Source: a virus
Virus record (IMG/VR): IMGVR_UViG_3300043395_000122
Span: 1-36,112 of that record
Direction: 5' to 3' (one strand)
DNA length: 36,112 bases
The position numbers and the translations under genes are program-made. Numbering within the stretch: position 1 is the first letter of the stretch; each line of letters opens with the position of its first letter. Below the pieces are notes generated by a model. It had not been told where the DNA came from. It saw nothing but the letters and a program-made list of their open reading frames with translations, and did not search any database. Shown piece by piece: positions 1-36,112 of the stretch.

Positions 1-281
1 TTAGAGTTAAGCCACTTACCGCATGAGTGATTGGCACTAGAAACGCCTCTCGTACCAGCACCAACATTCCAAACACGACCTTCGACATTAGCCGACTTAC
101 CAACGTATCCAATGTCAGCATGAACGATTTCTGGGATTTTAGAATCAGAGATTTGATAGATACCAGCGACCCGTTCGTCTGGATAATAAGTACCAGCAGA
201 CTTTAGAGTCGACAACGGAAGCCATTCCGTCCACGCAGAAGGATCTTCGACGAGATCGAGCACATTAACCTTAGCCATCAT
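1..281 (-). CDS. GIY-YIG nuclease-domain protein (C-terminus beyond window)
   Basis: The reading frame is open from an ATG at 281 to the window edge, giving 93 residues with no stop. A second ATG follows at once. A GGAG lies 7 nt before the first ATG, inside the end of the upstream glycosyltransferase gene, and only 2 nt separate the two genes. GIY is at residues 40-42 and YVG at 59-61, followed by GKS and an Arg at residue 69; this is the GIY-YIG order with the usual catalytic Arg downstream. T4-like phages carry such domains in homing endonucleases and stand-alone nucleases. The C-terminal half, which would hold the conserved Glu and any DNA-binding domain, is not in the window, so the specific role is open. 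The spacing between GIY and YVG (16 residues) is longer than typical. Confidence 0.7.
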   Translation of the reverse strand, partial: MMAKVNVLDLVEDPSAWTEWLPLSTLKSAGTYYPDERVAGIYQISDSKIPEIVHADIGYVGKSANVEGRVWNVGAGTRGVSSANHSCGKWLNS

Positions 282-283
282 TT

Positions 284-979
284 CTATTCTCCATCATATA
301 AAGAGTTCGTTGTCAGTTTGTTATACTTGAAACGAACGGTCACGGGTACCTTTTTGTTCCCAGCAAAGATTGATGGCTTACTCCAGTCAATCTTGACATT
401 AGGAAAGTTATCAGCCCAGTCTCTAAAGATACCCTCATAACGCTCTGGACTGATATCCACATAATCCTGCGAGTCGTTGGACGTCGCTATCCCCTTCAGC
501 TTGATGTAGGCTTTACCCTTACGAGCCAGCTGGAGATAGAAGTCGACGTCCTCAAACAAATCAATCCGATCGTATCGGGCTGACTTTACTCTACTCGTAT
601 AGTGTAGCACGAACTTGCTCAAACCGCTAGTCCATTCTTCACGCCCATTAGAAAAAGCTCGTGGATGATCGCTGATCATAGCCAAGTTCTGATAACGCCC
701 AAACATTTTGCCAGCCTTGCGATAGAAAGCTTGAAAGTCTTCCATTGTGGCAGATTGGCTAGTGCATACGCCATTATCATAGCGGGTGAACTTGCAGTCA
801 TCGTCGACCATGACAAACATGGGCTCGTTGTTCTTGATAGCCATATCAACGATCAGCTGTCGTTTTAAGGAGATTGGGAGCTGATCGTCGATCACCCTGA
901 CACTACCCCTCAGCTCTTCAGGAAGAGAGTCGTATGTTGTTTTTACGATGCCACGTGTCGGGATGTAGATAGGTATCAT
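284..979 (-). CDS. GT-A-fold glycosyltransferase, resembling TET-associated phage glycosyltransferases
   Basis: The protein has 231 residues from the ATG at 979. A longer in-frame extension upstream would lie entirely inside gp44 and is rejected, because the ATG at 979 overlaps the gp44 stop as ATGA. The N-terminus reads IPIYIPTRG, a typical nucleotide-sugar-binding first strand, and MVDDD near residue 67 looks like the metal-binding DxD motif of GT-A enzymes. An ED pair (FEDVDF) further on could be the catalytic acid region. The pattern resembles the TET-associated glycosyltransferase family, which is thought to sugar-modify hypermodified cytosines in phage DNA. That link is from memory of the family, not a search. 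It could instead modify a protein or host surface glycan. It sits in the replication block between gp44 and the GIY-YIG gene. Confidence 0.6.
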   Translation of the reverse strand: MIPIYIPTRGIVKTTYDSLPEELRGSVRVIDDQLPISLKRQLIVDMAIKNNEPMFVMVDDDCKFTRYDNGVCTSQSATMEDFQAFYRKAGKMFGRYQNLAMISDHPRAFSNGREEWTSGLSKFVLHYTSRVKSARYDRIDLFEDVDFYLQLARKGKAYIKLKGIATSNDSQDYVDISPERYEGIFRDWADNFPNVKIDWSKPSIFAGNKKVPVTVRFKYNKLTTNSLYDGE

Positions 980-1914
980 TTGAACTCGCAGTCGATCATA
1001 ATTTGAGTCATACAAGCAGCCAAGTTGATTTCTTGATCGACGACGAACGCAGCCTTGTATTGATAGTCTGCCAAGATGATAACGAGCTGGGCTACAGACT
1101 CGGGTTTCAAGATAGTGCTGGCAGCATCGTATAGCTTGCGGAACAGGACGTTCACATCCATGCTTGCATTCTGCCCAACCCACTTACGCATGTTCTCAAA
1201 CTCGCCAGCCTTCAGATACTTGACGAGTTCCTTGATCTCGACGTTATCAACAGAAGCTAGGATACCCGTGTCGATAGTTCCGCGAGCAGAGTATCGCTGG
1301 AGCTCGTTGAGAACACGACGCCAGTCAGGGAAGTGCTTCATAATCACTTCCGCAAGAACTTTCTTATCGTATCCTACGTTCTCCTGATCCAGGATCGCGC
1401 ACGCTCGCGTGAGGAACTGCTTCGCCAGCTCAGCCTTTTCCTTCGCACCAATCTTGAACTCGACTACAGAGCATCGAGAATGCAAAGGATCGATGATACG
1501 ATTGACAAAATTACATGTAAGGATAAAACCACAGTTGGACGAATATTCTTCCATAAAATTGCGAAGAGCAGGTTGAGTGGAATTAGCGTTAAGGTAATCA
1601 GCTTCGTCAAGGATAACATACTTTCTGCCCCCGCCAAACGATACGGTTGCAGCAAAGTTTCGAATATCTGTGCGAAGAGTGTCAATGTTTCCATTCATTG
1701 ATCCGTTGATGACGATGTAGTCTGCGTCGATTTCTTCGAGCATCGCACGAGCCACTGTAGTTTTACCAACACCAGCACTACCAGAGAGAAGAAGATTTGG
1801 AATATTACCATCGTTCACAAACTGTTGGAATGTTGCTTTGAGATCCTCAGGCAGAACGCAATCTGCGATCTTGCGAGGACGATACTTTTCAACCCATAGG
1901 AATTCTTCGCGCAT
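976..1914 (-). CDS. 44: Sliding-clamp loader ATPase subunit, T4 gp44-like
   Basis: This 312-residue AAA+ protein (T4 gp44 is 319) opens the gp45 clamp and places it on primer-template DNA together with gp62. Walker A GSAGVGKTT is at residues 45-53, Walker B LDEAD is at 102-106, and the SRC motif at 146-148 supplies the arginine finger in trans. The N-terminal WVEKYRP is the signature of RFC/gp44 loaders. The start ATG has GGAG 5 nt upstream. The gene lies directly downstream of gp45, behind an intrinsic-terminator-like hairpin, and overlaps the next gene by ATGA. No gp62 homologue is visible in the window; in T4 it sits beside gp44, so it must be elsewhere or too diverged to recognise. Confidence 0.95.
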   Translation of the reverse strand: MREEFLWVEKYRPRKIADCVLPEDLKATFQQFVNDGNIPNLLLSGSAGVGKTTVARAMLEEIDADYIVINGSMNGNIDTLRTDIRNFAATVSFGGGRKYVILDEADYLNANSTQPALRNFMEEYSSNCGFILTCNFVNRIIDPLHSRCSVVEFKIGAKEKAELAKQFLTRACAILDQENVGYDKKVLAEVIMKHFPDWRRVLNELQRYSARGTIDTGILASVDNVEIKELVKYLKAGEFENMRKWVGQNASMDVNVLFRKLYDAASTILKPESVAQLVIILADYQYKAAFVVDQEINLAACMTQIMIDCEFK

Positions 1915-1930
1915 CGTAGCTCCACATTAT

Positions 1931-1958
1931 AAAAGGGAAGGGGAGCCGTAGCTCCCCT
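1931..1958 (-). terminator. Intrinsic terminator between gp45 and gp44
   Basis: On the minus strand AGGGGAGC pairs perfectly with GCTCCCCT around the four-base loop TACG, followed by TCCCTTTTAT. The hairpin lies between the gp45 stop and the gp44 ribosome-binding site. It probably attenuates rather than blocks, since gp44 has no obvious promoter of its own in the gap. Confidence 0.65.
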
Positions 1959-1962
1959 AGAC

Positions 1963-2631
1963 TTATTCACCGTATTTGCTACCTTGTTCAGTAGCGATCC
2001 AGTATTCAACGTCGCCGGTCTTTGATGCGAAGTGCGAGATACCCTTTGACGAAACACGAACTTCGTAATCACGATTGAGCAACTTGAGATTGTCGATCTT
2101 GAAGATCATGCGATAGTTGGCTTCGGCTTTACCTACTTCATACATGAAGGTGTTCGAGCCCTCGTTACGCGAATCCAGCGCAGCAAGATACGCGACGTTT
2201 CCACGTCCGATGAGAGCAAGCTCAGGCAGACCCAGAACACCTGCAGCTCGAAGCGCACTCTGCAGAGCAGACGCTTCCAGAGTAAAGCTAATCTCTGTTG
2301 AAGGCAGAGAGATTTCCTTAGCAGGCGGAGCCTGGATGAGATCGCTCTTAGCATAGCGGATGTTAGCCTTACCCTTGCCGTTGGTGATCGTTACAGTATC
2401 GTCACCAAGATTGAGATCTGGATCTTCGAACATCGACACAGTCGAGATGAACTGGGTCAGATCGTAGATTGCGAACTCCTTATCGAAAGATTCTGTAACA
2501 TTAGCCTTCGCAAGAACAGTCTTTTGAGGCGATACAGTTTTCTGAACTTTTCCTGGCTGGAAAATCAACGAAGGGTTGATTGCAGCAAAGTTCTTAAGGA
2601 TTTCTGTGGTTTCTTTTGAAAGTTTCATCAT
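1963..2631 (-). CDS. 45: DNA polymerase sliding clamp, T4 gp45-like
   Basis: The 222-residue protein (T4 gp45 has 228) begins MMKLSKETTEILKNFA and continues INPSLIFQPG, the N-terminal pattern of T4-type trimeric clamps. It holds DNA polymerase on DNA, and in T4 it also activates late transcription when attached to gp55 and gp33. The start chosen is the first of two adjacent ATGs, with AGGAG ending 5 nt before it; the second ATG at 2628 is also possible. A sigma70-type promoter lies just upstream at 2654-2682. The clamp loader gene follows, matching the T4 gp45-gp44 association. Confidence 0.93.
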   Translation of the reverse strand: MMKLSKETTEILKNFAAINPSLIFQPGKVQKTVSPQKTVLAKANVTESFDKEFAIYDLTQFISTVSMFEDPDLNLGDDTVTITNGKGKANIRYAKSDLIQAPPAKEISLPSTEISFTLEASALQSALRAAGVLGLPELALIGRGNVAYLAALDSRNEGSNTFMYEVGKAEANYRMIFKIDNLKLLNRDYEVRVSSKGISHFASKTGDVEYWIATEQGSKYGE

Positions 2632-2653
2632 GTAGACTCCTATCTATATTGTA

Positions 2654-2682
2654 AGTGTATCACTATGTATGCTTATTGTCAA
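2654..2682 (-). promoter_or_regulatory. Sigma70-type promoter before gp45
   Basis: TTGACA (2682-2677), a 17-bp spacer and TACACT (2659-2654) on the minus strand. Predicted initiation is near 2647, leaving a leader of about 15 nt with AGGAG before the gp45 start. The -10 matches consensus at four of six positions. The element overlaps the 3' end of the preceding gene. Confidence 0.65.
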
Positions 2683-2900
2683 GAGGTTTGTGCAGCCAGA
2701 GCAAGAATTTCTTTAGGAGTTTCCTTACATGACATGATCTTGCCGTTCTTGAAAACGAGCGCAGTCACGTCTGGCTTATCGTCAACGAGCGTCAAGACCG
2801 CTGACTTCTTACGCATGTATCGTTCCATGACTACGATTTCCGTAGGATCAAGCCAAAGCTCGTAGCCTTCTTCTGGATGAGTGAGCTGAATGAGTGCCAT
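2679..2900 (-). CDS. Small protein of unknown function, faintly FlbD-like
   Basis: 73 residues starting MALIQLTHPEEGYELWLDP. The start overlaps the stop of the upstream glycosyltransferase as TAATG, implying translational coupling. The layout is a short beta-rich N-terminus with a conserved-looking LWLDPTEIVVME, then a second strand pair ending NGKIMSCKETPKEIL. This order (target binding strand, NGK turn, ETxxEIL) recalls the FlbD family of small bacterial proteins, but that is a pattern impression. No catalytic motif, signal peptide or membrane segment is seen. Its 3' end overlaps the -35 box of the gp45 promoter, as if the two were packed deliberately. Confidence 0.6.
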   Translation of the reverse strand: MALIQLTHPEEGYELWLDPTEIVVMERYMRKKSAVLTLVDDKPDVTALVFKNGKIMSCKETPKEILALAAQTS

Positions 2901-3766
2901 TACTTTTTCTTTCCGATCTTGTTAGGCATAGAGGATTCGTCAGCAGTTGCGCCAGCACCAATCTGAGCAAGATCGATAAGCGAGCCACCGAACATATAAG
3001 AACCCATGTGCTGGAGCTTCATCCAAGGACACAACCAAGTCTTAACACCGATATCCCAAGCCTTCTGACAGAACCAATAATCTTCTGACAGATAACGCTT
3101 AGAAGCTGGATCAACTTCTGCTTGGAACGCCATGAGAATCTCGCGCGAACCATCGAAGTGTTCTGTGCGAACGTGATCAGGCTTATACATGTATTGCGGA
3201 TAAGCTTCTTGGAACTTCTCAAGCGCAGCTCGCTGGATCATCATGAAACCAGTGCCGCCTTCAAGAACTTCTACAGGTTCATCAAGAGCGATAGAACCAG
3301 TACCTTCCTTGGGATTGAAAACATAATCGCCAACATACTTCTCTAGATTGCTAGGATCTTTGTCAGCGAAACCCTTATCGACTGCGCGCTTGATCTTTTC
3401 CCAAGCGATGCACTTTTTGGGATAAGGACCGCAGACAATATGCTTGTCTGAGCCTTCGGCTGCGATAACGGAAAGAGCGATAACATCGTTAGGATCGAAA
3501 CCAATATCGGAATCGATGAACATCAGATGTGTGCAATCCGAGCGAAGGAACTCATCGACGAGATAGTTTCTTGCTCGGGTAATTAGTGATTCGTTGAAGA
3601 GATAGAAGAAGCGAATATCCATACCATACTGTGCGCCTAGCGATGCTAGATCTGCTGTAGACTTACAATACTGTCCGCCGCAAACACCGCCATACATTGG
3701 GGTCGCGACGAAGATCTTCTTCTTGCGTAGTTCTTCAATAGATACTGAAATCTCAATTGCTGCCAT
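2900..3766 (-). CDS. GT-A-type glycosyltransferase
   Basis: 288 residues. The N-terminal strand KIFVATPMYGG is followed by FLFNE-like and ARN segments and then LMFIDSDIGFDP at about residues 87-98, where DSD is the DxD metal/nucleotide-sugar motif. A tract of Gly-Gly-Thr-Gly-Phe-Met (EGGTGFMMIQR) and later HFDGSREILMAF and EDYWFCQKAWDIG fit the acceptor half of GT2-like enzymes. GGAG lies 5 nt before the ATG. Similar stand-alone glycosyltransferases are frequent in T4-like phages and may act on modified bases, capsid proteins or host polysaccharide; the sequence does not decide. It is the second glycosyltransferase within 3 kb. Confidence 0.78.
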   Translation of the reverse strand: MAAIEISVSIEELRKKKIFVATPMYGGVCGGQYCKSTADLASLGAQYGMDIRFFYLFNESLITRARNYLVDEFLRSDCTHLMFIDSDIGFDPNDVIALSVIAAEGSDKHIVCGPYPKKCIAWEKIKRAVDKGFADKDPSNLEKYVGDYVFNPKEGTGSIALDEPVEVLEGGTGFMMIQRAALEKFQEAYPQYMYKPDHVRTEHFDGSREILMAFQAEVDPASKRYLSEDYWFCQKAWDIGVKTWLCPWMKLQHMGSYMFGGSLIDLAQIGAGATADESSMPNKIGKKK

Positions 3767-3804
3767 GATTACTCCAAATGTTATTGATATTGTATATAGT
3801 CAAG

Positions 3805-4044
3805 TCAGAGAGATTCAGCAATCTCGGCTTGCTTTTTTCTCCAGCGAACGACAGCAGCTTGTTTCTTCATGCGTCGCTTGATGGAAGGTTTGGTAAAGTG
3901 TTCATGCTCCGAAAGATCGCGCAATAGATTCTCACGCTGAACTTTCTTCTTTAATATGCGAAGAGCACCGTTCACATCATTATTGCGAACAGTGACTGAA
4001 ATACCCTTGAGATGCTCCCAAGGCTCACGATTATCAGTAGCCAA
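3805..4044 (-). CDS. rpsU: Phage-encoded 30S ribosomal protein bS21
   Basis: 79 residues with the bS21 pattern: ISVTVRNNDVNGALRILKKK, then a basic middle with ENLLRDLSEHEHFTKPS and a highly basic tail (IKRRMKKQ...RWRKK). bS21 sits at the mRNA exit of the small subunit near the anti-Shine-Dalgarno helix and affects initiation. Phage copies are known from several large phages and are thought to bias host ribosomes to phage mRNAs. The start appears to be TTG at 4044 with GGAG 6 nt upstream; no in-frame ATG is available nearby. An ATG-GAG-TTA-TAA mini-frame overlaps the Shine-Dalgarno. A hairpin terminator lies upstream, so its promoter is not obvious. Confidence 0.88.
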   Translation of the reverse strand: MATDNREPWEHLKGISVTVRNNDVNGALRILKKKVQRENLLRDLSEHEHFTKPSIKRRMKKQAAVVRWRKKQAEIAESL

Positions 4045-4058
4045 TTATAACTCCATGG

Positions 4059-4092
4059 AAAAAAGATAGGGAGGGGAATTGCTCCCCCTCCC
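4059..4092 (-). terminator. Intrinsic terminator after the winged-helix gene
   Basis: On the minus strand GGGAGGGG pairs with CCCCTCCC around an 8-base loop, followed by TATCTTTTTT. It lies between the winged-helix gene and bS21, and the U-tract ends just before the bS21 Shine-Dalgarno. Confidence 0.75.
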
Positions 4093-4101
4093 TTATATAG
4101 C

Positions 4102-4365
4102 TCACGCAGCGTGAGTGAATACTTCGTTACCCATCACAGCATACGCAAGAGCAACCATCTTGCGCGAAGGAGTGCCAAGGCGATACTTGGAAGTCACTTC
4201 ACCCTTCGAGTTCGTGCGCTCATTGAGATAGATCGCATGACCCTGCTCGCGAAGCTTGCGAACGACTTCGTGCGGATTGCCGGCAGCAAAGCGCGAACGA
4301 ATCTGAGCGGCGGTAAGTTCCTCACCGTTACGGAGAGCGGCGAGAACGGATTCAGTCTTAGTCAT
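4102..4365 (-). CDS. Winged-helix (HTH_39-like) DNA-binding protein
   Basis: 87 residues. TKTESVLAALRNGEELTAAQIRSRF is a helix-turn-helix start, followed by NPHEVVRKLREQGHAIYLNE, in which the recognition helix ends with Gly and a beta hairpin (wing) follows. This arrangement matches small winged-helix proteins common in T4-like phages and cyanophages. A C-terminal tail of about 25 residues (SRKMVALAYAVMGNEVFTHAA) is hydrophobic and may mediate dimerisation. GGAG is 8 nt before the ATG. It lies just downstream of the CobS-like gene and is closed by a strong terminator, so it may be the last gene of that unit. A transcription regulator role is inferred; the target is unknown. Confidence 0.7.
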   Translation of the reverse strand: MTKTESVLAALRNGEELTAAQIRSRFAAGNPHEVVRKLREQGHAIYLNERTNSKGEVTSKYRLGTPSRKMVALAYAVMGNEVFTHAA

Positions 4366-4398
4366 ATTATATACTCCATTGGTGGTTTTGAATTACAC

Positions 4399-5595
4399 TC
4401 AGAAAGCGATTTCTTGAGTGTTCTCCGTTGCGGTGGTAGCAACAGGAGTCTCGGGGACGGGATTGATCGTAGGATCAACCTTAGCATAGAGATCGAGGAA
4501 CGCAGTCTTCGTCTCTTCGTCGAAACGGTTAATGCACAGGCGAATAGCTTTCTGACGATCGCCGATCATGCGGAACGTCTGTGCAATGTGAACAAGGCGA
4601 CGAGTTGAGATAAGCTCGTCAATCGCGCCTTCAGTGAAAGTCTTGCGAATGATATCTGACCAATCAGTGAGATGGCTGACAAACGATTTATCATCTTCAG
4701 TCATTGTATCATCTGACAGGTAATTCGTCAAGATCTTTTTCTCGATGGCAGGAGTAGGATATTCCTGCTCGATAGTGATCGGGAAACGCTCAAGCCAAGC
4801 ATCGTCGAGCATCGTAGCGGCAACATAACGACCGTCGTCAGAGCCACGACCCTTAGTGTTAGCCGTAACGATTACGTTGAAACCTTCAGTGGCTGTGATG
4901 ATTTCGCCAGTCTTCTTCATGAAGTAGGGCTTACCTTCGAGGATACCTTGCAAGCACATAGCCTTGCCAGGATCAGCACGGTCAGCTTCGTCGATCAGCA
5001 AGATAGCACCGATCTCCATAGCACGGAGCACCGGACCCTTCATGAACTTCGTTTCGCCTTCGATGAGACGGAAACCGCCGATCAAATCGTCTTCGTCAGT
5101 CTCACGCGACATCTGGACACGAATCATCGGACGCTTGACTTTGGCGCACACCTGCTCGACCATGAACGTCTTGCCGTTGCCGGAATGACCGGAGATGAAC
5201 ACAGGGAAGAACTTGCCAGAAGCAATGATCTTCTCCATCATCTTAAACTCACCGAACGGAACGTAGTGCTTATCTTTCGTAGGAACCTGCGCATAGTCAT
5301 GCTCGGAAACAGCGTTCGGGTCGAATTTCTTAGTAGTCACAGGAGTCTCGCGGCGGATGGGAACAATATCAGCAGCCATGGCTGCGAGATTCTCGGATTC
5401 AGTTGAATCGTATGCAGGCAGTTTATACTGCGCACGACCAGCACGATACGACGGCTTGAAGATCCAGCCGTGATCAGAACCTGAGAATCCGTTCTCAGAT
5501 GCGAACGCAGTAAGATCCTTAGCAGGAATAACAGCCTGAGAGCCGAACGCACGAGTGGCGGCTTCGAGGAACTTGACTTGATTAGCCTTCAACAT
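4399..5595 (-). CDS. CobS/MoxR-like AAA+ ATPase
   Basis: 398 residues. Walker A GHSGNGKT is at 136-143, Walker B LLIDEAD at 199-205, and a sensor-1 region reads VIVTANTKG. The TANTxGxGxxxGxY pattern is typical of the CobS branch of AAA+ proteins. Residues 1-60 form a separate domain ending with WIFKPSYRAGRAQYKLP. cobS-like genes are common in T4-like cyanophages, where a cobalt-chelatase role is often assumed. Here the partner is a metallopeptidase-VWA protein two genes upstream, so the pair more likely acts as a MoxR/VWA-type remodelling machine. It has its own promoter (5626-5654). The leader mini-frame starting ATGATG ends in a TGA overlapping the start codon. Confidence 0.85.
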   Translation of the reverse strand: MLKANQVKFLEAATRAFGSQAVIPAKDLTAFASENGFSGSDHGWIFKPSYRAGRAQYKLPAYDSTESENLAAMAADIVPIRRETPVTTKKFDPNAVSEHDYAQVPTKDKHYVPFGEFKMMEKIIASGKFFPVFISGHSGNGKTFMVEQVCAKVKRPMIRVQMSRETDEDDLIGGFRLIEGETKFMKGPVLRAMEIGAILLIDEADRADPGKAMCLQGILEGKPYFMKKTGEIITATEGFNVIVTANTKGRGSDDGRYVAATMLDDAWLERFPITIEQEYPTPAIEKKILTNYLSDDTMTEDDKSFVSHLTDWSDIIRKTFTEGAIDELISTRRLVHIAQTFRMIGDRQKAIRLCINRFDEETKTAFLDLYAKVDPTINPVPETPVATTATENTQEIAF

Positions 5596-5625
5596 TTGCC
5601 TTCACCTTTCTTCATCATATAATAT

Positions 5626-5654
5626 ATTATAGCTCGTGGCTGAGCAGTTGTCAA
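5626..5654 (-). promoter_or_regulatory. Early promoter before the CobS-like gene
   Basis: TTGACA (5654-5649), 17-bp spacer and TATAAT (5631-5626) on the minus strand: a perfect sigma70 consensus. ATGATGAAGAAAGG starts 8 nt after the -10. The element belongs to the repeated promoter family also found at 5839, 8226, 8846 and 9496. Confidence 0.88.
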
Positions 5655-5655
5655 G

Positions 5656-5811
5656 TCACATTCTTTCGATAGTGGGCTTGCCAACGAGCTTCGCGCCCAA
5701 GAGCATGAGCTCACGCATGAACACGAATGCGTCCTTCAGATAGCGGAACGTGGCAGACTCATCGCGAATGAACTTATCTTCGCCCTTGATGGTATATGTT
5801 ACCTTGAACAT
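5656..5811 (-). CDS. Small unknown protein (51 aa)
   Basis: A 51-residue frame beginning MFKVTYTIKGEDKFIRDESA and ending GKPTIERM. AGGAG lies 8 nt before the ATG, a perfect promoter is 28 nt upstream, and the stop is immediately followed by the next promoter's -35 box. The sequence suggests a beta hairpin (FKVTYTIKGED) followed by a helix with hydrophobic face (FRYLKDAFVFMRELMLLGAKL), like many phage small proteins that bind host factors. An in-frame ATGATG at the predicted transcript start would add seven residues if used. No family is recognised. Its position between the CobS-like and CobT-like genes may mean a role with them. Confidence 0.7.
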   Translation of the reverse strand: MFKVTYTIKGEDKFIRDESATFRYLKDAFVFMRELMLLGAKLVGKPTIERM

Positions 5812-5838
5812 TTTGCCTTCTCCTATCATCATAATACT

Positions 5839-5867
5839 ATTATAGGTGGTTGGCAGAGAGTTGTCAA
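5839..5867 (-). promoter_or_regulatory. Early promoter before the 51-aa gene, with inverted repeat
   Basis: TTGACA (5867-5862), 17-bp spacer and TATAAT (5844-5839), a perfect consensus. The predicted +1 (5832) is the A of ATGATG. A perfect 9-bp inverted repeat, TTGGCAGAG at 5850-5858 and CTCTGCCAA at 5871-5879, flanks the -35 box and could be an operator or a hairpin from upstream read-through. Confidence 0.88.
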
Positions 5868-5885
5868 GCCCTCTGCCAACCGCTG

Positions 5886-8201
5886 TTACGCAGCGATCTT
5901 TTCGATGAATTTGCCCAGAATGGCGCGACTTGCTCCGCGCTTATTCTGCGAGCTGATGAAAGCACGAGCGAGCTGTCCTTTCTTCAGATCTTGGGCTGCA
6001 TCGAACTTAGCCTGCTGGGCTTGCAGATTCTTGCCGCCTTGGATGATGTAGAACTCATCGAAGTTGAGCATGTTGGGAATCACAGCCCCATCCTTTTTCT
6101 TCTTCCACTTATCCTGGAACGCCATACCATCAGCAACCGACAGATAGCGATACGAAACGTGGCGAACATCGTAAGGACCGCTTACGATATAGAAACCAAC
6201 GAACGTTGCTTGCTGTGAGTGACGCACGGTACGAGCGAACATGGCAGTGATATGATGCGAACTATCGAAGTTCATCATCGTCTGAATACGCGACTCTTCA
6301 TCGACGAAGATGTTCGTGTTATGACGTCCGCCAGAACACGGGATAGATTCGCCCTGAGGACGCATACCCGCGCGAGCACGATAGTAGGTAGAGTGATTGC
6401 TCTCACCATCAGTGATGCACACGAAGTTCATGATCTGAATGTTCTTTTCCTTACGGAACTTCGCGAGCAGATCACGCGACACGAGGATTGCATCATTGAG
6501 CGGCGTACCACTCAAGCCAAGGAACTGCAGGAACTCAGCATAAGAACGACCTGCTGCCAAGTCGATATAAGAACCAGGACGCATATCAACAGTCTTTTCG
6601 TCAGGCTCATTATCGAAACGCTTGGCAGACATTAGCAACGTACCGACCATCGTGTTGAAGTCCTTGAGATTCATATCTTCATGGAAGAACTCAAGGAGAT
6701 GGAAACTACGATCAGGGAACACGAAGAGCTTGTCACCCATACGAGTGTTGATCTTCTGGAACAATGCTTCCTTGTTCCTAGCCCGAACATTGTCTCGACC
6801 AAAGTCGAACGTTGCAGCAGCAGCCTGCGTGAATCCATAGATACGATGCGGGATGCCAACACGACGACAGAACATAGTCAGACAGATCAGCTGATCCATC
6901 GCACCACGATAGTTGCTGGACATAGAGCCAGACATATCAAGAATCGCAACGATACCATGATTCTTGCCAGTAGGCTCAATCGTCAGGCGCTTAAAGATAT
7001 CGTCGTTGAACTTATAGCTATGCAGCTTGTTCACGTCGATGACGCCAGTCTTAGCCTGCTTGCTACGGCTATACGCAACAGCAGCTTTCTTCATCTCGAA
7101 TTCCTTGACCATATAGTTGATCGCGGTGTTATTCTCCGAGCGGAAACGAGTCAGCAACCAGCTACGATATTCAACGAGTTTCTGCTTGTTAACAGCTTTG
7201 CCAAATTCATGGTCGATTTGAGCAAGAACATCGCGATGACTTACAGTGAACTCTTCGTGAGTCAGATCTTTAGGGAAGTGGATATAGCGAAACTCGCGAC
7301 CAGTCAGAGTCTGATCGAGAAGCTCTTCCATACGATCGTTCATGGCGCGATCAGTCTTGGACTCGTCTGGCTCCATCTTAGGCTTGGTGCCAGATCCGCC
7401 TTCTTTACCGCTATTGCCACCTAGATCTTTATCGTCTTCATCTTCGTCTTTTGACTTTTCCTGTTCTCCAGACTCAGATTCGTCAGAATCACTTTCATCA
7501 GATTCATCTTCATCGTTGTCGAAGTCATCGCTGTCTTCGTCACCCATTTCCGACTTGATCTTCAGCTTGAATTCTTTTTCTTCTTCGTTCTCGTCTTCTT
7601 TCTTTTTCTTGGCGTAGGCGAACAGATCTTCTGCCAGCTTAACGACATCATCGAACGTGATAGTCTGTTCAGCACGGCGAACGAAATCGCGCTCTTCGTC
7701 ATTGAACTTCATACGCAAACGAGTACCAAGCTTGAAGTAGAGATTGATACGATCGATCAGCGGAAGCTTATCAACGTCTTCGTTCTTGACAGAAAAGAAG
7801 TCTTGTTCGTGAAGCCAGTTGTAGCCTTCGATGAAGTCACGGCGCGAGCCAGGAAACTTCGTCTTGATCTTGCGCTCGATACGAGCGTCTTCTACAACAT
7901 TAAGATAGCTCTGGAACGTCGATGCGATACGACGCGACTCGTTTTCTTCGGCTACCTTGTCGATAGCACCTTTCCAGCCAGCGGCAGGAGTTTCGAGCGC
8001 ATGACCAACTTCATGCAACACGAGCATGTGATACAGAGTCTCAGTCATCTCGCGCCACATAGGCAAAGCGAGGACACGATTCTTCACGTCGAAGTAGGCT
8101 GTCTTGATCGGCTTATGCTCGACCATGATGTTCTCAGCAGCCAACAGCTTGGCGAGCTTATCGAGCGCTCCGCCAGGAGTTATAATCTTTTCTTCAGCCA
8201 T
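5886..8201 (-). CDS. CobT-like protein: HExxH metallopeptidase motif plus VWA domain
   Basis: 771 residues from the ATG at 8201, which has GGAG 6 nt upstream. An in-frame ATGATG at 8219 lies on the predicted transcript start and could give a six-residue extension. HEVGH at residues 63-67 followed by NVVEDARIE at 101-109 looks like a zinc site with a downstream Glu ligand. Residues of about 200-260 are a long Asp/Glu/Ser linker. The VWA domain carries the MIDAS motif DMSGSMS from residue 422. It is labelled CobT-like in phages by VWA similarity, yet the intact HExxH argues for proteolysis or protein remodelling with the CobS-like ATPase, not cobalamin synthesis; no other cob gene is present. 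It has its own strong promoter. Confidence 0.82.
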   Translation of the reverse strand: MAEEKIITPGGALDKLAKLLAAENIMVEHKPIKTAYFDVKNRVLALPMWREMTETLYHMLVLHEVGHALETPAAGWKGAIDKVAEENESRRIASTFQSYLNVVEDARIERKIKTKFPGSRRDFIEGYNWLHEQDFFSVKNEDVDKLPLIDRINLYFKLGTRLRMKFNDEERDFVRRAEQTITFDDVVKLAEDLFAYAKKKKEDENEEEKEFKLKIKSEMGDEDSDDFDNDEDESDESDSDESESGEQEKSKDEDEDDKDLGGNSGKEGGSGTKPKMEPDESKTDRAMNDRMEELLDQTLTGREFRYIHFPKDLTHEEFTVSHRDVLAQIDHEFGKAVNKQKLVEYRSWLLTRFRSENNTAINYMVKEFEMKKAAVAYSRSKQAKTGVIDVNKLHSYKFNDDIFKRLTIEPTGKNHGIVAILDMSGSMSSNYRGAMDQLICLTMFCRRVGIPHRIYGFTQAAAATFDFGRDNVRARNKEALFQKINTRMGDKLFVFPDRSFHLLEFFHEDMNLKDFNTMVGTLLMSAKRFDNEPDEKTVDMRPGSYIDLAAGRSYAEFLQFLGLSGTPLNDAILVSRDLLAKFRKEKNIQIMNFVCITDGESNHSTYYRARAGMRPQGESIPCSGGRHNTNIFVDEESRIQTMMNFDSSHHITAMFARTVRHSQQATFVGFYIVSGPYDVRHVSYRYLSVADGMAFQDKWKKKKDGAVIPNMLNFDEFYIIQGGKNLQAQQAKFDAAQDLKKGQLARAFISSQNKRGASRAILGKFIEKIAA

Positions 8202-8225
8202 AGAACTCTCCTTCATCATTTACTA

Positions 8226-8254
8226 ATGATAGCTGGTTGGCGCACAGTTGTCAA
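8226..8254 (-). promoter_or_regulatory. Early promoter before the CobT-like gene
   Basis: TTGACA (8254-8249), 17-bp spacer and TATCAT (8231-8226). Predicted +1 at 8219 is the A of ATGATGAAGGAG, in frame with the gene. The -35 box overlaps the stop codon of the 55-aa gene. Confidence 0.85.
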
Positions 8255-8418
8255 GGGTTCCAGTGAATGTTGATCTGCCACAGAGTCGTTTCCTCATTAT
8301 ACTCAGGATTCGACAGAACTTTCTTGCCCATAGTCTTGTAGAACAGGGCAAGATTGCGAGCTCCGTGCTGCGTAAAGGCAGAGAACGTTCTGACGTCTTT
8401 CTTGGGCTTCCTAGCCAT
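8251..8418 (-). CDS. Small basic protein of unknown function (55 aa)
   Basis: A 55-residue frame starting MARKPKKDVRTFSAFTQHGA and ending QINIHWNP. GGAGG precedes the ATG by 6-7 nt. Its start overlaps the end of the upstream gene by 8 nt, which indicates coupled translation. The N-terminus is strongly basic (six Lys/Arg in the first ten residues), suggesting nucleic-acid contact. The stop codon lies inside the -35 box of the next promoter, so the compact packing supports a real gene. No family is recognised. Confidence 0.68.
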   Translation of the reverse strand: MARKPKKDVRTFSAFTQHGARNLALFYKTMGKKVLSNPEYNEETTLWQINIHWNP

Positions 8419-8611
8419 CCACTTCCTCCACGGCTTCGATTCCAGGTTCTGCCATCATGTAATAGTCGGGCACAGTCATCGAAGTGTTCTCGGCGTTGAC
8501 GCTACGAATCCGCTCTTTGGCTTCTTCGTATGTATCGAAAGTTTCCTGCCAATACTCACGACCCCAGCCGCGCTCAGATTCGACGAGTTGGATGCGATAC
8601 TTGATAGCCAT
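8411..8611 (-). CDS. Small protein of unknown function (66 aa)
   Basis: Starts MAIKYRIQLVESERGWGREYWQ from the second of two adjacent ATGs, with GGAG 7 nt upstream; the first ATG at 8614 is only 4 nt from it. The order of a beta strand (YRIQLVES), an aromatic turn, then YWQETFDTYEEAKERIRSVN suggests a small alpha/beta fold like many phage proteins of this size. The tail is acidic (GIEAVEEVDG). It sits between two other small genes in the unit driven by the promoter at 8846-8874. No function can be assigned. Confidence 0.62.
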   Translation of the reverse strand: MAIKYRIQLVESERGWGREYWQETFDTYEEAKERIRSVNAENTSMTVPDYYMMAEPGIEAVEEVDG

Positions 8612-8623
8612 CATCTGTCTCCT

Positions 8624-8821
8624 TCAGTTCTGTTCGAAATAGCGAATATCAGCTTCAGTGGTATACGGATCTTCCGCTTGGATCAGTCGAGTGAGTTCTG
8701 ACCAAAGCCAGTCGATCTTAGAATGGAAAGCATTGGCTAGTCCATAATCGCCAGCGTCCATAGCTAGTCCATAATTCGTTTCCATATGGTCGAGCGCGGT
8801 GCGGACTTGGTCGATTGTCAT
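8624..8821 (-). CDS. Small protein of unknown function (65 aa)
   Basis: The chosen start at 8821 (MTIDQVRTALDHMETNYGLA) has AAGGA 6 nt upstream. An in-frame ATGATG at 8839, six codons earlier, coincides with the predicted transcript start, the same layout as the CobT-like gene. The protein looks entirely helical with an acidic character (DHMETNYGLAMDAGDYGLAN, then WSELTRLIQAEDP). It is the first gene of a three-gene set (65, 66 and 55 aa). No family is recognised. Confidence 0.62.
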   Translation of the reverse strand: MTIDQVRTALDHMETNYGLAMDAGDYGLANAFHSKIDWLWSELTRLIQAEDPYTTEADIRYFEQN

Positions 8822-8845
8822 TGGCTTTCCTTTCATCATATATTC

Positions 8846-8874
8846 ATTCTAGCGGGTTGGCAGCGAGTTGTCAA
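8846..8874 (-). promoter_or_regulatory. Early promoter before the 65-aa gene
   Basis: TTGACA (8874-8869), 17-bp spacer containing GCCAACC, and TAGAAT (8851-8846). Predicted +1 at 8839 is the A of ATGATGAAAGG. Confidence 0.85.
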
Positions 8875-8879
8875 GCCCC

Positions 8880-9233
8880 TTAGAGAGCGCCCGTCCAACG
8901 GACGCGATCCAACGTTCCGCTCAGCACATTACCGCGAGCGAAGTTCTTGGCAGGAGCTCTCCAGGTGGCAGCCTTGAGAATGTCGCCACGCTTGAACTTG
9001 CCATCGTCGGCGAGCATGATGAACGAGTGGACGCTGGTGTTCCCGCCAGCCTGACCCGTGATCACCTTGACGAACTTGCGATGGACTTCGTAGCTCACGC
9101 CAGCGTCAAACTCGCGAACCATTTCGTCGCGGATCTTGTCGTTGCCGCGAGGACGGTGCCAGCCAGCGTAGTCGGCTTTCACGTGGGCGATGTAGCGATC
9201 GAGCGCCACTTTCATGTCAGATGCAATCTTCAT
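8880..9233 (-). CDS. Phage protein of unknown function (117 aa)
   Basis: The start chosen is the ATG at 9233 (MKIASDMKVALDRYIAHVKA) because AGGA lies 7 nt before it; a frame beginning at 9290 would overlap the upstream gene extensively. The N-terminal part is helical and basic. The C-terminal half has SVHSFIMLADDGKFKRGDILKA followed by WRAPAKNFARGNVLSG, a beta-rich patch with many Lys/Arg that resembles conserved phage proteins of unknown role. It follows the 73-aa gene with a 10-nt gap, and both depend on the promoter at 9496-9524. Several residues (GDIL, ARGNV) look like a compact barrel, but this is only impression. Confidence 0.65.
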   Translation of the reverse strand: MKIASDMKVALDRYIAHVKADYAGWHRPRGNDKIRDEMVREFDAGVSYEVHRKFVKVITGQAGGNTSVHSFIMLADDGKFKRGDILKAATWRAPAKNFARGNVLSGTLDRVRWTGAL

Positions 9234-9243
9234 GTTCAGTTCC

Positions 9244-9465
9244 TTAGTTAGAAGTGGCAAGATGGAAAATGTCGCTTGCGAGCGGTCCATTGAACAGATC
9301 AGTCAGATCGTCATGAATACCATCCATCGAGAAGTAGCCGTCACCGCAATGACGATCCTCAGCAATCTGTTTCAGACGCGACGACATTTCTGCCGAAAAG
9401 TCGACATAAGTGAGGGTGGCGTCCAGAAGGGCGCGGTACATTTCGTAGGCATAATCGGTTTTCAT
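9244..9465 (-). CDS. Small acidic protein of unknown function (73 aa)
   Basis: Starts MKTDYAYEMYRALLDATLTY with AAGGA 6 nt upstream and a promoter directly before it. It is mostly helical and acidic, with one Cys in RHCGDGYFSMDG. It is the first gene of a two-gene early unit. Acidic early proteins of this size in phages often bind host enzymes or mimic DNA, but nothing in the sequence identifies such a role here. Confidence 0.62.
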   Translation of the reverse strand: MKTDYAYEMYRALLDATLTYVDFSAEMSSRLKQIAEDRHCGDGYFSMDGIHDDLTDLFNGPLASDIFHLATSN

Positions 9466-9495
9466 AGCTTTCCTTTCAACTTACCCTATAATTTC

Positions 9496-9524
9496 ATTCT
9501 ATACCCCCTATGGCGAGTTGTCAA
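9496..9524 (-). promoter_or_regulatory. Early promoter before the 73-aa gene
   Basis: TTGACA (9524-9519), 17-bp spacer and TAGAAT (9501-9496). Unlike its relatives, the downstream leader lacks ATGATG and the spacer lacks GCCAACC, though ACTCGC after the -35 is kept. Predicted +1 is an A at 9489. Confidence 0.85.
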
Positions 9525-9541
9525 GGGCTAAAAACGGCAAA

Positions 9542-9565
9542 ACCGCCCTTTCGGGGCGGTTTTTT
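9542..9565. terminator. Bidirectional intrinsic terminator
   Basis: ACCGCCC (9542-9548) pairs with GGGCGGT (9554-9560) around a five-base loop. On the plus strand it is followed by six T; on the minus strand by TTTTGCCGTTTTT. It ends the long recombination/modification operon and could also stop plus-strand transcripts. Confidence 0.85.
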
Positions 9566-9618
9566 GTTACAAAAGTCGTTACAAAACCCTGTGTAACAGA
9601 GTTTGTTACGAAAGTTAC
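9566..9618. repeat. GTTAC repeat cluster
   Basis: GTTAC occurs at 9566-9570, 9578-9582, 9605-9609 and 9614-9618, and inverted as GTAAC at 9593-9597. Three copies lie in the longer context (T/C)GTTACRAAA. The cluster lies between the terminator and the stop codon of the CmoA-like gene, and could be a protein- or RNA-binding site. Confidence 0.5.
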
Positions 9619-10298
9619 GGAGCTTTTAACGCAATGAAGCCGGTGAAGGCATGATTCTGCCAGAAGGTGTCGATGGCGGTAAATCCGGCGTTCTTACACA
9701 TATCGACAAGTTCCTGACGAGTCGAGGGCTTTGTCATATGACGCAGCTGGCGCTCCTTATCCATAATGTCGTCGGCTGTGAATGTGCGGCGCTTGAAATC
9801 GTAGTAGGTAAAGGTACGAATCTCGTGGATACGAACGCTATCCGGCATTGTCTTTTCAGCGAACACGAAAGCGCCACCAGGATTCAATCCATCATATACC
9901 GACTCGATGACTTTCTTGCGCTGTTGATGCGTCATGAACTGTAGCGTGAAGATGCTGGTGACATACGAACAGTTCGCGAAGTGATATTGCTCGACATCGC
10001 CACGGAAGTATGTTAGATTGTGATAGGACTTTTCGTCTTCCGCATAACTCTCATAGAAGTCTTCTTCGATTTCTACGCCATCGTAAAATGCGTTGGGTGC
10101 GAATGTGTTCTGAGCAATCATGCTCTTGAGCATCTTACCAGTCGAGCAACCAATATCGACTACGGTAGTTCCGTTCTCAACGAAGTATTGTGAGATATCT
10201 ACAATGTCTTGCCACAGATCACCATATCCACGAATGGATGTGTCAATGTGAGTATCGAAGCCTTCTTCGCGTGTGGCAAATGTGAACTTACCTGTCAT
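9615..10298 (-). CDS. CmoA-like carboxy-S-adenosylmethionine synthase
   Basis: 227 residues (E. coli CmoA has 247). The SAM-binding motif VVDIGCSTGK is at about 46-55. FTLQFM at 117-122, LNPGGAFVFAEK at 138-149, YDFKR at 166-170 and a C-terminus ending WQNHAFTGFIALKA follow the CmoA order closely; CmoA has FTLQFL, LNPGGALVLSEK, HDFKR and FQCFNFGSLVALKA. CmoA converts SAM and prephenate to carboxy-SAM, normally used by CmoB to make cmo5U34 in tRNA. No CmoB is seen here. Instead the start overlaps the stop of a C5-cytosine methyltransferase (ATGA), so the cofactor may feed that enzyme. A plain methyltransferase of the same fold cannot be excluded. Confidence 0.82.
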   Translation of the reverse strand: MTGKFTFATREEGFDTHIDTSIRGYGDLWQDIVDISQYFVENGTTVVDIGCSTGKMLKSMIAQNTFAPNAFYDGVEIEEDFYESYAEDEKSYHNLTYFRGDVEQYHFANCSYVTSIFTLQFMTHQQRKKVIESVYDGLNPGGAFVFAEKTMPDSVRIHEIRTFTYYDFKRRTFTADDIMDKERQLRHMTKPSTRQELVDMCKNAGFTAIDTFWQNHAFTGFIALKAP

Positions 10299-11434
10299 TG
10301 CAATTCCTTGTATGGCTTGAGGATGTTTTCGTAGATAGAAGTGGCGAGAGCTGACATCATCTTAGGAGCTACCATTCTTCCGATACGTTCTGCCTGCTGA
10401 TTAAACGTGCCAGTGAGTTCGTAATCATCAGGTAAGCTCATTATACGTTTCATTTCCTTAATTGTCAACTTCCTATTTGCAGCATAGTGCATAACACCAC
10501 TGGCACTGAGTTGCTGTCCCATCTGCGTGAGCGTAGGAGACGGCTTATTTGGAGCTGGACGCTTCATATTGAAACATGATAGCTTGTTGTTGACCATTCC
10601 TGGCTTTAGCGTTTTCGTTGGATTGAATGGCATAGTCTCAACGAACTTCTTCTGGAAACTTGTTTCGCAGAAGTCCAGGAGCATTTGAACTTCTGCTGGA
10701 TCATTGTCGATCCCTTCAATCGCGCTACCGATTGACACACCTTGCGATGTGCTGGGCATTGGATATACTCGACGAGCGAGTTCATACTCCTCCAGCCCCA
10801 GAGCGTCGAACACATCGTTTCTAACTCCCACGAAAAATGTTCTCATACGACTCTGGGGCACCCCAAACTTCGAAGCATCCATCACTTGATACACCATCTT
10901 ATATCCTGGTGCGATGCGTTCGAAGCCTGTTACGAAATCTCTGAGTTTCTCGATCGCAGCACGCGAAGTAATCCCTTCAACGTTTTCTGCTACGATCACC
11001 TTCGGCTGGATATCTTCTGCGATTCGAATGTATTCCAAGAACAGATCTTCGATATTCGTTACTGTCTTACCATCGGAATACTTCTTTTCGCGATTCCAAC
11101 CTTTCTTACCCTTACCAGATGTAGAAAACGCAGAACACGGAGGAGATCCGTCGAGGATATCAAGTTCTCCTGGCTTAAGATTACCTACTTCTAGTAGATC
11201 TTTTCCAGTGATGTTCTTGATATCACCTAGGATAACTTTCGTGTCGGGAAAGTTGCGCGAGTAAGTAGCAACAGCTTCTTCAACAAACTCATTAATCGCG
11301 ACAACTTTCCCGCCTGCTAGCCGATATCCTGTTGAAGATCCACCGCCTCCAGCAAACGTCGATACCACTGTAAACAGTTCACGGGATGACGAACGTCGCA
11401 CGTCTTCAATAGTATATGGCTGATACTTATTCAC
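10295..11434 (-). CDS. DNA C5-cytosine methyltransferase family with motif X Asn-to-Arg change
   Basis: 379 residues with all major C5-methyltransferase motifs: I, STFAGGGGSSTG at about 25-36; IV, GSPPC with nucleophile Cys100; VI, ENV at 150-152; VIII, QSRMR at 194-198; X, ERIGRMVAP at about 349-357. In nearly all members motif X reads GN(S/A/M)V, and the Asn is here Arg353 (codon AGA read directly). An engineered Asn-to-Lys change at this site in M.MpeI is known to allow carboxy-SAM use. The gene overlaps the deformylase before it and the CmoA-like gene after it, both as ATGA. No restriction partner is present, so it probably modifies phage DNA. The product may be 5-carboxymethylcytosine; this is a hypothesis. 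Confidence 0.9.
   Translation of the reverse strand: MNKYQPYTIEDVRRSSSRELFTVVSTFAGGGGSSTGYRLAGGKVVAINEFVEEAVATYSRNFPDTKVILGDIKNITGKDLLEVGNLKPGELDILDGSPPCSAFSTSGKGKKGWNREKKYSDGKTVTNIEDLFLEYIRIAEDIQPKVIVAENVEGITSRAAIEKLRDFVTGFERIAPGYKMVYQVMDASKFGVPQSRMRTFFVGVRNDVFDALGLEEYELARRVYPMPSTSQGVSIGSAIEGIDNDPAEVQMLLDFCETSFQKKFVETMPFNPTKTLKPGMVNNKLSCFNMKRPAPNKPSPTLTQMGQQLSASGVMHYAANRKLTIKEMKRIMSLPDDYELTGTFNQQAERIGRMVAPKMMSALATSIYENILKPYKELQ
10440..10468 (-). promoter_or_regulatory. Consensus sigma70 promoter inside the methyltransferase gene
   Basis: TTGACA (10468-10463), 17-bp spacer and TATAAT (10445-10440), a perfect match within the coding sequence, about 140 bp before the CmoA-like gene start. It would allow the CmoA-like gene to be transcribed apart from the upstream operon. 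Confidence 0.65.
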
Positions 11435-11964
11435 GCTGACTTCAACTTTCTTTGTGCTTTGGCTTTGAAATTCTTAGCCTGATCTAAATGATAACGATTA
11501 GCACGAGTTTGGAATGTTACTCCGTTAAGATGATCGTACTCATGCTGAAATACTCGCGCAGTATATCCTTCGAAACGAGAAGTACCTGCTTCACCATCCC
11601 ATCCACGATAACGAACACGGATACCTCGTGGACGCTTGATCTTGATGAACAATCCAGGATAGCTAACGCATCCTTCTTCATAGACGACTGTTTCTTCGTC
11701 GTAGTTGGTAATGAGCGGATTAAATACACCAATGATATCTTGTGGCGAATCTGGATTACCGATAACAAAAGCTCGAGTCATAATACCAAGCTGTGAAGCA
11801 GAAAGTCCTACTCCACGATGCTCGATCATCTTGTCACGAAGAAGTTCGAACAACTCTTTGGCTTTAATAACTGTGCCATCTTCCATAACGTATCCGTTCT
11901 CGAAATCGAACTCTGGACAAGTCTGCTTTAGAAGTGGGTTGCTACCTTTTAACAATTCAATCAT
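11431..11964 (-). CDS. def: Peptide deformylase
   Basis: 177 residues carrying the three deformylase motifs: GVGLSASQLG at 51-60 (family GxGLAAxQ, with Ser for the usual Ala), EGCVS at 97-101 with the metal-binding Cys, and QHEYDH at 140-145 with the HExxH zinc/iron site. The enzyme removes formyl groups from new proteins in the cytoplasm. Phage deformylases are known in cyanophages and some vibriophages, and usually lack the long C-terminal extension, but this one is near full length. The start ATG overlaps the gp46 stop (ATGA) and the gene overlaps the methyltransferase in the same way. With the phage bS21 it forms a second translation-related gene in the window. Confidence 0.93.
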   Translation of the reverse strand: MIELLKGSNPLLKQTCPEFDFENGYVMEDGTVIKAKELFELLRDKMIEHRGVGLSASQLGIMTRAFVIGNPDSPQDIIGVFNPLITNYDEETVVYEEGCVSYPGLFIKIKRPRGIRVRYRGWDGEAGTSRFEGYTARVFQHEYDHLNGVTFQTRANRYHLDQAKNFKAKAQRKLKSA

Positions 11965-13667
11965 GTGACTATCCTACTAAAGTTTTTCTGTTTTGTAAAG
12001 CGCAAAATGGTGCTGAACTTATCATTAAGAACATCGCCCTTATGTGAGATAACGAACACGTTGGTTTCTTCGAGATTGTGGATAAGCTTAAGAAACTCAT
12101 CGCATCCGTTGGCATCAAGCGAAGCATCGAACACTTCATCTAGAATCAGAAGATTCGTGCTGGCGCTATTCTTCATGCGCGCGATAGAACGCCAAGTGAA
12201 CAAGAGAGCCAAGTCGATACGCATCTTCTCGCCTTCACTGAATGAATCGTAAGTAAAGTCATCACGATGACGCGACAAGATACGCTCTTCGAACGATTCG
12301 TTTAGCTCAAACTTTACGAAGAAGTCCATAGCGGCGAGGTATTTATTCACCAGTTTGTTGATGACTGGAATATACTGCTTGATGATACGAGACTTGATAC
12401 CACTATCACGAAGGATAACAGTAGCCAGTTCATACATCTCTTTCTCACGCAAGATACGTTCTTTTATCGAAAGAAAACGCCCAAGGTCACTACGGAGTGC
12501 GGTGATATTGTCTTCCGTATAGGTTGATTCCGTTTTGTTAAGATCGTCGATTTCTTTGTTGTAAACAGAGATCTCTTTTTGATACACCTTGATGTTGTTG
12601 AGTTTAGAGCTAAGGTCAGTTTGTTTCTTAGAAATGTTTCGCTGTAGCTCCGATATCTCCGCAAGCGAATGCTCTGCCGTTGCGAGCTCGACAGACAGCG
12701 CCTCAAGGGCGGTTTCAATTTCCGTGATCGTTTTCTCTTTCTCATCTAGCTTCTCACGTTTAATGGCTTGATCAATGTTCTGAGTGCAAGTAGGACACTC
12801 ATCGTTTTCCATATAGAACTTGATAGTCTTGCGAGCGTTTGCTTTCTTAGATTCCAAACTCTTTTCGATAGTTAAGATCTTTTGAACTCTCGAGCTAACT
12901 GCATCGCGATCGCCGCATTGGTCTATAAGTTCTTCAATCTCAGATCCCAATACTGACGAATTCGCTTCCTCGCGAGCGATAGATTCCTGAGCTTCTTTGA
13001 TACGCTTCTGGAACTCATCAATCCTCTCGGTTCGCTTTTCATCAAGCGATACGCGAAGTTTCTCCTGCGTCTTAATACCTTCCTGTGTGTAAAGCAAGTC
13101 CTGCTCATTGAGCTTATGCTCCTCGCGATTAGTAGATACACGATCTTTGAGAAGAAGTGCCATCGAGGAAAAGACGCGGATATCTAACAGATCCTCGATG
13201 ACTTCACGTCGAACGCCCGTAGTCAGTTGCATGAACGGAACGAACGACGACGATCCCAAGATCACAATCTGCGTGAACGACTTCATACTGAGCTTAAGAA
13301 TATTCTTCTCAAGCATTTCTTGATAGTCGCGCGCAGCTGCGTCTTGGTCAATCAGTTTCCCATCTTCTATAATTTCAAATAGATTAGGCTTAATACCGCG
13401 CCTAATGAGATACTGATGATCGTGAGTTTTGAACTCAATCTCAACGACTACATCGCGTCCATTGACTGAGTTGATAAGTTGATCTTTCTTAACTTTGCGG
13501 AATGGCTTACCATAAAGACCAAAGCAAAGTGCGTCCAGCATCGTAGACTTACCCGCACCGTTTTCGCCAACGATGAGAGTAGACTCGTTCTTATCTAATT
13601 GAATTTCTGTGAATGCGTTGCCAGTAGAAAGGAAGTTCTTCCAGCGAACTTTAGTGAAGTGGATCAT
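11961..13667 (-). CDS. 46: Recombination nuclease ATPase subunit, T4 gp46-like (Rad50/SbcC)
   Basis: 568 residues (T4 gp46 has 560). Walker A GENGAGKST is at 34-42, a CPTC zinc hook is at 291-294 between two coiled-coil arms, and the signature FSEGEKMRIDLALLF with Walker B LLILDEVFDASLD is near the C-terminus. With gp47 it forms the Mre11/Rad50-type complex that resects DNA ends and starts recombination-dependent replication. The start overlaps the 60-aa gene by ATGA, and its end overlaps the deformylase. A consensus promoter inside gp47 (13873-13901) lies about 200 bp upstream. Confidence 0.95.
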   Translation of the reverse strand: MIHFTKVRWKNFLSTGNAFTEIQLDKNESTLIVGENGAGKSTMLDALCFGLYGKPFRKVKKDQLINSVNGRDVVVEIEFKTHDHQYLIRRGIKPNLFEIIEDGKLIDQDAAARDYQEMLEKNILKLSMKSFTQIVILGSSSFVPFMQLTTGVRREVIEDLLDIRVFSSMALLLKDRVSTNREEHKLNEQDLLYTQEGIKTQEKLRVSLDEKRTERIDEFQKRIKEAQESIAREEANSSVLGSEIEELIDQCGDRDAVSSRVQKILTIEKSLESKKANARKTIKFYMENDECPTCTQNIDQAIKREKLDEKEKTITEIETALEALSVELATAEHSLAEISELQRNISKKQTDLSSKLNNIKVYQKEISVYNKEIDDLNKTESTYTEDNITALRSDLGRFLSIKERILREKEMYELATVILRDSGIKSRIIKQYIPVINKLVNKYLAAMDFFVKFELNESFEERILSRHRDDFTYDSFSEGEKMRIDLALLFTWRSIARMKNSASTNLLILDEVFDASLDANGCDEFLKLIHNLEETNVFVISHKGDVLNDKFSTILRFTKQKNFSRIVT

Positions 13668-13846
13668 TTCTTTCCAATAATGTCACGAGGATGATCTTGG
13701 TCATCCCATCTGTATCGTCCAGAAAAATGTTGGACGAATCGCTTACCATCTGCGGACTCAAATACAGTCACGCCACCAGTCTTGTAAAGATACTTATATT
13801 CGTTGCCTTCACGATCAACGTAAACTTCATTCTCAACGAATACCAT
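13664..13846 (-). CDS. Small protein of unknown function between gp47 and gp46 (60 aa)
   Basis: The ATG at 13846 overlaps the gp47 stop as TGATG; a GTG at 13849 in the same frame is a weaker choice. The protein reads MVFVENEVYVDREGNEYKYL, then GGVTVFESADGKRFVQHFSGRY and an acidic end. It looks like a small beta barrel or sheet with alternating strands. Both ends overlap neighbours, so it is translated with gp46 and gp47 and might adjust their activity, but no family is recognised. Confidence 0.68.
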   Translation of the reverse strand: MVFVENEVYVDREGNEYKYLYKTGGVTVFESADGKRFVQHFSGRYRWDDQDHPRDIIGKK

Positions 13847-14907
13847 CACTCAACTTCCATTTGAAGAGCTTCATTATATAACGAACGCATCAACTTGTCA
13901 AGCTCTTTGTTATCTACATTAGATTCAATCGTGCCAATATACTTGGATAGAATCGTTAGCGTATCTTCAGCTTCGTTAAGAAGATCTTGCTCATCAATAG
14001 CATCCATATTGCGATGGTCTTCAACGATGGTAACTTCAATTGGACCTGCCTCATATAATTTAGTCGTGAATAGGTCGAAGTTCATCGGATTGTCTTTGTT
14101 CTGCACAATCAGCTTCACATAACATCCGCTATATTTTTGCCAATCACGTTCTAACAGTTCTTCTGTGGTGACACCCTTATCGTTGTACCACATCTTACGG
14201 AACATACGATATGGATTTTCTATAAACGCCAGTTCACGTGTTTCAGTGTCGAGGATATGAAATCCTTTAGGGTCGTCGTAATCGCTCCAAGTAAACTCAG
14301 CATGACTCCCAAGATAATTAATGTTCCCACTAGTAGAGCGGTGATGGTAATGACCAGAGCATACCAAATCAAACCGATCAAAAAGTATGCGGTCGTCGCC
14401 GTGACTGACTGGACTACCTCTATACATCTCAAAGCCCGCAAGCTCCAAGTGTCCCAAAGCAATTTGAGCATTCGTTTCACCAATGAGTTTTAGTGTAGCT
14501 TCACGATTGTCCTCACAGATCCATGGAATGAACAGAATCGGAACACCATCGAAAACTACTTCTTGAGCTGTTTCATAGATACGGAAATCGGTTCCATAGA
14601 TTTCTCTAATGGAGTTGACGGAATTCGTATTCTTGTAATAGGTGTCGTGGTTACCGATGATGAGATGGGGACGGATTTCTCGTCTGTGGAGAGGTGATAT
14701 AAAATCGTCGCGCAGACGTTTAGCTGTGTTGATGTTAAGATATTTACGACGATCAACGAGATCACCGAGATGGATAACAGTACCAATGCTATGAGCGTCG
14801 AGATACGGAAAGAAAATGTCATCTAGAAACTTCTTATTGTTGTCAAGAAACGCTATCTGGTCGTTACGAACACCCCAGTGCGTATCAGTAATCAAAGCGA
14901 TTTTCAT
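13846..14907 (-). CDS. 47: Recombination nuclease subunit, T4 gp47-like (Mre11/SbcD)
   Basis: 353 residues (T4 gp47 has 339). The metallophosphoesterase motifs are in order: DTHWG at 8-12, GDLVDRR at 48-54, GNHDTY at 85-90, GHLE, and GHYH. Two manganese ions are expected in this site. With gp46 it resects double-strand ends. The start overlaps the gp55 stop by ATGA. The C-terminal helix region (about 290-353) is the likely gp46-binding part, and its coding sequence also holds a perfect sigma70 promoter. Confidence 0.95.
   Translation of the reverse strand: MKIALITDTHWGVRNDQIAFLDNNKKFLDDIFFPYLDAHSIGTVIHLGDLVDRRKYLNINTAKRLRDDFISPLHRREIRPHLIIGNHDTYYKNTNSVNSIREIYGTDFRIYETAQEVVFDGVPILFIPWICEDNREATLKLIGETNAQIALGHLELAGFEMYRGSPVSHGDDRILFDRFDLVCSGHYHHRSTSGNINYLGSHAEFTWSDYDDPKGFHILDTETRELAFIENPYRMFRKMWYNDKGVTTEELLERDWQKYSGCYVKLIVQNKDNPMNFDLFTTKLYEAGPIEVTIVEDHRNMDAIDEQDLLNEAEDTLTILSKYIGTIESNVDNKELDKLMRSLYNEALQMEVE
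13873..13901 (-). promoter_or_regulatory. Consensus sigma70 promoter inside the 3' end of gp47
   Basis: TTGACA (13901-13896), 17-bp spacer and TATAAT (13878-13873), a perfect match embedded in the codons for LDKLMRSLYNE. It would serve the 60-aa gene, gp46, deformylase and the modification genes. Confidence 0.7.
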
Positions 14908-15470
14908 TCTGCTTCTTTCACCACTGCTTTCTTACTTCCACGTTTGATACCCTTACTGGTCTCAAAGTCAGCCATGAACTTTTCCATCTGCTCCTTAGAC
15001 CACTCACCATACTTGATGTCAGTATCATAGTTATTGCTGCGATCCCCATCTTGAGAGTCAGAAGTTTCGCCCATGATGTTGGCATATTCGATAGCAGCAT
15101 ACTTCGTATAGAGATGTTTCTTTTCCTTTTGAATACGTCGAATGAAAGCGAAGTAGATGATCTGCGTGAAGTATGCAAACGGATTCTGTGACTTGGCTGG
15201 ATCAAAGTTATTGATATACAGCAAACAGTTCTCGATACCATCTGAGATCATTTCTTCTCGGAACGTATAGTTTGCGAAGTTCGGACGATATGCCAAGTGT
15301 GTAGCAATCTTCATGATACATTCACCAACATAGTTTGGGATACGAGGCTTTTGCTTACCAGCTTCCACAGCTTCGTTGACGAGTTTCTTATACTCGACCA
15401 TCGCAGCATAGAGTTCTTTGTTGTTGACGTAATGCTTCTTAGATTTTGGTTTGATTACTTTGTTCATCAT
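14904..15470 (-). CDS. 55: Late-transcription sigma factor, T4 gp55-like
   Basis: 188 residues (T4 gp55 has 185). The segment HYVNNKELYAAMVEYK matches T4's YNYVNNKELLQAI, and EMISDGIENCLLYINNFD with NPFAYFTQIIYFAFIRRIQ matches the sigma region 2 part of gp55. It directs RNA polymerase to TATAAATA late promoters, several of which stand before the structural genes in this window. The start is the first of two ATGs and overlaps the stop of the upstream gene (TAATG). No strong Shine-Dalgarno is close, so coupling is likely. A promoter inside the preceding gene (15609-15637) would drive it. Confidence 0.95.
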   Translation of the reverse strand: MMNKVIKPKSKKHYVNNKELYAAMVEYKKLVNEAVEAGKQKPRIPNYVGECIMKIATHLAYRPNFANYTFREEMISDGIENCLLYINNFDPAKSQNPFAYFTQIIYFAFIRRIQKEKKHLYTKYAAIEYANIMGETSDSQDGDRSNNYDTDIKYGEWSKEQMEKFMADFETSKGIKRGSKKAVVKEAE

Positions 15471-15856
15471 TAGTGGATAGATCCTGAGTTATTCGCAGAT
15501 AGATTGAACATTGACATCAGATCTCTTGCCATTTTCTTTTGGCGTTCTCTTGCCTTAGTTCTATGCTCTTTGGATTGTTCGTTGATTGTGTTGAGATACT
15601 TATTAGCTACTATATCATCCACGATCATATATGTCAAGATATTTATCTTGTTGATACGAACTTTTTCATCCATCAGACTTTCGAATGGGATCCAACGCAT
15701 GATAGAAGTGGTAACTGTCATGGCTTCGATAGAAGGAAGAAGCTCAACACGATATGGTTGAGTAACCCAAAGACATTCTTCTTCGTCGCCAATGAGCTGA
15801 ACGAGTAAGTCTTCGCCGTTATTCATCTTCAGAAAATAGACTTCGCCCTGATCCAT
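15470..15856 (-). CDS. Small Sm-like-fold phage protein (128 aa)
   Basis: The start at 15856 (MDQGEVYFLKMNNGEDLLVQ) has GGAG 5 nt upstream and overlaps the end of uvsW by 38 nt in another frame; a longer frame from 15928 has no such site. The pattern of FLKMNNGEDLLVQLIGDEEECLW followed by VTQPYRVELLP is that of an Sm-like barrel often seen in T4-like phages (lysine-x-x-x-GE-D-L-x-x, then proline-bearing strand). A helical basic tail (SKEHRTKARERQKKMARDLM) follows. An RNA-binding or host-interaction role is possible but not shown. Its 3' end overlaps the gp55 start. Confidence 0.7.
   Translation of the reverse strand: MDQGEVYFLKMNNGEDLLVQLIGDEEECLWVTQPYRVELLPSIEAMTVTTSIMRWIPFESLMDEKVRINKINILTYMIVDDIVANKYLNTINEQSKEHRTKARERQKKMARDLMSMFNLSANNSGSIH
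15609..15637 (-). promoter_or_regulatory. Sigma70-type promoter inside the Sm-like gene, before gp55
   Basis: TTGACA (15637-15632), 17-bp spacer and TATAGT (15614-15609), one mismatch in the -10. It lies about 140 bp before the gp55 start and could give gp55 its own transcript. Confidence 0.6.
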
Positions 15857-17324
15857 TATCACTCCTAAGTTTAATGTTATGCAATTCGTAGGGGAATCCT
15901 TCGGAACTATACATCTTAACACGTTCAATGAGATGATTCAACGTATAGTTCTTTTTCTTGTTCTGCGTAAGATCATCTGCAATGTCGAACAGAGTCATCT
16001 GATCTTTCGTTTCAGAAATACGAAGTCCACGTCCAATAGACTGAAGTGTGCGGATACGGCTTTTGGTAGGACTCGCAAATATGACATTATGTAGATTCTT
16101 GATATTTATGCCTGTGCTGAACGTTCCGTAAGAAGCGACGATGATCGCATCGTTTTCTTTCTCGACAATACCACGAATCGACTCACGCTCTGCTCCGTCA
16201 ACTCCACCATGCACAAAGAATATCTTACGCTCGCCAGCTTTATCACGGATCATATCATAAAGCACTTCGCCGTGTTTCTCGACGTATGCGTATAGGATTA
16301 GTGTGTTACCTTTAAGTGAAACAGCAAGATTGCGAATAAAGAGATTACGAGGAGGAAACGAAATAATATGTTCAACTTCGTCTTGGTATGACCCCGAAGC
16401 GAGTTTCTTACGTTCTTCCAATGGATGGCTGAGAACAAGACACTTGACTTTGATAGATGCAAGTTTTCCACTGTCAATTAGCTCCTTTGTGTCGATGATC
16501 TTATGTGTTGGACCAAACAAACCCGTAAGCACTAACTCATTTACTTGACTACCATCAAGCGTTCCAGTCATACCGAAACGATACTTGACTTCTGTTGCGT
16601 TCGTCATAATCTTAGTAAGTGACTGCGCTTTGAACAGATGCGCTTCGTCACCGATTATGGTATCAAAGTGTTCGAAATACGACTTAGGAAGTTCGTGAAT
16701 CGACTGCCATGTTGAGATGACAATTGGCTTATCCGCAAGTTTATCTTGTCCCCCGAAGACAGTATGAACGAACTCATCCACACTGAGACCATAGTCGGCA
16801 AAATCAGAACGTAACTGATGAACCAGAGAAATAGTCGGCACAAGAATAAGAGTACGACTCTTAAAGTTATCATGATAAAACCTCGTGATCAGATACGCGA
16901 TCAGCGACTTACCGGAAGCTGTAGGACTGATGAGAATCCCACGGTTGTGACGAACAGCAAGAGCAAAAGCGCGGAGCTGATGGTCATGAGGGCTGAAAGG
17001 TAGACCAAGTGTATCAGCAAACTCTTTAGCTTCTGCAAGCGAAAACTCCTCAGTCATAGATAGTTCTGGATCAATGTCGATAGTATATCCACGCTCTTCG
17101 CAGAAGTTATGTACTTCTTGAACAAGACCAGCATAGATCGTCATGTTGCGCGAGTTCAGCAAACGGATCTTACCATCCCACACACGCGACTTATACTTGG
17201 GTGAGAACTTAGCGCCAGGAACTTCGAATGTCAAATGATCGGACAGCTCACGCGCAATACCCATGTCTCCTTCGACACGCATCCACGCTTGATTAACTTT
17301 AGTGAGCTTTAGATCAGAATCCAT
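15819..17324 (-). CDS. uvsW: ATP-dependent DNA/RNA helicase, T4 UvsW-like
   Basis: 501 residues from the ATG at 17324 (T4 UvsW has 503). A GTG 15 codons earlier extends the frame but the T4 N-terminus fits the ATG. The N-terminal region has RELSDHLTFEVPGAKFSPKY and VWDGKIRLL, the UvsW-type domain; Walker A SPTASGKS is at 134-141 and the Walker B GDEAH around 225-229. UvsW is a superfamily 2 helicase that unwinds R-loops and branched DNA and shuts off origin-dependent replication. It follows uvsY with an 11-nt overlap, as in T4. The last 38 nt also encode the start of the next gene in another frame. Confidence 0.95.
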   Translation of the reverse strand: MDSDLKLTKVNQAWMRVEGDMGIARELSDHLTFEVPGAKFSPKYKSRVWDGKIRLLNSRNMTIYAGLVQEVHNFCEERGYTIDIDPELSMTEEFSLAEAKEFADTLGLPFSPHDHQLRAFALAVRHNRGILISPTASGKSLIAYLITRFYHDNFKSRTLILVPTISLVHQLRSDFADYGLSVDEFVHTVFGGQDKLADKPIVISTWQSIHELPKSYFEHFDTIIGDEAHLFKAQSLTKIMTNATEVKYRFGMTGTLDGSQVNELVLTGLFGPTHKIIDTKELIDSGKLASIKVKCLVLSHPLEERKKLASGSYQDEVEHIISFPPRNLFIRNLAVSLKGNTLILYAYVEKHGEVLYDMIRDKAGERKIFFVHGGVDGAERESIRGIVEKENDAIIVASYGTFSTGINIKNLHNVIFASPTKSRIRTLQSIGRGLRISETKDQMTLFDIADDLTQNKKKNYTLNHLIERVKMYSSEGFPYELHNIKLRSDNGSGRSLFSEDE

Positions 17325-17751
17325 TCGTAAACTTTCTCCACTCGATGGCGGACTTAATGTCGTATCCACGTTTATGGATACACTTCATGATTTCTACAAT
17401 CACTTCTACCTTTTCTTCGAGCAAAGCGATACGTTCGTCGATACGGACTAGATCGCCATCAGCATCAATATATCCCTGCACTTCGTTCTTGAGAACTTTG
17501 TTAAGGAACGGAGCACGCCCGATACGTTCTAGATCTTCTGGATTGTTGAGGTTACCAAGATAGTAGTCGCGCAATGTGCTATAATGCGCTTTCTTCTTAA
17601 TCATAGCCGAACGCAACTGACTGCGCGTTTCGCTCAGCAGACGATTATACTTGGCGTGGAGGGAAGAGATGTTAAGGGATTCTGCGTCCAAGTTGAGATC
17701 ATCATACTTGGCGTCTTTATCCCACATTTCATAGATTTCATCGAGTTTCAT
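17314..17751 (-). CDS. uvsY: Recombination mediator, T4 UvsY-like
   Basis: 145 residues (T4 UvsY has 137). The middle carries KKKAHYSTLRDYYLGN, corresponding to T4's KKVALKARLDYYSG, and the C-terminus reads MKCIHKRGYDIKSAIEWRKF, corresponding to T4's KSRGFAIKHIQDMRAFE. It loads UvsX recombinase onto gp32-coated DNA. Adjacency to uvsW is conserved with T4. A strong promoter ends 7 nt before the ATG and no Shine-Dalgarno is visible, so the transcript may be leaderless. It appears to be the first gene of the operon running to 9615. Confidence 0.9.
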   Translation of the reverse strand: MKLDEIYEMWDKDAKYDDLNLDAESLNISSLHAKYNRLLSETRSQLRSAMIKKKAHYSTLRDYYLGNLNNPEDLERIGRAPFLNKVLKNEVQGYIDADGDLVRIDERIALLEEKVEVIVEIMKCIHKRGYDIKSAIEWRKFTNGF

Positions 17752-17757
17752 GTTGAT

Positions 17758-17786
17758 ATAGTACCATAGTATGAACTGACTGTCAA
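17758..17786 (-). promoter_or_regulatory. Sigma70-type promoter before uvsY
   Basis: TTGACA (17786-17781), 17-bp spacer and TACTAT (17763-17758). The expected +1, seven bases on, is the A of the uvsY start codon. It heads the uvsY-to-CmoA operon. Confidence 0.8.
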
Positions 17787-17801
17787 GATCAATTTTAAGT
17801 C

Positions 17802-17830
17802 TTGACGAATAGGCGTTTATGCGATATAAT
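17802..17830 (+). promoter_or_regulatory. Plus-strand sigma70 promoter facing the late genes
   Basis: TTGACG (17802-17807), 17-bp spacer and TATAAT (17825-17830) on the plus strand. It is divergent from the uvsY promoter 15 bp away and points into the 3' end of the tail-tube-like gene, giving antisense RNA. No plus-strand gene is seen downstream. Confidence 0.65.
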
Positions 17831-17852
17831 ATGAGTGTTACGAAGCGGTAAT

Positions 17853-18401
17853 CTACTCTTCGAGTTGATACTTACGATAACGGAACGTAACAGTGGCTTC
17901 CATATACTCAATGGTCGTGTTGGTAGAAACGAACGATAGTTCTGTAAGCCCGATAGGGAAACAGTCATAAAAGAAGATATTCTTGTTGACGTTCTTGGCA
18001 GAAGTAAGAACAGAAAGCACAGCGTCTGAAAGATACGTTGTGTAGTAACCAACAGATCTTTGTCCAGCCATCTGATAGTTATTGATGTCCTGCGATAACG
18101 CACGAGTCTGACCAAGATTGTCAGGATGTCCAAGCGCCTCAATCCATTTCTGAATCTCAAAGTAATTCTTTAGATCTTCATCCACTTTGAACGTGATGAC
18201 TAATGGCTCGTATGTGATACGATCGCCAGGACGCGGAACAGCAGCAAACGGAGTAGGTGACTCAATCGCACCAATGCTAACTGCAGGAATAGCAGCAGAC
18301 TGACAGAAATAGTTTACCCCAGGAATTCTCTTGATCGAGAAACGAAATCCGTTCTGACCAAGGAAGTTGATATTCGAAGGTTGATTATCTAAAGCTGACA
18401 T
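17853..18401 (-). CDS. Tail-tube-fold protein, gp54/gp19-like
   Basis: 182 residues. NFLGQNGFRFSIKRIPGV and CQSAAIPAVSIG form the usual N-terminal half of tube-type proteins. RITYEPLVITFKVDEDLKNY with IQKWIEALG matches the T4 gp54 pattern of RELDPLVISFRMDSE and MQDWVNSV. The C-terminus (FYDCFPIGLTELSFVST, then MEATVTFRYRKY) matches gp54's GCIPISVSAPELSY and TFDVTFAYR. T4 gp54 (320 residues) starts the tail tube on the baseplate; this protein is much shorter, so a different tube or tube-end component is possible. It lies downstream of the capsid genes, overlapping the preceding stop, and is exposed to the antisense promoter at 17802. Confidence 0.75.
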   Translation of the reverse strand: MSALDNQPSNINFLGQNGFRFSIKRIPGVNYFCQSAAIPAVSIGAIESPTPFAAVPRPGDRITYEPLVITFKVDEDLKNYFEIQKWIEALGHPDNLGQTRALSQDINNYQMAGQRSVGYYTTYLSDAVLSVLTSAKNVNKNIFFYDCFPIGLTELSFVSTNTTIEYMEATVTFRYRKYQLEE

Positions 18402-18985
18402 TAGGCGTTCTTTCTTTTATGGAGCGACGCGACAAGTTTCATCTTGTATATTTCGCGTCCAGCCCTATCGTTCTTAAGATGTCCAGCCGCAGCTTCTTTT
18501 TCGCTCACGTGCGTATCTTCTGGATCATGTGGATCTATGTTGATTAACTTACCACGATACCATCCATGAATCGTGATGCCACGTTCTTTAGCTAAGTTCT
18601 GCCAGATCTTTTGTCCACCCTCAGAGTGCGACTTACCTATAAGCGCAACAGAATGTCCAGATTCTAAGATCTTACGATAAACGATATGCGCTTTAGGACC
18701 TTGTCCAGTAGAATCAGCTGTATCAATCGTATATACTTTAGTTCTTGGATTTCTTTCGCCAGTCACTGTGAAATGCACAAGACCACTTGCTTTATCTCTG
18801 GCATAATACAGATCGTATCTATCAATCTCGTTATAGTATAGATCTGTCTTTGAGTCAATACGTCCTACACGTTTGCCAGCTTCTTCTTCAGAAATCTTGT
18901 GTCCAGTCTCGTAAGAAAACTTCTGCTTTCTTCGGATGCCAGTAAGCAGAGGAGCTTCTGTGATGAACTGTGCGAATGACTTCAT
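18401..18985 (-). CDS. Probable internal head protein with capsid-targeting N-terminus
   Basis: 194 residues from the ATG at 18985. An in-frame ATG at 18991 lies inside a TATAAATA late promoter whose predicted +1 is 18985, so the transcript probably starts on the A of the chosen ATG. The N-terminus MKSFAQFITEA aligns with T4 internal protein III (MKTYQEFIAEA), and I-T-E before Ala10-11 fits the gp21 cleavage rule (Leu/Ile-x-Glu). Residues after about 60 hold a conserved-looking core: YRKILESGHSVALIGKSHS, then GGQKIWQNLAKERGITIHGW. The core could be an acetyltransferase-like or other enzyme fold, but I do not recognise it. It probably enters the prohead and may be injected. Confidence 0.7.
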   Translation of the reverse strand: MKSFAQFITEAPLLTGIRRKQKFSYETGHKISEEEAGKRVGRIDSKTDLYYNEIDRYDLYYARDKASGLVHFTVTGERNPRTKVYTIDTADSTGQGPKAHIVYRKILESGHSVALIGKSHSEGGQKIWQNLAKERGITIHGWYRGKLINIDPHDPEDTHVSEKEAAAGHLKNDRAGREIYKMKLVASLHKRKNA

Positions 18986-18990
18986 ACGCA

Positions 18991-18998
18991 TATTTATA
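18991..18998 (-). promoter_or_regulatory. T4-type late promoter, leaderless
   Basis: TATAAATA on the minus strand, directly after a terminator U-tract. In T4 late promoters this octamer spans -13 to -6, which puts +1 at 18985, the start codon of the internal head protein. Confidence 0.8.
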
Positions 18999-19000
18999 AT

Positions 19001-19026
19001 AAAAAAGGGGGAGCTTTCGCTCCCCC
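19001..19026 (-). terminator. Intrinsic terminator after gp23
   Basis: On the minus strand GGGGGAGC pairs with GCTCCCCC around the GAAA tetraloop, followed by TTTTTTATTATAAATA. It ends the major capsid transcript and abuts the next late promoter. Confidence 0.9.
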
Positions 19027-19079
19027 AGTTTGCGGTTTGAACCCGTCTTGCTTATCCCCTCCCACACGGAGGGTTTTCA

Positions 19080-20480
19080 TTACATCAGGTTTGAAACCTT
19101 GACGAAACGATAGTAGACGTTGTAACCCTTGGTGTTTGGTGCACCAATAGCGCCATCGGCTGAAGATGTTGCGAATGGGTTGGCTACCATTCCGTAACGT
19201 GTCTTGAAACCAATCTTTGGCTGGAACGTATCCTGACCAACGGCGCGAACCATCTGGAGAGGAACGTATGGGCAGTAGAACAGACCGGCGTCGAATGCAG
19301 AAGCACCCTTATAGCCGAGTGTGAAATACTGCTGACCAGCTGAAGAAGCGAAGTAAGGGTCGATATAAACCTTAATACGTCCGTTCAGAACACCAGCGAA
19401 GGTGTTGCCAGTGTCGTCTACGTTGAGGTTGTTAGCAAGAGCTGGAGTGTAGTCCAGAACACCTGCCATCTGCAGAGCAGAAGCAACGTCAGATCCGCAG
19501 ATCAGAACGTTACCCTTACCACGACGAGTTGCCTTAGCAATCTGGTTAGATTCGCGTTCAATCTGGAACAGAAGACCCTTGAACTTTTCAACCATCCAAC
19601 GTCCGTTTGAGTCAACGTCCAGGTTAAACGTACCAGAAGTTGTTACGTTTTCTGTGGCACCAGCAGAAGCTGTGTAGTTGATTGTACGAACAACTTCACG
19701 GTTGATTTCCGCAAGGATTTCAGCAGCGAGGATGTTTGAGAGTTCTGTTTCAGCGTCAAGACCGTGGATAGCCTTAAGGTCCTGTGCCAATTCCATTGTG
19801 TATTCGGCCTTGAGAGCGCGAGACACAGCAGTTACGGCAACCTTCTCGATTGAGAATGCCATTTCCTGGAAGTGGTTAGTACCTGTTGAGTCGCCGAGAC
19901 GTTCAGCCTGTGAACGAGTCATACCTGTTGAAACAGTGTACGAACCGCTTGTAGCAGCTGAAGCGCGGAGTGTTGGATCAGAAGCTTCCTGTGAGCGACC
20001 TGTTGAAGAGTTACCAACAACGAGACGTGAAGCTGTGTTACCAGCAGCAGAACCAGAGAATGTAGTGTTAGCTTCGTTGAAGAGAGCTTCCGTACCACCC
20101 TGAGTTGTGTACTTTGAACGCATTGCGAAGATCAGGCCTGTTGGACCTGTCATTGGCTGAACGCCGCAGATATCGTATGCGATCAGGTTAGGCATCGAAC
20201 GACGTACCAGTGAGATAAGCACTGGATCGAATGTGTCGATTGAACCGTCTGAAGCTGTGGATGAAGAAGCACCCATAGCGTTAGTTGGAGCAGCTTCTCC
20301 CAGGAGCGTTGGAGCCTGGTAACCACCAGAACCAAAACCCTGTTCGCGAGCTGACTTTTCCTGGTTTTCCAGAAGCTGTGCAACTACGCTGCGACGATGA
20401 GTATCCTTGATGGGAGCCAGATCAGGATGTTCCAGGACTGGCTGCCACTTTTTCTGAACTGCTTCATTCAGAGACTGCAT
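19080..20480 (-). CDS. 23: Major capsid protein, T4 gp23-like
   Basis: 466 residues (T4 gp23 has 521). KKWQPVLEHPDLAPI and LLENQEK correspond to T4's KWKPLLEGEGLPEI and IFENQEK. RRSMPNLIAYDICGVQPM and SIELAQDL-like MELAQDLKAIHGLDAE are near-identical to T4. The N-terminal propeptide likely ends at Glu62 (LLGE before AAPTN), fitting gp21 cleavage. It forms the hexamers of the prolate or isometric head. It follows gp22 by 21 nt and is ended by a strong terminator. No separate late promoter is visible in the gap, so transcription may come from the gp22 promoter or from within gp22. Confidence 0.97.
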   Translation of the reverse strand: MQSLNEAVQKKWQPVLEHPDLAPIKDTHRRSVVAQLLENQEKSAREQGFGSGGYQAPTLLGEAAPTNAMGASSSTASDGSIDTFDPVLISLVRRSMPNLIAYDICGVQPMTGPTGLIFAMRSKYTTQGGTEALFNEANTTFSGSAAGNTASRLVVGNSSTGRSQEASDPTLRASAATSGSYTVSTGMTRSQAERLGDSTGTNHFQEMAFSIEKVAVTAVSRALKAEYTMELAQDLKAIHGLDAETELSNILAAEILAEINREVVRTINYTASAGATENVTTSGTFNLDVDSNGRWMVEKFKGLLFQIERESNQIAKATRRGKGNVLICGSDVASALQMAGVLDYTPALANNLNVDDTGNTFAGVLNGRIKVYIDPYFASSAGQQYFTLGYKGASAFDAGLFYCPYVPLQMVRAVGQDTFQPKIGFKTRYGMVANPFATSSADGAIGAPNTKGYNVYYRFVKVSNLM

Positions 20481-20501
20481 GTTGATTCTCCTAAATTATT
20501 G

Positions 20502-21602
20502 TTACTTTTTGATGCCGCGGGAAATCGCGGACATATAAGCAGCCATCTCAACTGGAACCTGCTTTTCAGCGCCCTCTTCTAGGTCGCCCACTGGTTCCTC
20601 ATCGAAAGTTACTGATTCTGACAATTGGCTGGCCTTGCCTTTTGTTGGGAAATAACTTTCACGAAGTGTAGCAATCTTGTTCGCATACGTCTTAACGTCT
20701 TCGAACTCAACTGCTTCAGAAAGTGACTGCAGCTTTGCAACCTGCGTATCTGTCAGGCCTTCTGAAACTTGTGCGAATGCGGCATCACGCTCGAATTCGC
20801 GAATCTTAGCTGTAAGCTCAACATTCTTTTCGATTTCTTCGTTGATTGCAGCTTCAAGAACTTCAACCTTATCGGCGAGATCTTCAGCAACTTCAACGGC
20901 TTCGTCTGGAATGTCGATGTAGTGTGATTCAAACAGACCCTTAAGACCTGACATGAATGACTCTACGATTTCAGCCTTGAGACCACGTTCGATAGCAACG
21001 GAATTCTGTTCCATCCACTGCTCAACAACGTAGTCAAGATATGAATCAACACGCTCAACGAGTTCTTCGCTGACTGTTGATACTTCTTCTGTTAGGGAGT
21101 CGTCGAATCTAGCTTCGACTGCTTCGAGCTGCTCATTAACCTTTGAAAGAACAGCTGCTGTATAAACTTCTGTAGCCTTAGAAATGAATTCTTCGGAAAC
21201 TTCTGTACCAGCAAAGATTGCCTTGATGTCGTCTGAAACATCAATATCTTCGGCTGAAATGCGAACGCTTTCGCCGATTGAACGCTGCTTAGGATCAACA
21301 GATGAACCCTGCATTGGGTTTGTCTTGTCGCCCTTAAACGCTGCATCGTAGAAAGCTGAGATATCTGCTTTCTTGAGACCAGATAGAGCATCAACGATTG
21401 AGTTGATCATGCCTACCTTTGTGTATGGCTTTACGCTTGAGCCCTGAAGCATAGGACCTGAAACTTCGCCCTTCTGAGCGACACCACCAGGAACAGACGC
21501 CTGACCCCCAGTAGGTTCAGCGATCTCAGCATTAACGCCGAAGCTCGCCTTTTTTGCTTCTTGCACGTCGAGCTTTTCGACGTTTAATTCCTGACCTGAC
21601 AT
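20502..21602 (-). CDS. 22: Prohead scaffold protein, T4 gp22-like
   Basis: 366 residues (T4 gp22 has 269). The protein is acidic and strongly helical in its second half, with long predicted coiled coil (about 140-305: VEARFDDSLTEEVSTVSEEL and VEVAEDLADKVEVLEAAINE). It ends LSESVTFDEEPVGDLEEG and a basic ISRGIKK. Position directly before gp23 and after gp21 is as in T4. It forms the internal core, then is cut into small peptides by gp21. The N-terminal 100 residues, rich in Gly and Ser, are longer than in T4. GGAG lies 9 nt before the ATG; a late promoter is at 21644. Confidence 0.9.
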   Translation of the reverse strand: MSGQELNVEKLDVQEAKKASFGVNAEIAEPTGGQASVPGGVAQKGEVSGPMLQGSSVKPYTKVGMINSIVDALSGLKKADISAFYDAAFKGDKTNPMQGSSVDPKQRSIGESVRISAEDIDVSDDIKAIFAGTEVSEEFISKATEVYTAAVLSKVNEQLEAVEARFDDSLTEEVSTVSEELVERVDSYLDYVVEQWMEQNSVAIERGLKAEIVESFMSGLKGLFESHYIDIPDEAVEVAEDLADKVEVLEAAINEEIEKNVELTAKIREFERDAAFAQVSEGLTDTQVAKLQSLSEAVEFEDVKTYANKIATLRESYFPTKGKASQLSESVTFDEEPVGDLEEGAEKQVPVEMAAYMSAISRGIKK

Positions 21603-21643
21603 ATTGATATTCTCCTCAGGGTTATAGAAGATTTGTTCTAGTT

Positions 21644-21651
21644 TATTTATA
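21644..21651 (-). promoter_or_regulatory. T4-type late promoter before gp22
   Basis: TATAAATA on the minus strand; predicted +1 near 21638, giving a leader of about 36 nt before gp22. Confidence 0.85.
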
Positions 21652-21664
21652 AAAACGTCGCCAT

Positions 21665-22321
21665 TTAGAACTTCTTGAGGAACTTGTTAAACGCATTAAG
21701 AAGAACCGTTTCACGATCCTTGTTAGTTGCGTATCCCTCGTTGATGTCTTTCTTAATAGCGGCTACTTCTTTTTCGACAAGGATGCCGTTATCCCAAACC
21801 CATTCGCGACCTTCCATGATCCCATTAGCGAGAGCATGAGGTGCTGAAGGATCTGCTACGATATCGGCTGCTGTTGCAAGATAAAAGTCTCTCTGAACTT
21901 CCATGAGACCATCTTTTCTCTTAACTAGAGAACCCATACCGCGTGAAGAGAAGCCGAGTTTAGCGCCTTCCTTCATAAGATTCTTTACGATATTACCATA
22001 TGGCGTATCCATGATTTTCACTTTACCAACAAAATTGTCACCTTCTTGTCTTAGTGACTTAACCATGTGCGATACGCGCTCGAGATTAATTGTAGGACCC
22101 TGTGGATGTCCAAGTTCACCATAGGCACGATTCTGCTCAACGAACTCGCGATTGTAGCGAGCAACTTCGTTAGCTAGTGTATCTGTGGGATAAACACGAC
22201 CATTCTTGTTACCAATATTTCCCTGCATCAGAATGCCTTCTAGGAAATACTGCTTCTCACCTGCTTCATTTGCTTCAGTAATGATCTGTAGATTTTCGTT
22301 AACTTCGCAGATGAGTTTCAT
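21665..22321 (-). CDS. 21: Prohead core protease, T4 gp21-like
   Basis: 218 residues (T4 gp21 has 212). The fold is the U9/herpesvirus-like serine protease: ELGHPQGPTINLERVSHM carries a probable catalytic His, and LGFSSRGMGS carries the catalytic Ser. The N-terminal GNIGNKNGRVYP is typical of prohead proteases. It cuts scaffold, core and capsid propeptides after Leu/Ile-x-Glu. The ATG overlaps the stop of the upstream gene as TAATG. Confidence 0.95.
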   Translation of the reverse strand: MKLICEVNENLQIITEANEAGEKQYFLEGILMQGNIGNKNGRVYPTDTLANEVARYNREFVEQNRAYGELGHPQGPTINLERVSHMVKSLRQEGDNFVGKVKIMDTPYGNIVKNLMKEGAKLGFSSRGMGSLVKRKDGLMEVQRDFYLATAADIVADPSAPHALANGIMEGREWVWDNGILVEKEVAAIKKDINEGYATNKDRETVLLNAFNKFLKKF

Positions 22322-22704
22322 TAGTAGCTCGAGCCTCCTGGAATTGTAACAACCTTATGCAACTTAAGAATAAGAGTTGACGGACCAGAACCAGTTTTCG
22401 TGACAACGACGTTAGCTTGTGGCTCTCCGCCGTAATTGTCAATCAGACGAGAGTCTGAGAAATCCATATAGTGCTGACCGTCAGAAAGAACTAGAACCGT
22501 GTTAGCACCACGCTGAACTGTCCAGTATGCGTTGTTACCGATTGACCACTCGGCAGAAACGATATTCATGCGAGTAACACTTTCACCCGCAGAGTTTGCG
22601 CCAAGAAGAACGTTGGAATTGTTAAGATAAACAGCGCCAGTGCTATGAAACTTAGCAATGACCCATCCACCTTTCACATGCTTGTTAACAATACCTTGTG
22701 CCAT
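22321..22704 (-). CDS. Beta-rich head-module protein of unknown function (127 aa)
   Basis: Starts MAQGIVNKHVKGGWVIAKFH. The whole protein is predicted as beta strands (GAVYLNNSNVLLG, AYWTVQRGANTVLVLSDGQH, ANVVVTKTGSGPSTLILKLH) with many Gly, Asn and Ser. Its start overlaps the preceding stop and its own stop overlaps the gp21 start, so it belongs to the head operon. The composition resembles capsid decoration proteins or small jelly-roll/tube proteins; no T4 counterpart is known in this place. The function is unassigned. Confidence 0.72.
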   Translation of the reverse strand: MAQGIVNKHVKGGWVIAKFHSTGAVYLNNSNVLLGANSAGESVTRMNIVSAEWSIGNNAYWTVQRGANTVLVLSDGQHYMDFSDSRLIDNYGGEPQANVVVTKTGSGPSTLILKLHKVVTIPGGSSY

Positions 22705-23294
22705 TATTCCTGATCCTCATGAAGAGAAGCGACAAAATCGAGCATCTTCTCGAATGTATCGGCGCTTTCGTTGACTGCTGCTTTGAACGCCATACGATTA
22801 CCGGTATTCAGTTGTTCGAATACATCAACGAGAGCGTTGAAAGTATCTTCGTTGATTTCAATCGCATCGCCATTGAGAAGCTCTACTACGATTGAATCTT
22901 CGTCTGACTCGCTGATCATTGGCGCATTAACAAAGATTGATTCTTGGAATGCTGGAACCTTAACAGAAGAAGGAGCAGTCTTAACTGGCTTGAAATCGCC
23001 TTGTGTCTTATCGGCGCGAGTCAGTGGTGTCTTGCTTCCTTTGAATCCAGACTGATCTTTCAAGTCTGAAGTTCCCTGCTTAATAACGCCACGATCACCA
23101 TTTTCTGGCTGATGTTTTGTCTTTTTCGTATTATCATCTGTTGTGTGGGAATTTGGTGAAACAGGATAATTCTTTGAATCTACTGTGTGTGCGTCAACAA
23201 AGTCTTGTTCGCCCTGAGCACGTGGCTTCAAAGAAGCTGCTTCTGGATTTTCTTCCCTTTTAGTAGCTTCACGCAGTTGCTTGAACGTCTTCAT
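22704..23294 (-). CDS. Probable prohead core/internal protein with capsid-targeting N-terminus
   Basis: 196 residues. The N-terminus MKTFKQLREATKREE resembles T4 capsid-targeting sequences, and Leu7-Arg8-Glu9 before Ala10 fits the gp21 site. Residues 15-105 are hydrophilic, low in hydrophobic residues and probably disordered, with many Lys, Asp, Pro and Gln. The C-terminal part (about 125-196) is acidic and helical (EDSIVVELLNGDAIEINEDT, then ALVDVFEQLNTG). The start lies inside the end of the previous gene with GAGGAG about 10 nt upstream. It occupies the region where T4 has gp67 and gp68. Confidence 0.68.
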   Translation of the reverse strand: MKTFKQLREATKREENPEAASLKPRAQGEQDFVDAHTVDSKNYPVSPNSHTTDDNTKKTKHQPENGDRGVIKQGTSDLKDQSGFKGSKTPLTRADKTQGDFKPVKTAPSSVKVPAFQESIFVNAPMISESDEDSIVVELLNGDAIEINEDTFNALVDVFEQLNTGNRMAFKAAVNESADTFEKMLDFVASLHEDQE

Positions 23295-23475
23295 CTGATG
23301 TCATCTCCTCTGCGGAAGCTTCTTCCTGATTGTTGAACATATTAGATGCGATGTCGATCTTTTTCAGCTCGAGAGCATCTTGAATCTTAACAGCGAGCGC
23401 ATCGTTAATCGCATCGCGGAAACTCGCGGCGTCTTGCTCTGCAGCTGCTTGAATGGCGTTATAAATCTGTTCCAT
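23269..23475 (-). CDS. Small prohead core protein, gp67/gp68-like by position
   Basis: 68 residues: MEQIYNAIQAAAEQDAASFR with helices and IQDALELKKIDIASNMFN, then an acidic tail (EEASAEEMTSDEDVQATA). The motif of Ala-Leu-x-x-Lys-Lys-Ile-x-x-Ala is shared by many T4-like core proteins, and an acidic C-terminus fits T4 gp67. It lies between portal and protease genes, as gp67/gp68 do in T4. A late promoter precedes it, with AAGGA 7 nt before the ATG. Confidence 0.65.
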   Translation of the reverse strand: MEQIYNAIQAAAEQDAASFRDAINDALAVKIQDALELKKIDIASNMFNNQEEASAEEMTSDEDVQATA

Positions 23476-23499
23476 AGTTTAATCCTTGTTCGATGAATC

Positions 23500-23507
23500 T
23501 ATTTATA
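23500..23507 (-). promoter_or_regulatory. T4-type late promoter before the core protein
   Basis: TATAAATA on the minus strand; predicted +1 near 23494, about 20 nt before the ATG. A weak hairpin (CGAGT/ACTCG) from the fibre gene end lies just upstream. Confidence 0.85.
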
Positions 23508-23548
23508 AAATTCAGTATTATTTAGCCCGTTACGAGTCAGTGAACTCG

Positions 23549-26500
23549 TTATGCTCCTCTCACCATGCAACCACTAAAGTATGATATGTTTTGATAAGCG
23601 GTGGTTGTTCTATCCGCACCGCTACCCTGTTGGATATAGATTTCGAAATAGTCTGTCGTACCATTAGCATATATGACATCGGACACACTCATGCTCCAAA
23701 AGTTTGCAGCAAACTGTGTGCCACCACTATTCCAACCGCGAGCATATTCAGATCCGTTTTTGTAGATAACAATCATACACTCGCCTGTTCCATTTGAACC
23801 ATCCAAACGAACTGTTGAGTTCAATTGATAGTAACCTTCTATTGTAGGTGTAAATCGACTTGACGCAAAGTTGTTGTTGGTGTCATAAGATTCGCTACCA
23901 AAAGTAACTTTCTGTAAGCTACCAGATGTGATCGTTTGAGCGACTGCTGGGTATGCCCTAAATGCTGGACCATTAACTGCTTGTTTACCAGCAACTGATA
24001 TCGGACCAGGAACGCTTAATCCACCAGCGTCAGTTAACGATAATGAAGTTGCGCTATATGCACTATTGATAATTTCTAATGCGCCAGTGCTAGTGATACG
24101 AAACCACTTGTTTGGATTTGTTCCACCGCCACCATTGCGCGTCATCAGAAAGTCATGATAGCCAGTCCCACCTTTGGTATTTGTTCCTTGAATAACAATA
24201 GATGCGTTAGCAGAACCAGTGTAGTTGATATTGACAAGACCACCAAACGAAGTGTTGCCAGATACAGCAAGATTCGTCGATATGGTCGCGCGTCCCGTGT
24301 GCGCGAGTAGACCAGAAGTCGTTGGTGATGCTTTAGTTGCGTATGTGGATACTGCGTTAGAAACTTGAAGATAACCAGTAGCAACTGCTGCGGTAACACC
24401 TGTAATAACTGTATCGTTCTGTGTTAAATTCTTAACTGTTGCTGTTGTTGTGGTTACTAGCGAACCACCACTACTACTAATAAGTGAGCGGATAGTTGTG
24501 TTAGTGTTTAGTAGATTCGTATTAAGTAGATTGATACGTGAGTTCGTATTAGCAAGCGCGGCACGTTCAACAGCTTTTGTTTGATAAATCGTAGCAGCAT
24601 TAGCAACTTGAAGCCTATCGCTTATAAGAGTGCGTAGAGCAGTATTGGTTGACGTCAGTCCAGTCCAAGACGCTTTTGTAGCAATATATGCGTTTGTGTT
24701 CGCTAGTTGAGACTTGATGAATGCGTTTGTATTGGCTAATGCTGCGCGTTCTACAGCTTTTGTTTGATAAGTCGCAGATGCGTTAGCAACTTGTAGACGA
24801 TCATTGATAAGAGTGCGAAGCGCTGTATTAGTTCCAGTTACAGATGACCATGTGGCACGAGTCGCAATGTATGCGTTTGTATTTGCCAGCTGTGACTTAA
24901 TGAACGCATTAGTATTAGCCAATGCTGCACGTTCAACAGATTTTGTTTGATATGCAGCAGCTGCGTTTGCAACTTGCAGTCTATCACTAATCAATGTGCG
25001 GAGAGCTGTATTCGTTCCTGTCAGATTTGAATTGACTAGAGTAACGCGAGAGTTAGTATCAGCCCATATAGTGTTGAACGAAGTCGTGCTGACTTTCGTT
25101 GCGATATATGCGTTCGTGTTAGCCAAATATGCTTTTGTATTAGCAACTTGCATATATGACTTGGCATTAGCAACTTGCAGTCTATCACTTACAAGTGAAC
25201 GAATAGCAGTATTGGTTCCAGTTACTGAAGCCCATGTTGCTCGCGTTGCGATGTAAGCATTCGTGTTAGCCAGATATGCTTTTGTGTTCGCTACTGAAAT
25301 CTTGGTGGCAATAAGATTCGTGGTAGATGTTGCAAAGTTAGCATCGTTCGCAAGAGCGCTCGCGAGCTCGCGTAGCGTATTCAAAGTTCCTGGTGCAGCA
25401 TTTACAACAGCAGAAACTGATGTATCAACATAACTACGGATTGCTGTGTTTGTTGATTTTAATGCAGTCCAAGTTGCGCGAGAAGCAATCGAGCTGTTTG
25501 TGTTGGCTAATTGTGATTTGATGAAAGCGTTCGTGTTCGCCAGATACGCTTTGGTATTTGATACCTGCATATATGATCTGACGTTAGCAACTGACATCTT
25601 CTGATTGATAAGAGAACGTGCAGTTGTGTTCGCAATGAATGTAGAAGTTAGATATGCGTTCGAAACGAGTGGCTTATCATTAACGATCAGTTTCGTACCA
25701 CTAACAGAAAGACGCGCAGCACCAAGATAGATGGTGCTATTAGAAAGCCAAATATCTTTGTATCGTGCTGTGTTTGAGCCGATGCTATAAGTTACATCAG
25801 AAGTAGGAATGAGTGATTGCGTAGCAACAGTTGTAGTGAAAGTGTTGCTGATTCCACCTCCGCCACCTGATACATTATTTGCTTGCCATTTACCAAGTGA
25901 TGCGCTCCATACAAGAGCTTGTCCGTCACTTGGTGTTTTGACTGTGTTGTAATCTACGTCGTCAAGACGATAGAGCTTTACTTCACCAGAACCAGCAGGA
26001 CCACCTCCTGCAGTTGCAACATTGAACGCCATCTTTGAGATGCGCTTATCAACATCTTGCTCAAACTGATCAAGTTTCTTTTCGAGCTTGGTTACGTCAG
26101 CATCAGAGCCAGGATCACCTTTGTCTCCTTTTGGACCTTGTGGTCCTACTGCTCCGTCTTTGCCATCTTGTCCGTCTTTTCCATCTCTGCCAGGAACGCC
26201 TTGAGGACCGCTTTTTCCTGTCTTTCCTTCTGCTCCATCACGGCCGTCACGTCCATTGGTTCCGTCAGAACCACGCGGTCCTTGTTCTCCACGCTCTCCA
26301 GGCTCCCCTCGTTCACCAGGAATTCCTTGTGGACCTTGTTCTCCTCGTTCACCTTGATCTCCTTTATCTCCCTTTTCTCCTCTGAGACCAGGATCGCCCC
26401 TTTCGCCTTTATCTCCTCGTGGACCACGTTCGCCATCTTTTCCAGCAGGACCAGTTAGACCTGTGTCTCCGCGAGGTCCTGGAACTCCTGGTTCGCCGGG

Positions 26501-26749
26501 ATCACCCTTATCACCCTTAGCGCCAGTTGATCCAGAGTTTCCTACGATTTTACCTAAGTTCGTGACGCTACCATCACTGAACTGTAGAATGAGTTCGTTT
26601 TCGAATATGCGTGCATCAACGATGCCGCGTCCGTCTTTGACATTTATGGAATTGATTTGCTCAAGCAGCTGAGAACGAGCTTCCTCGATCTCAGCTTTAG
26701 CGAGCTTAGTGGCAACAGTAAGTAGCTTTGCCTGTTCCAGCTGATCCAT
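23549..26749 (-). CDS. Collagen-like fibre protein with hendecad repeats and C1q-like tip
   Basis: 1066 residues. The N-terminal part (1-69) is helical then beta. Residues 70-216 are 49 uninterrupted Gly-X-Y triplets rich in Lys-Gly-Asp and Arg-Gly-Asp-like charges. A linker with LYRLDDVDYNTV and DGQALVWSASLGKWQANN is typical of phage fibres. Residues of about 360-760 carry Asn-Thr repeats (LANTNAFIKSQ, LANTNAYIATR) of 11-residue period. Residues of about 927-1066 form a C1q/TNF-like tip (FGSESYDTNNNF, FTPTIEGYYQLN). It would trimerise. It directly follows the portal gene in the head operon, so a head or neck fibre is as likely as a tail fibre. Confidence 0.88.
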   Translation of the reverse strand: MDQLEQAKLLTVATKLAKAEIEEARSQLLEQINSINVKDGRGIVDARIFENELILQFSDGSVTNLGKIVGNSGSTGAKGDKGDPGEPGVPGPRGDTGLTGPAGKDGERGPRGDKGERGDPGLRGEKGDKGDQGERGEQGPQGIPGERGEPGERGEQGPRGSDGTNGRDGRDGAEGKTGKSGPQGVPGRDGKDGQDGKDGAVGPQGPKGDKGDPGSDADVTKLEKKLDQFEQDVDKRISKMAFNVATAGGGPAGSGEVKLYRLDDVDYNTVKTPSDGQALVWSASLGKWQANNVSGGGGGISNTFTTTVATQSLIPTSDVTYSIGSNTARYKDIWLSNSTIYLGAARLSVSGTKLIVNDKPLVSNAYLTSTFIANTTARSLINQKMSVANVRSYMQVSNTKAYLANTNAFIKSQLANTNSSIASRATWTALKSTNTAIRSYVDTSVSAVVNAAPGTLNTLRELASALANDANFATSTTNLIATKISVANTKAYLANTNAYIATRATWASVTGTNTAIRSLVSDRLQVANAKSYMQVANTKAYLANTNAYIATKVSTTSFNTIWADTNSRVTLVNSNLTGTNTALRTLISDRLQVANAAAAYQTKSVERAALANTNAFIKSQLANTNAYIATRATWSSVTGTNTALRTLINDRLQVANASATYQTKAVERAALANTNAFIKSQLANTNAYIATKASWTGLTSTNTALRTLISDRLQVANAATIYQTKAVERAALANTNSRINLLNTNLLNTNTTIRSLISSSGGSLVTTTTATVKNLTQNDTVITGVTAAVATGYLQVSNAVSTYATKASPTTSGLLAHTGRATISTNLAVSGNTSFGGLVNINYTGSANASIVIQGTNTKGGTGYHDFLMTRNGGGGTNPNKWFRITSTGALEIINSAYSATSLSLTDAGGLSVPGPISVAGKQAVNGPAFRAYPAVAQTITSGSLQKVTFGSESYDTNNNFASSRFTPTIEGYYQLNSTVRLDGSNGTGECMIVIYKNGSEYARGWNSGGTQFAANFWSMSVSDVIYANGTTDYFEIYIQQGSGADRTTTAYQNISYFSGCMVRGA
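24542..25015 (-). repeat. Tandem 183-bp repeats in the fibre gene
   Basis: Three tandem copies, starting at 25015, 24832 and 24649 and running down, each 183 bp (61 codons); the third keeps about 36 codons of similarity. Each encodes TNTALRT, then DRLQVANA, then AALANTNAF. DNA differs at many third positions, so expansion is not very recent. Confidence 0.85.
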
Positions 26750-26751
26750 AA

Positions 26752-28578
26752 TTACTCATCGTCCCTGATCTCTATCTCTTCAATCACGGCGTCTTTAAGA
26801 TCTGCCATAGAAACTTTTTCAATAGCGCGAGTCATACTTTCGATGAGTAGTTTATCTTCTTCTGTGAGCGCTCTAGGTGTGAAGTCTTCTTTAATTTTCT
26901 TAGCGCCTGGAACTTCGTGCTTGACTTTGATCTCAAGTTTTTGCGGAGTAGCCTTTTCTTTTTGAGCTTGCTTCGCTTGATCTCCAGCAGCTTTCTGATC
27001 TCCGATTTGCTGCTTAGCCATGCGCTTATCTTCACGATCTTGCATCATCTGCTGCTTTTGATCTTCTTGCGCCATGACTTCATCTTCAGCCGACTGAGCG
27101 ATTTCGCCTTCAGCAGACATCTGAGCATCCATTTCTTTGATCTCATCTTCAGTCTGACGAAGAACATTCTTACGAATCCACTCAACCGAATAGTATTTGC
27201 CAACATATGCGTCAACAATACCAAGAACAGAAAGTCGATTGTTCAACATATCTTGTTCTTTGATTTCAGCATAATAGTTATCGCGCTGGAAATCATACTT
27301 GATAAAATCTTTCATTTCCTTCCACTCGTCACGAGTCATTACACCCGTGAGAAGTAGCTGGATTTCTAGTAGGTTATCAAATAGATGCGAGAAACGATCG
27401 CGCAGACGTTCGATGAACTTGGCAAACTTTACTTCGTCACGAGTGATTTCACCCTGACGACCCATAGTAAATTGACCTTCTGGTTCAAGACGTGAAATAG
27501 GAACAGATAGTGACTTGTAGAGTTTCTTACGGAAGTATTCTACGTCTTCCATCTGTCCAAGATTCTCACCGCCAGGCAGCGTGGTAATTTCCGTACCACG
27601 TCCACCCTCGCGGCGTGGGAGCCAATAATCTTCAAGCATCGTCATGAACTTACGCGAATCTTTAACTTCGCCGTTGTTCGCGTCATACACGAGACGATTC
27701 TTGTGACGAACCATCATGTCGCGAACATACTGTTCAGCTTTTGCCTTTGGTAGATTACCAACGTCAATGTAGAAAATGCGACGCTCAGGAGCGCGAGCAA
27801 GACGGTAGATAACTACAGCGTCTTCAAGCATACGCAACTGATTGAGTGGCTTAATCGCTTTATGAAGATGCGATACAACCATGCGATTGCGAGCGTCAAG
27901 CAAACCGCTGTGAGTATATGAGATTGCATCTTTTGAAATCTTTACGCCTTGTGTGAGCGTACCAGATGAAAGACCTGCTGGATTGAAGAGATAATATTCT
28001 TCGTATGGCGGAGCAATCAGCTTTGAGTTCTGACCAACGACTGGCGTTCTCTTGATAGGCTGACGGATCTTGCGGATACGACGAGGATCAATGTAACGAA
28101 GTTCTTGAATACCTTTGCGAGGATTCTTAATGTCTACCATGATATGATAGAACAGACGTCCGTCGACATACCAGCGACGGAATACTTCGTATGCTTGATT
28201 TTGGAGATCTAAGAGTTTACATACGTTCTTAAACTCTTCTTCGATACGTTTCTTAACGCTATCGGGTTGTTCAAGCTTATCAAGATTGATAGTGATTACA
28301 TCATCACGTTCATCTGAGATAATGGCTTCATTTACTACGTCGTCGATAGCAGCCTCGCACTCAGGATACATAGACATTTCTCTGTATCGAGTTACGAGTT
28401 CTGCTTCGTTTTTGGCTGTGCCTTCTAGGTCGACATACGTTCCGTATGCGCCTCCAGGTGCGACTTCCATCGCACCATCAAGATTTGGAGGGGGAGCGAA
28501 GGAAGGAACTTGAACAGCTAGCTTTTCAGTAGCGTCATCGTCCTTCCCTACGCGGAAGCCAAATAATTCGATTGCCAT
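26752..28578 (-). CDS. 20: Portal vertex protein, T4 gp20-like
   Basis: 608 residues (T4 gp20 has 524). EAAIDDVVNEAIISDERDDV, RWYVDGRLFYHIMVD and ELRYIDPRRIRKIRQ are characteristic of T4-type portals, as is the LARAPERRIFYIDVGNLPKA segment and SRLEPEGQF. It forms the 12-fold ring at the DNA-entry vertex and works with gp17 during packaging. The C-terminal extension after about residue 500 is Gln/Lys/Asp-rich and longer than in T4. AAGGA lies 6 nt before the ATG. The fibre gene begins 2 nt after its stop. Confidence 0.97.
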   Translation of the reverse strand: MAIELFGFRVGKDDDATEKLAVQVPSFAPPPNLDGAMEVAPGGAYGTYVDLEGTAKNEAELVTRYREMSMYPECEAAIDDVVNEAIISDERDDVITINLDKLEQPDSVKKRIEEEFKNVCKLLDLQNQAYEVFRRWYVDGRLFYHIMVDIKNPRKGIQELRYIDPRRIRKIRQPIKRTPVVGQNSKLIAPPYEEYYLFNPAGLSSGTLTQGVKISKDAISYTHSGLLDARNRMVVSHLHKAIKPLNQLRMLEDAVVIYRLARAPERRIFYIDVGNLPKAKAEQYVRDMMVRHKNRLVYDANNGEVKDSRKFMTMLEDYWLPRREGGRGTEITTLPGGENLGQMEDVEYFRKKLYKSLSVPISRLEPEGQFTMGRQGEITRDEVKFAKFIERLRDRFSHLFDNLLEIQLLLTGVMTRDEWKEMKDFIKYDFQRDNYYAEIKEQDMLNNRLSVLGIVDAYVGKYYSVEWIRKNVLRQTEDEIKEMDAQMSAEGEIAQSAEDEVMAQEDQKQQMMQDREDKRMAKQQIGDQKAAGDQAKQAQKEKATPQKLEIKVKHEVPGAKKIKEDFTPRALTEEDKLLIESMTRAIEKVSMADLKDAVIEEIEIRDDE

Positions 28579-28605
28579 TTACTTTCCTTCAAAAACTATA
28601 TGATA

Positions 28606-28613
28606 TATTTAGT
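28606..28613 (-). promoter_or_regulatory. Possible weak late promoter before gp20
   Basis: ACTAAATA on the minus strand matches TATAAATA at six of eight positions and lies about 28 nt before the gp20 start. It is the only candidate in the gap. Confidence 0.35.
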
Positions 28614-28621
28614 AGGCAATC

Positions 28622-29230
28622 TTAGGTATCGATCACTCTACCATTAACGTCGGCGTCAACAGTCCAGTAATCGTAAGCGAACTCTACAGTGAATTCTTCG
28701 ATAGCATCAGTTGTTTCCCAGTTCAATTCGATGTTGCCGATATTGATTGGGAAGATATTTACGAAAGTATATTCGCGTGTTGGAATGGCAGCATCGCCGT
28801 CATTTGTTCCACCAGCAAACACACCAGTCTTAGCATAATGACGAACTGTAGCAGTTGTGCGATATGCGGCAAGACCTGTTTCCGTAATTACTGAAGCATC
28901 ACGAAGATTGTTTTCGTGAGAGTTGATGTATGAGCTCCAAAGTTCGAAAGCGTTACGAACTAGGAAATCTTCATCGTTCAGAACTGTAACCGACCAGTTT
29001 TCGAACGTGCGATTACCAGCCATCTTTACTTTACGACCAAAGTAAGGAACTTCGATTTGTCCTACTGTTGAAGAAGGAATTGACGAAGCCTTACAAACGA
29101 AGCGGAATTGAGCTTCAGCTGTAGGCTCACCGATTCCTTGTGGGAGACGCAGGAACACCTCAAACAGAGATGCTCTTGCGCCACCGAATGGCAAACCTTG
29201 TGAGGCGAATGTAGACACATTAAAGGGCAT
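28622..29230 (-). CDS. 19: Tail tube protein, T4 gp19-like
   Basis: 202 residues (T4 gp19 has 163). FRFVCKASSIPSSTVGQIEV and VKMAGNRTFENWSVTVLNDEDF match T4's FQCKATALPAGIVEKIPVG and INVAGDRTFDDWTVTVMNDE. The C-terminus (IFPINIGNIELNWETTDAIE, then EFAYDYWTVD) matches LWPTNVGELQLDWDSN and LALDYWE. It forms the inner tube. The extra residues lie in a middle loop and at the C-terminus. GGGAG lies 8 nt before the ATG, with an AATAAATA late promoter upstream. Confidence 0.95.
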   Translation of the reverse strand: MPFNVSTFASQGLPFGGARASLFEVFLRLPQGIGEPTAEAQFRFVCKASSIPSSTVGQIEVPYFGRKVKMAGNRTFENWSVTVLNDEDFLVRNAFELWSSYINSHENNLRDASVITETGLAAYRTTATVRHYAKTGVFAGGTNDGDAAIPTREYTFVNIFPINIGNIELNWETTDAIEEFTVEFAYDYWTVDADVNGRVIDT

Positions 29231-29256
29231 TAGTTTTTCTCCCTATCCTTTCGTTT

Positions 29257-29264
29257 ATTTATTC
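29257..29264 (-). promoter_or_regulatory. Late promoter variant before gp19
   Basis: AATAAATA on the minus strand, one mismatch from the T4 late octamer; predicted +1 near 29251, about 21 nt before the ATG. Confidence 0.6.
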
Positions 29265-29269
29265 GCCTC

Positions 29270-31201
29270 TTAGAACTTTCCTACAACTTCAGTGAAGTCA
29301 ACACCGGTGCGAACCGCAACAAAGTTGAGCTGGATGAAGTTGATTGAACGAGCAGGCTTGATGTAAATGTCACCAATGAACTCGTTGCGGTCAATAACTT
29401 CTGGCGTATTGTTTGTTTCGTCGCAAACAACGCGGAAGTCAGTGATACCACGACGACCCTGAACGTCACGCAGGAATGGCTCAACGAGAGACTTGAACTG
29501 TGCGCGAGTGAACGCATCGTTGAACTCGAACAGCGTATATTTCGCTGCTGTTGCAATAGCCTTTTCAAGAACGATGAACAGACGACGAACGTTGATACGG
29601 TCGAACGCTGATGGCTTTGTCAGCATTGTCTTATCACCGAATAGGATAGTTCCTTCGCCTGGGAAAGTCGTGATTGGATTAATGCCATGCTTATAAAGCT
29701 GATCACGATCCGTCTTGCCAGGATTGTAAGCGAGCTTGATAACATTCTTAATCTGACCACGGTTATATCCAGCAGGTGACCACCATGGATCACGGTCGAT
29801 GTCCGTGCGAACCATTGTACCAGCTGTATCGCCGTTAGTAGGAATATAACGATACAAGTCGTTATACTTATCGTACTGATATTTCCAACCCGAATCCATT
29901 ACTGCATAAGAAGTAGATGGAAGAGAGTTACGGAATGATACGATATCGTCTACCTGGGCACCAGCATAACCAGCGTTGTTCACAACGTCTGCCTGACGTG
30001 GTGAGAAGATAGCGATACAGTCTTTACGATACTCAACGATGTTATTGATGATGTGAATCGCACGAGTTGCGTCTGAAGCACCACCAAGGATCAATGAAAC
30101 GTCAACGTCTTCGGCGTTGCGGAACTTATTGTATCCGTTGATGTAGTCAGCGGCACGAGGCAGAGCACCGTCACGACCACGCTGCAATGAAGCGTTTACT
30201 GGAAGTGACTGATTACCAGCAGCATGGTCAACAACCTGAGTTACTGAACGACCACCTACGATACCTGTAACATGATTAGTCCACCAAATCCAGCGAGAAT
30301 TCTTGTTGACATAATTCTTGTAAGAAATGTCAGTGCCATTTTCGCTCTTAGCGTTGATAGTCTTTGATAGATTAGGGAATATTTCAAGGATCGTATTACC
30401 TGATCCTGTGATACCGCCATGTTCGTCGGCAACAACGATGTGCATTTCATCGCCACGACCACCCCACTGAGCAGCTTCATCAGATGTACCAGGAGCACCT
30501 GGAACGTAATCGAAGAATTCCCAACGACGAGTTGTTGAAGTCTGAGTACCAGTGTTTCCGATATATTTAGACTGAAGTGTTACTACGTTACCAGCAACAG
30601 AAGCAACCTTAAGCATCTGACGATCTGGTCCAAGGATCAGAATATCACCAGCTACAACTTTTCCGTTTACGCCTGCTGCAGTCGTGAACTGAACAGTTGA
30701 AGTGTTGTTGGTGAATGCAGCTGTGCCAGAAATAGTGCTCTGATAAGCATTACCTGAAGGGCAAACAGAAACACGAAGATTGTTTCCAATGATTCCAGGA
30801 TATTTACCAATCCACATACCAGCACCAGAGATGCCTGATGAGTAGTTATCGTTATAATCGTCTTCGTTCTTAACAGCAACAGTAATAGAGCTGTTACCCG
30901 TAGAAGTAGCATTTCTTGCACCTACAGTACCGCCTGTGTTTGCGTTAACAACGCGAACAACATATAGCGAATTGCCATATGCAAGGAAGTTTGCTGCTGT
31001 GAAGAAATCTACAGCTGTATTTGAGTTTGGATGAATGAACTGCTTAACCAGCGTATCTTCGCTATCAACTAGCACGCGCTGATCGACAGGACCCCAACGG
31101 AAGTGACCCGCGAACGCACCTGTAGTCGTGCTAACTGCGGGGATGATTGTTGTGAGATCAATCTCACTTACATTTACCCCTGGAGAGACTTGGAAACCCA
31201 T
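29270..31201 (-). CDS. 18: Tail sheath protein, T4 gp18-like
   Basis: 643 residues (T4 gp18 has 659). The N-terminus MGFQVSPGVNVSEIDLTTII and FAGHFRWGPVDQRVLVDSED are the sheath signature. The C-terminal domain (FVVLEKAIATAA-like LFIVLEKAIATAAKYTLFEF, then NDAFTRAQFKSLVEPFLRD and GRRGITDFRVVCDE) is the conserved subunit core found in all contractile tails. It surrounds the tube and contracts on infection. The middle insertion domain (about 90-330) is less conserved, as expected for the exposed part. Confidence 0.97.
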   Translation of the reverse strand: MGFQVSPGVNVSEIDLTTIIPAVSTTTGAFAGHFRWGPVDQRVLVDSEDTLVKQFIHPNSNTAVDFFTAANFLAYGNSLYVVRVVNANTGGTVGARNATSTGNSSITVAVKNEDDYNDNYSSGISGAGMWIGKYPGIIGNNLRVSVCPSGNAYQSTISGTAAFTNNTSTVQFTTAAGVNGKVVAGDILILGPDRQMLKVASVAGNVVTLQSKYIGNTGTQTSTTRRWEFFDYVPGAPGTSDEAAQWGGRGDEMHIVVADEHGGITGSGNTILEIFPNLSKTINAKSENGTDISYKNYVNKNSRWIWWTNHVTGIVGGRSVTQVVDHAAGNQSLPVNASLQRGRDGALPRAADYINGYNKFRNAEDVDVSLILGGASDATRAIHIINNIVEYRKDCIAIFSPRQADVVNNAGYAGAQVDDIVSFRNSLPSTSYAVMDSGWKYQYDKYNDLYRYIPTNGDTAGTMVRTDIDRDPWWSPAGYNRGQIKNVIKLAYNPGKTDRDQLYKHGINPITTFPGEGTILFGDKTMLTKPSAFDRINVRRLFIVLEKAIATAAKYTLFEFNDAFTRAQFKSLVEPFLRDVQGRRGITDFRVVCDETNNTPEVIDRNEFIGDIYIKPARSINFIQLNFVAVRTGVDFTEVVGKF

Positions 31202-31266
31202 CGGACTTATCTCCTTTTATAAAAACGAAGTAGTGAATTCTTCGCGCCCTAGATTGTGCTCGTTTT

Positions 31267-31274
31267 TATTTATA
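31267..31274 (-). promoter_or_regulatory. T4-type late promoter before gp18
   Basis: TATAAATA on the minus strand; predicted +1 near 31261, leaving a leader of about 60 nt. Confidence 0.85.
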
Positions 31275-31286
31275 AAAAGCGACCTT

Positions 31287-32924
31287 TTAGCCATAACTTA
31301 GATCATCGGGGGAGCTACCACCGAGGAACATATCCATAGGATCGTCGCTTTTTTCCATAGATTGGGCTACACCGCCATCGTCGATAAACCCTGCTGGGAG
31401 CAAATCATCATGAACTTCTTTGAGCGTTTCGTTCGCTAAATCGCGACGAATATCGCTATTTGTTAAATCTTTGAAGTATGGTTGTGTAATCAGCCAACCA
31501 AACAAGACCAAAGTCATCGCTAAGTCGTCGTGATTACCTTCTTCAGCTTTGTATGTGTCTTTTACTTCTACGAATGTTGTCAGTTCTTCGATCGTATCAA
31601 AATCGTTTATAAGAAGCTTATCGCTCTCAACGATCGTTTTCAGATTCGAACAACCGATTTTCTTAACAGCTTTAGTAGTTCTAACACCAAACGCAGAACG
31701 TGAGTTGAATCCGCCACCAACTTTGATGTTCTTGTTCTTAGTGAATGTCGCAATGACGTTTTCATATTCAAGATCAATGTATAGCGACTGAACAACCTGC
31801 TGACCAATGTTATTCGTTTCACCCAATACCCATGCGTTGTTATACATCTTGGCAAAACGATAGATCACGTCAGGGAACATGAGTGGTGATATCTGTTTAC
31901 TTCGATACTTAGCCACTTGTTTATACGGATACTGTGTTACATCAAATATGGATAAGGCAGAATAGTCTCCACCAACACCTTCGGATACGTCGAAGACACA
32001 GATATACATCTTACGAGGATCTGGTCCTTCATAGACATCAAGACCCCACTTATCTTTCGTCGGAGTAAACCACGCGAGCTGACGCAGTTTAAGAGGATGG
32101 ATAAGTGTGCTAGACGAACCGATGAACTCGCACTCAAACTCTTGACGGAACTGCTCTTCGCTGGTGTTAGCGATAGTCTGCTTACGCCATTCGTCATCGC
32201 GCCCAGGAACGTCTGACCAGTGAATCTCGATAGGCTTATACTCACTGCGTCCTTCTAACGCATCTACCCACATCTTGAAGAAATGATTCATGCCGTTAGG
32301 CGTAGACACGATGATGATCTTCGTAGTCTTACCAGATGAAATCGTAGGATACGTAGAAGCAAAGAACTGATCAGCAAGATTACGCTGCACGAACGCGAAC
32401 TCGTCGAGGAAGATCAGATTATACGAACCACCGCGGATGGCGCTCGATGATGTGGCAGCCGCAACAACCTTCGAGCCATTCTCAAGCTCGATGTTACCTT
32501 TGTTCCAAGTGATAACGCCTTGCTGTAAAAACTTAGGGAGATATTCGTATGCCAGCTGAAGCTTTGCTAACAGATCTCGCGCGAGCGCTCCCTTGTTCGC
32601 GAGAATAGCGACGTTCTGCTGATCGGTGAATAGAATAAGCCACAAGATATAAGCAACCGATGTCGTAGACTTACCAACCTGACGAGGGAGTTTACAGATT
32701 GAGAAACGATTGTTGGCAAACGTATGCAGCATCTTCGCTTGGAAGTCCCACATACGGAATGGAATCAAACCTTGGTCGACGTTGACGATTCGAATATAGG
32801 TGCGAGCGAAATACTCTACGTCTTTCGCACATTTCATATACTCTTCGACTTCTTCTTTAGAATACGAATAGATAACGCCAGCGGCTTTTAGATTAGGATT
32901 GCCGAGATATGTTTTAACAGCCAT
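31287..32924 (-). CDS. 17: Terminase large subunit, T4 gp17-like
   Basis: 545 residues (T4 gp17 has 610). Walker A RQVGKST is at 81-87, Walker B LIFLDEF at 170-176, and SAIRGGSYNL precedes it. The nuclease domain has FDVSEGVGGDYSA at 311-323 with the first catalytic Asp, and NHDDLAMTLVLFGW near the C-terminus with a later one. The enzyme cuts concatemers and pumps DNA into the head through gp20. The start overlaps the gp16 stop (TAATG). The N-terminus is shorter than in T4. Confidence 0.97.
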   Translation of the reverse strand: MAVKTYLGNPNLKAAGVIYSYSKEEVEEYMKCAKDVEYFARTYIRIVNVDQGLIPFRMWDFQAKMLHTFANNRFSICKLPRQVGKSTTSVAYILWLILFTDQQNVAILANKGALARDLLAKLQLAYEYLPKFLQQGVITWNKGNIELENGSKVVAAATSSSAIRGGSYNLIFLDEFAFVQRNLADQFFASTYPTISSGKTTKIIIVSTPNGMNHFFKMWVDALEGRSEYKPIEIHWSDVPGRDDEWRKQTIANTSEEQFRQEFECEFIGSSSTLIHPLKLRQLAWFTPTKDKWGLDVYEGPDPRKMYICVFDVSEGVGGDYSALSIFDVTQYPYKQVAKYRSKQISPLMFPDVIYRFAKMYNNAWVLGETNNIGQQVVQSLYIDLEYENVIATFTKNKNIKVGGGFNSRSAFGVRTTKAVKKIGCSNLKTIVESDKLLINDFDTIEELTTFVEVKDTYKAEEGNHDDLAMTLVLFGWLITQPYFKDLTNSDIRRDLANETLKEVHDDLLPAGFIDDGGVAQSMEKSDDPMDMFLGGSSPDDLSYG

Positions 32925-33355
32925 TATTTCCTACCATTAACCAAAGCTTGCAACTCAGCGGCGCTACCTACAAAGATAGCGTTCTGTGCAGTCACTGATC
33001 CAGAACTTTCCTTTGGATCATCTGATTTCTTCAAGTCTTTCAGTTTCTTTTGAATATCCAACAGATCTTTGTTGGCATCTACCAGTGTCTTGATGAGACC
33101 ACCAACGACTTCGAACGCTCTTGGATGTTCTGAAGTTTTGGCAACAAGTAACGCTTCTTCGAGCGCATCATTACCTTGGTGAATGATCTTGTGAAGATTG
33201 CGACGAGCCGTTGCGAAATCGTCATCAATGTTTGTATCAGTGGATTCAGCATGAACTATTTCTACTTCTTGTGTTTTCTGAACCATAGGTGGAGACGATT
33301 CAGGAAGACCTAACGCATTCTCAACACTTATTTCAAAGTTCGTTTTTTCACTCAT
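32924..33355 (-). CDS. 16: Terminase small subunit, T4 gp16-like
   Basis: 143 residues (T4 gp16 has 164). DDDFATARRNLHKIIHQGND matches T4's LEDDYGVVRRNMHFQQQ, HPRAFEVVGGLIKTLVDANK matches [20 protein letters not shown], and the C-terminus TAQNAIFVGSAAELQ matches NIQNATVFMGSPTELM. It recognises DNA and stimulates gp17. The central coiled coil (about 50-110) makes the ring. It overlaps gp15 by ATGA. Confidence 0.93.
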   Translation of the reverse strand: MSEKTNFEISVENALGLPESSPPMVQKTQEVEIVHAESTDTNIDDDFATARRNLHKIIHQGNDALEEALLVAKTSEHPRAFEVVGGLIKTLVDANKDLLDIQKKLKDLKKSDDPKESSGSVTAQNAIFVGSAAELQALVNGRK

Positions 33356-34227
33356 TGATCTTGTCCTGTTACGGGATTATACTTTTTGCCATCTACGTAG
33401 AAAAATGTGTTCGAGCAGAATCCATAATCGTTGTTTGCGTTAATCTGTGTATATGGGATAGAAGCAGCAGAATTAGTTGTTGGGCTTCCATTAGCAAGTA
33501 GACCAGGCGTGATAACGATACGCGAGCTACGTCCAGTCTTAGCGACGTCTTCGAGCGTGATCTTGTTTCCTGTATTTCCAGTAACAACACCAAAGTCGAT
33601 CTGCGCACGCTTGATGATTCCCTGGCGACGAACTGGACCATAGAAATACGCTTTTACCGTGAAGTCGAATGTATAGATCAAAGCACGACGAGTTTCGAAG
33701 TCTCCTTCGTAAGTATCTTCAATAGATACTGTATTAAGCACTGTAGGAACGTCGATTGTGACGTTCGTTGCTGGAATTACTTTAACACTATTAGTCCACT
33801 CAGGTCCGAAGTATGGCACGATTTGTTCTAGAATCTGTGCGCCATCATCGGCATTTTTCACATACGCATACAGATTGAACTGCAAATCGTACGGAACTGG
33901 CATATAGTTAAAGTCGAGTTTGTTCTTATCAGAAACAACATTGATGTTACGATTTACGCCTTGTAGACGACGTGATCCGTCATAGTTCAGTGTAGTCATT
34001 TCAAATCCAAGACGAGGAAGCTGAATAGCTACCTGTTGATCTAAGTTTGGATCTTGTGTGATACGAACTAGGAACTTTTCTTTGGGACCATAAGCCAATG
34101 GTACGGCTACGGCTTGAATGTTGTTACCATTAGCATCGTATCTACGAACAACGATATCGTTGAACATATTGCCAAACATAACAATATAGCGTCTAAGCGA
34201 CTGATGATAGAACTGTGATCCGAACAT
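33352..34227 (-). CDS. 15: Tail completion/sheath stabiliser protein, T4 gp15-like
   Basis: 291 residues (T4 gp15 has 272). FYHQSLRRYIVMFGNMFNDI matches T4's FYNSSFRRYATLMGDLFSNI. VPLAYGPKEKFLVRI, NYMPVPYDLQFNLYAYVK and ILEQIVPYFGPEWT match VPITYASKEHFMMKL, NPSPIKMIYELSIFTR and IVEQILPYFQPHF. It caps the finished tail and joins it to the neck. The C-terminal tail after residue 240 has no T4 equivalent. The start overlaps the gp14 stop (TAATG). Confidence 0.95.
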   Translation of the reverse strand: MFGSQFYHQSLRRYIVMFGNMFNDIVVRRYDANGNNIQAVAVPLAYGPKEKFLVRITQDPNLDQQVAIQLPRLGFEMTTLNYDGSRRLQGVNRNINVVSDKNKLDFNYMPVPYDLQFNLYAYVKNADDGAQILEQIVPYFGPEWTNSVKVIPATNVTIDVPTVLNTVSIEDTYEGDFETRRALIYTFDFTVKAYFYGPVRRQGIIKRAQIDFGVVTGNTGNKITLEDVAKTGRSSRIVITPGLLANGSPTTNSAASIPYTQINANNDYGFCSNTFFYVDGKKYNPVTGQDQ

Positions 34228-35063
34228 TAGTAGCGATCCACCTCAGAGAATGGGTTACGTTCACTGAAGTCGATGTAGTCGATCGACTGTTGTGTGAAGT
34301 ATTCGTTGTTGGCTGTAACATTTTGCGTCTCGACTCTGTATTCCCACAGAATTGATTCGCCGTCTTCGTTTAGAATTGAGCCAGATCCATCTTCCAGAGT
34401 AACCTGATAGATAAGGATATCTTGACTATAGCGATCTTCGATAGCGTCAATTTCGGTATTGCCTGTAGCAATGTCGATAGCACCCATACGATCGACGAGC
34501 TCGCAAGTCAATTCGTATGTGTATAGTTTACCGTGCTGATAGAAAATGTTTTCGTGTTCTACGAACTTAACTTCATACAGCTTCTTGTTCAGCGGAAAGT
34601 AAATCCAGTCACCTTCGAGCGGGCGCGATGATGTGAGCTGATATCCATTCGCAGATCCAGTTTCCAAACGAAGTGCAACAGAATTAGCCCAACGTCCAGT
34701 ATCAGCATCTTCGAGCTGAATATTGTAGCCAACTTCTGTCAGAACCTTTTCGTTAGTGATCTGTTCCCAACGCTTACGAGCCATTACGAATGTGATCTGA
34801 TCGCGAATTTCCAAATTGAACTTAGAAAGGAAATCACCTTCGCCTTCGAACTGCTGTGTGTTTTTGATATACATTTCGATATCAACAGCATTGTTAAACG
34901 AAGAAGCTGCATCTTCACCGAGTAGTGGATCTGGATTGTTTAATGTGCGTGGCAAATACTTCACGTCAAGACCATAGATCTTGATAGACTGAATAATCAA
35001 GTCTTCCGCTAGATCTTGCTGACGTCCATATGTAAACGGACGGAAGTATTTGTTCGTTGCCAT
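34227..35063 (-). CDS. 14: Neck protein, T4 gp14-like
   Basis: 278 residues (T4 gp14 has 256). DLIIQSIKIYGLDVKYLPRT with NPDPLLGED matches T4's [20 protein letters not shown] and SPDLIFGED. GDWIYFPLNKKLYEVKFVEH and FYQHGK match GDLIYFPMDNSLFEINWVE and FYQLG. With gp13 it closes the filled head and forms the neck. It starts 2 nt after the gp13 stop. Confidence 0.95.
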   Translation of the reverse strand: MATNKYFRPFTYGRQQDLAEDLIIQSIKIYGLDVKYLPRTLNNPDPLLGEDAASSFNNAVDIEMYIKNTQQFEGEGDFLSKFNLEIRDQITFVMARKRWEQITNEKVLTEVGYNIQLEDADTGRWANSVALRLETGSANGYQLTSSRPLEGDWIYFPLNKKLYEVKFVEHENIFYQHGKLYTYELTCELVDRMGAIDIATGNTEIDAIEDRYSQDILIYQVTLEDGSGSILNEDGESILWEYRVETQNVTANNEYFTQQSIDYIDFSERNPFSEVDRY

Positions 35064-35065
35064 TG

Positions 35066-35809
35066 TTATCCGATCATGTCAGTGACTGGGAGTGAGTAGT
35101 CGTTAATGACTTTCTGTTCTAGTTCTTCAATCTTTTCGTTAGCTTCATCCCAGATCTTCTGACCATTAAATGTAACGCCGCCAGGTAGATTCATACCTTC
35201 ATAGAGCTTTAGATGCTCGCCCCATTGACGCTTAACTAGCTGCGTGGCATAGTCTTTAAGCCACAGATCATCCCATACGTCTGGATATTCTTCTGGATTG
35301 ATGGTCTTATATCCGTCGATGATGATGTATTCGTCTGGATATACGTTCGCACCCCAATCCATATCAATATACAGCTTATCTGTATGACGATTGAAACGGA
35401 TTGGCTTTTTGCCTACAAAGATTTCTTCAAGGAACTCGATATGACGCATCGCGATAACGTATGGAGCAACCGATACGCTCGAGATGTTGAACAGTTCGTT
35501 GAGGTGCATCTGATAGCGGATGTTGAATAGATTCATCGCGCCGTATGAGTCGTTAACGTCAAAGATACGAGTAACGCCAATCATGTCTTCAGGGAGCGTG
35601 ATGTATTTGTTCTCGATATCTTGAGCAGTCATCTTATATGGCAGATAAACGTGCTGCGTGCCGTCGAAATGATAATCGCGGAACTTGAGCAATGCGTCGT
35701 CGATACGTTCTTCGACCTGCTCGTCATCCACGTTGATTTCGATAACAGGAGAACCTAGACGGCGTAGAATGTAGTCTTTAAATGCTTGTCTTGACGTAAT
35801 AATAGCCAT
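35066..35809 (-). CDS. 13: Neck protein, T4 gp13-like
   Basis: 247 residues (T4 gp13 has 309). FKDYILRRLGSPVIEINVDD with ERIDDALLKFRDYHFDGTQH matches the T4 N-terminus (LKDVILRRLGAPIINVELT and YGEYHFDG). DMDWGANVYPDEYIIIDGYK and LWLKDYATQLVKRQWGEHLK follow in the conserved order, and GVTFNGQKIWDEANEKIEEL ends the conserved part. It is a head-completion factor acting with gp14. The Shine-Dalgarno GGAG lies 8 nt before the ATG within a possible hairpin (GGGGAG with CTCCCC). A late promoter is 29 nt upstream. Confidence 0.95.
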   Translation of the reverse strand: MAIITSRQAFKDYILRRLGSPVIEINVDDEQVEERIDDALLKFRDYHFDGTQHVYLPYKMTAQDIENKYITLPEDMIGVTRIFDVNDSYGAMNLFNIRYQMHLNELFNISSVSVAPYVIAMRHIEFLEEIFVGKKPIRFNRHTDKLYIDMDWGANVYPDEYIIIDGYKTINPEEYPDVWDDLWLKDYATQLVKRQWGEHLKLYEGMNLPGGVTFNGQKIWDEANEKIEELEQKVINDYSLPVTDMIG

Positions 35810-35837
35810 AAGGGGAGCTCCAATGAGTAACTCCCCC

Positions 35838-35845
35838 TATTTATA
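35838..35845 (-). promoter_or_regulatory. T4-type late promoter before gp13
   Basis: TATAAATA on the minus strand, 5 nt after the upstream stop; predicted +1 near 35832. It heads the gp13-gp17 unit. Confidence 0.85.
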
Positions 35846-35849
35846 CTGT

Positions 35850-36112
35850 TTACGCCTTGCGCCATCTTTTAATGGCTTCGATCAGCTGCAGACTCGTAAA
35901 GTCTTTCATATCTTCGTAGCTGCTCAGAGCCACTTCGCGGAGTTTGTTTCTATCAGTTTCCGAAAGTTCTTTGATCTCGATACCCTTAGCTTTAGCTTCG
36001 TTTTCGTATCTCGCAGATTCTTCAATAGACCACTCACGTTCTGCTACAGCACATTTCTTAGCCGCTTTACGAAACGCATTTTGCTGCTTTTCTGTGAGGG
36101 TTTGGAAAAAGT
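35850..36112 (-). CDS. TRAP-type substrate-binding protein, C-terminal part (partial)
   Basis: 87 codons are open from the window edge to a TAA at 35850. The sequence FFQTLTEKQQNAFRKAAKKC, then EREWSIEESARYENEAKAKG and IEIKELSETDRNKLREVALS, has the C-terminal pattern of DctP-like periplasmic binding proteins (Leu-x-x-x-x-Gln, then AA, then a long helix, then GIEI and an Asp-Arg helix). Such proteins capture C4-dicarboxylates or other organic acids for TRAP transporters. The binding pocket and any signal peptide lie outside the window. It is transcribed toward the head genes but is separated by the gp13 late promoter. A chance helical protein is possible. Confidence 0.6.
   Translation of the reverse strand, partial: FFQTLTEKQQNAFRKAAKKCAVAEREWSIEESARYENEAKAKGIEIKELSETDRNKLREVALSSYEDMKDFTSLQLIEAIKRWRKA

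Follow-up and report, generated by a model that had tools for sequence, protein, structure and literature searches.

A CobS-like AAA+ ATPase and its zincin-VWA neighbor in a T4-like phage are probably not a cobalt chelatase

For well over ten years a core gene of T4-like cyanophages, cobS, has been described as a vitamin B12 gene; it also serves as a community marker. The locus described here raises the question of what such a gene and its neighbor encode: a cobalt chelatase or, as a first-pass annotation proposed, an ATP-driven protease or remodeller of the MoxR/VWA type. The window, i.e., the whole stretch of 36,112 nucleotides that was analysed (positions 1 to 36,112 of the IMG/VR record IMGVR_UViG_3300043395_000122), comes from a T4-like phage near the pelagi- and cyanomyoviruses. 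As that annotation had noticed, it encodes a CobS-like MoxR-type AAA+ ATPase of 398 amino acids (positions 4399-5595) and an adjoining CobT-like ORF of 771 amino acids (positions 5886-8201), separated by a 51-aa ORF (MFKVTYTIKG…; positions 5656-5811). All three are on the minus strand, and the pair lies between recombination and clamp genes. The ATPase matches AAA_5 (E 2.9e-21) and phrog_249, labelled “porphyrin biosynthesis”; the 771-aa product, here called the zincin-VWA protein, matches phrog_459, labelled “peptidase” (E 5.7e-187). The start of the latter has a GGAG ribosome-binding site just upstream of position 8201, with an alternative in-frame ATG at 8219.

The N-terminal domain of the zincin-VWA protein (residues 16-212; positions 7566-8156, minus strand) is predicted confidently by AlphaFold2 (pLDDT 89.3, pTM 0.84), and the model is zincin-like with a predicted metal site. 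The two motifs reported at first reading are both present: HEVGH (residues 63-67; positions 8001-8015, minus strand), which would supply zinc ligands and the catalytic Glu, and NVVEDARIE (residues 101-109), whose NVVEDAR portion (residues 101-107; positions 7881-7901, minus strand) sits on helix 90-115 of the model and contains the predicted third zinc ligand, E104. This is the gluzincin arrangement of an HExxH plus a Glu ligand downstream on the following helix. H63, E64, H67, N101, E104, D105 and R107 are all invariant in a 55-sequence alignment that extends down to about 30% identity, and the conservation of HExxH/NxxED and of the MIDAS described below is not chance. Both HExxH and NxxED occur in 80/80 IMG/VR loci, in 16/16 loci from genome assemblies and in Stenotrophomonas phage DLP_6, while HExxH is also seen in the counterparts from Gordonia phage Phendrix and halovirus HCTV-2. 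The structural neighbors of the isolated domain are mostly zinc metallopeptidases (ZMPSTE24, ArdC, BlaR1, BepA, minigluzincins, PprI and Wss1; Z 7.7-4.8), and projannalysin is matched at the sequence level (E 0.015). Since these Z values are moderate, below 8 and within the tool’s warning range, and the Foldseek E-values are weak, which counts against a predicted peptidase, our assignment of a zincin-like fold with a complete, invariant predicted metal site draws on the consistency of the neighbor list together with the motif.

An acidic disordered linker (residues 206-285; positions 7347-7586, minus strand; pLDDT < 50 at 218-276) joins this domain to the rest of the protein, and its Asp+Glu content is 26-48% in all aligned relatives. 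Before the VWA domain lies a conserved helical region (residues 345-412; positions 6966-7169, minus strand) that is among the best conserved parts of the protein (K366, E367, F368, E369, G386 and F403 are invariant) and is a candidate “finger” for the AAA+ pore, a likeness to the NorD finger drawn by description alone (PMC13036017). The VWA domain itself, followed by a conserved C-terminal tail (together positions 5889-6965, minus strand), bears the intact MIDAS expected from the first reading, consisting of DMSGS, T566 and D598, with D422, S424, S426, T566 and D598 invariant across the same 55 sequences. Its structural matches include the midasin MIDAS domain (Z 15.6) and the NorD VWA domain (Z about 15); an HMM search of PDB sequences with the full-length 771-aa profile gave no match. 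The candidate finger and the C-terminus are both well conserved across relatives.

This DxSxS-T-D MIDAS protein is encoded beside an AAA+ ATPase of the MoxR/CbbQ/CobS/midasin clade in which Walker A, Walker B and the arginines are intact. Over the 46 sequences used to assess conservation, G136, S138, G139, N140, G141, K142 and T143 of Walker A (GHSGNGKT, residues 136-143; positions 5167-5190, minus strand) and D202 and E203 of Walker B (positions 4987-4992, minus strand) are invariant, and the profile matches midasin, CobS, NorQ and CbbQ. Defence-system models run against the locus returned only weak generic ATPase matches. The NorQ-NorD and CbbQ-CbbO systems likewise combine a related AAA+ with a MIDAS-bearing VWA partner but act on NO reductase and Rubisco, and a peptidase site is not reported for NorD or CbbO in the literature examined.

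The two genes travel together. The AAA+ gene lies downstream of the zincin-VWA gene in 77 of 80 IMG/VR loci, and in the remaining three the contig stops within the AAA+ gene or just past the first gene; the counts of cyanophage-named records are identical for the two genes (365/61/24), and the pair is also found in a SAR11 phage. When the DLP_6, Phendrix and HCTV-2 proteins served as scan queries, each recovered zero to two loci. The cyanomyovirus core pair annotated as “peptidase” (phrog_459) and “CobS / porphyrin biosynthesis” (phrog_249) shows the same families, order and recombination/clamp setting as the window, with a peptidase identity of about 30-35%, but lacks the intervening 51-aa ORF, which is confined to the window’s close relatives. 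That ORF, which is preceded by a separate ribosome-binding site and would be 58 aa long if read from an ATG at 5832, has no Pfam or PHROG match; it is kept in 14/14 close relatives and occurs in 0/66 more distant loci, which have nothing or different genes in its place. Thus, the pair recurs in other phages, and the 51-aa product is ruled out as a general third component.

Taken together, the AAA+ profile, the VWA fold and the invariant zincin site lend computational support to the MoxR/VWA-type remodeller or protease first suggested for this locus. We consider it fairly probable that the pair forms a two-subunit machine, transcribed early, whose adaptor bears a zinc metallopeptidase (gluzincin) domain and cuts its target. 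In such a machine the CobS-like AAA+ would assemble as a ring, and the VWA subunit would dock on it via the candidate finger and the conserved C-terminus, the contacts shown for NorQD (PMC13036017). The MIDAS metal would hold an acidic residue of the target, rotation driven by ATP would remodel the target and offer it to the zincin site, and that site, carried on its flexible acidic tether, would cut it. The architecture is not a new idea: group 2.2 jumbo phages also carry a MoxR-type ATPase beside a vWA protein with a fused N-terminal metallopeptidase (ASV44728/ASV44729; PMC7824862), although those are other phages, compared here by description only, for which virion assembly was proposed, whereas the window is T4-like with early-type promoters.

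These promoters bear on the reading of the pair as a virion-assembly machine, i.e., a late-acting chaperone and processing peptidase for structural proteins. That reading was published for the same architecture, with reference to a MoxR-VWA pair required for the tail assembly of an archaeal virus (PMC7824862). At the present locus, each gene has its own near-consensus, promoter-like sigma70 sequence, a feature new here: TTGACA-17-TATCAT for the zincin-VWA gene (positions 8226-8254), TTGACA-17-TATAAT for the 51-aa ORF (positions 5839-5867) and TTGACA-17-TATAAT for the AAA+ gene (positions 5626-5654), all on the minus strand. They match the consensus at 11-12 of 12 positions, as against 7-9 before virion genes; at least 11 of 12 matches are found in close relatives for the three genes in 11/13, 14/14 and 12/14 cases and in 0 shuffles, and among distant relatives clear early promoters occur in about 40% and are weak in HTVC008M, S-RIM12 and DLP_6. 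No late TATAAATA box is found at the pair, whereas T4-type late boxes precede several virion genes (scaffold, sheath and adaptor). This contrast, along with the recombination/clamp setting, favors an early role over virion assembly. T4-like capsids undergo extensive proteolysis, which would suit a processing peptidase, but the window already encodes a prohead protease of the normal type (positions 21665-22321). Some assembly chaperones of T4-type phages are also made early. On balance, we regard a virion-assembly role as doubtful. If host RNA polymerase does transcribe both genes early, as the promoter-like sequences suggest, the proposed machine would most likely act on a host protein or an early phage protein, not on a structural one.

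It is less probable still that the pair is a MoxR/VWA chaperone for metal insertion or remodelling, with a non-cleaving zincin-like domain that serves to bind metal or substrate. NorQD does remodel its target to insert iron (PMC13036017), and both genuine CobT and phiK7B1_058 are VWA partners without HExxH beside an AAA+ of the same group, so that the class may remodel without cleavage, a point that also weighs on the peptidase itself. However, the catalytic Glu, E64, is invariant and not just the metal ligands, as would be expected for catalysis.

The reading in which the pair acts as cobaltochelatase CobS and CobT and borrows host CobN to raise vitamin B12 (PMC8651126, where the peptidase label is treated as an error) is very improbable, and a cobalt chelatase of any kind is unlikely, as the first-pass annotation anticipated. 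The resemblance is real: CobS is the top-scoring single-AAA+-domain chain in the PDB (68 bits), CobT likewise has an acidic linker and a MIDAS-bearing VWA domain, phrog_1576 is matched by both CobT and the window protein, and cyanobacteria have CobN without CobST (PMC9227772). However, the AAA+ reaches 66.7 bits against the 558.55 cut-off of the CobS equivalog TIGR01650, and neither CobT Pfam model is found for the window protein (PF06213 is matched nowhere in the window record, and PF11775 appears in only 6/55 relatives, at E 0.017 or worse). CobN (PF02514), the subunit with which CobT works, is found in none of 8 phage records, the complete HTVC008M and DLP_6 among them, and HExxH is present at the aligned site in 0/31 genuine CobTs, whereas the phage family keeps it everywhere; the HEPAH of one CobT (L142) is off the aligned site. 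SAR11, the host of one phage with the pair, reportedly neither makes nor needs B12 and has no B12 pathway. A B12-dependent class II RNR could give a phage a use for B12, but a class I RNR small subunit, a further point against the chelatase, is encoded by HTVC008M and DLP_6 and also by one IMG/VR record; none was found in the window and five other virus records, which are possibly fragments.

The zincin-VWA protein is nonetheless probably related to CobT via the VWA domain and the region before it. For the N-terminus, hhalign places the zincin domain and CobT in the expected register (LP..R.MT, H...TP, EDARIE/ETARxE, PG), yet with E about 0.002-0.01 and a probability of 4-14%; reversed controls give about half the score, and with the 31 CobTs the top match is the acidic linker only. 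With scores this weak the likeness is suggestive only, and descent of CobT from the zincin domain by decay is not claimed here. The PDB does contain structures titled CobT, and the CobT N-terminal domain has been solved (PDB 21vu); among the fold matches listed there is no structure titled CobT, which proves nothing.

One major survey regarded the partner of cobS as a “mistakenly annotated” peptidase (PMC8651126). The data favor the opposite, namely a conserved subunit that combines a zinc peptidase with a VWA domain and is paired with a MoxR motor. Tentatively, the pair may represent a widespread phage ATP-dependent protease in which a MoxR ring drives the VWA adaptor and the tethered zincin cuts a MIDAS-held protein, early and against a host factor, which, if true, would explain “cobS” as a universal cyanomyovirus core gene. 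If the proposed machine is real, B12 claims drawn from cobS in marine viromes would need revising, and an abundant, probably early phage machine would become directly testable.

The AAA+ ATPase and the adjoining zincin-VWA protein of the window are supported computationally as a remodeller or protease of the MoxR/VWA type, as the first-pass annotation had proposed. The window, a virus record of 36,112 bases, encodes proteins matching T4-type families (major head protein, sheath, tube, portal and terminase, as well as gp46/gp47-type nucleases, sliding clamp and clamp loader). The genes discussed here all lie on the minus strand. Those for the zincin-VWA protein (771 aa; 5886-8201), a 51-aa open reading frame (ORF; 5656-5811) and the ATPase (398 aa; 4399-5595) are real, each being an ORF with a purine-rich ribosome-binding site directly 5′ of the chosen ATG. 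Nearby, the phage also encodes ribosomal protein S21 (3805-4044; E 2.8e-15) and a peptide deformylase (11431-11964; E 5e-36).

The zincin-VWA protein matches PHROG 459 “peptidase” (6e-187) and carries the features read from it earlier, namely HEVGH, the NxxED motif, an acidic linker and a VWA domain with intact MIDAS. Neither the metal-site motifs (H63-E64-x-x-H67 and N101-x-x-E104-D105-x-R107) nor any of the five MIDAS residues varies in 55 sequences down to ~30% identity, and HExxH and NxxED are kept together in 80/80 IMG/VR loci and in 16/16 genome-assembly loci, the latter possibly phage contigs. In the full-length model (pLDDT 79) the acidic linker is disordered and the C-terminal part forms a VWA domain whose closest structures are the midasin MIDAS domain and NorD (Z ~14-16). 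Predicted alone, the N-terminal domain folds confidently (pLDDT 89, pTM 0.84) into three strands, a helix bearing HEVGH and then a helix bearing NVVEDAR. Most of the leading structural matches to this domain are zinc metallopeptidases (ZMPSTE24, ArdC, BlaR1, BepA, minigluzincins, PprI and Wss1; Z 7.7 to 4.8); the single Z values are moderate, and the weight lies in the consistency of this list together with the invariant motif. By sequence profile alone, the domain weakly matches projannalysin (E 0.015).

The ATPase matches Pfam AAA_5 (2.9e-21) and PHROG 249 “porphyrin biosynthesis” (3e-102), and its Walker A and Walker B motifs and key arginines do not vary across 46 sequences. Because its profile matches the solved structures of midasin, CobS, CbbQ and NorQ, in that order, it falls by sequence among those MoxR-like ATPases whose working partners are VWA proteins.

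A survey of jumbo phages, which described a MoxR ATPase adjoining a vWA protein fused at its N-terminus to a metallopeptidase, proposed a role in virion assembly (PMC7824862), a proposal that the promoters make less likely. The zincin-VWA gene (TTGACA-17-TATCAT, 8254), the 51-aa ORF (TTGACA-17-TATAAT, 5867) and the ATPase gene (TTGACA-17-TATAAT, 5654) have one near-consensus sigma70 promoter sequence apiece on the minus strand, whereas the virion genes score 7-9 of 12 consensus positions and T4-type late boxes (TATAAATA; minus strand 35845, 31274, 23507, 21651 and 18998) stand before structural or neighbouring genes, including those for scaffold, sheath and adaptor and one 68-aa gene. Among close relatives, a score of at least 11 of 12 is reached upstream of the zincin-VWA gene in 11/13, of the ATPase gene in 14/14 and of the small ORF in 12/14, but in none of the dinucleotide shuffles; among distant relatives the figures are 19/51 zincin-VWA genes and 19/45 ATPases (shuffles 0.4% and 0.2%), and three annotated phages have weak sites. 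These conserved sigma70 promoters, set against the late boxes of the virion genes, point, for the window's lineage at least, to early transcription of the pair by the host polymerase. A TTGACAACT-type promoter (minus strand 9524 and 8874) also precedes each of two further small genes (9244-9465 and 8624-8839), so the 4.4-9.5 kb region resembles a series of early genes, each with its own promoter.

Published views on the pair conflict. Cyanophage papers named the ATPase cobS and proposed B12 synthesis, whereas one review finds it increasingly evident that cyanophage cobS is no homologue of bacterial cobS. An archaeal virus survey regarded the partner as CobT, in its words “mistakenly annotated as a peptidase”, and suggested that host CobN is hijacked (PMC8651126). 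Our comparisons uphold the earlier view that the pair is not a cobalt chelatase. The ATPase scores 66.7 bits against the curated CobS equivalog model, which requires 558.6, the zincin-VWA protein falls outside the CobT Pfam models, and CobN is absent from the eight phage records examined. HExxH, kept in all 80 phage loci, occurs at the corresponding site in 0/31 genuine CobT sequences from alphaproteobacteria, which instead read HHDxxxH or similar. The HCTV-2 VWA protein itself carries HEMEH and NVLEDQ, and this halovirus belongs to the Saparoviridae, on which the published CobT claim partly rests. The pair is also present in Pelagibacter phage HTVC008M, whose SAR11 host reportedly appears neither to make nor need B12 (PMC3476827), and in Stenotrophomonas phage DLP_6; both phages encode class I RNR small subunits. 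Even so, the zincin-VWA protein is probably related to CobT through the VWA domain and the region preceding it, as phrog_1576 is matched both by genuine CobT (8e-42) and by the zincin-VWA protein (2e-13, possibly inflated by the acidic linker); for the zincin domain and the CobT N-terminus, a link by sequence is no more than suggestive.

When other phages were searched for the gene pair and its small partner, as first suggested, the pair recurred more widely than the partner: the ATPase gene lies 3′ of the zincin-VWA gene in 77/80 loci, the contig ending in the other three, whereas the 51-aa ORF is restricted to 14 close relatives. The zincin-VWA protein occurs in 463 GenBank phage records, with Synechococcus, cyanophage and Prochlorococcus records numbering 365, 61 and 24, equal to those for the ATPase (totals compared); Gordonia phage Phendrix and HCTV-2 encode more distant proteins that have HExxH and a comparable layout. 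Some relatives carry a free-standing copy of the ATPase N-terminal domain between the two genes (E 1e-16 to 3e-19; loci L027 4178-4444, L028 7363-7626, L047 7414-7704 and L066 7306-7587). Pseudomonas phage phiK7B1 (L102 1358-4759) represents a second phage pair, in which a VWA protein without HExxH adjoins a CobS-like ATPase; as this protein is phrog_1576, the family matched by genuine CobT, CobT-like partners in phages may come in two kinds, one bearing the zinc site and one lacking it. In Staphylococcus and Listeria herelleviruses (L100 3671-5646 and L101 3740-5588) a CobS-like ATPase is followed by a ~280-aa gene, with no obvious zincin-VWA partner.

The architecture itself was already known from jumbo phages (PMC7824862); what this analysis adds, on a question over which published papers disagree, is the evidence from promoters, the test of invariance and the comparison that sets genuine CobT apart. 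In NorQD structures a finger of the VWA protein is threaded into the AAA+ pore, the C-terminus contacts the AAA+ ring, and rotation of the VWA domain, driven by ATP, stretches a linker, with MIDAS thought to hold the target (PMC13036017). The better-conserved parts of the phage family include residues 345-412, directly before the VWA domain, the C-terminus and the zincin core, the first two being candidates for a NorD-like finger and C-terminal contact. The simplest reading is that the phage pair would form an AAA+/VWA complex, a NorQD-type engine with a tethered metallopeptidase that may cleave a target.
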